A stretch of DNA of 64,000 bases. It comes from Lacibacter sediminis (GTDB lineage Bacteria > Bacteroidota > Bacteroidia > Chitinophagales > Chitinophagaceae). The notes beneath the pieces were generated by a model. It was not told the origin of the DNA. It did no database searches and was given only the letters and a program-made list of their open reading frames with translations. Numbering within the stretch: position 1 is the first letter of the stretch; each line of letters opens with the position of its first letter. The position numbers were made by a program, and so were the translations under genes. Below are positions 1 to 64,000 of the stretch, one piece after another. The stretch spans positions 2,418,001 to 2,482,000 of the forward strand of contig NZ_CP060007.1 of assembly GCF_014168535.1 (NCBI RefSeq). The letters are read 5' to 3'.

Positions 1-528
1 CCACGTTATGTTGAAGGGAAGTTGGATAAGAAAGAGATCAAGAAAGCGGATTACGACATGAAGAAAGTAGGTGTGTTTGTAAATCCTTCTTACAGTGACA
101 TCCTTGATGCGATAGAAGATTATGGTTTGGATGTAGTGCAATTGCATGGTGAAGAAACACCTGAGTTTTGTTCTGACCTGAATGAAGATGTGGAAGTGAT
201 CAAAGTATTTCATATTGATGAATCAGTAAAAGATATTGATGCATTGGTAGCGCCTTATGACGAAGCATGTGATTATTATTTGTTTGATACGAAGAGTGGT
301 AATCAGAAAGGTGGCACAGGCAAACAATTCGACTGGGCTGTAATTGAAAAAAGCAAAATTGAAAAACCGTTTTTCCTGAGTGGTGGTATCGGTATTGAAG
401 ATGTAAAACGGATCAAAGCATTCAAGCATCCTGATTTTTATGGCGTGGATATTAACAGCAAAGTGGAGAAAGCACCGGGTGAAAAAGATATGAGTTTAGT
501 GCTGCAGTTTAAGTTGGGAATGAAATAG
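1..528 (+). CDS. trpF: Phosphoribosylanthranilate isomerase, copy 1 (5' end outside window)
   Basis: Converts N-(5'-phosphoribosyl)anthranilate to the carboxyphenylamino-deoxyribulose phosphate in tryptophan synthesis; a cytoplasmic (beta-alpha)8 barrel. The frame is open from base 1, where PRYVEGKL matches the SPRYV segment that follows the first TrpF strands, so the N-terminal third with the catalytic Cys lies upstream of the window. Visible family marks are VGVFVN, VQLHG, the FDT that carries the likely general-acid Asp, the phosphate-binding GGTGKQFDW, and FFLSGGI. A TTG at 22 would be an internal start and is not believed. A second complete trpF follows 95 bp downstream in the same direction. 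The visible part shows no damage. The family assignment is certain; whether both copies do the same job is unknown. Confidence 0.93.
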   Translation, partial: PRYVEGKLDKKEIKKADYDMKKVGVFVNPSYSDILDAIEDYGLDVVQLHGEETPEFCSDLNEDVEVIKVFHIDESVKDIDALVAPYDEACDYYLFDTKSGNQKGGTGKQFDWAVIEKSKIEKPFFLSGGIGIEDVKRIKAFKHPDFYGVDINSKVEKAPGEKDMSLVLQFKLGMK

Positions 529-623
529 TGAGTTCTGCCGTCTGACGCCCTAGTCTTACGGATTGGAGATGGCCATTCGAAACGATTGCTTTTGTTTACA
601 ACCAACCCTTTAAAGCAGAGCTT

Positions 624-1256
624 ATGAGAATTAAAGTTTGCGGCATGACGGATCTTGCACAAATGCAACAATTGGGCGAGATGGGTGTTGAATTTGCCGG
701 TATGATCTTTTATCACAAGTCACCAAGGTTTGTGTTGAAACATTTAACCGGTGTGCAGGTGAAACGGGCAAAGCTGAAAGTGTACAAGGTGGGTGTGTTT
801 GTCAATGCGTCGTATGATGAGATCATTAATCATGTGGAGAATTTCGGGTTGGACATGGTGCAGTTACATGGTGATGAAACACCGAAGTTCTGTGAAAAGG
901 TGAGTGATTATATTTCGCTGATCAAGGCATTTCGTATCACAGAGGATGATAATATTCCCTGGAAGATCAAAGATTATGTGGAAGCGGTGGATATGTATAT
1001 GTTTGATACGATGGGTGCCGGTTATGGGGGAACAGGAAAGAAGTTTGATTGGAATATGCTGAAGGGATTGACTATCGGTAAACCGTTTTTTTTAAGCGGT
1101 GGCATTGAGCCGACCGATGCAGCAGCCATCAAAGAATTTGTAAAAGAGGAGGTAGCGAAGGATCTCTTTGCATTGGATATGAACAGCAAGTTTGAAACGA
1201 TGCCCGGTGTGAAGGATATGGAATTGGTGAAGAAGTTTGTGGGAGAGTTGAGATGA
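624..1256 (+). CDS. trpF: Phosphoribosylanthranilate isomerase, copy 2
   Basis: A full-length TrpF of 210 residues, the usual size. It starts MRIKVCGMTD, the canonical first strand with the catalytic Cys at residue 6. It then shows SPRF, VGVFVNASY, VQLHGDETP, the MFDT Asp, the GGTGKKFDW phosphate loop and FFLSGGIEPTDA. It is clearly paralogous to the partial trpF just upstream, with shared VGVFVN, VQLHG-ETP-FC, GGTGK-FDW and KPFFLSGGI, but the two have diverged strongly elsewhere. This looks like an old tandem duplication rather than a recent copy. All recognisable catalytic and phosphate-binding residues are present. Co-directional with trpB and trpA downstream, though an unrelated gene lies between. 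Confidence 0.95.
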   Translation: MRIKVCGMTDLAQMQQLGEMGVEFAGMIFYHKSPRFVLKHLTGVQVKRAKLKVYKVGVFVNASYDEIINHVENFGLDMVQLHGDETPKFCEKVSDYISLIKAFRITEDDNIPWKIKDYVEAVDMYMFDTMGAGYGGTGKKFDWNMLKGLTIGKPFFLSGGIEPTDAAAIKEFVKEEVAKDLFALDMNSKFETMPGVKDMELVKKFVGELR

Positions 1257-1260
1257 CAAG

Positions 1261-1290
1261 GTTGAAACACAGAGATACGGAGGCGCATAG
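1261..1290 (+). repeat. Degenerate CACAGAG/ACGGAGG-type short repeat
   Basis: A purine-rich run containing ACACAGAGATACGGAGG, made of two degenerate copies of an (A)CACAGAG-like word, sits between trpF copy 2 and the secreted-protein gene. From memory, words of this kind recur in intergenic DNA of many environmental bacteria. Within this window it is only one copy, so the call rests on its internal repetition. Confidence 0.3.
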
Positions 1291-1344
1291 CATGAATCTA
1301 TGTAAACGAAGGTTTTTGGACATCAGCTTTGATAAACAACTATT

Positions 1345-2307
1345 ATGAAAAAGACTATTTGTTTGTTGATCTTGTTTTACGCCAATTATGCGGTTGCTCA
1401 ATTAAGAGTCGAAGAGTTGACCAACGATTCTTTGTTGAAACTATTTATTTGTCAGCAAACAGGAAAGCAATATAAGAATGTGCATTTTGTAACTGGAAAG
1501 GAGTTGAAAGAAAAGAAACAGATTGCCGAGAATTCAATATTTGATTCCATACAAAGCATACAAAAAATAACTACTGACTTTAATAATGATGGTAAGTTGG
1601 ATTTGGTTGTTAGTTATGCTGAAAGAATGCTGTTTCAAAAGTATTTCGATGGGTTTAATATCACGGCAATTGTATCTAATCCATCGGGTAATTACGATGT
1701 AAAATATCTTTGGCAACGATATGAGCATTTTATTGGGAGTGTTGTTAGATTGTTGAATGGGGATAATCATTTCATTTTGGCAAGACTTTTCCAAGAAAAA
1801 AGGAAAGAAGTTGTTCGGTTTGATACGCTTAATTATTATCAAGGGGAGTTCGTGAATGTGGGTAGTAAATGTAACAAAGGGTTTGATAGCATTAAGTATT
1901 ACACTTCCTCAAATTGGGTTTCATCGTCGTATCGGTACAGCCATCTTACTTTGTTTGCTAATGGAGTCATTCGAAGGGAAGATTTTGAAATGGGTAAAAA
2001 AAAGATTTATCAATTCCAGTTAGAACAAAGAATATTTGATAGCATAAATAATTTGATTTGCCAGGTTAACCTTTGGAAGTTGGAAGATAGTTTTGAAATG
2101 GAAAATATTTACGATGCTGGAACTTCTCACCTGGTAATTAATTATAAAGGAGGTGTAAAAAAGATTGATGATTATGGACACTGGGGAAATTTTGGATTGG
2201 GAGCTTTATATAAGGCTTTGAATAGATTAAGCAGTGAGGCCCAATGGACTTTATTGATTCCGCCGAAAATAGAATATCAACCTCGGAAAATAGGAAAGCT
2301 TAATTGA
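1345..2307 (+). CDS. Secreted protein of unknown function with an FG-GAP/Ca-loop-like motif
   Basis: 320 residues. The N-terminus MKKTICLLILFYANYAVAQ is a signal peptide with cleavage after AVAQ, so the product is exported to the periplasm or cell surface. Around residues 75-87 the motif DFNNDGKLDLVV resembles the calcium-binding DxNxDGxxD loop of FG-GAP/VCBS proteins, but only one copy is seen. The remainder is Tyr/Asn-rich and matches no family I recognise. The gene is visibly more AT-rich than its trp neighbours and separates trpF from trpB, which are normally adjacent. That suggests a later insertion. It has no visible link to tryptophan synthesis. The start is the only ATG in front of the signal peptide. 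Confidence 0.75.
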   Translation: MKKTICLLILFYANYAVAQLRVEELTNDSLLKLFICQQTGKQYKNVHFVTGKELKEKKQIAENSIFDSIQSIQKITTDFNNDGKLDLVVSYAERMLFQKYFDGFNITAIVSNPSGNYDVKYLWQRYEHFIGSVVRLLNGDNHFILARLFQEKRKEVVRFDTLNYYQGEFVNVGSKCNKGFDSIKYYTSSNWVSSSYRYSHLTLFANGVIRREDFEMGKKKIYQFQLEQRIFDSINNLICQVNLWKLEDSFEMENIYDAGTSHLVINYKGGVKKIDDYGHWGNFGLGALYKALNRLSSEAQWTLLIPPKIEYQPRKIGKLN

Positions 2308-2393
2308 TGCTTTTTGCACAACCGATGAAGGGATTGCGACGCAACAGTTGATGCCATGAAAAACAAAAGCTGGTATCATTAAAATATAAAACG

Positions 2394-3584
2394 ATGGAAA
2401 CAACATATCAAAAACCTTCTTTGCAAGGTTATTACGGAAAATTCGGTGGAGCGTATATCCCTGAAATGCTGCATCGGAATGTGGAGGAGCTGCAGAGCCG
2501 TTACCTCGATATTATGAGCGATGCTGCTTTTCAAAAGGAGTTCAGGTCGTTGCTGAAAGATTATGTCGGTCGTCCCACGCCGTTATTTTATGCAAAGCGG
2601 TTGAGCAAACAATTCAATACCAACATTTGGTTGAAGCGGGAAGATCTTTGTCATACCGGTGCGCATAAGATCAATAATACCGTTGGACAAATTTTGCTGG
2701 CTGAACGTCTCGGTAAAAAACGCATTATTGCAGAAACAGGTGCGGGGCAACATGGTGTGGCAACAGCAACGGTGTGTGCGTTGAAAGGTGTGGAGTGTAT
2801 TGTGTACATGGGCGAAAAAGATATTGAACGCCAGGCGCCGAATGTGGCCCGTATGAAAATGCTGGGTGCAAAAGTTGTGCCTGCAACAAGCGGCAGTAAA
2901 ACATTAAAGGATGCAACGAATGAAGCCATTCGTGACTGGATCAATAATCCGAACGATACACATTATATCATCGGCAGTGTGGTAGGTCCGCATCCTTATC
3001 CTGATATGGTGGCGAAGTTTCAAAGTGTGATCAGTGAAGAAATGCGCTGGCAGTTAAAAGAGCATACGGGTAAAGATTTGCCAACGCATGTAATGGCATG
3101 TGTGGGTGGCGGCAGTAATGCAGCCGGTGCGTTCTATCATTTCTTAGATGAATTGAGTGTGCAGTTGATCGCTGTTGAAGCAGCAGGTCATGGTGTGAAT
3201 AGTGGGCTAAGTGCAGCAACAACACAACTTGGTAAGCCGGGTATTTTGCATGGCAGCAAAAGTTTGTTGATGCAAACTGCAGATGGACAGGTGGTGGAGC
3301 CGCATAGTATTTCGGCAGGATTGGATTATCCCGGCATTGGTCCGATGCATGCAAATTTATTTGAAAGTGGTAGGGGTGTATTTTTAAGTGCAACAGATGA
3401 AGAAGCATTGGATGCGGCGTTTGAAGTCAGTAAGCTGGAAGGAATTATTCCGGCGTTGGAAACAGCGCATGCGTTTGCAGTGTTGCATAATTATAAATTT
3501 AAAGAAGACGACCAGGTGATTATTTGTTTGAGTGGAAGAGGAGATAAGGATTTGGCGACGTATATGAAAGTAATGGAGAGTTGA
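2394..3584 (+). CDS. trpB: Tryptophan synthase beta subunit
   Basis: PLP enzyme that condenses indole with serine in the alpha2-beta2 tryptophan synthase complex. 396 residues, normal for TrpB1. The PLP Lys is K92 in HTGAHKINN. The preceding LKREDL, the GAGQHGVATA substrate loop, the glycine-rich phosphate loop GGGSNAAG near residue 235, and the C-terminal CLSGRGDKD are all intact. Upstream lies an 86-bp spacer after the secreted-protein gene. Downstream, a nuclease cassette with palindromes separates it from its partner trpA, which in most genomes follows directly or overlaps. Confidence 0.98.
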   Translation: METTYQKPSLQGYYGKFGGAYIPEMLHRNVEELQSRYLDIMSDAAFQKEFRSLLKDYVGRPTPLFYAKRLSKQFNTNIWLKREDLCHTGAHKINNTVGQILLAERLGKKRIIAETGAGQHGVATATVCALKGVECIVYMGEKDIERQAPNVARMKMLGAKVVPATSGSKTLKDATNEAIRDWINNPNDTHYIIGSVVGPHPYPDMVAKFQSVISEEMRWQLKEHTGKDLPTHVMACVGGGSNAAGAFYHFLDELSVQLIAVEAAGHGVNSGLSAATTQLGKPGILHGSKSLLMQTADGQVVEPHSISAGLDYPGIGPMHANLFESGRGVFLSATDEEALDAAFEVSKLEGIIPALETAHAFAVLHNYKFKEDDQVIICLSGRGDKDLATYMKVMES

Positions 3585-3589
3585 CTTGA

Positions 3590-3622
3590 CCTCACCCCAA
3601 CCCTCTCCTTGAGGAGAGGGAG
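3590..3622 (+). repeat. Left palindromic end of the DUF559 cassette
   Basis: Five bases after the trpB stop. The sequence reads CCTCACCCCAA and then a perfect hairpin, CCCTCTCC-TTGA-GGAGAGGG (3601-3620, 8-bp arms). The reverse complement of the element right of the nuclease gene (4092-4134) has the same plan: CCTCATCC, then the CTTCTCC-TCGA-GGAGAAG palindrome. The two therefore form imperfect inverted termini facing each other across the gene. It resembles REP-type elements, or the ends of a small mobile cassette. It could double as a weak trpB transcription terminator. Confidence 0.7.
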
Positions 3623-3647
3623 AAATGTCACTCCGAAATTTAAATTT

Positions 3648-4043
3648 ATGTCAGACTCACACAACGATAATTTGCATAAAGGTTCCGTTGGGAAGTTATT
3701 TGAGTATGCCAGAGACTTGCGAAAGAATGAAACGGTTGCAGAGGATTTATTGTGGAGGAACTTGAGAAGCAGAAAACTGGATGGACTGAAGTTTAGGAGA
3801 CAACATCCGCTTGATAAATTCATTGCTGATTTTTATTGTCATGAGAAGAGATTGGTGATTGAGGTGGATGGCTCAGTGCATAATAGCAGAGACGCAAAGG
3901 AAAGCGACGAGGGAAGAACGTACGAATTAAAAGAATTGGGAATTATGGTGCTTCGATTTAGAAATGAAGAAGTGCTAAATGATATGAGTTTGGTGTTGAA
4001 AAAGATCAGAGAGTTTGTTGAGAATATGCCTGATAAGAAATAG
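3648..4043 (+). CDS. DUF559 / Vsr-like endonuclease domain protein
   Basis: 131 residues from the ATG at 3648. An in-frame TTG at 3609 lies inside the palindromic repeat and is unlikely to be used. The family signature is clear: an N-terminal helix LFEYARDLRKNET, LLWRNLRSRKLDGLKFRRQ, then the PD-(D/E)XK-like core with the Asp of FIADFYC and the Glu-Val-Asp of LVIEVDG, ending in VLRFRNEEV. DUF559 proteins are related to the very-short-patch-repair nuclease Vsr, and their biological role is unsettled. The gene lies between trpB and trpA, bounded on both sides by palindromic elements in opposite orientation. It therefore looks like a discrete cassette rather than part of the trp pathway. Confidence 0.88.
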   Translation: MSDSHNDNLHKGSVGKLFEYARDLRKNETVAEDLLWRNLRSRKLDGLKFRRQHPLDKFIADFYCHEKRLVIEVDGSVHNSRDAKESDEGRTYELKELGIMVLRFRNEEVLNDMSLVLKKIREFVENMPDKK

Positions 4044-4091
4044 AATACCAGATTATAAGTACAAAAGAAACATTATAAACTAAAAGCCTGG

Positions 4092-4134
4092 CTTCCTTCT
4101 CCTCGAGGAGAAGGTGCCCGAAGGGCGGATGAGG
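4092..4134 (-). repeat. Right palindromic end of the DUF559 cassette
   Basis: Contains a perfect 20-bp palindrome at 4095-4114 centred on TCGA, then a second small hairpin GCCC-GAA-GGGC (4116-4126), and ends GGATGAGG. Read on the minus strand it starts CCTCATCC, matching the CCTCACCC at the left end beyond trpB, so the two ends are inverted copies. It stops two bases before the trpA ATG, so any leader trpA once had has been replaced by repeat DNA. Confidence 0.72.
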
Positions 4135-4136
4135 TT

Positions 4137-4907
4137 ATGAGCAGAATTAAAACATTATTCGACAGAAAAAGCAAGAACGTTCTCAATGTGTATTGCACAG
4201 CAGGTTATCCTCAGTTGAACAGTACAATTGAAGTAATGAAAGCGTTACAGGAAAGCGGTGCCGACCTGATTGAACTCGGTATGCCATATAGTGATCCATT
4301 GGCAGATGGTCCGGTGATACAGCACAGCAGCACCATTGCATTAGCAAACGGTATGACGATCGAAACGTTATTTGTCCAATTAAAAGATGCACGAAAAGAA
4401 ATTAATGTGCCCATCATTTTAATGGGTTACATGAATCCTGTATTGCAATATGGCTTTGAACGTTTTTGTAAGGATGCGGCAGCGGTTGGTGTTGATGGTT
4501 TGATCTTACCTGATCTTCCGGAGTATGAATTTGAAACAGAGTATGGTTCAATCATCAAAGCAAATGGATTAGATTTTATTTTCCTGGTGACACCTGAGAC
4601 AAGTGATGAGCGTATTAAAAAGCTAGACAGTTTAAGTACTGGTTTTTTATATGCTGTTTCTTCTTCTTCCACAACAGGAAGTAATAAGAATATGACCGAT
4701 GTAAATGCGTATCTGCAAAAACTAAAAGCGATGCAGTTGAAAAATCCTTTGTTGGTTGGTTTTGGTATTAAAGACAAAGAAACGTTTGATAAGGCTTGCG
4801 CAAATTCGAATGGTGCTATTATTGGTACTGCCTATATTAAAGCATTGGAAGGAACGAATGATGTTGCAGGAGCAACGAAACAGTTTTTGGCTGGAGTGTT
4901 AGGTTGA
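4137..4907 (+). CDS. trpA: Tryptophan synthase alpha subunit
   Basis: Cleaves indole-3-glycerol phosphate to indole, which is passed to TrpB. 256 residues, normal length. Key marks are the catalytic Glu of LIELGMPYSDPLADGP (about residue 46) and Asp in the same segment, VDGLILPDLP, FLYAVSSSSTTGS for phosphate binding, and LLVGFGI. The start MSRIKTLFDRK is the family N-terminus. The ATG lies two bases after the palindromic end of the nuclease cassette. The only purine-rich stretch in front, GATGAGG, belongs to that repeat. The TGA stop overlaps by one base the 3' end of a tRNA gene on the other strand. Confidence 0.97.
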   Translation: MSRIKTLFDRKSKNVLNVYCTAGYPQLNSTIEVMKALQESGADLIELGMPYSDPLADGPVIQHSSTIALANGMTIETLFVQLKDARKEINVPIILMGYMNPVLQYGFERFCKDAAAVGVDGLILPDLPEYEFETEYGSIIKANGLDFIFLVTPETSDERIKKLDSLSTGFLYAVSSSSTTGSNKNMTDVNAYLQKLKAMQLKNPLLVGFGIKDKETFDKACANSNGAIIGTAYIKALEGTNDVAGATKQFLAGVLG

Positions 4908-4979
4908 GCGACAAACGGGACTCGAACCCGCCACCTCGAGTTTGGGAAACTCGCACTCTACCGGATGAGCTATTGTCGC
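4907..4979 (-). tRNA. tRNA-Gly (anticodon CCC)
   Basis: Read on the minus strand, a complete 73-nt cloverleaf. The acceptor GCGACAA pairs with TTGTCGC. The D arm is GCTC-ATCCGGTA-GAGT. The anticodon stem CGAGT/ACTCG is perfect around the loop TTCCCAA, giving anticodon CCC (Gly, GGG codons). The T arm is GCGGG-TTCGAGT-CCCGT. The discriminator is U73, as is usual for bacterial tRNA-Gly. CCA is not encoded, unlike the tRNA-Ser in this window. The discriminator base is the last base of the trpA stop codon, read antisense. A -7-like TAACTTTC (minus strand, 4991-4998) could be its promoter, overlapping the region just before hisH. Confidence 0.96.
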
Positions 4980-5000
4980 TAATGATAAAAGAAAGTTACT

Positions 5001-5603
5001 ATGAATTTGGCAATTGTAAAATACAACGCAGGAAATATTCAATCGGTGCTGTTCGCATTGGAGCGGTTGGGTGTTGATGCAAAAGTGACGGATGATCAGG
5101 ATGAATTGTTTGCTGCTGATAAAGTCATCTTTCCCGGTGTGGGGGCTGCACGCAGCGCCATGGATAGTTTGAAGGAGAAAGGGTTGGATGCGATCATTAA
5201 ACAACTGAAGCAACCGGTATTGGGTATTTGTGTGGGTATGCAGTTGCTGTTTGAGCATTCAGAAGAAAATGATACAGAGTGCCTGGGTATTATTCCTGCG
5301 AAAGTGAAATTGTTCCGCAGCGAAGAGATCAGTCCTGATATTCCGATCAAAGTGCCGCAGGTGGGCTGGAATGACATTTACAATTTAAAGACTGATCTAT
5401 TTAAAGATGTGCCTGAACACAGCTATGTCTATTATGTACATAGTTATTATGCAGAAATGAATCCATATTGTATTGCAACATCAAACTATGGATTGGAGTA
5501 TGCAGGTGCAGTACAGAAAGATAATTTTTATGGCGTACAGTTTCACACAGAGAAGAGTGCGAAAGTGGGTGAACAAATTTTAAAAAACTTTTTAGACCAA
5601 TAG
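5001..5603 (+). CDS. hisH: Imidazole glycerol phosphate synthase, glutaminase subunit
   Basis: Provides ammonia from glutamine to HisF for imidazole ring closure in histidine synthesis. 200 residues, the usual size. The class I amidotransferase triad is complete: Cys77 in LGICVGMQLL, then His182 and Glu184 in VQFHTEKS. The oxyanion-region PGVGAA near residue 46 and the PQVGWN segment are also present. hisA follows after one base, so the two are surely co-transcribed. No hisF follows, although HisH needs it as a partner; it must lie elsewhere. Confidence 0.97.
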   Translation: MNLAIVKYNAGNIQSVLFALERLGVDAKVTDDQDELFAADKVIFPGVGAARSAMDSLKEKGLDAIIKQLKQPVLGICVGMQLLFEHSEENDTECLGIIPAKVKLFRSEEISPDIPIKVPQVGWNDIYNLKTDLFKDVPEHSYVYYVHSYYAEMNPYCIATSNYGLEYAGAVQKDNFYGVQFHTEKSAKVGEQILKNFLDQ

Positions 5604-5604
5604 T

Positions 5605-6321
5605 ATGCAGATCATACCAGCCATTGATATCATCGACGGGAAATGTGTGCGTTTAACAGAAGGTGATTACGCTCAAAAGAAAATTTACAACGAACATCCT
5701 TTAGAAGTAGCAAAAGAATTTGAAGGAGCAGGATTGCAGCGTTTGCACCTCGTTGATCTCGATGGAGCAAAAGCTGGTGCTGTCAAGAACTGGAAAGTGC
5801 TTGAGACGATCACTTCTAAAACTTCACTCATAATTGATTTTGGTGGTGGTATTAAGCAGGAAGAAGATGTGAAGATTGTTTTGAATTCAGGTGCAGCATT
5901 GGCTACAGTTGGGAGCATTGCGGTGAAAGATGAAACAAAGTTTGTCAGCTGGTTGCAACAATTTGGTGCAGCGAAATTTTTATTGGGTGCTGATGTAAAG
6001 AATGAAAAGATCGCTGTGGGTGGTTGGTTAGAAACAACAGATATCTGGATCTACGATTTTATTGAAAAATATATCAATCATGGTGTGCAGCAGATCTTCT
6101 GCACCGATGTAAGCAAAGATGGTCGTCTCGAAGGCCCATCAACAGAACTTTATAAAAACATCCTTCAGAAATTCCCTCAACTGCATTTCATTGCAAGTGG
6201 TGGCGTAAGTTCCATGAAAGACTTGGATGAATTAGCTGAGATCGGCTGCAATGGAGCAATCGTAGGTAAAGCCATTTACGAAGGAAGAGTAACATTGAAT
6301 GAGTTGAAGAAATTCAGTTAA
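5605..6321 (+). CDS. hisA: ProFAR isomerase (phosphoribosylformimino-AICAR-phosphate isomerase)
   Basis: Amadori isomerase of histidine synthesis, a (beta-alpha)8 barrel of 238 residues. It starts MQIIPAIDIIDG with the catalytic Asp8. The second acid is Asp130 in LLGADVK. Two phosphate loops are visible, DFGGGIK near residue 79 and ASGGVSS near the C-terminus, with TDVSKDGRLEGPS between them, as in HisA rather than HisF. Translation is coupled to hisH (one base apart). It ends one base before the convergent flippase gene, with no visible terminator between. Confidence 0.97.
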   Translation: MQIIPAIDIIDGKCVRLTEGDYAQKKIYNEHPLEVAKEFEGAGLQRLHLVDLDGAKAGAVKNWKVLETITSKTSLIIDFGGGIKQEEDVKIVLNSGAALATVGSIAVKDETKFVSWLQQFGAAKFLLGADVKNEKIAVGGWLETTDIWIYDFIEKYINHGVQQIFCTDVSKDGRLEGPSTELYKNILQKFPQLHFIASGGVSSMKDLDELAEIGCNGAIVGKAIYEGRVTLNELKKFS

Positions 6322-6322
6322 G

Positions 6323-7816
6323 TTATTTTCTTCCGAAACGTTTCTTCACCACATCCACTAATTGCAAGGCATCAGGTGTAAGTTTTAGCGCAAATACAGT
6401 CGCAGTAAATATTGTTGCAAATAAACTGCTGCGCAATACAATACCTATCCAGCCTGTCATATTATTTAAAGCATAATAACTGATAAAGTAAGCGATGATT
6501 CCGGTTGCAAGTGCAAGTACAGTTTTTATACTGAACGGTTGCAGGTTGTAACGTTTCCATAAAAATGTATAACGAACGGCGTTGTAAATGATGAAAGCAA
6601 CAAGGTTGGCGTAGGCGCTTCCTTCAATACCAAATTTTTTGATCAAGACATAGTTTAAAGGCAAGCTGATCGACAATAACAATACACCCGTAAGAAATTC
6701 AAATTTCCATTGTGTAGAGGTCATTATGATCTGCGAGTTTACCCCTGTACCTGAATCAATAATTCTCGATATGCCGAGAATAAAAACAACAGCAAGTCCG
6801 GTACTGTATTGTGATTGAATATCCAGTAAACGAAATGCATCTTCAATGTTGAGCCATATTCCTCCAAAGATAAACAGTGCAGCAACTAAGAGATTAATTG
6901 AAGATCGTTTGTAAATACGGTTGATCTCCTGCATGTTTTTATCTTTCCACGCCTGCGATAAAGCAGGAAGTGTAATGGAGATCATACTACGTTGCGGTAT
7001 CTGGATTAAATTTGCGATGTAGGAAGAGAGAGCAAAGATGCCTGTGGGAACAAGCCCCATTAAGCTCGCAATAAAAATACTGTCCATTACCTGCGATAAA
7101 ATAAAAATGACCTGCCCCGAAAAAACAAATGCTGCAAGGGTGATCATCTTTGCTTTGAACTTCTTTGTTACACGACTTGCCGTAAATGTAAAATGGAGTT
7201 GACCGTTCTTCTTCAATGAAATGGCGAGTAGTATTGCAGTAATGAGAAAGCTGAATGAAAATACTTTAATAAACAGATCAAAGCTGAGCCAGTTGAAAAG
7301 GTATAACGTAATCAGTATGGTTGTGATTAACCTGAACCCTGTTTCACGGAGAAAAGCCGGGTAAATGGTTTTCCTTGCGTTGTTACTTAATGTTTCAAGA
7401 ATGGTAAACAACAGCAGTCCCAAGCCAAAGGGGAATACCCACTTGTAATAATCAACAAACAAAGGCGAGCGACCGGAAAATTTTTGCACGATCAACGGTT
7501 CAAAAATAAGTCCGCCAATCACTACCAAACAGAAACCGCCAATTACTGTTACAAGTACCCACGTTGCTAAATCATTTTCTTTTGGATCAAGATTGTCTTT
7601 GTAGTAAGGAAAAAATTTGTAGATAACCGATATTGTTCCAAGACTGGCAACCGCATACATGAGCTGACCTACATCAAAAAACAAGCGGGTAAGTGCATAT
7701 TCTTCGGGAGTGAAGATGCCGTTTTTGGTGAAAAGCCAGGTATTGATAAAACCAACAAAAAAGCCAATGTAAATAACAATGCTGGAGATAATGGCTTGTT
7801 TCCTGATTTGTCCCAT
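6323..7816 (-). CDS. Polysaccharide/lipid-linked oligosaccharide flippase (Wzx/MATE-like)
   Basis: 497 residues with about 14 hydrophobic segments spread along the whole length, the layout of the polysaccharide transport (Wzx/RfbX) branch of the MOP exporter superfamily. It begins with RKQAIISSIVIYIGFFVGF, and the loop LFTKNGIFTPEEYALTRLF resembles the first periplasmic region of these proteins. Such proteins flip undecaprenyl-linked glycans across the inner membrane. No glycosyltransferases or other surface-polysaccharide genes are adjacent, so the substrate cannot be inferred. It is followed head-to-tail by the M1 aminopeptidase on the same strand, which lies upstream with 15 bases between. 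Confidence 0.85.
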   Translation of the reverse strand: MGQIRKQAIISSIVIYIGFFVGFINTWLFTKNGIFTPEEYALTRLFFDVGQLMYAVASLGTISVIYKFFPYYKDNLDPKENDLATWVLVTVIGGFCLVVIGGLIFEPLIVQKFSGRSPLFVDYYKWVFPFGLGLLLFTILETLSNNARKTIYPAFLRETGFRLITTILITLYLFNWLSFDLFIKVFSFSFLITAILLAISLKKNGQLHFTFTASRVTKKFKAKMITLAAFVFSGQVIFILSQVMDSIFIASLMGLVPTGIFALSSYIANLIQIPQRSMISITLPALSQAWKDKNMQEINRIYKRSSINLLVAALFIFGGIWLNIEDAFRLLDIQSQYSTGLAVVFILGISRIIDSGTGVNSQIIMTSTQWKFEFLTGVLLLSISLPLNYVLIKKFGIEGSAYANLVAFIIYNAVRYTFLWKRYNLQPFSIKTVLALATGIIAYFISYYALNNMTGWIGIVLRSSLFATIFTATVFALKLTPDALQLVDVVKKRFGRK

Positions 7817-7831
7817 GAGTGGCCGAAGATA

Positions 7832-9544
7832 TTATTTTACTTTTTTATAAGTAACATAAAAGTTCTTATCCATCAGTTTGCTGATGTCTTCACCTTGTTT
7901 AAAATTGGTACGGAATTTCTGCCAGTTTTCAGTAGCCAGCAGCAAACCATATTTTGGATTGCTGTTGCCGGGCAATCGAATAGGCATATTAAAACCTTTC
8001 ACGCAATTCGTCCAGCGGTAATATAATAACTGTGTGTTGTTTTCTGTAGTAAGAAAATATTCCAGCGTTGGTACCTGGGTAGTACGCAGGTATTGATCAA
8101 ACATTTTATCGAGGTTGTATCCTGTACGTTTCGAAATAAAATCTTCGATCTCTGCGCCTGTAACAGTTTTGTGGTAGTATTTCTCATTCATATCACGTAA
8201 AAGCATGCGAAAGCTGCTTTTGTCGCCAATAATCTGGCGCACCATATGAATCATATTAGCCGCTTTTGGATACATATCACCACTTCCTTCTTTGTTCACA
8301 TTGTATTTGCCAACAATCGGAATATCGTTACGGATATTTCTGCGCACACCCTGCACATAAGCATCACCTGCCTCTGTGCCAAAAATATAATCAGTGTAAA
8401 GTGTTTCGCTGTAATTGGTAAAACCTTCATGCACCCACATATCGGCAATGTCTTTGCTGCTGATGTTGTTTCCATACCATTCATGACCACTTTCATGAAT
8501 GATGATGAAATCGAATTTCAATCCCCAGCCAGAACCACTGAGATCGTTCCCTTTATAACCATTCATGTATTCGTTGCCGTAAGCAACGGCACTTTGGTGT
8601 TCCATGCCAAGATGATTACTTTCTACCAGTTTGTATCCGTCCTCATAAAAAGGATAGGGGCCAAACCAATATTCAAACGCACGAAGCATTGGCTTCACCT
8701 GTTCAAATTGTTTTTTAGCTTTATCAAGATTGTAATCGAGAACATAATAATCAAGATCAAGTTTTCCTTTCTCTCCATTCAATGTATCGCTGAAATGTAC
8801 ATACTTGCCTACGTTCATTGTTATATTGTATAGATTGATAGGTTGCGTTACAACCCATGTCCACACTTTGTTTCCTTTTCCATCTGCCACTACGTTTTGT
8901 AATTTTCCGTTTGAAACATTCATCAACGTGTCAGGAGCAGTTATGCTGATGCTTACACCATTATCCGGTTCGTCGCTTTGGTGATCTTTGCATGGCCACC
9001 ATACACTTGCACCCAAACCTTGACATGCAACATTGATCCATGGATTTCCGTTCTTGTCTTTTTTCCAAACTACCCCGCCATCCCAGGGAGCACGTAAAGC
9101 CGGCTTTGGTACACCATGATAAACAAGGTAGAGTTGATGCAGATCTTTATCGGCAGTTAACACTTTGGGCATTCTGCGTTTGGGCATTTCAATATACCAT
9201 GCATGTCCGTCACGGCTGAAATTCACAGGAACTCCGTTTAAGACAGCACTATCAATGACCAATGGATCCTGCAGATCGATCTGCATACGGTTGCCTTTCT
9301 TCTTCACCAATTTAAAGGAAATTGTATTGCTGCCACTAATGGTAAAATTCTTAAAGTTGGGGGTTACAGCTAAATCATACTTCACCACATTCCACCAGGC
9401 ACGCTCAGGAGTTATGGAGCCACGTAATGTATCTTGTTTCGTAAGTTTTTCGTTATTATGAAAAGATTGCGATTGAACAAGTACGGATTGAAATAACAGG
9501 AACAGAAATAAGCTGAGGTAAGCTGATAAATTCTTTTTTTGCAC
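7832..9544 (-). CDS. Secreted M1-family zinc aminopeptidase
   Basis: 570 residues from the GTG at 9544, which places a signal peptide (QKKNLSAYLSLFLFLLFQSVLVQSQ region) directly at the N-terminus. An ATG at 9658 would add 38 residues and overlap the divergent lipoprotein gene, so the GTG is preferred. The zinc site is HESGHEWYGNN with the second Glu 18 residues on in MWVHEGFTNYSE (HEXXH-x18-E). GMEHQSAVAYGNEY is the GxMEN-like exopeptidase loop with Asn replaced by His. This is typical of the Bacteroidota M1 subgroup. It probably trims peptides in the periplasm or at the cell surface. The next gene upstream, transcribed divergently, is a peptide-type binding lipoprotein. Confidence 0.92.
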   Translation of the reverse strand: MQKKNLSAYLSLFLFLLFQSVLVQSQSFHNNEKLTKQDTLRGSITPERAWWNVVKYDLAVTPNFKNFTISGSNTISFKLVKKKGNRMQIDLQDPLVIDSAVLNGVPVNFSRDGHAWYIEMPKRRMPKVLTADKDLHQLYLVYHGVPKPALRAPWDGGVVWKKDKNGNPWINVACQGLGASVWWPCKDHQSDEPDNGVSISITAPDTLMNVSNGKLQNVVADGKGNKVWTWVVTQPINLYNITMNVGKYVHFSDTLNGEKGKLDLDYYVLDYNLDKAKKQFEQVKPMLRAFEYWFGPYPFYEDGYKLVESNHLGMEHQSAVAYGNEYMNGYKGNDLSGSGWGLKFDFIIIHESGHEWYGNNISSKDIADMWVHEGFTNYSETLYTDYIFGTEAGDAYVQGVRRNIRNDIPIVGKYNVNKEGSGDMYPKAANMIHMVRQIIGDKSSFRMLLRDMNEKYYHKTVTGAEIEDFISKRTGYNLDKMFDQYLRTTQVPTLEYFLTTENNTQLLYYRWTNCVKGFNMPIRLPGNSNPKYGLLLATENWQKFRTNFKQGEDISKLMDKNFYVTYKKVK

Positions 9545-9550
9545 CGGATT

Positions 9551-9558
9551 TATATTTG
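9551..9558 (+). promoter_or_regulatory. Bacteroidota -7 element TATATTTG
   Basis: An exact TAnnTTTG box 25 bases before the ATG at 9584 of the binding-lipoprotein gene. No TTTG stands at the usual 19-22 base distance upstream, so only half of the promoter is supported. Confidence 0.4.
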
Positions 9559-9583
9559 AGCCTAAATTTAGCTGTAATTCTTT

Positions 9584-11272
9584 ATGCAGAAAGCGAAAAA
9601 TAAAAGAGAAGTAAGAATGGTAAGCAAAATATTGCTCCCGGTAAGCGCATTTACTCATTTTTTATTTATCATTCTTCATTTTTCATTTTTAGTCCTCCTT
9701 TCCTGCGGCAAAGCCAAAAAGAATGAGCAGAATATTTTTCGTTACAATGAAGTAAGCGGTATCAGTTCACTTGATCCTGCATTTGCCAAAAGTCAATCTG
9801 TCATTTGGGCAACGCATCAGTTATACAACACACTCGTTGAAACAGATGATCAACTAAACATTGTTCCTTCGCTGGCAAAAAGCTGGCTTGTTAGTGATGA
9901 TCGCCTGCAGGTAACTTTTTATTTACGTGATGATGTGTTCTTTCATGATCATAGCGCCTTCCCGAATGGAAAAGGACGAAAGATGACGGCGGCTGATGTG
10001 GTCTATAGCTTTCAAAGGTTGATGGATAAGAGTACAGCAAGTCCTGGTGCATGGATATTCAACAACAGGGTTGATGCAGCAACAGGTTTTACTGCTGTTG
10101 ATGATACAACATTCCGTATTACGGTGCTGCGACCTTTTGTGCAGATACTTGGTGTGCTGAGTAATGTGTATTGTTCCATTGTGCCAAAAGAAGTGGTAGA
10201 GAAATATGGACCTGATTTCAGACGCAATCCCTGCGGTACAGGGCCTTTTCAATTCAAGGCATGGGAAGAAGGTCAGGCGTTGATTCTTGTAAAGAATAAA
10301 AATTATTTCGAAAAAGATAGTGCAGGTGAAAGTTTACCTTATGTTGATGGTGTGAAAGTGAGTTTTCTTGATAATAAGGCGAGTGAGTTCATGGAATTCA
10401 GGCAGGGGAACCTTCATTTCATTAATGATATTGATGCTTCGTTTAAAGATGAGGTGCTGAATAAAAAAGGTGAGTTGCGTGCAGAATGGAAGGATAAAGT
10501 GGTGCTTAATAGACATCCATATCTCAATATTGAATATATCGGAATACTGGTTGATTCAACTAATCCGTTGGTGAAGAATTCTCCATTGCGGTTAAAGGCA
10601 ATAAGGCAGGCGATCAATTATGGATTTGACCGCAGAAAGATGATGCTTTATCTCCGCAACTCTATAGGAACTGCTGCTGAAAGTGGCTTTGTGCCAACAG
10701 GTTTGCCAAGCTTCGATTCAACGATTGTGAAAGGTTATTCGTATGATCCTGCAAAAGCAAAAACATTGTTGCAGCAGGCTGGTTTTAACTCTATGAAAGA
10801 TGTGCCGGAGATAAAACTATTGACGATTCCTATCTATGCTGATCTGGGTAGTTATATTGCCCGGCAGTTGCAGGATATTGGTTTGAATGTAAAAGTGGAA
10901 GCGGTGCAAAAAAGTTTATTGCTTACCCAAACATCAAAAAGCGAAGCGCTGTTTTTTCGTGCAAGCTGGATCGCCGATTATCCTGATGCAGAAAACTATC
11001 TCAGTGTGTTCTATGGAAAAAATCCTGCACCACCGAACTATACACGTTATAAAAATGCTGCGTATGATGCATTGTATGAGCAATCAACAAAAGAACCAAA
11101 CGATTCCGTCCGTTACAAACTCTACCGGCAAATGGATCAAATGCTGATGAACGACGCTCCAATTGTACCGTTATGGTATGATATGGTGATCCATCTCGTG
11201 CAGCCAGCTGTAAAGGGATTTAAACCAAATGCATTAAACTGGCTGGAATTAAGAAAGGTAAAACTCAGGTAA
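9584..11272 (+). CDS. Peptide/nickel-type ABC transporter substrate-binding lipoprotein (SBP_bac_5)
   Basis: 562 residues. The N-terminus has a long hydrophobic stretch ending in the lipobox LLSC, with Cys about residue 41 (residue 30 if translation begins at the alternative ATG 9617). It should therefore be a lipoprotein. The body has the family-5 pattern: SGISSLDPAFAKSQS, LYNTLVETDD, LAKSWLVSDD, TAADVVYSFQRL, GTGPFQFKAW, and the C-terminal RMDQMLMNDAPIVPLWY-type ending. Such proteins bind oligopeptides or similar ligands for DppBCDF/OppBCDF permeases, but no permease or ATPase genes are adjacent. The signal-peptide core is encoded by an unusual T-rich degenerate repeat. Confidence 0.9.
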   Translation: MQKAKNKREVRMVSKILLPVSAFTHFLFIILHFSFLVLLSCGKAKKNEQNIFRYNEVSGISSLDPAFAKSQSVIWATHQLYNTLVETDDQLNIVPSLAKSWLVSDDRLQVTFYLRDDVFFHDHSAFPNGKGRKMTAADVVYSFQRLMDKSTASPGAWIFNNRVDAATGFTAVDDTTFRITVLRPFVQILGVLSNVYCSIVPKEVVEKYGPDFRRNPCGTGPFQFKAWEEGQALILVKNKNYFEKDSAGESLPYVDGVKVSFLDNKASEFMEFRQGNLHFINDIDASFKDEVLNKKGELRAEWKDKVVLNRHPYLNIEYIGILVDSTNPLVKNSPLRLKAIRQAINYGFDRRKMMLYLRNSIGTAAESGFVPTGLPSFDSTIVKGYSYDPAKAKTLLQQAGFNSMKDVPEIKLLTIPIYADLGSYIARQLQDIGLNVKVEAVQKSLLLTQTSKSEALFFRASWIADYPDAENYLSVFYGKNPAPPNYTRYKNAAYDALYEQSTKEPNDSVRYKLYRQMDQMLMNDAPIVPLWYDMVIHLVQPAVKGFKPNALNWLELRKVKLR

Positions 11273-11290
11273 CCAGGCTCAAGCAAAAAT

Positions 11291-11333
11291 AACAAGGCAC
11301 AAGGTTCAGTTGCCTTACTTCTTGTGCCTTGTT
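11291..11333. terminator. Bidirectional terminator between convergent genes
   Basis: A perfect 13-bp inverted repeat, AACAAGGCACAAG/CTTGTGCCTTGTT, with a 17-nt loop lies between the binding lipoprotein and msrA. On the minus strand it is followed by TTATTTTTG, a reasonable U-tract. The right side continues into CTTGTATCTTGTACCTTT, a member of the short-repeat family also found near 27.2 kb. Confidence 0.6.
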
Positions 11334-11360
11334 CTACTTGTATCTTGTACCTTTAATTTC

Positions 11361-12047
11361 TTAACTTTTTCTCTTCTTATCCTTGAATACTTTATCAAAC
11401 TTATCCAGCTTGGGTTTAATTACATAATAGCAGTAAGGATTTGAATTTTTATTGAGGTTGTAATAATTCTGGTGATAGTTTTCTGCTTCGCTGTAGTTTT
11501 TGTAAGCTTCAACTGTTGTAACAATCGGGGCACTGAACGCACCACTCTTGTTTAGTTCTTCTTTATACTTTTCGGCTTTTGCTTTCTGTTCTGCATTGTG
11601 ATAAAACACTGCACTTCGGTATTGCGGACCCACATCATTTCCCTGGCGGTTCAATGTTGTAGGATCATGTGTTTGCCAGAAGATTTCCAGCAATTCATCA
11701 AAAGAAATTTTCTTGGGATCAAAGATGATCTGTGCTACTTCTGCATGGCCGGTGGTTTTTGTATTCACCTGCTCGTAGGTCGGGTTCACAACATGTCCGC
11801 CACAGTAACCGCTGGTTACTTTTAATACACCTTCCACTTGTTGAAATACAGCTTCCACACACCAGAAGCACCCTGCGCCAAATGTGGCAGTATCAGTAGC
11901 TGCTCCTTCATTGCCGGTGCTTCCTGCAAAGGCAACGCTTGATAAATTATCGCTCATAGTTTTATTATTCGGTTCACTTGTAACACAGGAAAAAAATTGA
12001 AACGATCCGGTTACAGTCAAAATGCTCAAAAGTAATTTGCTCCACAT
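11361..12047 (-). CDS. msrA: Peptide-methionine (S)-S-oxide reductase, lipoprotein form
   Basis: Reduces methionine-S-sulfoxide in proteins. 228 residues from the ATG at 12047, chosen because it gives MWSKLLLSILTVTGSFQFFSC, a lipoprotein signal with Cys21; an upstream ATG at 12167 would bury it. The catalytic motif is GAGCFWCVEAVF with Cys60 as nucleophile. SGYCGG and YHNAEQKAKAEK follow, and the C-terminus has NYYNLNKNSNPYCYYV with the family's conserved Tyr pair and a resolving-Cys candidate. The signal predicts periplasmic or outer-membrane repair rather than cytoplasmic action. No MsrB domain is fused or adjacent. Confidence 0.93.
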   Translation of the reverse strand: MWSKLLLSILTVTGSFQFFSCVTSEPNNKTMSDNLSSVAFAGSTGNEGAATDTATFGAGCFWCVEAVFQQVEGVLKVTSGYCGGHVVNPTYEQVNTKTTGHAEVAQIIFDPKKISFDELLEIFWQTHDPTTLNRQGNDVGPQYRSAVFYHNAEQKAKAEKYKEELNKSGAFSAPIVTTVEAYKNYSEAENYHQNYYNLNKNSNPYCYYVIKPKLDKFDKVFKDKKRKS

Positions 12048-12226
12048 ATCGTTCTTGTTTTTTTGCAATATGCAATGTACGTGCAAAATTGTGCCAGAGG
12101 TTTTCATCTGGCTGTAGTACGGACGACAATTTAATGATTTTAGAACGCCTTTAACGTTTCCTTTCAAGTTTTATCTTCTTGTGCTATCTTCAAATTAAAG
12201 AATGATAACAGATAAGATTTTAAGAA

Positions 12227-12880
12227 ATGGACAAAAGCACAGTTATTACTTTACTCATATTAGCTACACTTGGTATATCATGGACCATAGTTTACCTGTT
12301 GATTATTTACCGGTCTTTTAAAGATAAAATGTGCGGAATGCCTGCAATTGTATTGGCATTTAATATGTTTTGGGAATTTTTGTATTCGTTTGTTTTTTTG
12401 AACCAAGGGCAGGAAATTCAAATATGGGTTAACAGGGTTTGGTTTTTTTTTGATGTTGTGATTTTTACTTCTTTCATCCTGTACGGAGCCAGAGCATGGC
12501 AAGAAACCAACCGTCGTTTTTTCATACCATTTGTGTTATTCACCTTAATTTCTGCTTTTAGTTTTCTCTATTTAATGCAATTGGATTTTGGTGAAAAAGC
12601 AATTACATATTCGGCCTTTCTGATCAATGTGTTTATGTCTGCCTCTTTTATCGATCTGTTACTAAAACAACAGGACCTACGAGGTCAATCGTTCGGTATT
12701 GCATTTTTGAAGATGACCGGCACACTTGCTGCAACAATTGTGTTATTCCAGCGCTATAGTTATTTCCTGCAGCTTCTTGGTGTATTATGTTTTGTGTTGG
12801 ATATGATCTATATCGTTATGATTGTTGATCGGTATAAAAAATTAAACCTGCACCTGATAACCCGCAGGTTGAAAAATTAA
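12227..12880 (+). CDS. Seven-helix membrane protein resembling transmembrane terpene cyclases (Pyr4/PaxB type)
   Basis: 217 residues, almost entirely hydrophobic, with about seven predicted helices and a basic C-terminus. The second helix region KDKMCGMPAIVLAFNMFWEF has the GMP...N..WE arrangement that in Pyr4-type cyclases carries a catalytic Glu. The last helix GVLCFVLDMIYIVMI has the Asp..Tyr arrangement that carries the second catalytic acid. RVWFFFDVVIFTSFILYG between them also fits. The fungal enzymes cyclise meroterpenoid epoxides; bacterial homologues are mostly uncharacterised. No prenyltransferase or epoxidase is adjacent, so a biosynthetic role is not supported by context. The gene abuts DUF1684 convergently with no bases between. 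Confidence 0.6.
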   Translation: MDKSTVITLLILATLGISWTIVYLLIIYRSFKDKMCGMPAIVLAFNMFWEFLYSFVFLNQGQEIQIWVNRVWFFFDVVIFTSFILYGARAWQETNRRFFIPFVLFTLISAFSFLYLMQLDFGEKAITYSAFLINVFMSASFIDLLLKQQDLRGQSFGIAFLKMTGTLAATIVLFQRYSYFLQLLGVLCFVLDMIYIVMIVDRYKKLNLHLITRRLKN

Positions 12881-13459
12881 TTATTTCGTATAATTCAGTT
12901 CGCCTGCTTTTATGGCTACAGCCAAATCGTTTTCTTTTGGTGGAATAGGGCAATTGTACCCTGTTGTATAGGCGCAATAGGGATTATAGGCTTTGTTGAA
13001 ATCGATCACATATGTATTGTTGCTTATATCAGAAATATTCAGATCAATATAACGACCGCCTCCATAAGTTTCTCTGCCCGATGTGAGATCGGTAAAGGGT
13101 ATAAATAAATGTTCCTTATACTTTTCAGAACTCATGAGTGAGCGTGATTGATAAATGTGCAATGCAACTGCTGTGTCATAAATATTGAAACGGATGATCC
13201 CATACACTCGGTATTGTTGTTTGGTGTTGCCAGATGTGCTCATCATAAACCATGGGCTGTTTTCTTTTCGCTCAAAAACAGCGTTAATCCGGTACTGTTG
13301 CTGCACCGGGTAAAACTTCATCTTTTGCTTATCGTTGCCGGTTACCACTTCATGATCGGCTACATATTTTTTCAGGAACAGGTTGAGCGAATCCTCATAG
13401 CTGGTTTGTGTAAAAGCAAAGCAGGGAAGAAAAGCAAGAAACAGTAAACAAAATCTCAT
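12881..13459 (-). CDS. DUF1684 secreted protein
   Basis: 192 residues with a signal peptide MRFCLLFLAFLPCFAFTQ. The C-terminal half has the DUF1684 signature: RYIDL, VIDFNKAYNPYCAY, YNCPIPPKENDL and a final AIKAGE. Proteins of this family occur widely in Bacteroidota and Actinobacteria; their function is not established. Divergent from mutS2, with 145 bases between the two starts. Confidence 0.87.
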   Translation of the reverse strand: MRFCLLFLAFLPCFAFTQTSYEDSLNLFLKKYVADHEVVTGNDKQKMKFYPVQQQYRINAVFERKENSPWFMMSTSGNTKQQYRVYGIIRFNIYDTAVALHIYQSRSLMSSEKYKEHLFIPFTDLTSGRETYGGGRYIDLNISDISNNTYVIDFNKAYNPYCAYTTGYNCPIPPKENDLAVAIKAGELNYTK

Positions 13460-13571
13460 CAGTCAGTTATTTACCGCAATTTAAGAAACCGGGCGGAAAG
13501 CTACATTGAAGATAGTTGCTGCGGCGGGCATTGTTGTACAAGAGTGCGACGCAAGGAACGCTGAATAGAAT

Positions 13572-13579
13572 TACCTTTG
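13572..13579 (+). promoter_or_regulatory. -7 element TACCTTTG upstream of mutS2
   Basis: An exact TAnnTTTG box 25 bases before the GTG start of mutS2. There is no convincing -33 TTTG at the expected spacing. Confidence 0.45.
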
Positions 13580-13604
13580 CCGGCAACATAAAAGTGGTTT
13601 TTCT

Positions 13605-15728
13605 GTGATTAAATTTTTTCCCGATTCGGCCCTCGTGCAGCTGGAGTTTGATAAAGTGAAGGCGTTGTTACATGAGCATTGCAAAACGGAGTATGCAAAA
13701 AACAAGGCACAGGAGCTTCGTATCCATACACGAAAGGAATATATAAAGCTGGAGTTGCAACAGAGTTATGAGTTTATGCTGTTGCTGCAGCAGGGTCAGT
13801 ATTTCCCTACTGATTATATTCTCAATCTTTCACGTGAACTGAAATTATTATCAATACCCGGTGCGGTGTTAACGGAAGAGCAATTGGTGCAGATCCGCAA
13901 ACTGGCCATTAACGCACAAAGTATTTTTCGTTGGTTTGATGCAGATCGCAGATCGGCTTACCCTGCTTTAACAGAAGTAATTGAAGGAACGTACTACGAA
14001 AAAGTAATTCTTGAACTCATCAATGATGTACTGGACGACAGTGGTGTGGTGAAGGATGATGCGAGTGAAGAGCTGGGAAATATTCGCATGAGTTTATACA
14101 GAAAGCGAAATGAATTACGTCGTGAGTTTGAAAAAGTGTTGAAGCGTTTACAGAAACAAGGTTATGTAGCTGATATTGAAGAATCGTTTTTAAGCGGTAG
14201 AAGGGTAGTGGCATTGTTTGCAGAACAAAAGCGACAGGTGAAAGGTATTCTGCATGGCGAAAGTGAAACAAGAAGAACAGTATTTGTTGAACCGGAAGAA
14301 ACCATTGAGCTCAACAATGATATTTTCAGTTTGGAAAATGAAGAGCGCAGGGAAGTGTATCGCATTCTCCGGGAATTAACGGAGCAACTTTCTGTGTATG
14401 CATCGTTGCTTACAACTTATCACGGCATATTAGGTGAATATGATTTCATCAGGGCAAAAGCAAAGCTGGGCGTTGATATGCAGGCAAATTTCCCAATGCT
14501 GACGGATAAAGCAGTGATCGACTTAAGAGAAGCCTATCATCCGTTGTTGTTGTTGTACAATAAGAAAAATCAAAAGCCAACGATTCCTACAAACATTCGT
14601 CTTGATGAAAAGAGCAGGATATTGGTGATCTCAGGACCCAATGCCGGTGGTAAAACAGTTACCATGAAAACAGTTGGGTTGATGCAATTGATGGTGCAGA
14701 GTGGTTTGCTTGTACCTGTGCATCCAGATAGTGAGTTTGGTATTTTCAAACAGGTGATGATCCATATTGGTGATACGCAAAGCATCGAATATGATTTGAG
14801 TACTTACAGCAGTCACTTGCTGCACATGAAACACTTCATGGAAACAGCAAATGGCCGCACCTTGTTTTTTATTGATGAGTTAGGAAGTGGCAGTGATCCC
14901 AATCTTGGTGGTGCATTTGCTGAAGTGATCTTACAGGAGTTGGTGAAGAAACATTCACTTGGCATTGTTACAACACACTATCTCAATTTGAAAGTAATGG
15001 CGAACCACACGCCCGGTATTGTGAACGGGGCCATGAGTTTCGATGAAAAAAGTTTGCAGCCTTTATATAAACTGATATTCGGTAAGCCCGGAAGTTCTTA
15101 CACGTTTGCCATTGCAGAACGTATCGGCTTAAGCAAACAATTGATCGACCGTGCAAGGGCATTGGTAGATGAAGATCATTTCCGGTTAGATAAATTGTTG
15201 AATACGGCAGAGAGTGATCTCCGTCAGATCGAGAAGAAAGAAAAGGAACTGCATCGTTTGCTGAAAGAAAACGAGCGGTTGAAAAAAGAGATGGAGCAGG
15301 TGCTCAATAGAGAAAAACATCAGCAGCAGGTAGAGTTGTTGAAACAGCAGAATAAGATCACGGAAGACCGCATCGCTTATCTCAAGGATATGGATCGCAA
15401 ACTCAAAGCCATTGTGCAGGAGTGGAGGAGAAGCGACAACAAGGCTGACGTTATGAAGCAGATCAATGCTTTGCTGTTTGATCAAAAGCAGAAGCAGGTG
15501 GCTGAGAAAAAAGACAAAAAGCTCAACGAAAAATTCAAGGAAGTGGGTGGGGAAATAAAGCCAGGCGTAAAAGTGAAAATGATGAAGAACCGCCAGGTGG
15601 GTATTGTAAAAGAACTACGGGGCAAGAACGCAGTGGTTCAGTTGGGAGCTATTCCGATTACGGTAAGTTTGACGGATCTGGTGGTTGTGGTGGATAAGTT
15701 GGAAGAAGAAAAAACCACCGGCAATTAA
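13605..15728 (+). CDS. mutS2: MutS2-family ATPase without Smr nuclease domain
   Basis: 707 residues starting at a GTG, with no in-frame ATG at a sensible place. The N-terminal MutS core and clamp helices lead to the ATPase: Walker A GPNAGGKT at residues 344-351, Walker B LFFIDELGSGSDP near 425, and the signature GKPGSSYTFAIAERIG. A long Lys/Glu/Gln-rich coiled coil follows (about residues 530-640), then a small KOW-like beta domain (KPGVKVKMMKNRQVGIVKEL). MutS2 proteins act on branched DNA and, in Bacillus, on collided ribosomes, and usually end in an Smr endonuclease domain. Here the protein ends after the beta domain, about 75 residues short of the usual length, with no LDLRG motif. The truncated architecture may be normal in this lineage. 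Confidence 0.93.
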   Translation: MIKFFPDSALVQLEFDKVKALLHEHCKTEYAKNKAQELRIHTRKEYIKLELQQSYEFMLLLQQGQYFPTDYILNLSRELKLLSIPGAVLTEEQLVQIRKLAINAQSIFRWFDADRRSAYPALTEVIEGTYYEKVILELINDVLDDSGVVKDDASEELGNIRMSLYRKRNELRREFEKVLKRLQKQGYVADIEESFLSGRRVVALFAEQKRQVKGILHGESETRRTVFVEPEETIELNNDIFSLENEERREVYRILRELTEQLSVYASLLTTYHGILGEYDFIRAKAKLGVDMQANFPMLTDKAVIDLREAYHPLLLLYNKKNQKPTIPTNIRLDEKSRILVISGPNAGGKTVTMKTVGLMQLMVQSGLLVPVHPDSEFGIFKQVMIHIGDTQSIEYDLSTYSSHLLHMKHFMETANGRTLFFIDELGSGSDPNLGGAFAEVILQELVKKHSLGIVTTHYLNLKVMANHTPGIVNGAMSFDEKSLQPLYKLIFGKPGSSYTFAIAERIGLSKQLIDRARALVDEDHFRLDKLLNTAESDLRQIEKKEKELHRLLKENERLKKEMEQVLNREKHQQQVELLKQQNKITEDRIAYLKDMDRKLKAIVQEWRRSDNKADVMKQINALLFDQKQKQVAEKKDKKLNEKFKEVGGEIKPGVKVKMMKNRQVGIVKELRGKNAVVQLGAIPITVSLTDLVVVVDKLEEEKTTGN

Positions 15729-15817
15729 ACATAAGCGTCACCACCTATTCATTTCTTAAAGCAGATTATTTTTTTCGTTTTCGATGTAATACATTTTTGC
15801 GTTGTAAAAAAATGTAT

Positions 15818-16582
15818 ATGAAAACGGACATTCAATTATTGCGAAATGCAACAGTTGTCATTAACACAACCGGGCTTCAGTTGCTGGTCGATCCGATGTT
15901 TAGTGCAAAAGAACATCTCGATCCTATACCTTGGTCAGATGACCGCAGAAATCCTTTGGTCGATTTGCCGGTTTCAAAGGAGATGTTGCAAAATATTATC
16001 AACTCAACAGATGTAATCTTATTAACACATCTGCATCCCGATCATTGGGATGAAGAAGCAGTTGCTTTACTGCCAAAGACAATGCAGGTGATCTGTCAGC
16101 CAGAGGATGAACCCGTATTGCGGGCACAAGGATTTTGTAATTTAATTACAACTGAACAATCTCTTTGTAATCATGTGCTTGTTGAACGTGTGTCTGCGCA
16201 GCACGGGCATGGCGAACTGCTCGACAAACTTTCTCCTGCAAGTGGATTTGTAATTCAATCGCCACATCAAACAATTTATGTAACCGGCGATACTGTTTGG
16301 GGCGAATCATTGAAGCATAACCTGCAACGTTTTCAGCCCGATGTGATCATTGCAAACAGTGGTGCGGCACAATTTAGTTTCGGTGAGCCGGTAACACTCA
16401 ACAAAGAGGATGTGCTGCAAATGCTTTCTGCATGTAAGCCGCATGCAACTGTGGTTATTGTGCATATGGAAGCGGTGAATCATTGCCGTTTAACAAGAAG
16501 TGAATTGCAGGATTTTCTTAAACCGCATCAGTTTACCCAAACGGTTCTTATTCCTCTTGACGGAGAATTTATTGAAGTATAA
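15818..16582 (+). CDS. Metallo-beta-lactamase-fold hydrolase
   Basis: 254 residues from the ATG at 15818 (MKTDIQLL); an ATG two codons upstream is an alternative. The metal site is THLHPDHWD (H71, H73, D75, H76), with VTGDTVW giving a further Asp ligand and VIVHMEAVNH a late His. INTTGLQLLVDPMF at the start is typical of UlaG-like MBL proteins, which act on small phosphorylated or lactone substrates. The substrate here is unknown. An EamA transporter follows nine bases downstream, so the two are probably co-transcribed. Confidence 0.85.
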   Translation: MKTDIQLLRNATVVINTTGLQLLVDPMFSAKEHLDPIPWSDDRRNPLVDLPVSKEMLQNIINSTDVILLTHLHPDHWDEEAVALLPKTMQVICQPEDEPVLRAQGFCNLITTEQSLCNHVLVERVSAQHGHGELLDKLSPASGFVIQSPHQTIYVTGDTVWGESLKHNLQRFQPDVIIANSGAAQFSFGEPVTLNKEDVLQMLSACKPHATVVIVHMEAVNHCRLTRSELQDFLKPHQFTQTVLIPLDGEFIEV

Positions 16583-16591
16583 TTCAAGTTT

Positions 16592-17467
16592 ATGCAGTTT
16601 GCGGATTTGATAAAGCTGTTGCTCCTGGGAGCTATCTGGGGCAGTTCGTATTTGTTTATGAAACTGGCATTGCCTTTAACAGGCGCTTTCTTTACGAGTG
16701 CTGCACGTATTGTCATCGGTACTGTGTTTATCTTGCTACTGGCATTCGTAAAAAAGCAGTTACCCGATTTCAAATCGAACTACAAAGCGTTCCTGCTCGC
16801 AGGCTTATTGAATCTTATCGTGCCTTATGCTAGTATTACCTATGCCTCCCGTTATGTAACTGCGTCAACTGGTGCCACACTGAATGCCACAACACCCATT
16901 TTTACATTGTTGCTGGCTGCTGTTTTTCTTAATGAAAAAATCACAGTTCGTAAAATAGCAGGCATCTGTCTTGGCATTGTTGGTGTGGTTGTACTTGTGG
17001 GTTGGAATAGTCATCCGCAACCTGCAAGTGCGTTTAAAGGAACTGCTCTTTGTTTGTTTGCTGCAGTGGCTTATGCTTCGGCTAATATTTATACTCGTAT
17101 AAATTTTAAGAACCTTGGTGCTTTGCAGATTGTAACGGGGCAAATGCTGTTCAGCTCACTGTTACTTTTACCCGTTGCGCTGCCGCTGAGTATAACCATA
17201 CACTTAACGGCCAATACAGTTGTGATTATTTTATGTCTTGCGTTACTCAGCACGGTGGCTGGTTATCTTTTATATTTTCAGTTGGTACAGAGTGCGGGAC
17301 CGGTAAAAGCGTCGTTGGTTACATTTATCATTCCTGTGTTTGCTTTTTGCTGGAGCAGCCTGTTTTTCAACGAACCGGTTACGGGTAATTTACTGGTAAG
17401 TTTTCTATTGATTGCAAGCGGCTTGGTTTGCATTTTGTATCCGCTTAGAGGTAACAAACAACAGTAG
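16592..17467 (+). CDS. EamA/DMT-family transporter
   Basis: 291 residues with ten hydrophobic helices in two similar halves, the drug/metabolite transporter layout. The N-terminal half has LLLGAIWGSSYLFMKLAL, ASTGATLNATTPIFTLLLAA and NEKITVRKIAGICLGIVGV. The second half repeats the pattern with PVKASLVTFIIPVFAFCWSS and FFNEPVTG. This inner-membrane exporter family handles metabolites or amino acids; no substrate can be assigned. It follows the MBL-fold gene closely and is upstream of a Crp-family regulator. Confidence 0.88.
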   Translation: MQFADLIKLLLLGAIWGSSYLFMKLALPLTGAFFTSAARIVIGTVFILLLAFVKKQLPDFKSNYKAFLLAGLLNLIVPYASITYASRYVTASTGATLNATTPIFTLLLAAVFLNEKITVRKIAGICLGIVGVVVLVGWNSHPQPASAFKGTALCLFAAVAYASANIYTRINFKNLGALQIVTGQMLFSSLLLLPVALPLSITIHLTANTVVIILCLALLSTVAGYLLYFQLVQSAGPVKASLVTFIIPVFAFCWSSLFFNEPVTGNLLVSFLLIASGLVCILYPLRGNKQQ

Positions 17468-17531
17468 GTTTTCATGGTAAACTGGTGTAAAAGGTTTGAA
17501 CATCTTTTCAAACCTTTTCTTATTTTAGTAT

Positions 17532-18134
17532 ATGCCACATCAATTGCTGCTTGACAATATCCGGAACTTCATTCAACTTACTCAGGAAGAAGAGGAGTTA
17601 GTGCTCGACCGTACAACTCCAAGAGAATTTAAACGTGGTGAATTTTTAAATAACGAAGGAGAAGTAAACCGCTTTACAAATTTTATTATTAAAGGCAGCG
17701 CCCGTGTTTACTATATTGAACCAAGCGGGCATGAGCATGTTGTACAGTTGGGCATCAGTAAATGGTGGGTGGGTGATTTTCCAAGTTTCATCACGCAAAC
17801 AAAAGCCAGCATGTACACACAAGCACTGGAGCCAACAGAGGTATTGGCTTTTTCTTATGAAAATCTGCAGGTTTTATATCACGAAGTACCAAAGATGGAA
17901 CGCTTTTTCCGATTGTTGATACAACGGGCATATGCTTCTTTTCATCGGAGAGTTTTAGAAGCGCTGGGCATGGATGCAGAGCAGCGTTATCTTGCTTTCA
18001 GGAATGTATATCCTGAAATGGATATGCAGATTCCGCAAAAACATATCGCTTCATACCTTGGAATGTCGCCGGAATTCTTAAGTACACTAAAGCGCCGGAT
18101 AGTAGACAAAGAACGGGGGCGTGTACGGAAGTAG
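17532..18134 (+). CDS. Crp/Fnr-family transcription regulator
   Basis: 200 residues. The N-terminal cyclic-nucleotide-binding-like beta roll (residues 25-115) includes FKRGEFLNNEGEVNRF, but it lacks the full cAMP phosphate-binding cassette. The C-terminal winged helix contains IPQKHIASYLGMSPEFLSTLKRR, a good helix-turn-helix of the Bacteroidota Crp-like type. No Fnr-type Cys cluster is seen. It is in the same direction as the EamA gene (64 bases apart) and is followed by the only long gene-free stretch of the window. The ligand and targets are unknown. Confidence 0.9.
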   Translation: MPHQLLLDNIRNFIQLTQEEEELVLDRTTPREFKRGEFLNNEGEVNRFTNFIIKGSARVYYIEPSGHEHVVQLGISKWWVGDFPSFITQTKASMYTQALEPTEVLAFSYENLQVLYHEVPKMERFFRLLIQRAYASFHRRVLEALGMDAEQRYLAFRNVYPEMDMQIPQKHIASYLGMSPEFLSTLKRRIVDKERGRVRK

Positions 18135-18577
18135 AATTTAAAAAAAAGCTTACGCAGAAACAAACCTGTATTCACTTTCACTTTTGCAGGATAGCTGTAT
18201 TCGTTTTCATTAACAGCAATGCCTGTTTGAAATTTCTTTAAGTATATTTTTGAACGTGCACGCTGGTAACTTCTGTTGCGATGGGAAGGCCCCACATTGC
18301 TCATTATCTGAAATCCCTGTTCAGGTTTATTTTGGATGCCAACTGTTTCAATTTATTTTGATGACCCCAACGGTCCTCGTTGGAAGTTATTGACATATTA
18401 CCCGGCACACTCAAACCGGAAATGAACGTAATCAGCTATGAAGATTGGCTTCACTTGAAAAGCTGATCATGAGTTATAATAACGTTTGAAAAGCTGCATT
18501 TTTTTTCGCTTTTTCTTAATCCACATTATTTTTTAGTCCCATAATTCCTGAGAATTTTGATTAAAAATATACTAGTA
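18135..18577. other. 443-bp stretch without a supported gene
   Basis: No plausible coding frame or RNA gene was recognised. On the minus strand an open frame of about 54 sense codons upstream of the crp-family gene (18304 down to about 18140) looks protein-like (Lys/Tyr-rich) but runs on into antisense of that gene, so it may be a decayed remnant. The right part contains T-rich runs just before the FMN-reductase ATG. No clear terminator or promoter was found. Confidence 0.4.
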
Positions 18578-19132
18578 ATGAAACGTATTCTGGCAATATG
18601 TGCAAGCAATAAACCGAACTCTATAAACAGGTTGTTACTTTCTGCAGCGTGTTTAAAACTCACAGGTGCTGAAGTTCAAACCATGTTGCTTTCTGATGTT
18701 AGTATTCCTTTTTACAACGAATTGATTGAAGAAAATGAAGGCGTGCCTGGCGAGGTGTTGCGTATTCATCAAACCTTCACCGAAGCAGATGGATTTGTAT
18801 TGGCTTGCCCTGAGCATAACGGGCTGCCGCCGGCAGTTTTTAAAAATCTTTACGACTGGTTATCGAGAATAAACCAAAGAGTTTTTGCAGATAAACCCGT
18901 GATGCTGCTAAGTACTTCACCTGGCGAAAACGGTGGAGCAAGTAATCTTTCATTGATCCGTGAGTTACTGCCGAGATGGGGCGGCATTCCTGCAGGTTTT
19001 TTTGCGCTCGGAAAATTTTACAGCAACTTCCACTCGTCAGAAAAGCGAATCACAAATCCTTTGCTCAATCTGATGCTGGACCAAGAAATCGCTGTATTTG
19101 AATCGGCCATTCATCATCCTCAATTCGCTTGA
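18578..19132 (+). CDS. NADPH-dependent FMN reductase-like flavoprotein
   Basis: 184 residues from the ATG at 18578 (MKRILAICASNKPNS). A TTG seven codons upstream is unlikely. The flavodoxin-like fold shows ASNKPNSINRLLL, the FMN phosphate loop at the N-terminus, then ACPEHNGLPPAVFKNLYDWLSR, the family's P-E-x-N-G-x-x-x-x-x-K-N motif, and LLSTSPGENGGASNLSLIRE. Family members reduce FMN, quinones or azo dyes with NAD(P)H. The next gene starts one base after the stop, so the two are translationally coupled, but no metabolic link between them is obvious. Confidence 0.87.
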   Translation: MKRILAICASNKPNSINRLLLSAACLKLTGAEVQTMLLSDVSIPFYNELIEENEGVPGEVLRIHQTFTEADGFVLACPEHNGLPPAVFKNLYDWLSRINQRVFADKPVMLLSTSPGENGGASNLSLIRELLPRWGGIPAGFFALGKFYSNFHSSEKRITNPLLNLMLDQEIAVFESAIHHPQFA

Positions 19133-19133
19133 T

Positions 19134-20273
19134 ATGATGGATCAAACGTTTTTTAATTTTAAACAGTTTTTGGTGAAAGGACTATCTGTTGGTTGCTTGT
19201 TTTTTTCTGTAGCCCGCAATGCACAATCGGGGAGCTACAACAGAGCAGCCCGACAAACAGATTCGTTAATGCGGGCTAAAATGGAAGAGCTTCATATACC
19301 GGGAGCAGCAGTAGCTGTTATCCAGAATGGTAAATTGTTGCAACAATCAGTTTACGGACTTGCTAATTTAGAATGGGGAAATGCCATTACTGTAAATAGC
19401 AATTTTCAATCGGCATCCTGTACAAAATTGCTTACATCAACTCTATATTTAAAAGCGGTACATCATCAAAAAATTTGTCCCGAAGATCTTTTGTGTGTTT
19501 ACCTGGAAGATGTTCCGGAAGGATGGCGCAACATCCGTATAAAACATCTCATCAACCACTCTTCGGGCATAAAAGAATTCATAGGAGACCCCAATCTTTC
19601 ATCTGTTGCATGGTTGAAGGCAGTACAAGATTCTGTTTTGAATTTTGAACCAGGTTCAAAACAGCAGTATACACAGAGTGATTTTGCATTGCTCGCCGTC
19701 ATACTTGAACAGCTGTACCGGCAGCCCTTCGACCAATTACTGCAGAATGAAATTCTGTATCCTTTAGGCATGCAGGATGGAAGTTATGATGCGGAGCTGC
19801 GGCAACCGGCTTTCACCAATTCAAATTTAGTTAAAGAGAAGGTTTCAACTTATTACTTTAATGACGTTTTCAGGTTGTATAAATTTCTTTACCCGTTTTA
19901 CAATTATGCGGCAGGAGGTTTTTATGCATCAATAAGTGATTGGACAAAATGGGCTATTAGCCTAGATACTGAAGTACTATTCCCGGTTTCGCTGCTGAAC
20001 AACTCCAGTCATTTTCCAAACACTGTTGACAAACCGTTTTTTTCGAATGCCGGATGGCTCAGGCAGCAAGTACAGGGACATACAATTACCGGACATACTG
20101 GTGGCCCAGGTTTATCGGAGGTTTGGCGTTTTACGGAAGCCGGATTTACATTTATTGTACTTACAAACGATACAGAATTGTTACCGGGTCTTGCGTTGCA
20201 GATTGCATCGTTCTATTTACCTGGCTTTTCGGCACCTGAAACAATATCAAAATTTAAACGATCAATTAAATAA
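19134..20273 (+). CDS. Serine hydrolase, beta-lactamase/DD-peptidase (S12) fold
   Basis: 379 residues from the ATG at 19134, one base after the preceding stop; an ATG at 19137 is equivalent. An N-terminal hydrophobic segment (residues 10-30) suggests export. The catalytic SxxK is S95-C-T-K98 in FQSASCTKLL. The second motif is YTQSDFALL (Tyr in YxN position, with Ser for Asn), and the third is GHTGGPG, the HTG form. Proteins of this kind include esterases, DD-peptidases and amino-peptidases, so the substrate is open. The middle segment is Leu-rich and ordinary. It lies between an FMN reductase and an SDR. Confidence 0.87.
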   Translation: MMDQTFFNFKQFLVKGLSVGCLFFSVARNAQSGSYNRAARQTDSLMRAKMEELHIPGAAVAVIQNGKLLQQSVYGLANLEWGNAITVNSNFQSASCTKLLTSTLYLKAVHHQKICPEDLLCVYLEDVPEGWRNIRIKHLINHSSGIKEFIGDPNLSSVAWLKAVQDSVLNFEPGSKQQYTQSDFALLAVILEQLYRQPFDQLLQNEILYPLGMQDGSYDAELRQPAFTNSNLVKEKVSTYYFNDVFRLYKFLYPFYNYAAGGFYASISDWTKWAISLDTEVLFPVSLLNNSSHFPNTVDKPFFSNAGWLRQQVQGHTITGHTGGPGLSEVWRFTEAGFTFIVLTNDTELLPGLALQIASFYLPGFSAPETISKFKRSIK

Positions 20274-20279
20274 TCATTT

Positions 20280-21020
20280 ATGAATATTTCTGGAAATACA
20301 ATTCTAATTACGGGTGGCGGATCGGGAATAGGTTTAGCCACTGCAAAACTGCTGGATCAATTTGAAAACCGATTGATATTAGTGGGGCGTAACAAACAGA
20401 AACTGCAATACGCAGTTAGTCAACTTACAAATGCTGAATTTTTTATAGCAGATGTAACTGATCCGCATGACGTGCAAAGCCTGGTAAAACATGCGGAAAG
20501 TGAGTTCCCCGATTTAAATATCCTCATCAACAATGCCGGAGTAGCATATACGTATTCCATTCAACGTATTGAAGATTCTTTTGAAAAAGCAACTGCTGAA
20601 ATAAATACCAACTACCTGGCAAATGTTCATCTTACAACAAAGCTGTTACCGTTGTTGTTGAAAAATAACGAATCGGCTATTATTAACAACAGTTCAGTAA
20701 CCGCACTGGTGCCAGCACTCAAAATTCCAACCTACAGTGCCAGCAAAGCTGCCTTACATTCGTTTTCGCAATCGCTCCGATATTTGTTACAGGCACAAAG
20801 CAATGTAAAAGTTTTTGAAGTGCTGCCGCCGCTTGTGGATACCGATTTCTCCAAGGAAATCGATGGACCAAAAATTTCGCCTGAAAAAGTTGCTGAAACA
20901 ATTTTGCACGGAATGGAAACAGATACGTATGAAATTTTTGTTGGGGTGGCCGCAGAGCTGTCAAAGGTGGTTCGAAATTCGCCGGAAACAGCAATTAAAC
21001 TGCTCAATCAACTTGCTTAA
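20280..21020 (+). CDS. Short-chain dehydrogenase/reductase, DltE-like
   Basis: 246 residues. The NAD(P) fold has TGGGSGIG (residues 11-18) and INNAGVAY (83-90). The catalytic set is the Ser of NNSSVTALVP, Tyr152 and Lys156 in PTYSASKAA. LPPLVDTDF follows, the PG-motif region that in DltE-like SDRs reads PP.V.T. The likely reaction is an NADP-dependent oxidoreduction of an unknown small substrate. Six bases separate it from the serine hydrolase, so the reductase, hydrolase and SDR genes form one transcription unit. Confidence 0.92.
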   Translation: MNISGNTILITGGGSGIGLATAKLLDQFENRLILVGRNKQKLQYAVSQLTNAEFFIADVTDPHDVQSLVKHAESEFPDLNILINNAGVAYTYSIQRIEDSFEKATAEINTNYLANVHLTTKLLPLLLKNNESAIINNSSVTALVPALKIPTYSASKAALHSFSQSLRYLLQAQSNVKVFEVLPPLVDTDFSKEIDGPKISPEKVAETILHGMETDTYEIFVGVAAELSKVVRNSPETAIKLLNQLA

Positions 21021-21094
21021 TTACAAGTTGATTTTGTTGCCGGCAAATTCACAACAGCTTGACTAAAAAATAATTGAACAAAAGAGTTAGTTTT

Positions 21095-21126
21095 TTTGGC
21101 TCAAAAAACTAGTACCCTTACTTTTG
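21095..21126 (+). promoter_or_regulatory. Bacteroidota-type promoter of tRNA-Ser
   Basis: A -33 TTTG (21095-21098), a 20-base spacer and an exact -7 TACTTTTG (21119-21126). The mature tRNA begins four bases after the last G, so transcription would start at or next to the mature 5' end. This is the clearest full promoter in the window. Confidence 0.8.
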
Positions 21127-21130
21127 CGCC

Positions 21131-21254
<124 letters not shown>

Positions 21255-21330
21255 ATTTATACTTTGGAGGATTTCTGTTTTATCAAAAAGTAATTATCTT
21301 TCTCGCCTTCTTCACAATAACCATCAAACT

Positions 21331-24282
21331 ATGATCAAAAAAGCATTACTGGCCTTTCTGTTGCTGCCTTGTGCAGTGGCTTTCAGTCAGTCAAAAAAAG
21401 AAACAAAGGAACCGCAACCGATCGGCTGGAAGGATGTGCCTGCCTGGCGCACGATCAATAATTTCCAGGTAACACTTTCGCCTGATGGTAAATGGGCTGC
21501 TTATCCCATTACTGCCGCAGAAGCCGACGGCGAACTGGTGGTGAAGAAATTAAACGATACAGTTGAAAGAAGATTCCCTATCGGTTTCAGCAGTTTTCCT
21601 CAATTCAGTTTTTCTGAAGATGGCAAATGGCTCGTGTTTAAAGAATCCCCCAAATTCAAAGAGGTAAAAGCAAATGAAAAAAGCCCCGGCAAACAGTTGT
21701 TTGAAAAACTGTACTTGCTTGATCTTGCCAATAACAAGAAAACAGAATTCGACAGGGCAGGTAGTTTTGTATTGAACGGTAAAACATCCTCTCACCTCGC
21801 CATCAAAATTGTAAAAGAACGCAGCATTGGTGCAAGACCTGAAGATGCACAGGGCGGCGATCTTTTACTTATTGAACTTGCAAATGGTAAAGCCATCAAC
21901 ATTGGTAATGTGGGCGAATTCAGTTTCAACAAAGCAGGCAATCTTTTAGCGTATACAATTGATGCTGCAAACAAAACCGGTAATGGTTTATATCTCTACA
22001 ATATCAACAGTCGTCAGACAACAGTACTTGATAACGATAAAACAACGTATAAGTTTCTTGGATGGGACGCAGAGAAAGATGCAGTTGCCGTATTAAAATT
22101 GAAAAAAGATGAGAAGTATAAAACAGAGAAAGGAACTGTATTAGGCGTAAAGAATCTTTTGCAATCACCATCTGTGTTTACGTATGATCCTGAAAAAGAT
22201 TCGCTCAGCTTTCCTGCAAAAATGACCATCAGTGCAATGCGTCGTCCATATTGGAGCGAGGATTTGAGCAGAATATTCTTTGGCATCGCAGCATTGGAAC
22301 CTGTAAAGAAAGAAGAAGACACTACCGGTAAATCAAAGCCAGCAGTTAAAGAACCGGATTCATTAGTGCTGGTTCGTATTAAAGCTGATACGAGTATTAA
22401 ATCTGTTGCAGATTTGAAACGTGCATTAGAGAAAGCAGAAGCAAAAGGAAAGCCTGAAGCGAAACCTGCCAACGATGCAACAAAACCTGACATGACCATC
22501 TGGCATTGGCAGGATAAGCGTTTGCAAAGTCGCCAGCAGGTGCAGGAAATGCAGGATAAGAATTTTTCTTATGTTGCAATGGTTGATGCGGCAACAAATA
22601 AATTCACACAGTTGAATGATGGCAATACCCGTTCATTAAGCATAATGCCCAAACAACTTTATGCTATTGCAGAAGATATTGATGCCTATGAACTGGATCA
22701 GAATCTTGATGGACAGAGTTATTCTGATCTGTACATGATCAATCTTAAAACAGGTGCAAAAACAAAGTTCAAAGAGAAATTTTATCGACCATCATTCTCT
22801 TCAACTCCCCGTCCTTCACCTGATGGGTTGAAATTTACTTATGGAGATGATGGACATTACTACGTGTATGATCTCACAACAAACACATCTACCAATATCA
22901 CACAAAAAATTGCAACAAGCTTTGTGAATTCAGAAGATGATCACAATGTAACAAAGCCGCTTACTCCTGTAATTGGCTGGAGCAGCGACAGTAAATATGT
23001 TCTCATTCGTGATCTGTGGGATATCTGGCAGGTAGCTGCAAACGGCAGCAGTGCTGTTAATCTTACATTGAATGGAAAGAAAGAGCAAATACGTTACACC
23101 AATCGTTATTCCATTGATGAGGAAGAAAAAGGATTTGATCTGAAGAAGAAAAACTATTTCCGTATTTACGGTGAGTGGACAAAGAAAAGTGGTATTGTAA
23201 CACTTGATCCCGGCACGAACGGACTAAAACCAGGTGCAACTGTATTGCTGTGGGAAGATGCTTCTGTTGGTTCATTTGCAAAAGCAAAGAGTGCGAATGT
23301 GTTTATGTATTCAAAAGAAGATTTCAATAAACCGACAGAATTTTTCACTGCAAATGATAAGTTGGCTGGTCCTGTTCAGTTTACAAAAAATGCACCTGAT
23401 TATTCAAAATACAAATGGAGTGCGGGTACACAATTAGTAAACTATGTTTCAGATAAAGGCGATACACTGCAAGGTGCATTATTTCTGCCGGCAGGTTATG
23501 AGAAAGGGAAGAAGTATCCAACACTGGTTTACTATTACGAAAAACTGTCACAAACATTACACAGCTATAGCAATCCCGGTTTCAGTGGTACCGGTTGGAA
23601 TCCTGCTATGTATACCAGCAATGGATACGCCGTGTTTATTCCGGATATCGTTTACAAAATGGATGATCCGGGTATGAGCGCTGTATGGTGTGTATTGCCT
23701 GCAGTAAAAGCAGCTATTCAAACAGGTGTGATCGATGAAACCAAGATCGGTATTCATGGACATAGCTGGGGTGGTTACCAAACAGCTTTCCTCATCACCC
23801 AAACAAATATGTTTAAAGCTGCAGCTGCAGGTGCACCATTAACCAATATGGTGAGTATGTACGATCTTATTTACTGGAACAGTGGCGGAGGTAACATGTC
23901 GATTTTTGAAGCATCACAAGGCCGTTTCCGTGGTGCTCCCTGGGAAAACTGGGATTCCTATTTGCGCAACTCACCTGTGTATCATGTTAAGAAAGTGAAT
24001 ACGCCATTGCTCATGTTGCATAACGATAAAGATGGTGCGGTTGATTTTACACAGGGTATTGAATATTACAATGCATTACGTCGCTTGAAAAAACCGGTGA
24101 TAATGATGCAGTATAAAGGTGAAAATCATGGGTTGGCCAAAATGGAAAACCGCAAAGACTACAGTGTTCGCATGATGGAATTTTTTGATCATCATCTCAA
24201 AGGCAAAGAAGCTCCCGATTGGCTGAAAAACGGGATTGATCGTTTAAAACTGCCTGATCATTTGGAGAACAGGGCCTTTTAA
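21331..24282 (+). CDS. S9-family prolyl-oligopeptidase-like peptidase, secreted
   Basis: 983 residues with signal peptide MIKKALLAFLLLPCAVAFSQ. A beta-propeller-like region (about 35-680) contains repeated LSPDGKW, FSEDGKW and PSPDG blades and a Lys/Glu/Pro-rich insert near 370-400. The C-terminal alpha/beta hydrolase holds the triad: Ser812 in GHSWGGYQ, Asp about 899 in NDKDGAVDF, and His about 933 in GENHGL. Family members cleave oligopeptides, some as dipeptidyl- or acylaminoacyl-peptidases, here in the periplasm. It stands alone between a tRNA terminator and its own strong terminator. Confidence 0.93.
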   Translation: MIKKALLAFLLLPCAVAFSQSKKETKEPQPIGWKDVPAWRTINNFQVTLSPDGKWAAYPITAAEADGELVVKKLNDTVERRFPIGFSSFPQFSFSEDGKWLVFKESPKFKEVKANEKSPGKQLFEKLYLLDLANNKKTEFDRAGSFVLNGKTSSHLAIKIVKERSIGARPEDAQGGDLLLIELANGKAINIGNVGEFSFNKAGNLLAYTIDAANKTGNGLYLYNINSRQTTVLDNDKTTYKFLGWDAEKDAVAVLKLKKDEKYKTEKGTVLGVKNLLQSPSVFTYDPEKDSLSFPAKMTISAMRRPYWSEDLSRIFFGIAALEPVKKEEDTTGKSKPAVKEPDSLVLVRIKADTSIKSVADLKRALEKAEAKGKPEAKPANDATKPDMTIWHWQDKRLQSRQQVQEMQDKNFSYVAMVDAATNKFTQLNDGNTRSLSIMPKQLYAIAEDIDAYELDQNLDGQSYSDLYMINLKTGAKTKFKEKFYRPSFSSTPRPSPDGLKFTYGDDGHYYVYDLTTNTSTNITQKIATSFVNSEDDHNVTKPLTPVIGWSSDSKYVLIRDLWDIWQVAANGSSAVNLTLNGKKEQIRYTNRYSIDEEEKGFDLKKKNYFRIYGEWTKKSGIVTLDPGTNGLKPGATVLLWEDASVGSFAKAKSANVFMYSKEDFNKPTEFFTANDKLAGPVQFTKNAPDYSKYKWSAGTQLVNYVSDKGDTLQGALFLPAGYEKGKKYPTLVYYYEKLSQTLHSYSNPGFSGTGWNPAMYTSNGYAVFIPDIVYKMDDPGMSAVWCVLPAVKAAIQTGVIDETKIGIHGHSWGGYQTAFLITQTNMFKAAAAGAPLTNMVSMYDLIYWNSGGGNMSIFEASQGRFRGAPWENWDSYLRNSPVYHVKKVNTPLLMLHNDKDGAVDFTQGIEYYNALRRLKKPVIMMQYKGENHGLAKMENRKDYSVRMMEFFDHHLKGKEAPDWLKNGIDRLKLPDHLENRAF

Positions 24283-24301
24283 TTGTCCGCAAACGTTTTC
24301 T

Positions 24302-24336
24302 AACCGGGATGTAACGAAAATCATCCCGGTTTTTTA
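24302..24336 (+). terminator. Terminator after the S9 peptidase gene
   Basis: A perfect 10-bp stem AACCGGGATG/CATCCCGGTT with a 10-nt loop, followed by TTTTT. Confidence 0.88.
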
Positions 24337-24393
24337 TTGCTCTCTTGACTATAAACCTCAGAATTTCACTATTTTACCGCCCAATTGTTGATT

Positions 24394-27084
24394 ATGAAGA
24401 TTCAATTCTATCTGCGTTTTTTTACGCAGTATGGCCAAAGCCTCTTTGTTTCGGGAAATTGTGAGGCGCTTGGCAATAACGATCCCGCTGCTGCTTTGCC
24501 CATGCAATACTTAACAGATGAATTCTGGACGGTAAGTATTGATCTTGGAAAGGATTTCGAAAACGATCTTCAGTATAACTATATTCTCAAAAATGATAAT
24601 GGTGGAGATGTTGTAGAATGGGGTAACGACCGTGTGGTGGAAGTAATGAAATTAGGGGTGGATGAACTTACCCTCATTGACACATGGAACCACGCAGGTG
24701 AATTTGAAAATGCGTTTTATACACAGCCTTTCCTGAATGTGTTACTAACGAAACATAAAGAAACGAAAGCAAGATCGTTTAAAGGAGTTACACATGTGTT
24801 TAAAGTGAAAGCGCCTTTGTTGAAAGAAGACGAAGTGCTATTTATATCCGGCAGCAATGACACGCTTACGAAGTGGGGCACCACAGAACCTGTGCTCATG
24901 CATATGGAAGATAACTGGTGGACTACCAGATTGAATCTTTCTTCCGAAAGTTTTCCCGTTGCGTACAAGTATGGTGTGTTCAATACAAAAACAAAAAGCT
25001 TTGTTGCCTTTGAAAGTGGGAACAACCGTATTCTTTACGACAGTTATGGCAGAAAGAAGATCACAGTATTGCACGATGGATTTGCGTTGTTACCTAATAA
25101 CACCTGGAAAGGCACTGGTGTTGCCATTCCTGTTTTCAGTTTGCGTACACAAAAGAGTTTAGGTGTTGGAGAGTTTACTGATATAAAAGCATTGGTTGAT
25201 TGGTCGAAGAAAGTGAATATGAAACTCATTCAAATTCTTCCGATCAATGATACAACTGCAACACATAGCTGGCAAGACTCGTATCCATACGCAGCTATTT
25301 CAGCCTTTGCATTACATCCCATCTATCTCAATATTGAAGCGGTTGCAGGCAATGCCAATCATCCCGTAGTAAAATCGCTTAAGAAGAAACAAAAAGAGCT
25401 GAATGGATTGATCGATATCGATTACGAAGCAGTGATGAAAGTGAAATGGGCTGCAGTAAAAGAATTGTATGCAGAACAAAAGAAAGCAATGCATGAAGAT
25501 GCGTTGTTCTTTGAGTTCTTTGAATTGAATCGTCATTGGCTGGTACCTTATGCTGCATTCAGCTATCTGCGTGATAAATACAAAACACCTGATTTCAGTC
25601 AATGGAAATCACATAGCGTGTATGATGAACATGCTGTTCAGGAGTTTGTTGATCCCACAAAAAAACATTACGATGAAATAGCTCTTTATTACTTCATTCA
25701 ATATCATTTGCATTTGCAGTTGCAATCAGCAACGGCTTATGCACATGCAAACGGCATTGTGGTGAAAGGAGATATTCCCATTGGTATTTACCGGAACAGT
25801 TGTGATGCATGGGTTGAACCTGAACTTTACAATATGAGTATGCAGGCAGGTGCACCGCCGGATGATTTTGCAGTGAAGGGGCAGAACTGGGGTTTCCCGA
25901 CTTACAACTGGCAACGTATGGCGCAGGACGATTTCAAATGGTGGCGTCAGCGTTTTGAGCAAATGAGCAGTTATTTTGATGCATTCCGCATTGATCATAT
26001 TCTTGGTTTCTTCCGCATCTGGAGTATTCCCATGCATGCAGTAGAAGGTATTCTTGGCTATTTTGTACCTGCTACACCTGTTCACATAAGCGAGTTTGGT
26101 CCACGTGGATTGTGGTTCGATTATCAACGTCTTTGTCGTCCATTCGTGAATGATGATGTATTGCGTGAATTCATGAATGGTGATACAGAAGTGCTGAAGC
26201 CATACCTCAACCATATCGGCAACGGACAGTTTGAATTAAAAGAAGAATTCAACACACAACGAAAAGTAGAAGCGCATTTTGCAAAGCTTGAAGCAAACGA
26301 TCATAACGATTGGATTAAACATGGTTTGTACGATTGCATCAGCAATGTGATCTTGTTTGAAGTGGAAGGGAGTCAATCGCAGCAGTTTCATTTCCGCATC
26401 AGTATGAGTTCAACTTCATCGTTCCGTTATCTTGATGCAGATACAAAGCGAAAACTGGATGATCTGTATGTAAATTATTTTTACCGCAGGCAAGATGATT
26501 TCTGGCGCAAAGAAGCAATGGCAAAATTGCCTTTCCTGAAACGCTCAACCAATATGTTGGTGTGCGGAGAAGATCTTGGTATGGTACCTGATTGTGTGCC
26601 CGATGTAATGAATCAACTTGGTATGTTGAGTTTGGAAATTCAACGTATGCCGAAAGATCCATCGAAGCAATTCTTTCATCCCTCAACAGCTCCTTACTTA
26701 AGTGTGGTTACACCAAGCACACATGATATGAGTACGATACGTGGATGGTGGGAAGAAGACCGTACACAAACGCAAAAATTTTATACGCATGAAATAGGTC
26801 AGCTTGGTGAAGCACCTTATTTCTGCGAACCGGGAATTGTAAAAATCATCATCTCACAACATTTGTATTCACCTGCTATGTGGAGTATTTTCCAGATACA
26901 GGAATTGCTGGGCATGAGTGCTGAACTGCGAAGAGAAAATCCAAACGATGAGCGTATTAATGTGCCGGCCAATCCAAAACATTACTGGCGCTACAGAATG
27001 CACATCAGTCTTGAAGATTTACTGCAGGAAGAAAAATTCAATGAAGAGTTGAAAGGACTTATTGTTGCGAGTGGGAGAGGATAA
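24394..27084 (+). CDS. malQ: 4-alpha-glucanotransferase (GH77) with tandem starch-binding domains
   Basis: 896 residues from the ATG at 24394 (MKIQFYLRF); a TTG three codons earlier is rejected. Two N-terminal CBM20-like modules (about 1-110 and 120-240) each carry the FVSGN/FISGSND...W and W-T-R patterns. A GH77 barrel follows: nucleophile Asp about 533 in AFRIDHILG, acid/base Glu about 725 in VCGEDLGMVP, and a third Asp about 777 in STHDMSTIRGWW. It transfers maltodextrin segments between glucans and releases glucose. The two starch-binding modules suit polymeric glucan, and it opens the alpha-glucan region. This CBM20-GH77 form is about 370 residues longer than the simple bacterial enzyme. 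Confidence 0.94.
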   Translation: MKIQFYLRFFTQYGQSLFVSGNCEALGNNDPAAALPMQYLTDEFWTVSIDLGKDFENDLQYNYILKNDNGGDVVEWGNDRVVEVMKLGVDELTLIDTWNHAGEFENAFYTQPFLNVLLTKHKETKARSFKGVTHVFKVKAPLLKEDEVLFISGSNDTLTKWGTTEPVLMHMEDNWWTTRLNLSSESFPVAYKYGVFNTKTKSFVAFESGNNRILYDSYGRKKITVLHDGFALLPNNTWKGTGVAIPVFSLRTQKSLGVGEFTDIKALVDWSKKVNMKLIQILPINDTTATHSWQDSYPYAAISAFALHPIYLNIEAVAGNANHPVVKSLKKKQKELNGLIDIDYEAVMKVKWAAVKELYAEQKKAMHEDALFFEFFELNRHWLVPYAAFSYLRDKYKTPDFSQWKSHSVYDEHAVQEFVDPTKKHYDEIALYYFIQYHLHLQLQSATAYAHANGIVVKGDIPIGIYRNSCDAWVEPELYNMSMQAGAPPDDFAVKGQNWGFPTYNWQRMAQDDFKWWRQRFEQMSSYFDAFRIDHILGFFRIWSIPMHAVEGILGYFVPATPVHISEFGPRGLWFDYQRLCRPFVNDDVLREFMNGDTEVLKPYLNHIGNGQFELKEEFNTQRKVEAHFAKLEANDHNDWIKHGLYDCISNVILFEVEGSQSQQFHFRISMSSTSSFRYLDADTKRKLDDLYVNYFYRRQDDFWRKEAMAKLPFLKRSTNMLVCGEDLGMVPDCVPDVMNQLGMLSLEIQRMPKDPSKQFFHPSTAPYLSVVTPSTHDMSTIRGWWEEDRTQTQKFYTHEIGQLGEAPYFCEPGIVKIIISQHLYSPAMWSIFQIQELLGMSAELRRENPNDERINVPANPKHYWRYRMHISLEDLLQEEKFNEELKGLIVASGRG

Positions 27085-27087
27085 GAG

Positions 27088-27262
27088 TTATAAGTCATAA
27101 GTTCTAAGTTTTAAGTTCAACCGTCTTCGAAGGTGATTCTCCGATCACGTTAAGTTTGCTGTGATTCGTATTTGTATTCCTTGTGCTTTGGATTTTGATT
27201 TTTGTGTTTTCTTCCTGTGCCTTGTCCCTTGCGTCTTGTACCTTTGCCTAAAGTTTTTCAAT
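27088..27262 (+). repeat. Degenerate short tandem repeats in the malQ-epimerase spacer
   Basis: The left part is TTATAAGTCATAAGTTC followed by TAAGTTTTAAGTT, four degenerate copies of a TAAGT word. The right part is CTTGTCCCTTGCGTCTTGTACC, again repeated CTTG-type words. The right run ends in TACCTTTG (27239-27246), an exact -7 promoter box 19 bases before the epimerase ATG. A close relative of the right part occurs at 11321-11352. Confidence 0.5.
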
Positions 27263-27265
27263 TAG

Positions 27266-28291
27266 ATGCCTTTACAACTTCGTTATAAAAAAACAGAACT
27301 TCCGTTTCGTTATCCGTTTACAATTTCCAAAGGAACCAAAACACATCAGCCTGCATTGATCGTTGAACTCGAACATCGAGGTGCAAGAGGCTTTGGTGAA
27401 GCGCCTGCCATTGCTTATTACAATTTACCGGTTGAAAAGATGGTGGAAGATCTCGAACGAAAAAAAATGTTCGTCGAAAAATTCGCTTACACCGATCCTG
27501 AACGTTACTGGCATTACCTGCATCATTTATTTCCGCAAAATAATTTTCTTGTTTGTGCACTCGACATTGCCAGCTGGGATATGTATGGTAAACTAAGAAA
27601 CAAACCATTGTATCAACTCTGGAATTTAGATTACAGTAAATCGCCCGTTTGTGATTATACGATAGGTATTGATACAGTGGAGAAAATGGTGGAGAAGATG
27701 ATCGAAAAACCATGGCCCATTTACAAGATCAAAGTAGGAGTGCCCGGTGATATTGAACTTGTTGCAGCATTACGAAAACATACAGATGCTGTTTTTCGTG
27801 TGGATGCAAATGCTGGTTGGACATTGGAAGAAGCATTGGAAAAAATTCCGCACTTAAACGAATTGGGTGTTGAGTTTATTGAACAGCCGCTTGCAAAAGA
27901 TAATTGGGAAGGCATGAAGGTATTGTACAACAAATCACCTTTACCATTGATTGCTGATGAAGCTTGCGTGTTTGAAGCCGATGTGCAGAAGTGTCATCAA
28001 CATTTTCATGGAATCAATATTAAATTAACGAAATGCAGCGGTATTACACCTGCAAAACGCATGATCGATAAAGCAAGAGAACTGGAGATGAAGATCATGA
28101 TCGGTTGTATGAATGAATCAACAATCGGCTCTGCTGCTATTGCCCATCTTGCACCATTGGTTGATTATATTGATATGGATGGACCTTTGTTACTGGCAGA
28201 AGATATTGCCACCGGTTTAACCTATGATCAAGGAAAAGTAAGTGTGAGTGAGAAACCCGGCCTTGGTATTTCTACAAACCTCTTTGAATAA
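27266..28291 (+). CDS. Dipeptide epimerase (L-Ala-D/L-Glu type), enolase superfamily
   Basis: 341 residues. The mandelate-racemase-like N-terminal cap is followed by a barrel with the KxK base pair K154/K156 in YKIKVG. The Mg ligands are Asp180 (RVDANAGW), Glu206 (IEQPL) and Asp231 (ADEACV), and the opposite Lys is in NIKLTKCSG. The C-terminal MIGCMNESTIGSAA and DMDGP are as in L-Ala-D/L-Glu epimerases of murein recycling. It would interconvert the Glu stereocentre of dipeptides released from peptidoglycan; exact specificity varies in this family. It ends at a bidirectional terminator facing the ROK kinase gene. Confidence 0.9.
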   Translation: MPLQLRYKKTELPFRYPFTISKGTKTHQPALIVELEHRGARGFGEAPAIAYYNLPVEKMVEDLERKKMFVEKFAYTDPERYWHYLHHLFPQNNFLVCALDIASWDMYGKLRNKPLYQLWNLDYSKSPVCDYTIGIDTVEKMVEKMIEKPWPIYKIKVGVPGDIELVAALRKHTDAVFRVDANAGWTLEEALEKIPHLNELGVEFIEQPLAKDNWEGMKVLYNKSPLPLIADEACVFEADVQKCHQHFHGINIKLTKCSGITPAKRMIDKARELEMKIMIGCMNESTIGSAAIAHLAPLVDYIDMDGPLLLAEDIATGLTYDQGKVSVSEKPGLGISTNLFE

Positions 28292-28292
28292 A

Positions 28293-28321
28293 AAAAGGCC
28301 GGACAAATTGCCCGGCCTTTT
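28293..28321. terminator. Bidirectional terminator
   Basis: A perfect stem AAAAGGCCGG/CCGGCCTTTT with a 9-nt loop between the convergent epimerase and ROK genes, with A/T tracts on both sides. Confidence 0.9.
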
Positions 28322-28342
28322 ATCAATAGTGAGTCTTTCAAT

Positions 28343-29308
28343 TTAATGTTCTGCTTCCCACACCAATGCGCTGGCGCCAAGAATAGCAGCATCTGCTTCT
28401 TTTAAATCACTGTAAAGAATTTTTACTTTGTTCTTGAATATCTGAATAAGGTTCGCCTCCATAGCCTGTACGGTCGGCTTCAGAATTAAATCGCCGGCTT
28501 TGGTTAAGCCGCCAAATAAGATAATCGCTTCCGGTGAAGAGAACATCACAAAATTGGCCAATGCTTCACCAAGAATTTCACCGGTGAATTCAAAAATATG
28601 GTTAGCAATGGCATCGCCTTGTTCTGCACACTTAAATACTGTTTCACTTGTCAATTCATCGATGGAATAATTTCGAAGCAGGCTCGGCGCATCGGGTTGA
28701 TCAGTTAAAAACTCAATGGCGGTTTCACGCACGCCGGTAGCAGATGCATACGATTCAAGTGAGCCCCGCATACCTGTTCCTTTATGTAAACGTCCACCGG
28801 GGCGTACTGTTACGTGCCCCAATTCACCTGCAAAGCCATCATGCCCCACAACAATTTTTCCATCGATCACAATACCACTGCCAACGCCTGTGCCAAGCGT
28901 AATAGTGATAAAATGCTTCATGCCTTTAGCCACACCATACATCATTTCACCCATGGCCGCTGCGTTCGCATCGTTGGTAAGTTTGGCGGGAATACCAAAC
29001 TTTTTCTCGATCAGGTTCGCCATGGGAATAATGCCTTTCCATTTCAGGTTTGGTGCATATTCGATTGTGCCCGTATAGTAGTTGCCATTCGGCGCACCTA
29101 CACCAATACCTTTGAACTTTTCATTGCCGCCGTGTTTAGCAATAAGCAAGGAAAGGTTGTCATATAATTCTTCAATAAAATCTTCTGCATTTTCATGTAT
29201 ATCGGTACGTATACGGCCTTGTTCAAGAATGTTTCCTTTACGGTCAACAATTCCGAATTTGGTGCTTGTACCGCCAATATCAATTCCTACTGCATAATCT
29301 TTAATCAT
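28343..29308 (-). CDS. ROK-family sugar kinase (glucokinase-like) lacking the zinc-cysteine motif
   Basis: 321 residues. The ATP-binding start is VGIDIGGTSTKFGIVD, and the catalytic Asp lies in LTNDANAAAMGE. ITLGTGVGSGIV and GHDGFAGELGHVTV follow, the latter with the zinc-ligand His position. The usual CxCGxxGCxE segment, however, reads RLHKGTGMRGSLESYAS, with every Cys replaced. This points to glucose or another hexose phosphorylation with altered or absent zinc binding. It is downstream of a FucP-like sugar transporter on the same strand (38 bases), so uptake followed by phosphorylation is a natural reading. Confidence 0.88.
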   Translation of the reverse strand: MIKDYAVGIDIGGTSTKFGIVDRKGNILEQGRIRTDIHENAEDFIEELYDNLSLLIAKHGGNEKFKGIGVGAPNGNYYTGTIEYAPNLKWKGIIPMANLIEKKFGIPAKLTNDANAAAMGEMMYGVAKGMKHFITITLGTGVGSGIVIDGKIVVGHDGFAGELGHVTVRPGGRLHKGTGMRGSLESYASATGVRETAIEFLTDQPDAPSLLRNYSIDELTSETVFKCAEQGDAIANHIFEFTGEILGEALANFVMFSSPEAIILFGGLTKAGDLILKPTVQAMEANLIQIFKNKVKILYSDLKEADAAILGASALVWEAEH

Positions 29309-29346
29309 GATTCAATCTTCTTTTATCGCCAAAAATAATATAATCA

Positions 29347-30957
29347 TTAATGTCCGCCACCGCTGACCTGATTGTCGAAGTCTAATCCCTGTGCTTTTAA
29401 AATTGATTTGAGCTTTAAAGCAATCAGAACAAGAAACCCGAAACATAAAGCTGCAATCAGATATGAATAGTGTAAACCGATAGCAGGTACATCACCTAAA
29501 GAGCCCTGGAACGGAGGAATAACTGCACCCCCGAGGATCATCATGATCAATAAAGCTGAGCCCTGGCTCGTGTATTTACCTAAACCTCCTACACCAAGTG
29601 AGAAGATACAGAGCCACATTACAGAACAGAATAACCCGCCAGCCATGAATGCGTAAACAGATAATAACCCTGTTGTGAATACACCAATGATCATTGAAAC
29701 CATTGCAAGTGCTGAAACAGTAACCAATGTTTTAACCGGCTTTTCCTGTCCATAGAAAAATGCCACAATAGCAATCATGATACAAACTGAATACAGGAAA
29801 AGATCAGAAATGTCATTACCATACAGGTAGTTCACAAACATAATTATTGCAAACGCCAGAAATGGCACAACAATCATTGCAATTGTTTTCTTTAAGCCTT
29901 TAAGATTGAATACGCTTACAGCACCAGTCCAGCGCCCAATCATCAGACTCCCCCAATACAGCGATATATATTTGGATATCTCACTTTCATCAAGACCGGT
30001 TTCATTGAAATACCCTGGTATTTTCAGAAGTGCACCGAAGTTATTATCGATCGTTACCTCCACACCCACATAAACAAAAATTGCAATCATGCCATAAAGT
30101 AATTGCTGGTATTTCATAGCACCCCAGCCTTCGCTGTTCTTTGTGGCGCTGTTGTTTGAATAAAACAGAACACCCAATACAACAACGATGGTGGCAATGA
30201 GCAGAGGAAGTTTCGGAACTTCTGTTAACTGTCCGATGATAATGATAGCAGTAACAAGTCCGGTCATTGTAAGCAACGAAGCTGCGGCTTTATTTTCTTT
30301 CTCCACTTTTGACTCATTAATGCCGGCCGGGAGTTTCGAAAAAGTAAAGAATAACGCAACAGCTGCAAAAACACCCGCAACAATTAAATACAATGTGTTG
30401 ATGTTTGTTACTGTTACTTCCTTGTGCTCGCCCCCCACAGAACCAAATAAAAAGAAGCTTACAATAATAGGCCCCAGTGTTGTGCCAAAAGAGTTAATAC
30501 TTCCTCCCATATTTAACCTGTGCGAACCTGTTGAAGGATCGCCAAGTGAAATAGCAAAAGGTTGTGCCGATGTTTGCTGTAATGAAAAGCCCAGCGCAAC
30601 AATAAAAAACGAAGCCAGAATTGCAGGGAATGAATTTGCATTTGCCGATGGTATAATCAGCAATGCTCCAATTACAGAGATCCATAATCCGTAGATGATT
30701 CCTTTCTTATATCCGATCTTGTTAAGTATATCGTAACCTAACGCATTCGACACAAGAAAAAGGATGAGGGAGCCAATAAAATAAGCTCCATAAAAAGCCG
30801 AGCCAATCAGTTGCGATTGAAATTGGTTCAACTCAAAATGTGATTTACAGAATGGAATAAAAATACTGTTGGAAGCTGCAATAAAGCCCCAAAAGAAGAA
30901 AACGGTTACCAGGGTACCTAAGGCACCATAATTTGTTGGTTGTTTAGCGGCGCTCAT
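29347..30957 (-). CDS. Sugar MFS transporter, FucP/GluP-like
   Basis: 536 residues with about 12-14 membrane helices. It begins with ALGTLVTVFFFWGFIAASNSIFIP, the conserved first helix of the fucose/glucose-galactose proton symporter (FHS) branch. QSQLIGSAFYGAYFIGSL, GYKKGIIYGLWISVIGALL, and FVYVGVEVTIDNNFG (the conserved segment before helix 7) support this. It is longer than FucP (about 440), with an insertion around residues 210-290 containing extra hydrophobic segments. It is probably co-transcribed with the ROK kinase gene and divergent from glgA, with 136 bases between starts. Confidence 0.9.
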   Translation of the reverse strand: MSAAKQPTNYGALGTLVTVFFFWGFIAASNSIFIPFCKSHFELNQFQSQLIGSAFYGAYFIGSLILFLVSNALGYDILNKIGYKKGIIYGLWISVIGALLIIPSANANSFPAILASFFIVALGFSLQQTSAQPFAISLGDPSTGSHRLNMGGSINSFGTTLGPIIVSFFLFGSVGGEHKEVTVTNINTLYLIVAGVFAAVALFFTFSKLPAGINESKVEKENKAAASLLTMTGLVTAIIIIGQLTEVPKLPLLIATIVVVLGVLFYSNNSATKNSEGWGAMKYQQLLYGMIAIFVYVGVEVTIDNNFGALLKIPGYFNETGLDESEISKYISLYWGSLMIGRWTGAVSVFNLKGLKKTIAMIVVPFLAFAIIMFVNYLYGNDISDLFLYSVCIMIAIVAFFYGQEKPVKTLVTVSALAMVSMIIGVFTTGLLSVYAFMAGGLFCSVMWLCIFSLGVGGLGKYTSQGSALLIMMILGGAVIPPFQGSLGDVPAIGLHYSYLIAALCFGFLVLIALKLKSILKAQGLDFDNQVSGGGH

Positions 30958-31093
30958 ACAATCGAGAATAGTAGTTGTTTGTAAAGGCTGAAAGTATAAA
31001 GAATTTGCTTTGCGAAAAATTATTTATTGTTTTTTGGTGTAAGCAAAACTCCTTCCTATATTCAATGCAACAAATAGTTATAATTTCTTGCCA

Positions 31094-32509
31094 ATGGAAA
31101 TTCTTCATGTGAGTGCCGAATGTTACCCGGTGGCCAAAGCAGGCGGTTTGGGCGATGTGGTTGGCGCCTTACCTAAATACCAACAAGACGTAGGTCACCA
31201 GGCAAAAGTGGTGATGCCCATGTACCGTACCAAATTCCTGATGAATAATGAATGGGATGTGGTGCACAAAGGCTACACAAACATTGGTGACTACTTCTTC
31301 GATTATACCATCATCAAAGAAAAAACCAATGTACTTGGCTTTGGTCTTTATTTGGTTGATGTGAATGGCTTGCTCGACAGAGATAAGATCTATGGCTACG
31401 ATGACGATGTGCAACGCTTCACAGCGTTCCAGGTATGTGTGGTTGATTGGATCGCTTCCTGGCAGTTTAAGCCCGATGTAGTGCATGTGCACGACTATCA
31501 TGCAGGATTGATTCCTTTCATGATGCAGCATTGCTACCGTTATAACCAGTTAGCTTCAATACCAACTGTATTAACGATCCATAATGCGCAGTACCAGGGT
31601 TGGATGACATGGGAACAGAGTGTACTTCTTCCGCCTTACGATGAATGGAAGCGTGGTATGCTGGAGTGGGGCACCAGTATCAATCCGCTGGCAAGTGCCA
31701 TTAAATGTGCAACCAAAGTAACAACTGTAAGCAACAGTTATCTTGAGGAGCTGAAGTTCATGAGCAATGGCCTTGAGGCTTTGTTTGAATACGAAAAAGG
31801 TAAATGCAGCGGTATATTAAATGGTATTGATACAGATGTTTGGAATCCTGAATCGGATAAATACATTAAACACGATTATTCACTTGCAACAGTTGAAGAA
31901 GGTAAAGCAAAAAATAAAGCACAGTTATGTGAAACATTCGGACTTGATATGAACAAGCCTTTGTTTGTTTTCATTGGCCGTTTGGTGGGGGAGAAAGCTG
32001 CCGATCTGTTGCCCGGTGTAATTGGCGATTCGTTCTATTACATTGGCAGGCGCATGAACTTCCTCATTCTTGGAAGTGGTGAGCCTGATGTGGAAGCAAA
32101 ACTCAACGGCATGACGCCCATTTCGCAAGGCGATTACAGTTGTTATATCGGTTATAATGAAGGGTTGAGTCACCTGATGTATGCGGGTGCCGATTTCTTA
32201 TTGATGCCAAGCCGTGTTGAACCTTGTGGTTTGAACCAGATGTATTCCATGCGTTACGGAACTGTGCCTTTGGTACGTAATACCGGTGGCTTAAAAGATA
32301 CAGTGAAAGACATTCTGTTACCAAATGGTTACGGACTTGTTTTTGATAATGCTTCTGTTGGTGATGTGTGCAATGCCGTTTGGCGTGCCTGTGAGTTATA
32401 CAGTAACAAAGAGAAATTTTCTGCTGCTCGTGAGCGTATGATGCAGCTCGATTTCAGCTGGGAATCCAGCGTTCAACAATATCTTGCTTTATACCAAAGT
32501 TTGCGATAA
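31094..32509 (+). CDS. glgA: Glycogen synthase (ADP-glucose type)
   Basis: 471 residues from the ATG at 31094 (MEILHVSAE); a TTG two codons earlier is not needed. GT5 family marks are the ADP-glucose binding KAGGLGDV (residues 15-22), DVVHVHDYHAGLIP, FIGRLVGEKAADLLP, and the C-terminal PSRVEPCGLNQMYSMRYGTVP with the catalytic Glu. It transfers glucose from ADP-glucose to growing alpha-1,4-glucan. It leads a run glgA-glgC-MFS-GH13, with glgC 35 bases downstream. Confidence 0.96.
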   Translation: MEILHVSAECYPVAKAGGLGDVVGALPKYQQDVGHQAKVVMPMYRTKFLMNNEWDVVHKGYTNIGDYFFDYTIIKEKTNVLGFGLYLVDVNGLLDRDKIYGYDDDVQRFTAFQVCVVDWIASWQFKPDVVHVHDYHAGLIPFMMQHCYRYNQLASIPTVLTIHNAQYQGWMTWEQSVLLPPYDEWKRGMLEWGTSINPLASAIKCATKVTTVSNSYLEELKFMSNGLEALFEYEKGKCSGILNGIDTDVWNPESDKYIKHDYSLATVEEGKAKNKAQLCETFGLDMNKPLFVFIGRLVGEKAADLLPGVIGDSFYYIGRRMNFLILGSGEPDVEAKLNGMTPISQGDYSCYIGYNEGLSHLMYAGADFLLMPSRVEPCGLNQMYSMRYGTVPLVRNTGGLKDTVKDILLPNGYGLVFDNASVGDVCNAVWRACELYSNKEKFSAARERMMQLDFSWESSVQQYLALYQSLR

Positions 32510-32544
32510 TTTTAGAATAAGACCCTTACACTTAAATTAGTCAT

Positions 32545-33831
32545 ATGAGTAAATCAGCTGCAAAAAGTACGTTGGCCGTTATCCTTGGTGGTGGCGCCGG
32601 TACACGTTTATATCCTTTAACAGCAAGCCGCAGTAAACCCGCAGTTCCCATTGCAGGTAAATACAGGTTAGTTGACATTCCCATTTCTAACTGTATCAAC
32701 TCGGGCATTAACCGGATGTTTGTATTAACACAGTTTAATTCTGCTTCGCTCAACAAACACATCAAGAACACGTATCACTTCAGTATGTTCAGCAGTGCGT
32801 TCGTTGATATTCTTGCGGCAGAGCAAACACCTGATAATTCAGGTTGGTACCAGGGAACTGCAGATGCTGTTCGTCAATGTATCCGTCATGTGCAGCAACA
32901 CGAAGCCGATTATGTGTTGATCCTTTCAGGTGATCAATTATATCAAATGGATTTTCAGCAAATGATCGAAGACCATGTTGCAGGTGGTGCAGATATCAGC
33001 ATTGCAACTATTCCTGTTGCAGAGCGTGAAGCACCGGAGTTTGGTATTTTGAAAGCAGATGATAAGAGTTGTATCACATCATTTATCGAGAAACCTAAGA
33101 AAGAAATATTAGGAGAGTGGGTAAGTGATACGGGTGATGAGATGCGTAATATGGGGCGTGTCTATCTCGCATCAATGGGTATTTATATTTTCAATAAACA
33201 ATTGTTGATCGATCTGTTACAGGAAGAATATAAAGATGCAACTGATTTTGGTAAAGAGATCATGCCGAAGTCGATTGAAAAATACAAAGTTGTCAGCTAT
33301 CAGTATGATGGTTACTGGACAGATATCGGAAATATTTATTCCTTCTTCGAAGCCAATCTCGCATTAACGCAAGAGATCCCTGATTTCAATTTGTTTGATA
33401 ATACGAAACCTGTTTATACACGTGCACGTATGTTGCCACCGGCAAAGATCAGCGGTACAACACTTGAGAAAACAATTATTGCCGAAGGTTCCATTATTCT
33501 TGCAAGCAGGATCGAGAACAGTGTAATTGGTATTCGCACACGCATTGGTCATGGTACTACTGTTGTAAGCAGTTACCTGATGGGTGGTGATTATTTTGAA
33601 ACACTTGATGAAATGAATCATGCAGCAGCACGTGGTATTCCAAAGATCGGAATCGGCGAGCGTTGCTATATCAAGAATACAATTATTGACAAGAACTGTC
33701 GCATAGGTAATGATGTACGCATTAACGGTGGTCATCATTTGCCTAATACCGATCATTCTTTGTACACAGTGAAAGATGGCATTGTGGTGATCAAGAAAGG
33801 CGCTATTATTCCAGATGGATTTGTGATCTAA
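32545..33831 (+). CDS. glgC: Glucose-1-phosphate adenylyltransferase
   Basis: Makes ADP-glucose for GlgA. 428 residues. The nucleotide loop is LGGGAGTRLYPLTASRSKPAVP, with YRLVDIPISNCINSGI, SGDQLYQMDF (metal-binding Asp), FIEKPK (sugar-phosphate Lys) and YWTDIGN. The C-terminal left-handed beta helix runs from about residue 310, with hexad repeats such as IGERCYIKNTIIDKNCRIG. All expected parts are present. It sits between glgA and a transporter gene. Confidence 0.97.
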   Translation: MSKSAAKSTLAVILGGGAGTRLYPLTASRSKPAVPIAGKYRLVDIPISNCINSGINRMFVLTQFNSASLNKHIKNTYHFSMFSSAFVDILAAEQTPDNSGWYQGTADAVRQCIRHVQQHEADYVLILSGDQLYQMDFQQMIEDHVAGGADISIATIPVAEREAPEFGILKADDKSCITSFIEKPKKEILGEWVSDTGDEMRNMGRVYLASMGIYIFNKQLLIDLLQEEYKDATDFGKEIMPKSIEKYKVVSYQYDGYWTDIGNIYSFFEANLALTQEIPDFNLFDNTKPVYTRARMLPPAKISGTTLEKTIIAEGSIILASRIENSVIGIRTRIGHGTTVVSSYLMGGDYFETLDEMNHAAARGIPKIGIGERCYIKNTIIDKNCRIGNDVRINGGHHLPNTDHSLYTVKDGIVVIKKGAIIPDGFVI

Positions 33832-33888
33832 CTTTTTCTCCCCGGGATAAGGTTAGCTTATACTACTATTGATTATGAACTTAAATAT

Positions 33889-33914
33889 GATCTTCTTTCA
33901 GGGGGAAGAAGATC
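33889..33914 (+). promoter_or_regulatory. Leader hairpin upstream of the MFS transporter gene
   Basis: A perfect 9-bp inverted repeat GATCTTCTT/AAGAAGATC with an eight-base G-rich loop, ending ten bases before the ATG at 33925. No T-run follows, so a terminator is unlikely. A CCCC at 33840-33843 could compete with the G-rich loop. This may be a translation-control hairpin or an operator. Confidence 0.35.
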
Positions 33915-33924
33915 ATTGATTGCT

Positions 33925-35313
33925 ATGGCTGCAGGTACTTCCATGGGCTCTTCTTCTACGGGATTAGTGCCCAAACCCAAACTCTCTTTTTGGCAGATCT
34001 TCAATATGAGTTTCGGGTTTCTCGGAATTCAGTTTGGCTTTGCTTTACAAAACTCCAATGCAAGTGGCATCCTTCGAAACTATGGTGCAGATGTTGAACA
34101 TCTTTCCTGGTTTTGGCTGGCCGCACCTGTGGTTGGTTTAATTGTGCAACCCATCGTTGGTCATTACAGCGATAATACATGGACGAAACTTGGCCGGAGA
34201 AGACCTTATTTTCTTGCGGGTGCAATTCTTTCATCGGGTGCATTAACCTTAATGCCCAATGCGGGGATTTTGGGAACCATTGCTCCGTTGGTGATCATTG
34301 GTGCAGGCTTTCTTATGATCATGGACGCATGTTTCAATCTTTCGATGGAGCCTTTCCGTGCATTGGTTGCAGATAATCTTCCCGATTCACAACGCACCAT
34401 GGGTTTCTCTATTCAAACATTTTTGATTGGCATTGGTGCGGTGTTAGGTTCATGGTTGCCGGCCATACTTGCTTACTTCGGCGTATCAGAAAGTGCGCCC
34501 GATGGAGTAGTAGCCGATAATGTGAAATATGGTTTTTACATTGGTGCAGCAGTGTTCATCACCAGTATTCTTATTACTGTATTCAAAACAAAAGAATATC
34601 CACCTGCTGAATATGAAAAGTATCATGGCAAATCAGAATCGCATAACACCGGACTTGCAAGCATCTTTACTGATTTGAAAAAGATGCCGAAGACAATGAA
34701 GCAACTTGGTCTTGTGCAATTCTTCAGTTGGTTTGCTTTGTTCGGTATGTGGGTGTTTACAACAGATACGATTGCTACGCATATTATGGGATTGCCCATT
34801 GAAGACCGCAGTTCAGATATGTATCGTAAAGCACAAAGCTGGACGGGTGTGATATTTGGTGTGTACAATCTTGTGTCAGCTATTTATGCATTATGTCTTC
34901 CGTTTATTGCCAGCAAGATCGGCCGTAAACAAACACATGCATTATCGTTGATCATTGGTGGTATTGGTTTGATCTCTATTTTCTTTGCACCCAATAAAGA
35001 ATTTCTCATCTTCTCGATGATTTGTGTAGGTATTGCATGGGCAAGTATACTGGCAATGCCTTATGTAATTCTTTCCAGCTCTATCCCTGCAGGTAAGATG
35101 GGTATTTACATGGGCATCTTCAATTTCTTTATTACACTGCCGCAAATTCTGAACGGGATCATTGGTGGCCCTATGGTAAAGAATGTTTACAATAACCAAC
35201 CGGTGTATGCAGTACTCACAGCCGGTATATTTATGATCTGTGCGGCAATCAGTGTGATCTATGTGTACGATCCCGGGGCGATTATTATCAAGCAGGAGAA
35301 AGAAGTATCGTAA
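33925..35313 (+). CDS. MFS sugar transporter, SLC45/sucrose-symporter-like
   Basis: 462 residues from the ATG at 33925; a TTG three codons upstream is rejected. It has 12 membrane helices. The loop after helix 2 reads HYSDNTWTKLGRRRPYFLAGA, the GRRRP signature shared by plant sucrose and animal SLC45 transporters and their bacterial relatives. IMDACFNLSMEPFRALVADN and a second-half SKIGRKQTHALSLI also fit. The position between glgC and a secreted GH13 amylase suggests uptake of maltose or maltodextrin products. That is inference from context. Confidence 0.85.
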   Translation: MAAGTSMGSSSTGLVPKPKLSFWQIFNMSFGFLGIQFGFALQNSNASGILRNYGADVEHLSWFWLAAPVVGLIVQPIVGHYSDNTWTKLGRRRPYFLAGAILSSGALTLMPNAGILGTIAPLVIIGAGFLMIMDACFNLSMEPFRALVADNLPDSQRTMGFSIQTFLIGIGAVLGSWLPAILAYFGVSESAPDGVVADNVKYGFYIGAAVFITSILITVFKTKEYPPAEYEKYHGKSESHNTGLASIFTDLKKMPKTMKQLGLVQFFSWFALFGMWVFTTDTIATHIMGLPIEDRSSDMYRKAQSWTGVIFGVYNLVSAIYALCLPFIASKIGRKQTHALSLIIGGIGLISIFFAPNKEFLIFSMICVGIAWASILAMPYVILSSSIPAGKMGIYMGIFNFFITLPQILNGIIGGPMVKNVYNNQPVYAVLTAGIFMICAAISVIYVYDPGAIIIKQEKEVS

Positions 35314-35350
35314 TCAGGAATAATATTCATACTGAAAAAACTAATTTAAG

Positions 35351-37207
35351 ATGAAACAAATAATTATAACCTTCAAGTTACTGCTCCTCGCAGTAACTTT
35401 TTCATTTGCACAGAATACCTACAATCTTTATCCGGCAAACTGGTGGGTGGGGATGAAGTATAACAAACTTCAGATCATGATCAATGGTACTGATGTTGGA
35501 AAACATTCAGGCTTTGCAATCAACTATCCGGGTATTACGTTAACAAAGGTGAATAAATTTCAGAGTAAGAATTATGTGATACTGGATGTAACTATTTCGC
35601 CTGCTGCAAAACCCGGAACAATTGGTATCCGTTCTAAATCGGCTGAAGGTAAACAGGTAAACTTTGAATTTTCGTTACAGCCAAGAAGACCTGGCCGTGG
35701 ATCAGTTTTTGCCAATGGTGCAACTTCATCTGATTTGATGTATCTCATCATGCCCGATCGTTTCAGCAACGGCGATCCATCAAATGATCGTGTGCCGGGT
35801 ATGCTTGATCAAACACTTCGTCGTGATACCGTTTTCAATCGCCATGGAGGTGATCTGAAAGGTATTGAGAATAAACTTGATTACTTAAGTGATCTTGGTG
35901 TAACAGCTTTATGGCTGAATCCAATTATTGAAAATGATATGCACGAACGTACGGAACATGGTTATGCATTTACGAACCATTATCGTGTTGATCGTCGCTT
36001 AGGTGGCGATTGGGCATACAAGCAACTTATTAAAGCTGCGCATGCAAAAGGATTAAAAGTTATTCAGGATGCTGTGTACAATCATATTGGTTTGCAGCAT
36101 TTCTTATTTAAAGATCAACCGGATAGTACATGGTTTCATCGCTGGCCAAAGTTTACACAAACCAACTATAAAGACCAGGTATTGTTTGATCCATATGCTG
36201 CATCAGAAGACAAGCGTATTATGAGTGATGGCTGGTTTGTAACCTCCATGCCCGATTGGGATCAAAGTAATCCTTTTGTTGCAAACTTTTTAATTCAACA
36301 TGCTGTGTGGACAGTAGAAGAATATGGTATTGATGGTTGGCGTATTGATACCTATGCTTACAATGATCTTGCTTTCATGAACCGTTGTAATAAAGCATTG
36401 TATGATGAATATCCCAAGATCAGCATCTTTGGTGAAACATGGGTGCATGGTGTACCTAACCAAAGTTTCTTTTGTGAGAATAACTACACGATCAAATACA
36501 AAAGCAACCTGCAGGCAACAACTGACTTTCAAACATTGTTCTATGGAATTCAACCTGCATGCAATGAAAAATTCGGCTGGACAGAAGGAGTAAACAAGCT
36601 CTACACAACAACAGCGCAGGATTTTCTTTACAAAGATCCTATGCGCCAGGTGATCTTTTTGGATAATCATGATCTGCCACGTTTTTATTCTGTAGTGGGA
36701 GAAGATACATCGAAATATAAAATGGCTTTTTCGTGGATGCTTACATTCCGTGGTATTCCGCAAATGTATTATGGTAACGAAATTTTGATGACGGGATTAA
36801 CATCGCCCAACGATGGTTATGTGCGCCAGGATTTTCCCGGTGGATGGGAAGGCGATAAAGCAGATAAGTTTACTACTGCCGGCCGTACAGAGAAGGAGAA
36901 CAAAATATTTAATTATATCAAACGACTGGCGAACTTTCGTAAAACTTCATCAGCGATTAAAACGGGAAAGCTGATGCAGTTCCTGCCAATCGACGGCGTG
37001 TATGTTTATTTCCGTTATGATGCAAAGCAAACCGTGATGTGTATTATGAATACAAATGCAGAACCAAAGACAATTGATCTCAATCGTTTCATGGAACGCA
37101 TCAAAGGATTTCAAACAGCAGTTGATGTGGCCGCAGGTGTTGAGTTTCGGTTAGAAAAGAATCTGCAGTTAATGCCCGTATCGAATTTAGTTTTGGAGTT
37201 GAAATAG
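35351..37207 (+). CDS. Secreted GH13 alpha-amylase/neopullulanase-like hydrolase
   Basis: 618 residues with signal peptide MKQIIITFKLLLLAVTFSFAQ. The N-terminal cyclomaltodextrinase-type beta domain (about 25-115) starts YNLYPANWWVGMKYNKLQI. The GH13 barrel follows: MYLIMPDRFSNGDP, QDAVYNHIG, nucleophile Asp332 in GWRIDTYAY, acid/base Glu361 in IFGETWVHG, and third Asp441 in LDNHDLPRF. The C-terminal beta domain is short. It should cut maltodextrin, cyclodextrin or pullulan in the periplasm, in the manner of SusA. It is last in the glgA-glgC-MFS-GH13 run and is followed by a strong terminator. Confidence 0.94.
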   Translation: MKQIIITFKLLLLAVTFSFAQNTYNLYPANWWVGMKYNKLQIMINGTDVGKHSGFAINYPGITLTKVNKFQSKNYVILDVTISPAAKPGTIGIRSKSAEGKQVNFEFSLQPRRPGRGSVFANGATSSDLMYLIMPDRFSNGDPSNDRVPGMLDQTLRRDTVFNRHGGDLKGIENKLDYLSDLGVTALWLNPIIENDMHERTEHGYAFTNHYRVDRRLGGDWAYKQLIKAAHAKGLKVIQDAVYNHIGLQHFLFKDQPDSTWFHRWPKFTQTNYKDQVLFDPYAASEDKRIMSDGWFVTSMPDWDQSNPFVANFLIQHAVWTVEEYGIDGWRIDTYAYNDLAFMNRCNKALYDEYPKISIFGETWVHGVPNQSFFCENNYTIKYKSNLQATTDFQTLFYGIQPACNEKFGWTEGVNKLYTTTAQDFLYKDPMRQVIFLDNHDLPRFYSVVGEDTSKYKMAFSWMLTFRGIPQMYYGNEILMTGLTSPNDGYVRQDFPGGWEGDKADKFTTAGRTEKENKIFNYIKRLANFRKTSSAIKTGKLMQFLPIDGVYVYFRYDAKQTVMCIMNTNAEPKTIDLNRFMERIKGFQTAVDVAAGVEFRLEKNLQLMPVSNLVLELK

Positions 37208-37237
37208 GCTTCTTAGGTTTCGAAGAGTCTGTAAACA

Positions 37238-37272
37238 AAAAGAGGTGATCGTTACAAACGATCACCTCTTTT
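37238..37272. terminator. Strong bidirectional terminator
   Basis: A perfect 15-bp stem AAAAGAGGTGATCGT/ACGATCACCTCTTTT with a five-base loop, between the convergent GH13 and GLPGLI genes. Confidence 0.92.
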
Positions 37273-37290
37273 ATGCTTGAAATATATTAT

Positions 37291-38034
37291 CTACAGCATA
37301 CTGTTCCACAAAACCTTTGCGCCATACTTTCCCCATTCGCTCATTGCCTTGTTCAAATCTTTTTCATAGGTTGCCCATGTGGCCGCTTTGCCTTTTTGTT
37401 TAGGAGTAAGCGCTGTAGCAGAGGGTTCTTTCAATTCCACTTTTGTAGCAAACCATGTCATTTGTAAACGGGGTACTGCTAAGCCAAGTATCATACCTGG
37501 TAAGCCGCCAAAACTTTCCGGTCCGCTGCTGACTGTGATTTCATCTGTATAAAATGCAACGATATAAACAGAATCAGAAATGATGGTTACGGCTTTACGG
37601 CATTCGAAACCTGCAATGGTTCTTGTTTCATTGGTCATGCGCCATTTATAGTTGCGTAAGCTGTCTTTTATTAAATAGGTCTGTTCAAAAATATCACGCT
37701 GTAAAGAGATCTGCCCGGTTTTAACATCTTTAACAGTAACATCGTTTTCGCTTGGTTTTCTTCCCCAAACATATTTTCCTGCAGGATCTTCCTTCAGCAT
37801 TTTATAAACAGTTTTCTCGTCGTTGAAATCCATTACATACGTTTCACTCACCATTTTCGGAAAGGCTTTCTTCATTTCAACTACCCATGGACTTTGATCA
37901 TCTTCCTGGTCGTAGTAAGAAAATTGATTACTGCGTTTTTCAAATTCAATTCTTCCGCTGCTGATGAATTTCACCTGTGCATCTGCAACAACACATGCAA
38001 CAAATAAAAGACTTAATAAGAGGTATCGTTTCAT
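37291..38034 (-). CDS. GLPGLI-family secreted protein
   Basis: 247 residues from the ATG at 38034 (MKRYLLLSLLFVACVVADAQ is the signal peptide); an ATG four codons earlier is possible. The family motif appears as FGGLPGMILGL near residue 180, with IAGFECRKA and VSIVAFYTDEI-like segments before it, matching PF09697. Function is unknown. Family members are nearly always next to a CarboxypepD_reg plus barrel outer-membrane protein, as here: the barrel gene ends 20 bases upstream on the same strand. Confidence 0.88.
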   Translation of the reverse strand: MKRYLLLSLLFVACVVADAQVKFISSGRIEFEKRSNQFSYYDQEDDQSPWVVEMKKAFPKMVSETYVMDFNDEKTVYKMLKEDPAGKYVWGRKPSENDVTVKDVKTGQISLQRDIFEQTYLIKDSLRNYKWRMTNETRTIAGFECRKAVTIISDSVYIVAFYTDEITVSSGPESFGGLPGMILGLAVPRLQMTWFATKVELKEPSATALTPKQKGKAATWATYEKDLNKAMSEWGKYGAKVLWNSML

Positions 38035-38054
38035 ATTTATAAACATTGATAAGA

Positions 38055-40829
38055 TTAGAAATTAGAGGGTGATCCGTTCTTTGTAAAATTCCACGTGAAA
38101 GAAAGCAGCCAGAAGCGACGGATATTCTGGAATGTGTTCTCAGAAATGAAATTGCTGGTGATATTACGTCTGATACCAAGGTTTTGATTCAGCAGATCAT
38201 TCACTGAAAGCTTTACTTCAAATGCATCTGTTTTACTAAATGTGCGACGTATCGAACTGTTTAAGAGAAACACATTTCGTTGACTGGCAAAAGCAGATGT
38301 CTTTTGATAGAAATTCAATTCGCCATTCAGGTTAAAATATAGTTTTTGCTTTTTGAATTTCGTTTCAATATAAGGGTAGGCATTTACACTCCAGTATTTT
38401 GTTACAACTCCTTTGTTAATAGAGGAACGGGAGTTGTTATACCTTGGTTCAACATTAACATTAAAGTTAAGCCACTTGTCGCTCCATTTGCCCATGCCAA
38501 AGCCTGCGCCAATGCTGTAATTATCACTTACGTTTCGGGTGTTATTTACTTCGTTTACAAATCGACTCACATTACCACTTGCATTGAAATGAAGGTTAAC
38601 ACCTTTAAATACTTCGAACCCATACATCGTCCAAACGTTGCCGTTGTAATTGCCATTTGTATTGATAGTTTTATTTGTTCGTTCACCAGTGAGAATATTA
38701 AGTGTATTTGAATTGGTGATGGCATTATTTACAAACGAAAAATTTCCCGACAGGTAAAAATTCCTGCTTTTAATGATCTTGTAATCATTCATATTGAGTG
38801 AGAAATTATGACGGAATGCCTGCTTCAGATCGGGGTTGCCAATTGTGATATTCAGTGGGTCTATGTTGTCAATGATCGGGTTGATCTGTTGCAGCGTTGG
38901 ATTTTGTGTGCTTCCGTTATACGATAGCGTAAAGCTCTTTTGTTTTTTTGGAGTAAACCTGATGCTTGCTCTTGGCAACAGATTTGTAAAGGCAATTGAG
39001 CGAACTTCTCCTTTGTTCAATTCTTCGAGATTAAAATTGGTACGCCCAACGGCTGTGCCAAATGAAGCCACTATCTTTTTACCATTGTACCTGAACGAAA
39101 CGCCTCCGTTATGATCTGTTGTACGGAATAAAAAATGATTGCTTAGTGTATCAACGATGTTTTTATAACTATCAATAAGAGTGGGCCGCTCAAATGTGTT
39201 ACGCTCGGCATTGTTACGGCTGAAATTATTCTTGTAAGTCAATTCAAGATTCCAGGTTTTACTTAGAGGTTCTGTGTAAATAATACTGTTCTGGATCGTT
39301 TGCTGGCGTTCGTTGTTTGTCTTTTTCTGATCGACATCATCTTCATTGACCATTAGGCCGTTTTCATAGAATTTGTTATTCGAAAAAAGAAAACCATCAC
39401 CTACACGAGTATTGTTACTATAGTTACCTGTATAGCTGATCGTACGGCCCGCTTTTTTTAAACGCTTACGGAAACTTAATTCAGAAGTAAAGTCACGGTT
39501 CTCCGTTTCAGTGGCGGTTCTTCTTGTTTGCTCGTTGATCAACTGTCCATCATCACCAAAACTTTCTCCGGTAAACTCATTATCTCTCTGGCCGGTAACA
39601 AGCGATCCGTTTGCTTTTAGTTTTAAACTGCTGCTTGAATCGATGGTCCAGTCGTATAAGGCATTGAGTTTATTTCTGCGTCTGTAAGTATTAAATATTT
39701 CCGAAGTTGTATTGGTGAAACTGCTATTCTCTAAAATGCTTTGTGTGATACTGCCGTTACGACCTGTTACTGTTTGATCATTAAACTGGTAACTGCCGTT
39801 AATGCTGTTCTTATCTTTATTCCACTTGTTGATGTACGATAAACCGCCTGTTGTCGCAACAGGCAAGCCTTGTCCACGTGCAAAATCATCACCACCATCG
39901 CTCCAGATCATCATACCACCATCTTCCATGATCTCCATATTTTGGTTTGAAGAGCTTCCGAAGTTGCGTTGTTCATTCCAGTTCAAACCCTCAAAGCTGG
40001 TATTGTTGTGCGTAACGTAAGCGGCGATCTTTTGCTTTTTCTTAAAGGAGTTAATCATTGCTTTACCTGTTCGGTAATTATCGAAATCGCTGCCTGCTTC
40101 AATTTTTCCAAAATAACCCTTCTTCTTATCGTCCTTCAATTCAAGGTTGATCGTTTTTGTTTTTTGTCCGTCATCCACACCTGTGAATTCAGCCTGTTCA
40201 CTTTTCTTATCAAACACCTGCACTTTATCTACAATATTGGCTCGCAGGTTTTGTGTTACCACAGCAGGGTCATCACTAAAAAACTCTTCTCCATCAACCA
40301 GTATCTTTTCAACTTTTTGTCCTTGTGCAGTTATTTCACCTTTGGAATTCACTTGTAGTCCCGGTAATCGTTTCAGCAGTTCCTGTACGTTTGAATTAGC
40401 ATCAACCTTAAAACTGTCCGCTTTATATTCTGTTGTATCGCCTTTTATACGAATAGCACTTACCTTCTGCTGAATAATAATTTCTTCCAATAACTTGCTT
40501 CGTGGAATAATGGTGACCATTTTGTTCAACGTAACATCACCATTAATATCCACTTCGTCAACATATTCGGCATAGCCGGGGTAGCTGATCATGAAAATAT
40601 ACTTCCCCTGAGGAATGTTCTTCAACTCGAAAAAACCTTCATCGTTTGTGCGTGTAAACTTTGAAAGAATTGAATCCTGTGTGCGGATGAGACTAACAAC
40701 TGCTTGTGATAATCTCTTTCCTGAACTGGTATCGGTTATGTAACCGGAGATTTTGTTTTGCTGACTGAAAGATTGGAAAGAACTGAACAAGCAGATACTG
40801 ATAAACAGTAAGAGTTTGGGTGATTGCAT
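38055..40829 (-). CDS. Outer-membrane beta-barrel protein with CarboxypepD_reg and plug-like domains (OMP_b-brl_3 type)
   Basis: 924 residues with signal peptide ending SFQSFSQ. Residues 25-110 form a CarboxypepD_reg beta-sandwich (ISGYITDTSSGKRLSQAVVSL, GFFELKNIPQGKYIF). A TonB-receptor plug-like domain follows (DVQELLKRLPGLQVN-type segment, ILVDGEEFFSDDPA). The rest is a beta barrel with alternating aromatic strands, ending TWNFTKNGSPSNF. No C-terminal TonB-dependent signature is obvious. It pairs with the GLPGLI gene downstream and is divergent from glgB (183 bases between starts). The position inside the alpha-glucan region may be coincidental. Confidence 0.88.
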   Translation of the reverse strand: MQSPKLLLFISICLFSSFQSFSQQNKISGYITDTSSGKRLSQAVVSLIRTQDSILSKFTRTNDEGFFELKNIPQGKYIFMISYPGYAEYVDEVDINGDVTLNKMVTIIPRSKLLEEIIIQQKVSAIRIKGDTTEYKADSFKVDANSNVQELLKRLPGLQVNSKGEITAQGQKVEKILVDGEEFFSDDPAVVTQNLRANIVDKVQVFDKKSEQAEFTGVDDGQKTKTINLELKDDKKKGYFGKIEAGSDFDNYRTGKAMINSFKKKQKIAAYVTHNNTSFEGLNWNEQRNFGSSSNQNMEIMEDGGMMIWSDGGDDFARGQGLPVATTGGLSYINKWNKDKNSINGSYQFNDQTVTGRNGSITQSILENSSFTNTTSEIFNTYRRRNKLNALYDWTIDSSSSLKLKANGSLVTGQRDNEFTGESFGDDGQLINEQTRRTATETENRDFTSELSFRKRLKKAGRTISYTGNYSNNTRVGDGFLFSNNKFYENGLMVNEDDVDQKKTNNERQQTIQNSIIYTEPLSKTWNLELTYKNNFSRNNAERNTFERPTLIDSYKNIVDTLSNHFLFRTTDHNGGVSFRYNGKKIVASFGTAVGRTNFNLEELNKGEVRSIAFTNLLPRASIRFTPKKQKSFTLSYNGSTQNPTLQQINPIIDNIDPLNITIGNPDLKQAFRHNFSLNMNDYKIIKSRNFYLSGNFSFVNNAITNSNTLNILTGERTNKTINTNGNYNGNVWTMYGFEVFKGVNLHFNASGNVSRFVNEVNNTRNVSDNYSIGAGFGMGKWSDKWLNFNVNVEPRYNNSRSSINKGVVTKYWSVNAYPYIETKFKKQKLYFNLNGELNFYQKTSAFASQRNVFLLNSSIRRTFSKTDAFEVKLSVNDLLNQNLGIRRNITSNFISENTFQNIRRFWLLSFTWNFTKNGSPSNF

Positions 40830-41012
40830 GGTGTTGGTTAAGAGATGATGAAGGTTTTGGTTGATAATTGAACGCTATATTAAAATCTTTTTGCTACACA
40901 TAATGTAGGAAAGATGTTAAAGTGTTATATTTCCATACAAACGGTACTGCCTTTTTTTACAAGTGTGCAGATAGGGAAATAAGTGCCAACGTTCAACCAA
41001 AAAACAAGACAA

Positions 41013-42962
41013 ATGGAAGCTGAAAAAAAATACGAAGACTATCATTTTGTTGATACGACAAAGCCTGTCTGGAATTATTCCCGTTTTGAAGGGGACGATA
41101 TTGCAAACTTTCAGAATGGTACTAACTATCGTTGCGATGAATTATTTGGTTCGCATGTAATGGAAGTACTTGGCACAACAGGTTATTACTTTGCTGTGTG
41201 GGCACCCAATGCCACGTTTGTTTCGGTGTTTGGCAATTTCAATGAATGGAACAAAGAGAGCCATCCATTATTTGTCCGTCTTGATAATTCAGGAATATGG
41301 GAAGGATTTATTCCCAATCTTCCACAAGGCTCTTCTTACAAATATCACATACATGGTTATGCCGGTCAGAAATTAGATAAGGGTGATCCTTACGCTAATT
41401 ACTGGGAAGTGCGGCCCAATACTGCATCGAGAACATGGCAACTTGAATATGAGTGGCAGGATGCAGAGTGGATGGAGAAACGTAAGGAACATAACAAACT
41501 TGATGCGCCATGGAGTGTGTATGAAGTACACCTTGCCAGCTGGATGCGTCCGGATAAAAACAACGAAGAGGTTTATCATTCTTATGATTTCTTCAGAGAT
41601 AAGTTGGTGAACTATGTAAAGGAGCTAGGCTTTACACATGTGGAGTTGATGCCTATTATGGAACACCCGTTTGACGGAAGTTGGGGTTACCAGGGTGCTG
41701 GTTATTTTGCACCAACATCACGTTACGGAACGCCGCAGGAGTTTATGAAACTTGTTGAGGCTTTTCACAACGAAGGTATCGGCGTGGTGCTCGACTGGGT
41801 ACCATCTCATTTCCCTTATGATGCGCATGGACTTTTTATGTTTGATGGAACACATACCTACGAGTATGCCGACATGCGCAAAGGTTATCACCCGGATTGG
41901 AACAGCTATATTTTCAACTATAAACGTGGTGAAGTAAAATCATTCCTCATCAGCAGTGCTATGCATTGGTTCCGGAAATATCATATCGATGGCATCCGGG
42001 TTGATGCGGTATCGTCCATGCTCAAGCTTAATTATTCCCGTACAGCAGGGCAGTGGGAGCCAAATGAATTTGGCGGCGATGGAAACCTGGAAGCCATTGC
42101 TTTTATCAAAGATCTCAACGAAACCATCTTCCGTGACTTCCCGGATGTGCAGACAATTGCTGAAGAAGCAACGGATTGGCCCGGCGTAAGTAAGCCAACA
42201 TTTGGTGATGGCCTCGGCTTTGGTATGAAGTGGATGATGGGTTGGATGCACGACACATTAAAGTACTTTAAGCAGGATCCGCTATATCGTCAATTCCAAC
42301 AGGATCAGTTCACTTTCAGTATGATGTACTATTATGACGAAAATTTTATGTTACCTCTAAGTCATGATGAAGTGGTGCATGGAAAAAGCCCTATGCTGTA
42401 CAAAATGCCGGGTGATGAATGGCAGAAATTTGCCAACCTAAGGTTGATGTACAGCTATATGTTTACCCATCCCGGCGGTAAGCTTTTGTTCATGGGTAAC
42501 GAATTTGGTGCCACCAGTGAATGGAATTACAAGAGCGAATTACAATGGGAACTGCTTCAGTTCGATTCACATAATGGTGTGCTTGAATGTGTAAAGACTT
42601 TGGCCAATCTCCTTAAATCAGAACCTGCTTTGTACGAGAATCAATTTAATAAATTCGGGTTCGAGTGGGTTGATCTGAATCGTGGTGCTGAATCGGTAAT
42701 GGTTTACCGAAGGAAAGGGAAAAAGCCTGAAGATGATATTTTGGTGGTCTTGAACATGACACCGGTTGTGCGGAGAGATTGGAAGCTACATGTGCAGGGA
42801 AAGCAGAACTGGACAGAGCTATTCAACAGTAACGATCAGAAATTCTGGGGCACAGGTGATGTGTTTAATCCTGAAGTTGGCGTTAGAGTGGTAGATGGTC
42901 AGGCCGGTTGGTACGAGCTAAACCTTCATTTACCTCCTTTGGCCGCAGTTTTATTAAAATAA
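41013..42962 (+). CDS. glgB: 1,4-alpha-glucan branching enzyme
   Basis: 649 residues from the ATG at 41013 (MEAEKKYEDYHF); a GTG ten codons earlier is an alternative. An N-terminal CBM48 (about 50-140) contains FAVWAPNATFVSVFGNFNEW. The GH13_9 barrel has the nucleophile Asp about 330 in GIRVDAVSSML, acid/base Glu about 383 in TIAEEATDWP, and Asp about 451 in LSHDEVVHGK. FMGNEFGATSEWN and the C-terminal beta domain complete it. It introduces alpha-1,6 branches into glycogen. It lies apart from glgA/glgC, separated by the GLPGLI/OMP pair on the other strand. Confidence 0.96.
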   Translation: MEAEKKYEDYHFVDTTKPVWNYSRFEGDDIANFQNGTNYRCDELFGSHVMEVLGTTGYYFAVWAPNATFVSVFGNFNEWNKESHPLFVRLDNSGIWEGFIPNLPQGSSYKYHIHGYAGQKLDKGDPYANYWEVRPNTASRTWQLEYEWQDAEWMEKRKEHNKLDAPWSVYEVHLASWMRPDKNNEEVYHSYDFFRDKLVNYVKELGFTHVELMPIMEHPFDGSWGYQGAGYFAPTSRYGTPQEFMKLVEAFHNEGIGVVLDWVPSHFPYDAHGLFMFDGTHTYEYADMRKGYHPDWNSYIFNYKRGEVKSFLISSAMHWFRKYHIDGIRVDAVSSMLKLNYSRTAGQWEPNEFGGDGNLEAIAFIKDLNETIFRDFPDVQTIAEEATDWPGVSKPTFGDGLGFGMKWMMGWMHDTLKYFKQDPLYRQFQQDQFTFSMMYYYDENFMLPLSHDEVVHGKSPMLYKMPGDEWQKFANLRLMYSYMFTHPGGKLLFMGNEFGATSEWNYKSELQWELLQFDSHNGVLECVKTLANLLKSEPALYENQFNKFGFEWVDLNRGAESVMVYRRKGKKPEDDILVVLNMTPVVRRDWKLHVQGKQNWTELFNSNDQKFWGTGDVFNPEVGVRVVDGQAGWYELNLHLPPLAAVLLK

Positions 42963-43063
42963 ACCCTTAAAAATGGGAAAAATGGCAGGATTTATGCAAG
43001 TAAAAGTACGCTTGTAACTAAATTTATAATCTATAATTTTACAATATCCAAAATAGAAATCCC

Positions 43064-44095
43064 ATGAAAACCCGGTTATTTATTACCGCAACCACATTAC
43101 TCCTTTCTTACTGTGCAATTGCACAAAACAGGGACAGTTCCAATGCCGTTTTACAAAGAGCTATTACTGCCAAACAGGAGCGTCGTATCCAGCTGGCAAT
43201 TAATCTTTTTGAAACAGCGGTAAAATACGATACCACCAATATTGATGCCTTAAAAGCAATGGGTGAGTACGGTTTGGAAAGCAAGAACTACCGCCAGGCA
43301 GTTGATGCTTACACCCGCTGGCACAGATTAGAGCCAAACAACGAAGCAACTTTTCAGCAATTAGCAAATCTGTATTTTAATCTTGGTCGCCATAAGGATG
43401 CCTTGGAATTTACATCTAAATGGGAAAAGCTGCATAAGGATAAACCTATGCATTACATCTCTGGCATGTGTCATTATTATTTAGAAGATTATCCGCAAGC
43501 CATTAACCGATTATTGCATGCAGCAGAAACAGACACAGCAAATGCAGTGATGTATTATACTATTGGCCGCAGCTATTTGGAAATGGAACGTTACAAACAA
43601 GCTATTCCTTATTATCAAAAAGCAGCCAATGCCGATCAAAAGAATGCACGTTATCTCTATGAAATGGCAATGGTGTATTACGCCATTCCGGACGATAAGA
43701 ACGCCATTGCAACATTTGAACTTGCTGCTCAACGTGGCTGGCAACAAAATGCCGATTTCTTTGAAAGCTTAGCTTATTGCTACATGAACCTTGGCAACTT
43801 TGCAAAATCAACAGAGAACCTTGAAAAATCATTGGAAAAGCGTCCGCACAGTCAAACTGTTCGTTATGCATTGGCTGAGTCTTTATACAAAGGCGGCCGG
43901 TATAAAGATGCTATCGATAATTGGGACATGGTTTTACAAACAGATAATAAAAACGCCAGAGCTTTATATATGATTGGCATGGCCTATCAGAAAATGGGGC
44001 AGAAAGATAAAGGCATGGCGCTTTGCGATAAAGCAATTGAAATGGATCCATCTTTAAACAGCTTGAAACAGAAGAAAATGGACATGGGCATGTAA
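43064..44095 (+). CDS. Secreted tetratricopeptide-repeat protein
   Basis: 343 residues with signal peptide MKTRLFITATTLLLSYCAIAQ. From residue 30 to the end it is built of about eight 34-residue TPR units, for example YRQAVDAYTRWHRLEPNNEA, YYTIGRSYLEMERYKQAIPY and YMNLGNFAKSTENLEKSLEK. TPRs form protein-binding superhelices, so this is likely a periplasmic or outer-membrane scaffold with an unknown partner. It ends at its own terminator and is therefore probably independent of the amidotransferase gene that follows. Confidence 0.88.
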   Translation: MKTRLFITATTLLLSYCAIAQNRDSSNAVLQRAITAKQERRIQLAINLFETAVKYDTTNIDALKAMGEYGLESKNYRQAVDAYTRWHRLEPNNEATFQQLANLYFNLGRHKDALEFTSKWEKLHKDKPMHYISGMCHYYLEDYPQAINRLLHAAETDTANAVMYYTIGRSYLEMERYKQAIPYYQKAANADQKNARYLYEMAMVYYAIPDDKNAIATFELAAQRGWQQNADFFESLAYCYMNLGNFAKSTENLEKSLEKRPHSQTVRYALAESLYKGGRYKDAIDNWDMVLQTDNKNARALYMIGMAYQKMGQKDKGMALCDKAIEMDPSLNSLKQKKMDMGM

Positions 44096-44120
44096 GATTT
44101 TTTGCGATTCCTTATACGTT

Positions 44121-44154
44121 ACGGGCTGCAATTCTTTGCGGCCCGTTTCATTTT
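44121..44154 (+). terminator. Terminator after the TPR gene
   Basis: ACGGGCTGCAA pairs with TTGCGGCCCGT (44136-44146, one G-T pair) around a TTCT loop, followed by TTCATTTT. Confidence 0.75.
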
Positions 44155-44201
44155 ACACATTTGTGGATAGATGAACGACAGTTTAAACATCAAAAAATCA
44201 A

Positions 44202-44209
44202 TAAATTTG
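44202..44209 (+). promoter_or_regulatory. -7 element TAAATTTG just before the amidotransferase gene
   Basis: An exact TAnnTTTG box with six bases between its last G and the ATG at 44216. If the box is used, the mRNA would be almost leaderless, and the upstream ATG at 44171 could not be the start. Confidence 0.45.
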
Positions 44210-44215
44210 CCGTTT

Positions 44216-45058
44216 ATGGCAGAAGTAAAACAGGTACGTGTTGCAATATTGGATATGTATGATGGCGTTGCCAACCAAGGCATGCGCTGTATACGTGAAA
44301 TACTTAACAGCTTCGCCGATATTAATGTATTGGATCTGAGTTGGGATGAGTTTGATGTGCGTGGTAAATGTGCAGTGCCTGATATTTCTTCCTACGATGT
44401 ATTTATTTCTTCCGGTGGCCCGGGTAGTCCTTTGGAAAGCGAAGGCACAGATTGGGAGAATACTTTTTTCAAATGGGTAGGTGATGTAAAGGCGTGGAAT
44501 GATAATCCATTGAATGAACAGAAGAAGCCGGTGTTTTTTATTTGCCATTCTTTTCAACTCGCCTGTCGTTATTTTAATGTCGGAAATGTTTGTGTACGGA
44601 AGTCGACTGCGTTTGGTGTATTCCCGGTTCATTTTATTGGTAATGCCACCGATGAGGTTGTGTTTGGCGGATTGAAAGATCCGTTTTATGCAGTTGACAG
44701 CCGTGATTACCAGGTGATACAGCCAGATCATAAACATCTCAGGGAAATCGGTGCCACTTTGCTATGCATTGAGAAGGAACGTCCGCATGTTCCGTTTGAA
44801 CGTGCAATTATGGGTGTGCGTTTCAATCAATACATGATCGGTACACAATTTCATCCTGAAGCTGATGCTATTGGTATGAGCATGTACCTGCAAAAAGAAG
44901 ATAAAAAGAAAACGGTGATCGATAATCATGGATTTGAAAAATGGAAAAGCATGATCGAGCACCTGGAAGATCCTGATAAAATTCTGTTGACCTACTCTCA
45001 CATACTACCCAACTTTCTGCATCATGCTGTGTTTTCGATGGACACAGTAGAAGCATAA
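44216..45058 (+). CDS. Class I glutamine amidotransferase-like protein
   Basis: 280 residues from the ATG at 44216 (MAEVKQVRVAIL). An ATG at 44171 would add 15 residues but lies upstream of an exact -7 promoter box. The GATase fold shows VAILDMYDGVANQGMRCIREI, VFISSGGPGSPLES (oxyanion region), the nucleophile Cys110 in FFICHSFQLACRYF, and His213/Glu215 in GTQFHPEAD. The elbow is CHSFQ instead of the common CxGxQ. It would release ammonia from glutamine or hydrolyse a gamma-glutamyl-type amide. No synthetase domain is fused. It is followed by a probable ATP-grasp gene and, on the other strand, two amide ligases, so it may serve a small-molecule pathway. Confidence 0.88.
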   Translation: MAEVKQVRVAILDMYDGVANQGMRCIREILNSFADINVLDLSWDEFDVRGKCAVPDISSYDVFISSGGPGSPLESEGTDWENTFFKWVGDVKAWNDNPLNEQKKPVFFICHSFQLACRYFNVGNVCVRKSTAFGVFPVHFIGNATDEVVFGGLKDPFYAVDSRDYQVIQPDHKHLREIGATLLCIEKERPHVPFERAIMGVRFNQYMIGTQFHPEADAIGMSMYLQKEDKKKTVIDNHGFEKWKSMIEHLEDPDKILLTYSHILPNFLHHAVFSMDTVEA

Positions 45059-45110
45059 ATTCTTTCTCATGTAAATAAAATCAATACTTTTAGAAGACAA
45101 AACATCTTCT

Positions 45111-46304
45111 ATGGTTCCTTCAATCCGCAAGGCGTTTAACAGCAGTTTTACCAGTGAAAAATATGAAGCCTTCTTACAGGATCTGCACAGCAAATATCCG
45201 GGTGATATTGAATTTCGTGTAAGTGAAACACCTGTATTTGTTGATAAGGCTTTCAAACAAAAAATGCTTGATGCCTGTGAAAGTATTGTTGATGTTATCT
45301 GCAATGAAAAGTTCCTGGCAATGACGGAGCGTGCAATTCCTGCAGGCGAAAAAGTGCCGAATGAAAATAAACAATCGCACATGATCGCTTTCGATTTTGG
45401 TGTGTGCATGAATGAAGAAGGTGAACTGGAACCTCAACTGATCGAGATGCAGGGCTTCCCAACTTTGTTTGGTTTCCAGGTGTATTATCCTGAGGTGATT
45501 GAACGACATTTTCCGATACCTGCAAACTACAGTCAATACCTCAATGGTTATACAAAAGAAACGTACATTGACATGTTACGCAAATTACTCATCGGAAATT
45601 TGCCGGCAGAGAATGTTGTGTTACTCGAGATAAAACCTGAAGAACAAAAAACACGTATTGATTTCTCCTGCACAAAAGATTATACCGGTGTTGAAGTAGT
45701 TTGCTTGACCAAGCTTATTCAAGACGGTAAAAAATTATACTATTTAAAAGATGGAATAAAAACGGAGATCAAACGGATTTATAACCGCATCATTTTTGAT
45801 GATCTCAAAGCCAATAAAGAAAAGCTGGGTGATGTGGTGGATATCACACAAGACCTTGATGTGGAGTGGGTGCCTCATCCTAACTGGTTCTACCGTATCA
45901 GCAAATTCACGCTTCCGTTTATTGATCATCCATATGTACCGGAAACTTTTTTCCTGAACGAGATCAAACAATTGCCAACTGATCTGTCGAATTATGTATT
46001 GAAACCATTATTTTCTTTTGCCGGGCAAGGTGTGATCATTGATGTAACACAGGATGATATTGATGCTATTAAAGATCCGGAGAATTTTATTCTGCAGCGA
46101 AAAGTAAAATATGCTGATGTGGTTGAAACACCAGATGATCATGCGAAGGTTGAGATTCGTATGATGTATGTATGGCCCGATGGAGATGAGCGTCCGCATG
46201 CTGCTATTAATCTTGCACGCATGAGTAAAGGAAAGATGATTGGTGTGCGTTACAATAAAGATAAAACCTGGGTGGGTGGGAGTGTAGCGTACTTTGAAAA
46301 ATAA
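45111..46304 (+). CDS. Probable ATP-grasp-like ligase, possibly circularly permuted
   Basis: 397 residues, soluble, no signal. The C-terminal part has an ATP-grasp nucleotide site: YVLKPLFSFAGQGVIID (Lys and glycine loop, about residues 300-316), FILQRKVKYADVV, KVEIRMMYVW, and AAINLARMSKGK. The metal-ligand motif usually near the C-terminus is not obvious there. Instead, an N-terminal ELEPQLIEMQGFPTLFGFQ (about 105-123) has an E-x-Q resembling it, which would fit a circular permutation. I know no characterised relative. It lies 52 bases after the amidotransferase on the same strand, and convergent with a YbdK-type ligase. Confidence 0.6.
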   Translation: MVPSIRKAFNSSFTSEKYEAFLQDLHSKYPGDIEFRVSETPVFVDKAFKQKMLDACESIVDVICNEKFLAMTERAIPAGEKVPNENKQSHMIAFDFGVCMNEEGELEPQLIEMQGFPTLFGFQVYYPEVIERHFPIPANYSQYLNGYTKETYIDMLRKLLIGNLPAENVVLLEIKPEEQKTRIDFSCTKDYTGVEVVCLTKLIQDGKKLYYLKDGIKTEIKRIYNRIIFDDLKANKEKLGDVVDITQDLDVEWVPHPNWFYRISKFTLPFIDHPYVPETFFLNEIKQLPTDLSNYVLKPLFSFAGQGVIIDVTQDDIDAIKDPENFILQRKVKYADVVETPDDHAKVEIRMMYVWPDGDERPHAAINLARMSKGKMIGVRYNKDKTWVGGSVAYFEK

Positions 46305-46306
46305 AA

Positions 46307-46332
46307 CCCGTCTGATAATGATATCCGACGGG
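46307..46332. terminator. Hairpin between convergent ligase genes
   Basis: CCCGTCTGATA pairs with TATCCGACGGG across one mismatch and a four-base loop. T-rich DNA follows on the plus side only after a few bases, so it is a moderate terminator candidate. Confidence 0.55.
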
Positions 46333-46357
46333 CATTACTTTTATTTCTTCGTTTAAA

Positions 46358-47470
46358 TTAAGTTCCGCTCAAAAACTCTCCGCCTATATAATCCACAACA
46401 GCCGGAAGACTTTTTGTTTCTTCATATACCTTCAATTGCCTGTCGGCACCAGTGCCTCTCTCCAGCATAGTAGGGATGTAGTTGATTGCATGCCTGCATC
46501 CTAGTTCATCAACCACATCATCTACGAAATCTAAAAGCTCATAGATCAATGCACGTGTGTTGGTTTCTTCTTCTTTGCCAAAGTCGATCAAATAGCCATC
46601 AATACCGTAACGGCTTGCACGCCATTTATTTTCGTTGATCAAAGCACGTTGATATTGAATATAATTCATGTTCTTGTTCCGCAACTTATATAGCTTGGCT
46701 GTAATGCCCTGGAACAAAGCAGTGATCGCAATAGTTTCCATCACCGTCATTGGTACATCACAAATGCGAAACTCGATTGTATTAAAGAATGGATGTACAC
46801 GCAGGTCCCACCATATTTTCTTTGCATTGTCAATGCAATTGGTTTTGATCAACAGCGCAACATAATTATCGTATGCTTCAATACTTTCAAATGTTTCTGG
46901 TATACCTGTACGTGGAAATTTATCAAACACTTTTGTGCGGAACGATTTATAACCCGTCATCCTTCCTTCCCAAAAAGGAGAATTTGTACTGAGTGCATAC
47001 ACGTGTGGCAAAAAGTATCTTGCGCTGTTGGCTAAGTGAATCGCCATTTTCCTGTCTTCCATACCAACGTGAACATGCAAGCCAAAAATGAGATTACTTC
47101 TCGCAGCTTCCTGCAGTTCATTTACAATTTGATTGTAACGCACATGATCGGTGATGAGCTGATCCTGCCAATGACTGAAGGGATGCGTGCCACTTGCTCC
47201 TACTTTTAATCCAATGGTGCCAGCAATACCACTAATGGTTTTGCGTAGCAGCGATACATCTGCATAGGCTTCGTCAATATCCTTGCAAATGTCAGTGCCA
47301 ACTTCCACCACAGCCTGGTGCATCTCTGCCTTTACTTTGTCTTTAATTACTTTTTGGCCTTCGCTTACAATTTTCTGTTCATGGCTTTTTAATTCCCTTG
47401 TAATGGGATCATACACCATGTATTCTTCTTCAACACCTAATGTGAATTGTTTATAATTAATGTTACCCAT
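46358..47470 (-). CDS. Carboxylate-amine ligase, GCS2/YbdK family
   Basis: 370 residues, normal for YbdK. It starts with the ATP/Mg motif FTLGVEEEYMVYD. HQAVVEVGTDIC, ASGTHPFSHWQDQ, IFGLHVHVGMEDRKMAI (the metal/substrate His pair) and TIEFRICDVPMTVMET follow, all diagnostic of glutamate-cysteine ligase type 2 folds. E. coli YbdK has weak gamma-glutamylcysteine-forming activity; its true substrates are unknown. It is 14 bases downstream of the RimK-like ATP-grasp gene and surely co-transcribed with it. No glutathione synthetase is adjacent. Confidence 0.92.
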   Translation of the reverse strand: MGNINYKQFTLGVEEEYMVYDPITRELKSHEQKIVSEGQKVIKDKVKAEMHQAVVEVGTDICKDIDEAYADVSLLRKTISGIAGTIGLKVGASGTHPFSHWQDQLITDHVRYNQIVNELQEAARSNLIFGLHVHVGMEDRKMAIHLANSARYFLPHVYALSTNSPFWEGRMTGYKSFRTKVFDKFPRTGIPETFESIEAYDNYVALLIKTNCIDNAKKIWWDLRVHPFFNTIEFRICDVPMTVMETIAITALFQGITAKLYKLRNKNMNYIQYQRALINENKWRASRYGIDGYLIDFGKEEETNTRALIYELLDFVDDVVDELGCRHAINYIPTMLERGTGADRQLKVYEETKSLPAVVDYIGGEFLSGT

Positions 47471-47484
47471 TGTTGTTAATCAAA

Positions 47485-48438
47485 TTAATAAAGCGGTTGT
47501 TTGTTTGCACCACGTTTTACATATTCTCCCCATGTTAAATTATCTGCACCATCTTTTTGTTCAAGCGCACGTTCAATGGCATAGCTGGCGGCTGCTTCAA
47601 CTACCCAATCAAAATTTTCCTGACCTACGCTTGCAAGATCAGCATCAGGAGCGGGGTTGCAGAAATCAATTGCATAAGGAACGCCATCTCTCAATGCTAA
47701 TTCAACAGTATTAAAATCGTAACCGAGATAGTTGTTGATGCGGAGCACAATGTCTGTCATCATCTCCAACTTCTCAGCTGATGGTTGAAAATCGGCCACA
47801 TAACGCAAATGATGCGGGTTGCGTGGTTCATAACTCATAATGCGCACATGCTTGCGGCCAATGCAATAGCAGCGGTAATATTCTTCAAACACAATTTCTT
47901 CCTGCAACAACATTACCAACTGTCCGGTTTCGGCATGCTTTTCAAAAAACTCTTCAGCATTCCGGAGTTTGTATACGTTTTTCCAGCCACCACCGGCATA
48001 GGGTTTCATGTAAGCAGGAAAACCGATATAGTTGAACATGCCTTCCCAGTCCATTGGATAAGCAAGGTTGCTGAACGATTCATCTCCGGTATCATCAGGC
48101 GTTTCTTTTGAAGGAAGGATCACTGTTTTTGGAACAGGCACATCAATTTTTGTTGCAAGACAGTTATTAAAAAACTTATCATCGGCACTCCACCAAAACG
48201 GGTTGTTGATAACAGCGGTTCCGGTAATGGCTTCATTTTTTAAATAGGCACGGTAATGCGGTACATCTTGTGAAATGCGATCAATGATCACAGCATAACC
48301 GTTGTTGACACCCTGTACTACTTTATCAATACGTACAGGCTCCGCCATAATGCCTGGAATGTTTTTACTGTTGATCCTTTCAACAAAAGCAGTGGGAAAG
48401 GAGCGTTCTTTGCCATGAAGAATACCGATCTTTTTCAT
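47485..48438 (-). CDS. RimK/D-Ala-D-Ala-ligase-like ATP-grasp protein
   Basis: 317 residues from the ATG at 48438 (MKKIGILHGKERSFP); an ATG at 48480 adds an implausible tail. The pre-ATP-grasp domain covers about 1-110. The ATP-grasp core has FPAYMKPYAGGGWKNVYKL (Lys and glycine loop), MLLQEEIVFEEYYRCY (adenine-side Glu), and the Mg-ligand segment VELALRDGVPYAIDFCNPAPD near residue 265. It should join a carboxylate to an amine through an acyl phosphate. It is the first gene of a two-gene unit with the YbdK-type ligase and is divergent from the esterase gene. Confidence 0.85.
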   Translation of the reverse strand: MKKIGILHGKERSFPTAFVERINSKNIPGIMAEPVRIDKVVQGVNNGYAVIIDRISQDVPHYRAYLKNEAITGTAVINNPFWWSADDKFFNNCLATKIDVPVPKTVILPSKETPDDTGDESFSNLAYPMDWEGMFNYIGFPAYMKPYAGGGWKNVYKLRNAEEFFEKHAETGQLVMLLQEEIVFEEYYRCYCIGRKHVRIMSYEPRNPHHLRYVADFQPSAEKLEMMTDIVLRINNYLGYDFNTVELALRDGVPYAIDFCNPAPDADLASVGQENFDWVVEAAASYAIERALEQKDGADNLTWGEYVKRGANKQPLY

Positions 48439-48687
48439 GTGTTTATTTTTTATTGTTTTTTGGACACATAGAATAACCAAGCAATTTTGCCCAATTTGGC
48501 TGCTGAAATAATCATCTCCGGTTGGTGCAAAAAATGGTCTTTTGAATGGTTATTTCATATAAAATGTTTATGGTCTTGAAAATAATGTTGAAGCAGCAGG
48601 CAACCTTGTTGTTAATTATTGCTTTAATATAGTACACAATTCGCTAAGATTAACTTGCGCCGTAAAATAATTTTACCTGCATTTCCT

Positions 48688-48695
48688 TATTTTTG
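48688..48695 (+). promoter_or_regulatory. -7 element TATTTTTG just before the esterase gene
   Basis: An exact TAnnTTTG box with five bases between its G and the ATG at 48701, as in front of the amidotransferase gene. It predicts an almost leaderless mRNA, or use of a later ATG (48716 or 48725). No -33 TTTG is seen at the right distance. Confidence 0.4.
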
Positions 48696-48700
48696 AAAAT

Positions 48701-49507
48701 ATGCTTAAGGAGAAAATGAAGCACATGGTATTTGAATCGGTGCTGTTGAAGTCGGAGTTGCTTGAACGGGATGTGAAAGTTGATATGTATCTCCCCACGT
48801 CGGTACATGATCCGGCAAACATGAGTTTATTGCTGATTAACGATGGTCAGGATCTTCCCAAAATGCCGTTTATTGAAATACTGGAAGAGTTGTATGAGCA
48901 GCAAAAAATAACGCCTCTTTTTTGTGTGGGTATTCATTGCGGTGCCGATCGTAAAATGGAATATGGTATTGCCAGCCAGGCCGATTATCTTGGTCGTGGA
49001 GCAAAAGCAGGAGCCTATACCAACTTTATTTTTGATGAGTTACTTCCCTTCTTACGCAGTCAGTATAACGTACCACATTTTAAAGAAAAATCATTTGCAG
49101 GATTTTCTTTGGGAGGTTTAATGGCAATGGATATTGTATGGAACCATCCGCATGAGTTTAGTAAAGTGGGTGTGTTTTCCGGTTCGTTCTGGTGGCGGCA
49201 AAAAGCATACGAAGATGGTTATACTGATGAGGCCGATCGTATCATGCACAACCAGGTGAGAGATGGTGTTGCTGCGCCGTGGTTAAAGTTCTTTTTCCAA
49301 ACCGGATTACTTGATGAGAAACTTGACCGCAACAATAACGGGATCATCGATTCAATTGATGATGCAACAGACCTGATCGCTGAATTGAAAAAGAAAGGTT
49401 ATAGCGATGAAGCCATCCGTTATCTTGAAATGGAAGACGGTAAACATGATGTGCCAACCTGGGCAAAAGCGTTTCCAGAATTTTTGGAGTGGGGTTGGGG
49501 GAAGTAG
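48701..49507 (+). CDS. Esterase-family alpha/beta hydrolase (Fes/esterase D-like) with a calcium-loop motif
   Basis: 268 residues, no signal peptide. The hydrolase shows VDMYLP, LLLINDGQDLP (oxyanion strand), nucleophile Ser in AGFSLGGLMAMD near residue 132, FSGSFWW, and the catalytic His in MEDGKHDVPTW. Between the expected Asp strand and the His lies DRNNNGIIDSIDD near residue 209, which fits the EF-hand/dockerin loop spacing Dx[DN]x[DN]GxIxxxD. The family cleaves esters such as enterobactin or S-formylglutathione, or performs acyl transfer. Divergent from two amide-ligase genes, so it may remove or release an acyl group in the same pathway. Starts at ATG 48716 and 48725 are also possible. 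Confidence 0.87.
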   Translation: MLKEKMKHMVFESVLLKSELLERDVKVDMYLPTSVHDPANMSLLLINDGQDLPKMPFIEILEELYEQQKITPLFCVGIHCGADRKMEYGIASQADYLGRGAKAGAYTNFIFDELLPFLRSQYNVPHFKEKSFAGFSLGGLMAMDIVWNHPHEFSKVGVFSGSFWWRQKAYEDGYTDEADRIMHNQVRDGVAAPWLKFFFQTGLLDEKLDRNNNGIIDSIDDATDLIAELKKKGYSDEAIRYLEMEDGKHDVPTWAKAFPEFLEWGWGK

Positions 49508-49557
49508 TGTTTAATTATTTACGGTATTATTTTAATGATCGCTTAACATACTTAAAT

Positions 49558-49589
49558 AAAAAAGTCCCGAATAAATTCGGGACTTTTTT
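49558..49589. terminator. Bidirectional terminator
   Basis: A perfect 14-bp stem AAAAAAGTCCCGAA/TTCGGGACTTTTTT with a four-base loop, between the convergent esterase and receptor genes. Confidence 0.93.
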
Positions 49590-49606
49590 ATTGTAATACT
49601 GTTTTA

Positions 49607-52600
49607 TCAGAATGTATAACGGATAGTTGCCTGACCTCTCCAACGAGAGGCGTTATAAGCATCGCTTCTAACATCAAGAATGTCACCCGCAGTTCTATTA
49701 CTGAGATTTCTGTAAGTCATATTGGGTTTCAATTGACCATTAACTAATGTTGAGCTGTAATTGGTAGACTCAATTGTGATCAGTTGATATTGGTCAACGC
49801 CCGGTGTTCGATATACACGCCCCCAATTTCTGTTAAGCATATTTGTAAAATTGAAAATGTCGATAATAACAGATAGCTTATTATTTACATTTCCGGTTTT
49901 CAAAACAAAATCCTGCTGGATTCTTGCATCAACGATGTTACTGAAAGGTAAAGCCGAACCATTTCTTTCAGCAAATTGGCCTCTCCGTGAATTAAGATAT
50001 TTATCCTTGCTGATGTAAGCATCAAGTGCAGTCCACTGATCGGCTACTGAATACGTGGTACTACCCGATGTGTAAGGTACTGCCATTCGGCTCCAGTCAG
50101 CCAGATCTCTAGGAACATAAATCAGATCATTAGTTTCGTTGTTCACACCGTTTCTGTCATAAATAAGACTACGGCTGTAAACGTATGAATATGGTGATCC
50201 CGATTGACCGTTATAGAATGCAGTAATGGTAGTTGCAAATCTGTCTTTCAAATAAGAGAATTTTTTAGAAGCGTAAACGGTAATTCGGTGAAGTTGTGCA
50301 AAATCACTTCTACTCATTTGCAAATCACTTCTTCCCGTAGATGTTTCCATAAAACGCCAGTTGCTATTATTCTGGCTACTTGTACCATCAAATACACTAT
50401 AAGAATCGCCATAAGAATATATAGCGTTTGCTGCCCATCCTTTTGCGAACGCCTTGTCTACTGCAACGGAGAAGTTGTAAGAAAAGCCTTTTTGTTTTGC
50501 ATTTGTGATAAGGAATATACCTTCTGAATAAGGATTTTGTGATCCTGCTACAGTTCCATTCATATCAATACGGTTATAGGTAGTACTGTTAGAAAGGTAT
50601 GTCGTTTGACCAAGTATATTCGTTAAGCCTTTGTAAGCAAATACGTTCTTGTAATCAACTTCATTTATATTTTTCTGATACAACAAATCAACTGTCAGAT
50701 TCCATCTGTTGCCCAGTTCTTTTTCAATGCCTAATGAAGTTTTCAACACTTTTGGCAGTTTAAAGTTAGCTGCAATGAGATCGATCTGGCCACTTGGTGG
50801 TCTGAAAGTTTGACCAACATCCTGGGGATCGTATTGACCGAATGGATCAGGTCTGAAAGTAAAGCTGGGAAGTGCGTTAATTGCTGCACTGTTCAGAGAA
50901 ATTCCACCTACGTTTACACCCGTATTGTTGTAAGCCCCGCCAGGCCATACCAAGGGAATACGGCCTGTAAACATACCTATTCCACCTTTAATGCGAACTT
51001 TTTGTTCACGGATGTTATAGGTAAAACCTATTCTTGGAGATATACTCATCTGTGCATCTGGTCTTCTTCCTGATCTTGCGCCCAGTAAATCATGATATAA
51101 ACTTATCTGGGGAATTGCGTACTTATTGAAAAATGTATCCTCATTCGGAATTGTAAGGAACTCAAAATTATCAAGACGAACGCCGTAGTTTAATTGGAAA
51201 TCATTTGTAATGTCCCATTGGTCCGCTACAAATATTCCCATGCGGAGGGTGTTGAATTTTGCTGCAGCATTGCTACCATCACCATCTTTGTCATCTATTA
51301 AAGAAAAAGAACGGTTATATGTAGCGGGTTTAGCGTTATTCAACCAATCCAAAGCGCTGTTATAAGTATAAGATCCATAATTCTGACGAATAAACAAATT
51401 GTAAGAATTGCTAAACTCAAGATCAACACCTGCTTTTAATTCATGGCCTTTACCTAAACGAAATTTTAGCTCGTCAAAGAATGCGACGTTGTTTTGAATC
51501 AATTGGTTTCCTGTTGAAAACTCTTCTGTTCCAAAAACGTAACTAGTTCCGTTTATAGAATTCAAAGTAACACGTGGGAAATCTTTACCAAGGGCATCTC
51601 TGTCATCATTCACATTAGTATAGGTGAGTAATGCTTTGTTTGAAATGTTGTTCGTGAAATTTGTCAGCAATTCAATAGATGCAGAATGCGTCTTGCTTGG
51701 AAATAAATAACCTCCGTTAAAGAATCGTAACGTGGTTGACGAGCTCGGCGTTGTTAAACTACGCTCAGAGCCAGTATAACGATACGATACATTCAACTTA
51801 TTTTTTGTATTGAGATTGAAGGTAAGTTTTGCTGCAATCTTATTACTTACAACCAGATCAGGAATGTTTTCCCAATCTCCCGGTTCATATCCAAATCCGC
51901 TGAGCTTGTTACGAATAAGATTTATAGTATCACGGAATGTGTTTACACGAAAAGTAGTTGCGTCGAAAGGCTGCGGTCTTTCGTCGTCCTGACGTTCAAA
52001 GCTAACAAAGAAGAAAGCCTTATTCTTAATAATGGGGCCACCCAGCGTAATACCAAAAGTCTGCGCAGAAAAGCCTGGTAATTTTGTAGCTGCCGCTTTT
52101 GTGCCTGATGGAGTTATACCTGCTAATGTTTGATTTCTAAAAATGTAATAAGCAGAACCAGTGAACTTGTTAGTACCGCTTTTGGTTGTTGCATTTATTG
52201 ATCCGCCGGTAAAGTTACCCAACGAAACGTCATAAGGCGACACGCCCACCTGAAAACCGTCAATTGCATCAATACTAATGGGGGGTGATCCTGTTTGACC
52301 GCCATTTGCTCCTGTTTCACTAATCCCAAATACGTCATTGTTTACAGCGCCATCAATCATCAATTGATTATATCGGTTGTTTTGTCCTGCAATTGAAATA
52401 CCACCGCCGTAGGTCACACGTGCTTGTGGAGTTAATCTAACGAAATCGGTCAGTTGTCGACCAACGGTAGGAAGGTTCGCCAAGCGATCTCTTCCAATGT
52501 TTGTTTCCATACCGCCTTTAGCGCCTGATCTTGTACGGCTTCCCGTAACCACAATTTCCTGCAGGGTTACATTAGCAGGCGCTAGTTGAAACTCCAAACG

Positions 52601-52909
52601 GAAAGTTTCACCAAGATTCAGGTAGATTTCTTCCTGTTTTTGTGCCTGTAAACCAGCAAAAGTTACCTCAATTGTGTAAGGCCCACCGGGAGCGATATTA
52701 GATAACGTGAAGGCACCACGTGAAATAGTGGTAGTTTGGTAAACAGAGCCGGTTGGTTGATGTTTAGCAACCACGGTTGCACCAACCAAAGGTTCTTTTT
52801 TGTCTGATAATACAACACCGGCTAAGTTACTTGTAGTAACCTGTGCAGCAACAGCAAGTGTGAAGAACATTGCCAGTACCGCCAGCAGCAGTTTTCTGAT
52901 TTTTAGCAT
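49607..52909 (-). CDS. TonB-dependent receptor, Oar-like, with N-terminal CarboxypepD_reg domain
   Basis: 1100 residues with signal peptide ending TLAVAAQ. A CarboxypepD_reg domain (about 25-115: LAGVVLSDKKEPLVGATVV) leads to a plug containing VVTGSRTRSG, YNQLMIDGAVNNDVFGI and FTGGSINATTKSGTN. A long 22-strand-type barrel ends in WRGQATIRYTF with a terminal Phe. The DGAVNN..G and IDAIDGFQVGVSPYDV segments are typical of the Oar branch of outer-membrane receptors. The ligand is unknown. No SusD partner is adjacent, so this is not a polysaccharide-utilisation SusCD pair. Confidence 0.93.
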   Translation of the reverse strand: MLKIRKLLLAVLAMFFTLAVAAQVTTSNLAGVVLSDKKEPLVGATVVAKHQPTGSVYQTTTISRGAFTLSNIAPGGPYTIEVTFAGLQAQKQEEIYLNLGETFRLEFQLAPANVTLQEIVVTGSRTRSGAKGGMETNIGRDRLANLPTVGRQLTDFVRLTPQARVTYGGGISIAGQNNRYNQLMIDGAVNNDVFGISETGANGGQTGSPPISIDAIDGFQVGVSPYDVSLGNFTGGSINATTKSGTNKFTGSAYYIFRNQTLAGITPSGTKAAATKLPGFSAQTFGITLGGPIIKNKAFFFVSFERQDDERPQPFDATTFRVNTFRDTINLIRNKLSGFGYEPGDWENIPDLVVSNKIAAKLTFNLNTKNKLNVSYRYTGSERSLTTPSSSTTLRFFNGGYLFPSKTHSASIELLTNFTNNISNKALLTYTNVNDDRDALGKDFPRVTLNSINGTSYVFGTEEFSTGNQLIQNNVAFFDELKFRLGKGHELKAGVDLEFSNSYNLFIRQNYGSYTYNSALDWLNNAKPATYNRSFSLIDDKDGDGSNAAAKFNTLRMGIFVADQWDITNDFQLNYGVRLDNFEFLTIPNEDTFFNKYAIPQISLYHDLLGARSGRRPDAQMSISPRIGFTYNIREQKVRIKGGIGMFTGRIPLVWPGGAYNNTGVNVGGISLNSAAINALPSFTFRPDPFGQYDPQDVGQTFRPPSGQIDLIAANFKLPKVLKTSLGIEKELGNRWNLTVDLLYQKNINEVDYKNVFAYKGLTNILGQTTYLSNSTTYNRIDMNGTVAGSQNPYSEGIFLITNAKQKGFSYNFSVAVDKAFAKGWAANAIYSYGDSYSVFDGTSSQNNSNWRFMETSTGRSDLQMSRSDFAQLHRITVYASKKFSYLKDRFATTITAFYNGQSGSPYSYVYSRSLIYDRNGVNNETNDLIYVPRDLADWSRMAVPYTSGSTTYSVADQWTALDAYISKDKYLNSRRGQFAERNGSALPFSNIVDARIQQDFVLKTGNVNNKLSVIIDIFNFTNMLNRNWGRVYRTPGVDQYQLITIESTNYSSTLVNGQLKPNMTYRNLSNRTAGDILDVRSDAYNASRWRGQATIRYTF

Positions 52910-53049
52910 ACTTGTATAGTTTTACGTGTGCAAATAAACAACAATCTTACCTATGGAAAGCAAACAAATATTAACATTTCGTAAAGAAAGACAACCCTGT
53001 TGTAAATCTTGCTGCAATTGAAAACAGATCATTTAACAGTTGGGGATGA

Positions 53050-53083
53050 TTTGTGGAAAGCCTCTTGTTTTCAACTAACTTTG
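53050..53083 (+). promoter_or_regulatory. Probable ribBA promoter
   Basis: A -33 TTTG (53050-53053) and an exact -7 TAACTTTG (53076-53083) with a 22-base spacer, slightly long. The ATG follows 17 bases later. There is no room for an FMN riboswitch between the box and the start. Confidence 0.6.
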
Positions 53084-53100
53084 CGGCCTTAAATCTATTT

Positions 53101-54300
53101 ATGCTTCATACTATCGAAAGTGCGATCGAGGATATCCGGAATGGTAAAATGGTGATTGTGGTGGATGACGAGGATCGTGAAAATGAGGGTGATTTTATTA
53201 TTGCAGCCCGCCATGTAACTCCCGAAGTGATCAATTTTATGAGCAAAGAGGGCCGTGGACTCATCTGTGCTGCAATTACCGACGAACGCTGTGTAGAGCT
53301 GAAACTGGAACCAATGGTTTCATCAAATACGTCTTTGCACGAAACCGCCTTTACTATTTCAGTTGATCTTACCGGTCCTGGTACAGGTACTGGGATTTCT
53401 GCTCAGGACAGAGCTAAAACTGTACAGGCACTGATAAATAAGGATACAAAGCCGGAAGATCTTGCCCGTCCGGGACATATTTTCCCTCTCCGTGCAAAGC
53501 CTGGTGGGGTATTGCGCCGCAGCGGTCATACAGAAGCCACCATCGATCTTGCACGTTTAGCCGGTCTTGAACCAGCAGGTGTGTTGGTTGAAATTATGAA
53601 TGAAGATGGCAGCATGGCCCGTCTTCCTCAATTGGAAATACTGGCTCAAAAATTTGATGTAAAGATCATTTCCATTAAAGACCTGATTGAATACAGACTA
53701 AAAATCGATTCTCTCATTGAAGAGATCGTTCGTGTGGAAATGCCAACTGCTTACGGTCATTTTAAACTGATCGCTTTTCGTGAAAAAGAAACTGCACAGG
53801 AACATCTTGCATTGATCAAAGGAACATGGACAAATGATGAACCTGTTTTAGTACGTGTGCATTCATCTTGTTTTACCGGAGATATTCTTGGTTCTCTGCG
53901 TTGCGATTGTGGGGATCAATTACACAGTGCTATGCAAATGGTGGAAAAAGAAGGAAAGGGAGTTGTGTTGTACATGAACCAGGAGGGTAGAGGTATTGGA
54001 TTATTCAATAAACTGAAAGCTTATAAACTCCAGGAAGAAGGTTTAGATACAGTTGAAGCAAATCTACATTTGGGTTTACCAATGGATGCAAGAGATTATG
54101 GCGTAGGTGCGCAAATACTTCGCACACTCAATGTTTCAAAACTTAAACTTATTAGTAATAACCCAAAGAAAAGAGCTGGTTTATTAGGCTATGGTTTAGA
54201 GATCGTGGAAACAGTTCCTGTAAGGATCGCTCCTAATGAACATAATCAGAAATACCTTGAAACAAAACGTGATAAATTAGGTCACGAAATTTTGAAGTAA
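53101..54300 (+). CDS. ribBA: Bifunctional DHBP synthase / GTP cyclohydrolase II
   Basis: Feeds riboflavin synthesis from both ribulose-5-phosphate and GTP. 399 residues from the ATG at 53101, chosen because a promoter -7 box lies just upstream; a GTG 16 codons earlier would overlap that promoter. RibB half: [14 protein letters not shown] (acidic metal site), [20 protein letters not shown] and RRSGHTEA. RibA half from about 205: [24 protein letters not shown] (zinc Cys residues), [13 protein letters not shown] and a final [10 protein letters not shown]. It ends two bases before the convergent tamB-like gene. Confidence 0.97.
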
Positions 54301-54302
54301 GA

Positions 54303-57300
54303 TCAGAATTCGAAATCTCTCACATAAGAGAAACTGATACCTGTTCTGTTGGCTGCCCGCCATTGCACATCGTATACACTGCGGTAAAAACCAATTAAAC
54401 GGAGTTTGCCATCGGGAGTAAGCAACCATTCCAGCGTAAAGTCGGGTGTCAGCTGGTTGTTGTTTTGAATAGGTGTGTTTTGCCCTGTGTTCACTAATAA
54501 AGAACCACCTGCTTTTAAAATCAGTTTACCATTTAATAATCGCTTGGTTACACCAAACCTGCTGGTGCCACCAAAGTTTTGTGACTCAGCATCAGTGCCT
54601 GAAATCAATCCCGGTGTAAATGTTACGTAAGGATCAAGATTCAGTTTATTGATTCCCGGAATATTTTTTAAGATAAGACCAAGACCCGATTGTACCTGCT
54701 GCGCCAAAAACTCGGTTAGTGTACCGGCGACACTTGTACCTATTCCGCCAATAGCATTTGCTGCGTTTGCATTATTGCTCAGGAATTGATTAAACACCAG
54801 TAACGAGAAGACCTGGTTATTCAATTCATTCGGATTGCTGTACATGCGTTGAAAACCACTGATTGTAATTGGGTTGCTGCGACATGGATGGCCTTGCGGT
54901 AATTCGAAACGGAATGAGATAACGGGGTTTGATAATGAACCTGAAAGATTACTGATAACAGTTAATGAGTTTTGTTCGTTACTGCTGCAAAGATCAGCAG
55001 GTAATGCAACCCGTTCTATTTCATAACGGGCATCAATATTAATACGTGCATTGTAAGGGTCACCATTCCATTCAACAACACCATTGTTGATGATAAATTG
55101 TTTTTTGATGAGTGCCTGCCAGTTAAACGTATAACGTCCTTTGGTAATGTTGTAACGGCCACTCATAGACGTACCTTCATTAGTGCTAACTCTGATGTTC
55201 AGATTGCCATTACCTTGTCCTTCAATAATATCATTGGTGGTTTCATCAAGAATCAAATAAATTTTTGCAAGCGGATTAGGGAATACATCAAGATCTACCG
55301 TAAGGTTGGATGATTCTTTTACTTTCGATTCAACCTTCATCTCTTTACCGTATTGACGGAAGACAATAAAATCAGCTGTTCCGGTTACCCGTGAATCAGA
55401 TGTTGGCAGATAAACTTTAGAGCTATCGGTTGGCTCACCTCTGAAGCGAAGAACAATGTTGTCAACTTCACCTCTCACTGTGCCGCTTGCATTTGCTACA
55501 ACATGACCATAAAACTGACTGTTGTCTCTTTTCGTTGTGTTCAGCACAAGGAAACCTCTTTTTGTATCATTAGCATGAAACTCCATGTCAAACTCCATCT
55601 CCTTGAAAAACTGGTGTTGCATTTTTCCTGAGAACGTAGCGGTGCGTTTAGCCGTATCAGTGAGTATAATGCTGCCAAAATCAATTTCTCCCTGCCTGAA
55701 AGCGATCTCGGCGCCTTCATTCATTTTATAACGACACTTGGTGTAATCAAGTACAAAAGATGCATCGCTCAATTTTACATTACCAATAAGATCAGGTGCA
55801 CTGGCATTTCCCTGTAAACGGATCACACCATTTGCCACACCTTTCATATCCGTCATAATAACCGAAAGATATTTCTCAAGAATACTCAGCTTCAGATTTT
55901 TTGCATCAATCACCTGATCGATCGTGGGGTTCTTTGGATCTTTGATGTTGATCTTTCCACTGCTTAAGAAATCATACAATGGATTATCAGAAATAATATT
56001 TGAATTGATCTCACCTGTTTCAACATTGTAATTACCTGTGATGGTAACCACACCAATTGAATCATTATTAAAACGGAAGCGCTCGGCTTTAAGATCTGCA
56101 TCGATCCTGATTTTACCATAAGGATTTGTAACGTTTACCTGGCCGGTTACCTGCCCTTCAAGTCGGGGGTCTTTTAATACATATGGCATCACATCCTCGA
56201 GATGTACGTTGTTTAATTCTACTACAAAATCTTCGGTTGTACCTGTTTCTGAAAACTTAGTATAGGCTTTAATGGATTCATTTCCCGATTCAAGTTTTAT
56301 ACTTTCAGAATGAATCATGTTCTTTCCAATGAAAAGATCACTCTTGTCTTCAATATTCCAAACCTTATCATTGATCACTAATGTGGAAGGTTGGAATACA
56401 ATTTCAACACCATCTCTGTTGGTTTTGATCTTTGCATTCAGGTTTGCATCTTTTAAGGTTTGCGATGCTCTTGTACGAATATTCACAGAACCTGTATCGT
56501 TCGCTGCAGTAACATTAAAAGTTGTTTGCGGTAAACTGAGACTATCGTTTAGAATTACTTCACTGATAGCGCCTTTCAGATCAAGTTTTTTATAATCGCC
56601 TGTTGCTGTAATGGCAATGCTGTTAAATCCAATGTCTTTATATTTAAATTCAGGTACATCGGTTTGCAGGTTGAATGTACTTTCATTGGTACTGATACGT
56701 CCTTTGATAATACTATTGTCAAAACCTTTCACCGGTATATTGAGCAAATCAATATACTCAGCAATATTCCTGGTGGTAATGTCAAATGTAAAATCCTGGT
56801 CCTTCACCTGTTTCTTTGGCTGCGGAATGTAAGCAGGGAAGTAAATGTTTAAGAACGACAATGCTGTATTAGGCAGATCAAGAATATTAAAATTCCCGAC
56901 GATGTTTACATCTGCCTCATTACTTCTGGCTGCCAATTGTTTTTTTCCATCAATAATAATAGATGATAGTGAAAGATAATCGAATGAAAGTTGGTTTGTG
57001 TCGTTTGTCAATACTGCATTTTGCAGGTTGGCAGTGCCCAGAAAATCATCGATCGTTTTTCCTTTGAAATCAAGATTTACAAATGATTTCAAACGAAGTT
57101 TATTTTTTGTAAGTCCAAGTTCTTTGAAGTTGATATTATACACATCGCCGGTTACATTATAACTTGGTGTGTCTCTGCTTAAGTTCACCATGCCCGTCAG
57201 GTTGACGGAAAGGTTGCTGTCTTTTACAATAAAGGAACCATCGAATTTTCTTTTCTCGTACACACCTTTTGCTGTAATGTTCCGGTAAGTATAGCCATCA

Positions 57301-58973
57301 AGATAAAATGCTTTGATATTTCCATCAACTTCAGCAAACAATGTTTTGGGGTTAAATCCACGTCCTTTTAAGGAGCCATCCATCACAATTGTTCCAAACA
57401 GTGGATCTTTAATAAAAGTGCCCAATGCAAAACCATCAGTTTTGATCTTGCCTGAATAAATCGGTTCGCTTTTATCGGGAAGCTTAAGGTTAATATCTGT
57501 TACGAGTGTTCCGAGGTTTGTTTGCAGGGTACCATAGGTTACAAAGTCTTTAAAGAAGCCTGTAAATGATCCAGAAAAATTGAGATAGCTGATCTTTGAA
57601 ATAGCAGGGTAGGTGATCTTACGTAACGGTGGATAAATTGATACTGCATCTTCATACGACGTTTGAAGCTTGTTGGCTTTCAAATCGAGGAAGGTATTGT
57701 TAATGTCAGGAAGGCCATCCATGGTAAAACTTCCATCGAGCACAGTTTGTCGCAAGGTGTTAATGACAATATCCGTTCCTTTTAAATGATCAACTGTGCC
57801 TCTTACTTTGCCTTTAATGCTGATCTTGTCGTTCCAGTCTTTTAATACAGGAGCGAAGAAGGCAATATCGTCGCTATGCAGTTCGCTGTTTTCAAAAGAA
57901 CCTTCCATACGAACATGGGTAATGAACTCACTCATGTCATGATCAAACTGCTCATACCTCATAGCAAAGAAATTACTTAACCTGCTCTTGTTGGTGCGGG
58001 CCATCAGGTTTTTAAACTCCATGCCTTGCGGGTAAAAAAGAAAATCTGCATCAAGCTGCTTTACTTCAAGCCCGCTTCTTTCTTTTGCAGTGAGGTGAAT
58101 ATTGGCAGTTATGCTATCACCAATGAACTGCAGATTTTTAAACTGCCCGTTCAACTTTGTAAAACGAAGATGAGCGCCATCAAAATATTCAAGTGGTTCA
58201 CGATCTGTTACGTTATCAATCCTGAATTCACCATTATCAACCTTTACGTTCTTAGCACTCATTTTCCATCCAGCCTCATTCCAATGTTGTGCAACTGTTT
58301 CTTCTGCATGATAAACACTGTCGGATTTTGGCTCACTTCTCTTTCTCCTGCCTACATAATTGTTAATAGCAAAGTAGGGTGAGGTGATCTCAATGGTTTC
58401 GGCTTCAATGATCTTATTGGGAAGATCAAATGTCTTGAGGTCAACGAGCAGGTAGCCCAGTCGTCCGGCCATTGTCTGCCCACGCCATTCATCTTTCTGA
58501 ATAATAGAGATATTCCGCAGTTCAATTTTTTTTAACTGAAACTCCTTTTGTTTTTTCTTACCGGTAGATTTCGTGGGCGAAGAAAAATAGTCGATCAGGA
58601 ACTGGTAATTCCAGACGCTGTCGGTGCGATGGGCGTATAACTGCGTTTGTTCAAGACCGATATACTTGAGTTCGATCTTATCACTCAGGAAAAACCAATC
58701 GGTAAGATTGGTGCTGAGGCGACCGATATAGGCAAGCGAATCTTTATTCCGGTCTTTTACTAAAACACCTTCAATAAGTGCTTTATTGAATAAGGCAAAG
58801 TCTACATGCTTTACCGATACTTCTGTCTTTAATTCTCCTGCAAGCCAGTTGGCCGCTTTTTTGGTGAGCCAGTTTTGAATGAAACTTGTTTGAATGAGCA
58901 ACCACACCGCCACTAAAAGCAGGAACAGGGCGAGTAAAATGCGGGTTAGTATTTTTAAGATTCTTCTAGCCAA
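54303..58973 (-). CDS. TamB-like translocation/assembly protein (AsmA/TamB domain)
   Basis: 1556 residues starting at a TTG (58971-58973). An in-frame TGA lies upstream and no ATG lies between, and the signal-anchor ARRILKILTRILLALFLLLV begins at once, so the TTG is the likely start. An AsmA-like N-terminal part is followed by a very long beta-rich repeat region (beta-taco type), with the TamB C-terminal domain at about 1330-1556 (QAVFSLLVFN-like, FLAQQVQSGLGLILKNIPG, GKLRLIGFYRS). TamB proteins span the periplasm and assist outer-membrane insertion or lipid transport. No tamA is adjacent. A TGAATTTG with a TTTG 18 bases before it could be its promoter. Confidence 0.9.
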   Translation of the reverse strand: MARRILKILTRILLALFLLLVAVWLLIQTSFIQNWLTKKAANWLAGELKTEVSVKHVDFALFNKALIEGVLVKDRNKDSLAYIGRLSTNLTDWFFLSDKIELKYIGLEQTQLYAHRTDSVWNYQFLIDYFSSPTKSTGKKKQKEFQLKKIELRNISIIQKDEWRGQTMAGRLGYLLVDLKTFDLPNKIIEAETIEITSPYFAINNYVGRRKRSEPKSDSVYHAEETVAQHWNEAGWKMSAKNVKVDNGEFRIDNVTDREPLEYFDGAHLRFTKLNGQFKNLQFIGDSITANIHLTAKERSGLEVKQLDADFLFYPQGMEFKNLMARTNKSRLSNFFAMRYEQFDHDMSEFITHVRMEGSFENSELHSDDIAFFAPVLKDWNDKISIKGKVRGTVDHLKGTDIVINTLRQTVLDGSFTMDGLPDINNTFLDLKANKLQTSYEDAVSIYPPLRKITYPAISKISYLNFSGSFTGFFKDFVTYGTLQTNLGTLVTDINLKLPDKSEPIYSGKIKTDGFALGTFIKDPLFGTIVMDGSLKGRGFNPKTLFAEVDGNIKAFYLDGYTYRNITAKGVYEKRKFDGSFIVKDSNLSVNLTGMVNLSRDTPSYNVTGDVYNINFKELGLTKNKLRLKSFVNLDFKGKTIDDFLGTANLQNAVLTNDTNQLSFDYLSLSSIIIDGKKQLAARSNEADVNIVGNFNILDLPNTALSFLNIYFPAYIPQPKKQVKDQDFTFDITTRNIAEYIDLLNIPVKGFDNSIIKGRISTNESTFNLQTDVPEFKYKDIGFNSIAITATGDYKKLDLKGAISEVILNDSLSLPQTTFNVTAANDTGSVNIRTRASQTLKDANLNAKIKTNRDGVEIVFQPSTLVINDKVWNIEDKSDLFIGKNMIHSESIKLESGNESIKAYTKFSETGTTEDFVVELNNVHLEDVMPYVLKDPRLEGQVTGQVNVTNPYGKIRIDADLKAERFRFNNDSIGVVTITGNYNVETGEINSNIISDNPLYDFLSSGKINIKDPKNPTIDQVIDAKNLKLSILEKYLSVIMTDMKGVANGVIRLQGNASAPDLIGNVKLSDASFVLDYTKCRYKMNEGAEIAFRQGEIDFGSIILTDTAKRTATFSGKMQHQFFKEMEFDMEFHANDTKRGFLVLNTTKRDNSQFYGHVVANASGTVRGEVDNIVLRFRGEPTDSSKVYLPTSDSRVTGTADFIVFRQYGKEMKVESKVKESSNLTVDLDVFPNPLAKIYLILDETTNDIIEGQGNGNLNIRVSTNEGTSMSGRYNITKGRYTFNWQALIKKQFIINNGVVEWNGDPYNARINIDARYEIERVALPADLCSSNEQNSLTVISNLSGSLSNPVISFRFELPQGHPCRSNPITISGFQRMYSNPNELNNQVFSLLVFNQFLSNNANAANAIGGIGTSVAGTLTEFLAQQVQSGLGLILKNIPGINKLNLDPYVTFTPGLISGTDAESQNFGGTSRFGVTKRLLNGKLILKAGGSLLVNTGQNTPIQNNNQLTPDFTLEWLLTPDGKLRLIGFYRSVYDVQWRAANRTGISFSYVRDFEF

Positions 58974-59091
58974 GGTATTTGATCTGTAAAAGTAACCATT
59001 CGTGCTGTTACGGCAAATTCAATACCACTATTAACAAAACAAATAAATGCCGGTTCATATTGCAGCATGCTTGTTAAAGCGGCTGAAAATC

Positions 59092-59979
59092 TTAATGAAG
59101 GATTTCCTGTACGTGCTTTTTGATGTTGGAAGCGATCTTTTCCATTGGCAGATCATTAGCATCAATGCCAAAAGGATCTTCAATTTCCTCAGCCACCAGT
59201 TCAAGACTGGCCAGTACATAAAACACAAATGTTACAACCGGTATTACGTAATAACCCATGGTAAACACATAGCCAAAGGGGAGCGTCATCACATAAAAGA
59301 AGATAAATTTCTTGATGAACACACTGTATGAAAAAGGGATGGGCGTGTTTTTGATTCGCTCACAGGCACCACATATTTCAGCAAATGACTGGAGTTCGGC
59401 ATTAAGAATGATCAACTCGTCACCCGAAATTTTTCCCTGCTGATGCAACAAATGCACCCGTTTAAACAGTTGTGCGGCTATCTGGTTAGGAATATGTTTT
59501 CCCTGGTCGATATTCGCCAGCAGGTGGCCATGATCATCCTCGTCAAACAAAGCGGTTTTTGTTGACTCCTGCTGTAAATGGTTCATTAAACTGTACGCAT
59601 AAAATGGAATACTGCTACTGAAGAACATACGGTTATTCTTATCATCTTCTTTCAGAATAGCCGAGAGCTTAATGGATAAGTTGCGACTGTTATTAACAAG
59701 CGCACCCCAAAGTTTGCGCCCTTCCCACCAACGGTCATAAGCAGTATTGGTACGAAATACGAGTAACATTGAAATTGCAAAGCCAAGCAGGCTATGCATC
59801 ATCGGTATGTTCTTGAGGTGGTTGTTATCGGAAAGATTGAACACTTCCACTTCAAGCACGGCAATAATTGCAGAATATACAGCTATGCCAAGCAACAACG
59901 GCGACAACTTACGGATGGTATCCGATTTATGTAACCGGAATATGAACGTAAACCACTCTTTAGGATTATACCTGATCAT
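59092..59979 (-). CDS. Bestrophin-family anion channel (YneE/RFP-TM type)
   Basis: 295 residues. The family N-terminus MIRYNPKEWFTFIFRLHKSD is present, followed by four main membrane segments. The pore-neck region SLLGFAISMLLVFRTNTAYDRWWEGRKLWGALVN is the diagnostic bestrophin segment. The C-terminal FGYVFTMGYYVIPVVTFVFYVLASLELVAEEIEDPFG has the conserved acidic EEIEDPFG. Bacterial bestrophins form pentameric ion channels, anion- or cation-selective. The downstream spacer to the tamB-like gene is 118 bases without clear signals. Confidence 0.92.
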   Translation of the reverse strand: MIRYNPKEWFTFIFRLHKSDTIRKLSPLLLGIAVYSAIIAVLEVEVFNLSDNNHLKNIPMMHSLLGFAISMLLVFRTNTAYDRWWEGRKLWGALVNNSRNLSIKLSAILKEDDKNNRMFFSSSIPFYAYSLMNHLQQESTKTALFDEDDHGHLLANIDQGKHIPNQIAAQLFKRVHLLHQQGKISGDELIILNAELQSFAEICGACERIKNTPIPFSYSVFIKKFIFFYVMTLPFGYVFTMGYYVIPVVTFVFYVLASLELVAEEIEDPFGIDANDLPMEKIASNIKKHVQEILH

Positions 59980-60006
59980 AACAGTAATTGGTAAGCGACA
60001 AAGTTC

Positions 60007-60654
60007 TTACTTTTTCTTTCCGAACCAATAACCAATTCCTGCGCTGATAGTTCTGTATCTTAAATTACCCGCATCATTTGTATTGATCATGTTGCTCAGG
60101 CCATGTGCATAATTGAGCAATAAACGAAGTCCGTTTGTGGTTTCGTAGCCAAGCCCCAGGTGCCACTCAGCATCAAACTGGCCGTAACGTGTGAAACCGT
60201 AATGAAGATCTCTGTCAACCGGGCTGCCGTTCTGATCCTGTTTTGTTTGTTTACCCAACAAACCAAAGCCCAGTGAAGGACCGGTGCTGATGAACAACGT
60301 GTTTTCGTTTCGGTCCGGATGTTTAAATTCGATTTGAACCAATGGCATTACCCTGAACTGCAGTTCATTTACTTTACTGAATTCATTCGGCACTAACGAT
60401 TTTGCTTTCATTCCCCTGTAGTTAAAATCAACCTGAGGTGTAAAGAACAAACGGTTATCAAACGGGATCTTCATCATTACACCTGCATTACCGCCATGTG
60501 TGCCTTCTGTTTTTGTTACCGTGTAAGCAGAGAGAACGTAGCTGTAACCTCCTCTAACGCCATAGTATATTTTTCCAAGACCTTGCGATTTTGTAACAGA
60601 TGTAAAAAGGGTACAACAGGTAAGCAGCAGAAAAAAAGATTTCATTTTATACAT
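60007..60654 (-). CDS. Small outer-membrane beta-barrel protein (PorT-like)
   Basis: 215 residues with a signal peptide (MKSFFLLLTCCTLFTSVTKSQ from the ATG at 60645, or three codons earlier). The mature part alternates polar and hydrophobic residues in about eight strands and begins KIYYGVRGGYSYVLS, ending RYRTISAGIGYWFGKKK with an aromatic near the C-terminus. This matches the outer-membrane beta-barrel (PF13568) type common in Bacteroidota. The ligand or role is unknown. It lies between the BioF-like gene and the bestrophin gene, all on the minus strand. Confidence 0.82.
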   Translation of the reverse strand: MYKMKSFFLLLTCCTLFTSVTKSQGLGKIYYGVRGGYSYVLSAYTVTKTEGTHGGNAGVMMKIPFDNRLFFTPQVDFNYRGMKAKSLVPNEFSKVNELQFRVMPLVQIEFKHPDRNENTLFISTGPSLGFGLLGKQTKQDQNGSPVDRDLHYGFTRYGQFDAEWHLGLGYETTNGLRLLLNYAHGLSNMINTNDAGNLRYRTISAGIGYWFGKKK

Positions 60655-60678
60655 TGATTTAGTGATTGCCGTATTGGT

Positions 60679-61716
60679 TTAGTACTGCTCAATTAACTGA
60701 GCAAGCTTTTCAAGATCGGATCTTAAATGGAGGGCATTCACAACGATCCGGTTCACGGGATCGCTTTCAGGATGAGGATAACCGAAGGAAGATATGATAA
60801 CATTGTTCTGTAACAGGTACGGGGCGATGCCTTTTTTCGCTACTACAAACACAGGAGTTCCTTCACCGGCCACAAATGTATAGTTTGTTGTGAGTTTTTG
60901 CAAGTATTCGATGTTTTGCAGCAATATTTCCCGTTGTTGACTGAATAAAGCGGTTGCTTCTGTCCAGGCATAAGCTAATGAAGGCATCAACGGCGTACTG
61001 GTGGCATAGTTCACATGCCTGCGTACAGCGGCTATCCATTTCCGTGAGCCGGTGATTGCGCCGCCATTGATATGAAATGCTTTTGATAGAGAAAAATTCA
61101 ATAACAGATCGATATGTGCGGGCAAGTTTAAAAGTGATGCAATTCCTTTTCCATCTTCCCCTAGCCAGCCGATTCCATGCGAATCATCAACAATTAGTGT
61201 AATGGTAAAGGATGGGGGTGTTGAACTGATGAATGAAAAATTGTTGATGTGCCCTGGAGTTGGATTGATGCTGTCTGCAGTAACTGCAAATCTAAATTCA
61301 CCCACAGATGCACGCTCATTCAGGAATTGTTGCCATGATAATGTCTCCGGAATTTTAATGATACCCGTTAATGCAGATGAAGCAGGGTGTGTATGCGGCA
61401 AACAATACACATTCATTTCATTACTCACCACATCAACTGCTGTGCGTGCTGATAAAAAGCCCGATGAAAAAACCGCAGCATCTTCTGCAGATGTAAATAC
61501 AGCAAGCTGTTCTTCCATTTTTGCATACAGATCAAGTGCAGTGTTGGAGATGCGTGAAGAAGGATAAACTACTCCATACAAATCGATACCTTTTTTTACG
61601 AGATCAGTAAAGCTTTTATTTAAACCTAAACCCAAATAGGAGTAACCAGAAAAGAATAAATATTCTTTTCCATCAATGATTGTTGTTCTGCCAGGTGCTT
61701 GTGATAAAGTAACCAT
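60679..61716 (-). CDS. Short alpha-oxoamine synthase-like PLP enzyme (BioF-like)
   Basis: 345 residues, against about 385 for BioF or Kbl. Fold-type I motifs are clear: FFSGYSYLGLGLNK, AAVFSSGFLSA, LPHTHPASSALTG with the ring-stacking His110, IVDDSHGIGWLG with Asp177/His180, and the PLP Lys212 in NFSLSKAFHINGG. The segment DEDG/GSLSK is as in the alpha-oxoamine synthase group, which condenses an amino acid with an acyl thioester. The N-terminal helix arm is missing. No biotin genes are nearby, so 7-keto-8-aminopelargonate synthase is only one possibility. Its ATG overlaps the stop of the DUF1572 gene (TGATG), so translation is coupled. Confidence 0.8.
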   Translation of the reverse strand: MVTLSQAPGRTTIIDGKEYLFFSGYSYLGLGLNKSFTDLVKKGIDLYGVVYPSSRISNTALDLYAKMEEQLAVFTSAEDAAVFSSGFLSARTAVDVVSNEMNVYCLPHTHPASSALTGIIKIPETLSWQQFLNERASVGEFRFAVTADSINPTPGHINNFSFISSTPPSFTITLIVDDSHGIGWLGEDGKGIASLLNLPAHIDLLLNFSLSKAFHINGGAITGSRKWIAAVRRHVNYATSTPLMPSLAYAWTEATALFSQQREILLQNIEYLQKLTTNYTFVAGEGTPVFVVAKKGIAPYLLQNNVIISSFGYPHPESDPVNRIVVNALHLRSDLEKLAQLIEQY

Positions 61717-62243
61717 CAGGGTTTTTGCATTTGATCATTGAATTGTTGTGATTGGCCCTTTGGTATCGACAGGCTTTGCCATTGGTTATCTTTTATCATG
61801 CGGCCAATGTAAACGATTTGTCCTACATGATAGGGGTAATGTGCCAGTTGCCGATTCAATGCATCAACAACAGAAAGTTCTTCGTTTCTGATAGTGATTG
61901 TTTTCAACAGATCATCTTCCGTGAGATTTTTCACAGCAGATAAATAACAAGCCCAACCTTCTTCCCACTTTTGAAGTAAAGCTTCTTTGCTCAATTGCTG
62001 TTCTTCAAATTCTGTATCACGGTTGCGCCATTCTTTCTCGCCATCTTCTGTTAAGAGGTTTGTGAAGCGACTAAGCATGTTGCCAACCAGATGTTGTATG
62101 ATGATAGCAATGCTGTTGCTTGCGTCATTTGCTTGATAATGAAAATTTGCTTCGCTTAATTGTGCAAAAGTTTTATCGGCCAGCTCTTTGTAATATGTGC
62201 TGCGTTTGATGTAGGATGATAAAAAGGTTTCTGCTAAATTCAT
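61716..62243 (-). CDS. DUF1572 / DinB-like four-helix protein
   Basis: 175 residues from the ATG at 62243 (MNLAETFLSSYIKRS). A longer frame to 62369 would translate a short-repeat block and overlap the ggt gene, so it is rejected. The DUF1572 pattern is SIAIIIQHLVGNMLSRFTNLLTEDGEKEWRNRD, followed by the helix with NRQLAHYPYHVGQIVYIGRM, whose His residues may bind a metal as in the DinB/YfiT fold. Family members may be thiol-dependent enzymes; function is unproven. The stop overlaps the start of the BioF-like gene. Confidence 0.87.
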   Translation of the reverse strand: MNLAETFLSSYIKRSTYYKELADKTFAQLSEANFHYQANDASNSIAIIIQHLVGNMLSRFTNLLTEDGEKEWRNRDTEFEEQQLSKEALLQKWEEGWACYLSAVKNLTEDDLLKTITIRNEELSVVDALNRQLAHYPYHVGQIVYIGRMIKDNQWQSLSIPKGQSQQFNDQMQKP

Positions 62244-62313
62244 GAGTGATGAATAATGAGTGATGAGTTTATTTCTTACTTCGTACTTCCAATTTTGTAC
62301 TTCGTACTTTCTA
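62241..62313 (-). repeat. Degenerate short tandem repeats before the DUF1572 gene
   Basis: On the minus strand GAAGTACGAAGTA-like words occur twice in 40 bases, then ACTCATCACTCATT and ATTCATCACTCATG. The last copy supplies the ATG start codon. It spans exactly the interval between the ggt stop and the DUF1572 start. Confidence 0.55.
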
Positions 62314-63996
62314 ATATCCTTCTGCATGATCATCGCCCCGGTTATCAGCAACTGCTTCAACAACTCCATTTACAATCTTAATAGCTTCAAAACGACCAAT
62401 ACTGTTACGCTCAACAATTTTGTATCCCATCTCTTCCAGCTTTGTTCTTACTTCCATTGGGAACCCTTTCTCTACATACACCACATCGGGCAACCATTGA
62501 TGATGAAAGCGTGGTTTCCAAACCGCATCTTCAAGACTCATGTTAAATTCAAGCGTGTTCAACAATACCTGGTAAACCTGTGTTGGTATCGTTGTGCCGC
62601 CGGGAGAACCAATGATCAGATAGGGTTTCCCATTCTTCAAGACAATCGTCGGAGTCATTGAACTAAGCATGCGCTTGTTTGGCGCAATTGCGTTGGCTTC
62701 GGTTCCCAATGCGCCATACATATTTGGCACGCCTGGCTTCACACTGAAATCATCCATCTCGTTATTCAATAAAAAACCGGCACCGCCAACTACTGTTCTG
62801 CTTCCATAACCACCGTTGAGAGTTGTGGTTACTGAAACAGCATTGCCCATTGCATCATAAACAGAAAGATGAGTGGTTTCCTCGCTTTCAGGATTAACAT
62901 TACCATGTCCTGTTGTTTTACTATTACCGGCTTTGCCTAATTCAAAATCGCTCATGCGTTGCTGTAAGTAAGCTGGTGAGGTGAGCTTTTGTACCGGCAC
63001 TTTTACAAAATCCTTATCGCCTAAAAATTCTGCACGGTCGGCATAGGCCCTGCGTTCTGCTTCCACCATCAATTGTACTGCCTGCCAGGAATGAAAACCA
63101 TATTGAGCAATATTCCTGTTCTCTACCATGCCCATCATTTGTTGAATTAAAATGCCGCCACTGCTTACCAACGGCATACCTATGATCGTGTATTCTTTAT
63201 ACTTCGACTGCATTGCCACACGCTTAGCAGTTTTATAATTTTTCAAATCAGCTAATGTGATGAGGCCATTGCCTCGTTTCATTTCTGCAACGATCAAACG
63301 TGCTGTTTCGCCTTCGTAAAACCCTTTTTGCCCAAGATCACGAATCCGTTTAAGTGTGTTGGCAAGATCCTGTTGAATTAATGTATCACCGGCTTGCCAG
63401 CCACCATATTTTACAAACGCACTTGGTTTTGTGCTATATCGCACAAATTCACCCATTGTATTATTTAATCCTCTTGCTTCTGCTTCTGTAATTACAAATC
63501 CTTTTTCAGCAAGATCAATGGCCGGTTGAATTAATTGTTTAAATGGAAGTTTAGCATAAGTATGTGCAGTAAATAAACCTGCAACGGTACCCGGCACGCC
63601 TGATGCCCAATGACCGTTTTGACTGAGATTTGTTTGCGCATTCCCCTCTTTGTCGAGGTACATATCCCTGCTTGCAGAACCGGGTGCTTTTTCCCTGTAA
63701 TCGAGTGCAACCTGTTCACCTTTATTGGTAACAGCTACCATAAAGCCACCACCGCCAATATTGCCTGCACCGGGAAATACAACTGCCAGTGCCAATTGTG
63801 TTGCAATGGCAGCATCAAAGGCATTGCCACCTTTCTTCATAATGGCTACACCTACTTTGCTGGCAAGTGGGTGTGCACTCACAACTGCCGCCTTTCCTCC
63901 GCTCGTTTTCTTTTCAATAGAATACTTATAGGGATTGTATTGCGCAATGGACGGGAGAGCGACAACCAACAGAAGTAAGACAACCAGTTTTCTCAT
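62311..63996 (-). CDS. ggt: Gamma-glutamyltransferase, secreted
   Basis: 561 residues, complete. Signal peptide MRKLVVLLLLVVALPSIAQ. It is an Ntn hydrolase that self-cleaves before the nucleophile Thr374 in the ETTHLSVYDAMGNAVSVT segment. Other marks are AHPLASKVGVAIMKKGGNAFDAAIA, GAGNIGGGGFM, REKAPG (substrate Arg), GYGSRTVVGGAGFLLNNEMDDFS and SPGGTTIPTQVYQ. It removes gamma-glutamyl groups from glutathione and related peptides in the periplasm. It starts four bases from the window end, so its upstream region is not visible. Together with the YbdK-type ligase about 15 kb away, it hints at gamma-glutamyl metabolism, but the two are not in one operon. Confidence 0.96.
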   Translation of the reverse strand: MRKLVVLLLLVVALPSIAQYNPYKYSIEKKTSGGKAAVVSAHPLASKVGVAIMKKGGNAFDAAIATQLALAVVFPGAGNIGGGGFMVAVTNKGEQVALDYREKAPGSASRDMYLDKEGNAQTNLSQNGHWASGVPGTVAGLFTAHTYAKLPFKQLIQPAIDLAEKGFVITEAEARGLNNTMGEFVRYSTKPSAFVKYGGWQAGDTLIQQDLANTLKRIRDLGQKGFYEGETARLIVAEMKRGNGLITLADLKNYKTAKRVAMQSKYKEYTIIGMPLVSSGGILIQQMMGMVENRNIAQYGFHSWQAVQLMVEAERRAYADRAEFLGDKDFVKVPVQKLTSPAYLQQRMSDFELGKAGNSKTTGHGNVNPESEETTHLSVYDAMGNAVSVTTTLNGGYGSRTVVGGAGFLLNNEMDDFSVKPGVPNMYGALGTEANAIAPNKRMLSSMTPTIVLKNGKPYLIIGSPGGTTIPTQVYQVLLNTLEFNMSLEDAVWKPRFHHQWLPDVVYVEKGFPMEVRTKLEEMGYKIVERNSIGRFEAIKIVNGVVEAVADNRGDDHAEGY

Positions 63997-64000
63997 GAAC

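Follow-up and report, generated by a model that had tools for sequence, protein, structure and literature searches.

Five genes of Lacibacter sediminis belong to a conserved, uncharacterised set that most likely builds a small glutathione-like molecule from amino acids and an amine. They lie in a 64,000-nucleotide stretch of contig NZ_CP060007.1 (the window) and encode three ligases (AG1, AG2 and GCS2), a glutamine amidotransferase-like hydrolase (GATase) and an alpha/beta hydrolase (EST). We infer that the set serves a single pathway and, on balance, favour one leading to a small gamma-glutamyl-type pseudopeptide, which would work like glutathione and glutathionylspermidine synthesis. No described product or named pathway was found for the set, nor any paper recognisable by title or abstract, in agreement with the initial annotation, which had placed these genes outside known glutathione, cyanophycin, murein and ribosomal-modification sets.

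Gene layout in the window

44171..45058, plus strand: GATase, class-I glutamine amidotransferase-like hydrolase (PF00117, Cys125/His228/Glu230)
45111..46304, plus strand: AG1, ATP-grasp ligase of the glutathione synthetase / glutathionylspermidine synthetase / YgiC fold, from its predicted structure
46307..46332, no strand assigned: hairpin, probable bidirectional terminator between the convergent AG1 and GCS2, from folding energy
46358..47470, minus strand: GCS2, YbdK-type carboxylate-amine ligase (PF04107, NF010039)
47485..48438, minus strand: AG2, RimK/LysX-like ATP-grasp ligase, from its predicted structure
48701..49507, plus strand: EST, alpha/beta hydrolase of the esterase family (PF00756)

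All five open reading frames occupy the positions first reported, and only the GATase start differs: we place it at 44171, while 44216, the start first given, corresponds to an ATG inside our frame, 15 residues further on, and may be the true one. The AG2 frame is open over 47485–48480, with the start at 48438 backed by relatives. The two divergent/convergent units described in the initial annotation are present in the window, but this layout is lineage-specific and gives way to a single operon in distant families. As for the claim that only terminators and promoters separate the genes, a bidirectional terminator is likely at 46307–46332 because the hairpin is T-rich on both strands (−13.7 kcal/mol, z −4.26, 1 of 200 shuffles equally good), but promoters gained no support, as promoter-like and terminator-like counts across 43000–51000 were at chance level (26 versus 24.5 and 8 versus 6.8, respectively). 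The set is recognised as exceeding chance because of gene order in other families, not because of window content.

Conservation of the operon across Bacteroidota

Distant Bacteroidota families carry a tight operon, EST2-AG2-GCS2-GATase-AG1, in which GATase stands immediately upstream of AG1 and EST2 is a second hydrolase that is not in the window and is part of the set in those families. The run was unbroken at 9 of 40 chosen loci, representing six families, and AG1 and other set genes ran together on one strand at 20 of the 40; at four further loci, AG2 and GCS2 were separated from AG1 by an M29-type gene. No set neighbour of AG1 lay within 400 bp on the same strand at 20 of the 40 phylum loci, and genomes with AG1 apart from the other set genes usually still have them. 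Counted by family (n=25), GCS2 occurred near AG1 in 15, AG2 in 14, GATase in 10 and EST2 in 9, compared with 5 for the best unrelated neighbours. The proposed linkage of the five genes thus came through the neighbourhood search, distant families holding the set genes as an operon.

Chance adjacency of genes from separate known pathways is therefore largely refuted and keeps very little probability: the order is identical in unrelated families, and no other neighbour is shared by more than 5 of the 25. Within the window's own family, admittedly, many genomes keep the GATase-AG1 block far from the GCS2-AG2-EST block.

Membership is uneven. Among 26 chosen AG1-bearing genomes, AG2 was found in 25, GCS2 in 22 and GATase in 7. 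Given the frequency of AG2 and GCS2 and the scarcity of GATase, we define the core as three ATP-dependent ligases (AG1, AG2 and GCS2) with accessory hydrolases; of the five members originally proposed, the ligases are constant, whereas GATase is often absent and EST is no phylum-wide member. At phylum level EST is the weakest member: it stood beside AG1 at 6 of 40 loci (5 of 25 families), a frequency that the best unrelated neighbour families equal.

Of 296 Bacteroidota genomes, 93 carried AG1, spread over 65 of 140 genera; for the window's family the figure was 85 of 117. In a scan of genome contigs, the best 80 of 584 relatives had titles naming Chitinophagaceae, other Bacteroidetes groups and uncultured bacteria. 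Among 72,556 plasmid records, AG1, AG2 and GATase had no match and GCS2 had relatives on 72; the two of these inspected (Paracoccus and Spirosoma) have no annotated ATP-grasp neighbour.

Co-occurrence of the genes on the RpoB tree

Raw co-occurrence was strong, with 72 of 117 genomes carrying all five genes, 30 none and 15 some (Fisher p 5e-17 to 3e-27). The RpoB tree comprised 104 genomes, omitting 12 in which rpoB was missing or broken (G012, G016, G033, G040, G043, G057, G059, G074, G086, G092, G095 and G105) and one with a row under 1000 aa (G032). On it, the set-less genomes reduce to a clade of 23, a pair and a single genome, all five genes being gone each time, with joint disappearance of AG2 and EST at about three further places. 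The fewest changes required were 5 for AG1, 4 for GAT, 3 for GCS2, 7 for AG2 and 9 for EST. Because the Fisher values shrink to a few independent events on this tree, we do not take them as proof; by independent pairs no pairwise gene association was significant, the best being AG2-EST (5 pairs, p 0.0625). In the window's own family, EST tends to go missing along with AG2, and it was absent from all seven sampled genomes that keep GATase, AG1 and GCS2 but not AG2.

The three ligases

GCS2 exceeded the cut-offs of PF04107 (197.4 bits, cut-off 21), NF010039 (PRK13515; 517.9, cut-off 371) and TIGR02050 (285.7, cut-off 176.4), and its profile matched YbdK (1r8g) at 3.7e-57. Its best curated model is that of a carboxylate-amine ligase, while glutamate-cysteine ligase models stayed below their cut-offs.

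AG1 had no Pfam family at E 0.1 and no NCBIfam match; it fails every Pfam model of the GspS/YgiC superfamily, including GSP_synth (PF03738), and lies outside the Pfam and NCBIfam models of eukaryotic-type glutathione synthetase. By its predicted structure (pLDDT 92.7, range 1–397), it is an ATP-grasp ligase of the glutathione synthetase/GspS/YgiC fold. All 28 Foldseek matches of the model at E 0.001 fell in this superfamily (best E 6.4e-15), and its fold agreed over the whole length with E. coli YgiC (Z 25.7, rmsd 3.4, 341 aligned), followed by GspS (Z 24.2, 344 aligned) and eukaryotic glutathione synthetases (Z 23.9 for the plant enzyme 5oes, 23.6 for 2hgs), with scores then dropping to 8.4. 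By sequence, YgiC was likewise the best PDB match (E 0.05). A weak profile alignment with YgiC+YjfC (probability 31.8%, E 4.9e-4) pairs D95/E112/Q114/K298 of AG1 with D102/E115/N117/K302, and suggests a conserved putative metal- and ATP-binding motif in which, on this weak alignment, AG1 has Gln (Q114) where YgiC+YjfC has Asn (N117).

These two assignments bear on the possibility of glutathione or a closely related thiol as the product of the set, with GCS2 as glutamate-cysteine ligase and AG1 as glutathione synthetase. The family of GCS2 does include glutamate-cysteine ligases, AG1 folds like eukaryotic glutathione synthetase, and AG1 could fill the second step, since a GshB-type synthetase (PF02955) had no match in the genome itself (0 of 1; control genomes positive in 9 of 14). 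However, a third ligase is equally conserved, and GCS2 passes the carboxylate-amine ligase model while missing the glutamate-cysteine ligase cut-offs. The genome also encodes the bacillithiol synthase BshC and so probably uses bacillithiol as its thiol; together with the missing GshB match, BshC makes ordinary glutathione unlikely. In the available text of PMC6282198, gshA-B are listed for one actinobacterium, Cyanobacteria, Proteobacteria and Eukarya, not for Bacteroidetes. We consider a glutathione-type product highly improbable.

AG2 had no Pfam match at E 0.1 and, in NCBIfam, only sub-cut-off matches to rimK_fam (TIGR00768, 25 bits against a cut-off of 143.4) and LysX. Its fold is of the RimK/LysX ATP-grasp type according to a predicted model (pLDDT 71.5) that aligned with RimK (Z 18.0, rmsd 3.6, 263 aligned) and with LysX/ArgX (Z 16.7). 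Such neighbours could indicate protein tagging, in which AG2 and GCS2 would extend a protein by amino acids or a short tag, AG1 would terminate the chain and the hydrolases would take the tag off. RimK modifies a ribosomal protein, LysX/ArgX act on the carrier LysW, and the ligases are co-located with peptidases (M29, M17); yet among ORFs of 100 aa or more none encoding a small carrier protein was a recurrent neighbour of the set, and the nearest folds of AG1 act on small peptides, leaving tagging an unlikely reading.

The hydrolases

GATase passed PF00117 (32.5 bits, cut-off 22.8), and its triad, C125/H228/E230, was invariant in 18 rows. Were it a true glutaminase delivering ammonia to one of the ligases, the product would carry a terminal carboxamide. 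The intact Cys-His-Glu triad, a Gln129 conserved in all 18 rows and the Pfam grouping with GuaA/TrpG-type GATases speak for this. However, its elbow reads Cys-His-Ser-Phe-Gln, whereas Gly is the third residue of this elbow in common class-I GATases; AG2 and GCS2 are retained where only 7 of 26 AG1 genomes have GATase; and an M29-type peptidase takes its place at four loci, from four different families, in genomes with no GATase match. We therefore doubt a glutaminase role. Because GATase is so often absent or replaced, an amidated product is a weaker proposal than a ligated product with accessory hydrolases; of the amidated or gamma-glutamyl metabolite first suggested, we keep the gamma-glutamyl-type part, as an inference.

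EST passed PF00756 (88.1 bits, cut-off 22), and its Ser136 and His249 were invariant (17 rows). A siderophore role, raised by an enterochelin-esterase-like match, was rejected (PRK10439, 53.6 bits against a cut-off of 222). A TonB receptor lies beside EST at 11 of 23 family loci; being convergent and absent in other lineages, it was not counted as a set member.

Collectively, the families named in the initial annotation were upheld: a GATase (its Cys110/His213/Glu215 being the same triad in another numbering), a probable ATP-grasp protein (AG1), a GCS2/YbdK ligase, a RimK-like ATP-grasp protein (AG2) and an esterase-fold hydrolase.

Proposed pathway

In the favoured pseudopeptide pathway, GCS2 most likely acts first, forming an amide bond at a glutamate-like side-chain carboxylate; AG2 would attach a further acidic or amino-acid residue, and AG1, via an acyl phosphate, would link the carboxylate of the peptide with an amine or an amino acid. 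Trimming, recycling or release of the product may fall to the alpha/beta hydrolases and to GATase, whose place the M29-type peptidase takes in some lineages. Substrates, step order and the role of each hydrolase are read here from family chemistry.

The fold predicted for AG1 points to polyamines and small amines as candidate acceptors. More tentatively, a large part of Bacteroidota might make an unseen thiol-free peptide-polyamine conjugate, a counterpart of glutathionylspermidine. AG1 would then found a new family of ATP-grasp ligases that couple a gamma-glutamyl peptide with a polyamine, and the matching hydrolase would be GATase or the M29-type peptidase. A pathway this widespread, in bacteria probably using bacillithiol, would represent new core small-molecule chemistry; AG1 and AG2 have no Pfam model despite the spread of AG1 across genera.

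Comparison with known systems

The closest parallel is glutathionylspermidine synthesis (GshA, glutathione synthetase, GspS/Gss), together with E. coli YgiC/YjfC, where, as proposed here, ATP-dependent amide ligations follow one another from a gamma-glutamyl-type start. The last-type ligase fold of GspS and of the peptide-spermidine ligases YgiC/YjfC matches AG1 over its whole length. In contrast, the first ligase here is YbdK-type, a RimK-like ligase is added, none of the superfamily's Pfam models recognises AG1, and there is no sign here of Cys, spermidine or a thiol. The hydrolase partner in Gss is an amidase domain, to which the hydrolases here, GATase/M29 among them, are unrelated.

AG2 shares the fold of RimK/LysX/ArgX but only 14–15% identity, lies far under the rimK_fam cut-off and has no protein acceptor in sight. 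GCS2 meets the models of YbdK carboxylate-amine ligases and differs in belonging to a conserved operon with two ATP-grasp ligases, unlike the Paracoccus and Spirosoma plasmid relatives. Iyer and colleagues reportedly predicted, by comparative genomics in 2009, amidoligase neighbourhoods with ligases of several folds beside unrelated peptidases, an arrangement that the present set resembles.

In the fungal E-64 pathway (Cp1B, Cp1D), stand-alone ligases join an acid, an amino acid and an amine without an NRPS (PMC12568646). It operates in other organisms, starts from an epoxysuccinate step and, in the portion of that source available, includes no GCS2 or RimK-like enzyme; its ligase Cp1B is nevertheless structurally related to AG1 (Z 22.4).

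Gene order across the Bacteroidota

The five genes encode a class-I glutamine amidotransferase-like hydrolase (GATase), two ATP-grasp ligases (AG1 and the RimK/LysX-like AG2), a carboxylate-amine ligase (GCS2) and an esterase-family alpha/beta hydrolase (EST). They probably form one functional unit, for which gene order across the phylum is the main evidence. AG1 occurs in 93 of 296 Bacteroidota genomes (65 of 140 genera), and 40 AG1-bearing genomes were selected to span 25 families. An unbroken run of EST2-AG2-GCS2-GATase-AG1, with gaps under 400 bp between set genes, was found at nine of the 40 loci, in six families; EST2 is a second alpha/beta hydrolase (PF00756, 22.6 bits against a cut-off of 22 in the one member tested). 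Another set gene adjoins AG1 at 11 further loci, and AG1 stands alone at 20. At four of these 20, an M29-type peptidase gene precedes AG1, and AG2 and GCS2 share its strand. Counted by family, GCS2 lies near AG1 in 15/25, AG2 in 14/25, GATase in 10/25 and EST2 in 9/25. The co-location expected by the initial annotation extends to distant families for the set genes, but EST, at 5/25, only equals the commonest unrelated neighbours (up to 5/25).

Organization in the window and in the Chitinophagaceae

The window comes from a genome of 5.1 Mb in a single contig, and in it the set sits between genes for a TPR protein and a TonB receptor. GATase and AG1, on the + strand, converge with GCS2 and AG2, and EST is transcribed away from AG2. 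Re-reading of the open reading frames bore out the gene coordinates of the initial annotation. Its claim of terminators and promoters between the genes stands in part: a stable hairpin separates the convergent pairs, between AG1 and GCS2, but promoter-like and terminator-like patterns are about as frequent as expected by chance. The convergent layout looks like a lineage-specific inversion, since it recurs in the sister genome (L044), L102 and L138.

The TonB receptor (49607-52909) adjoins EST tail to tail and belongs to one sequence cluster, also found beside EST at L013, L016, L019-L023, L032, L044 and L048; this adjacency holds at 11 of the 23 family loci that contain AG2 and have sufficient flanking sequence.

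Forty family stretches were fetched, picked non-randomly for containing set genes. Loci L028 and L029 read EST, EST2, AG2, GCS2, GATase, AG1; L026 lacks EST2 from this order and L030 lacks EST. Among the 80 named AG1 loci (the best 80 of 584 relatives, many on short contigs), the fetched DNA included GATase at 64, GCS2 at 18, AG2 at 16 and EST at 13; the closest of these relatives are Chitinophagaceae, at 80% identity, presumably the family of the window.

Other neighbours were also recorded. In some lineages (G018 C1:1644414-1649631; G116 C1:3575301-3580483; L028, L033 and L034), AG1 lies ~0.2 kb upstream of rpoB and the AG2 block is near a gene that we take to be rpoC. A protein presumed to be amidase-signature-like separates the GATase-AG1 and GCS2-AG2-EST blocks at L013, L016, L031 and L032, and what is presumably an amidohydrolase (~480-630 aa) lies between these blocks or beside AG1 at L013, L016-L021, L031, L032, L080, L081, L083, L097 and L099.

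Presence and absence

Of 117 family genomes, one and the same sample for every gene, 86 have GATase, 85 have AG1, 85 have GCS2 and 82 have AG2. Two of the AG2 matches are distant proteins (34% identity; G014 C2:501115-502068 and G113 C1:1043377-1044333) from a genus that lacks the rest of the set. EST matched in 103 genomes at E 0.001 and was strong and full-length in 77. The full set occurs in 72 genomes, none of it in 30 and part of it in 15. Two genomes, G067 (C1) and G075 (C23 and C158), carry two full-length AG1 copies.

These co-occurrence counts lose most of their force on an RpoB tree of 104 of the genomes. Those without the set fall into a single clade of 23 plus one pair and one lone genome, and none of the pairwise gene associations was significant. 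Whole-set absence falls at three places, with all five genes gone each time. EST is missing from all seven genomes that have GATase, AG1 and GCS2 but not AG2, versus 3 of 75 AG2-bearing genomes; AG2 and EST disappear jointly at about three places.

A three-ligase core

The core of the set is the three ligases AG1, AG2 and GCS2. Among 26 AG1-bearing genomes searched, AG2 was found in 25, GCS2 in 22 and GATase in seven, the choice being biased against GATase because most had an AG1 locus short of set members. This sample shows that GATase can be absent while the ligases persist. At L078, L086, L092 and L093, each in a different family, a 339-342 aa protein occupies its place (Peptidase_M29 in the one member scanned, 64.7 bits, cut-off 27), and no GATase match was found in those four genomes.

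In some families, further enzymes of the same kinds accompany the set. A third ATP-grasp protein (403 aa, PF13535) occurs close to it at L066, L067, L068 and L101, and an M17 aminopeptidase at L066-L068.

Structural assignment of the enzymes

AG1 matched no Pfam or NCBIfam model, and its profile retrieved only YgiC from the PDB by sequence (E 0.05). A model built from 60 rows (the window and named loci from the best 80 of 584 relatives) reached a mean pLDDT of 92.7, and all 28 of its Foldseek matches at E 0.001 fell within one superfamily, comprising glutathione synthetases, homoglutathione synthetase, glutathione-synthetase-like effectors, a putative glutathionylspermidine synthase, YgiC, YjfC and Cp1B. 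Structural Z scores (VIA) were 25.7 for YgiC, 25.2 for YjfC, 24.2 for GspS, 23.9 for plant glutathione synthetase and 22.4 for Cp1B, then 8.4 for LysX. A low-probability profile comparison with YgiC and YjfC aligned the residues for metal and ATP binding, one of which is Gln in place of Asn. On its predicted fold, AG1 is a new family inside a known superfamily.

The AG2 model (13 rows) was poorer, at pLDDT 71.5, and its nearest folds are RimK (Z 18.0), LysX/ArgX and graspetide ligases. Curated models place GCS2 as a YbdK-type carboxylate-amine ligase. GATase keeps its catalytic triad, and EST keeps Ser136 and His249.

Proposed pathway and comparison with known systems

Folds, motifs and gene order are what was observed; the chemistry we infer from the enzyme families. 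GCS2 would form a first amide on a glutamate-like carboxylate, AG2 would extend the chain and AG1 would attach an amine or amino acid to the resulting peptide. GATase or the M29-type peptidase, with the alpha/beta hydrolases, may trim or recycle.

Ordinary glutathione is an unlikely product: the window's genome encodes the bacillithiol synthase BshC and gave no GshB-type match in a search whose controls were positive in 9 of 14 cases. A passage of PMC6282198 predicts bacillithiol in Bacteroidetes and lists glutathione genes elsewhere. RefSeq labels E. coli ygiC and yjfC as peptide-spermidine ligases; a passage of PMC12568646 mentions the experimental work on them (Pederick et al. 2023). Among the papers listed in the literature searches, none was recognizable as describing the gene combination; the 2009 amidoligase survey may show it. 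No product of the combination came up in that literature, its enzyme kinds are already known, and its AG1 family is new.
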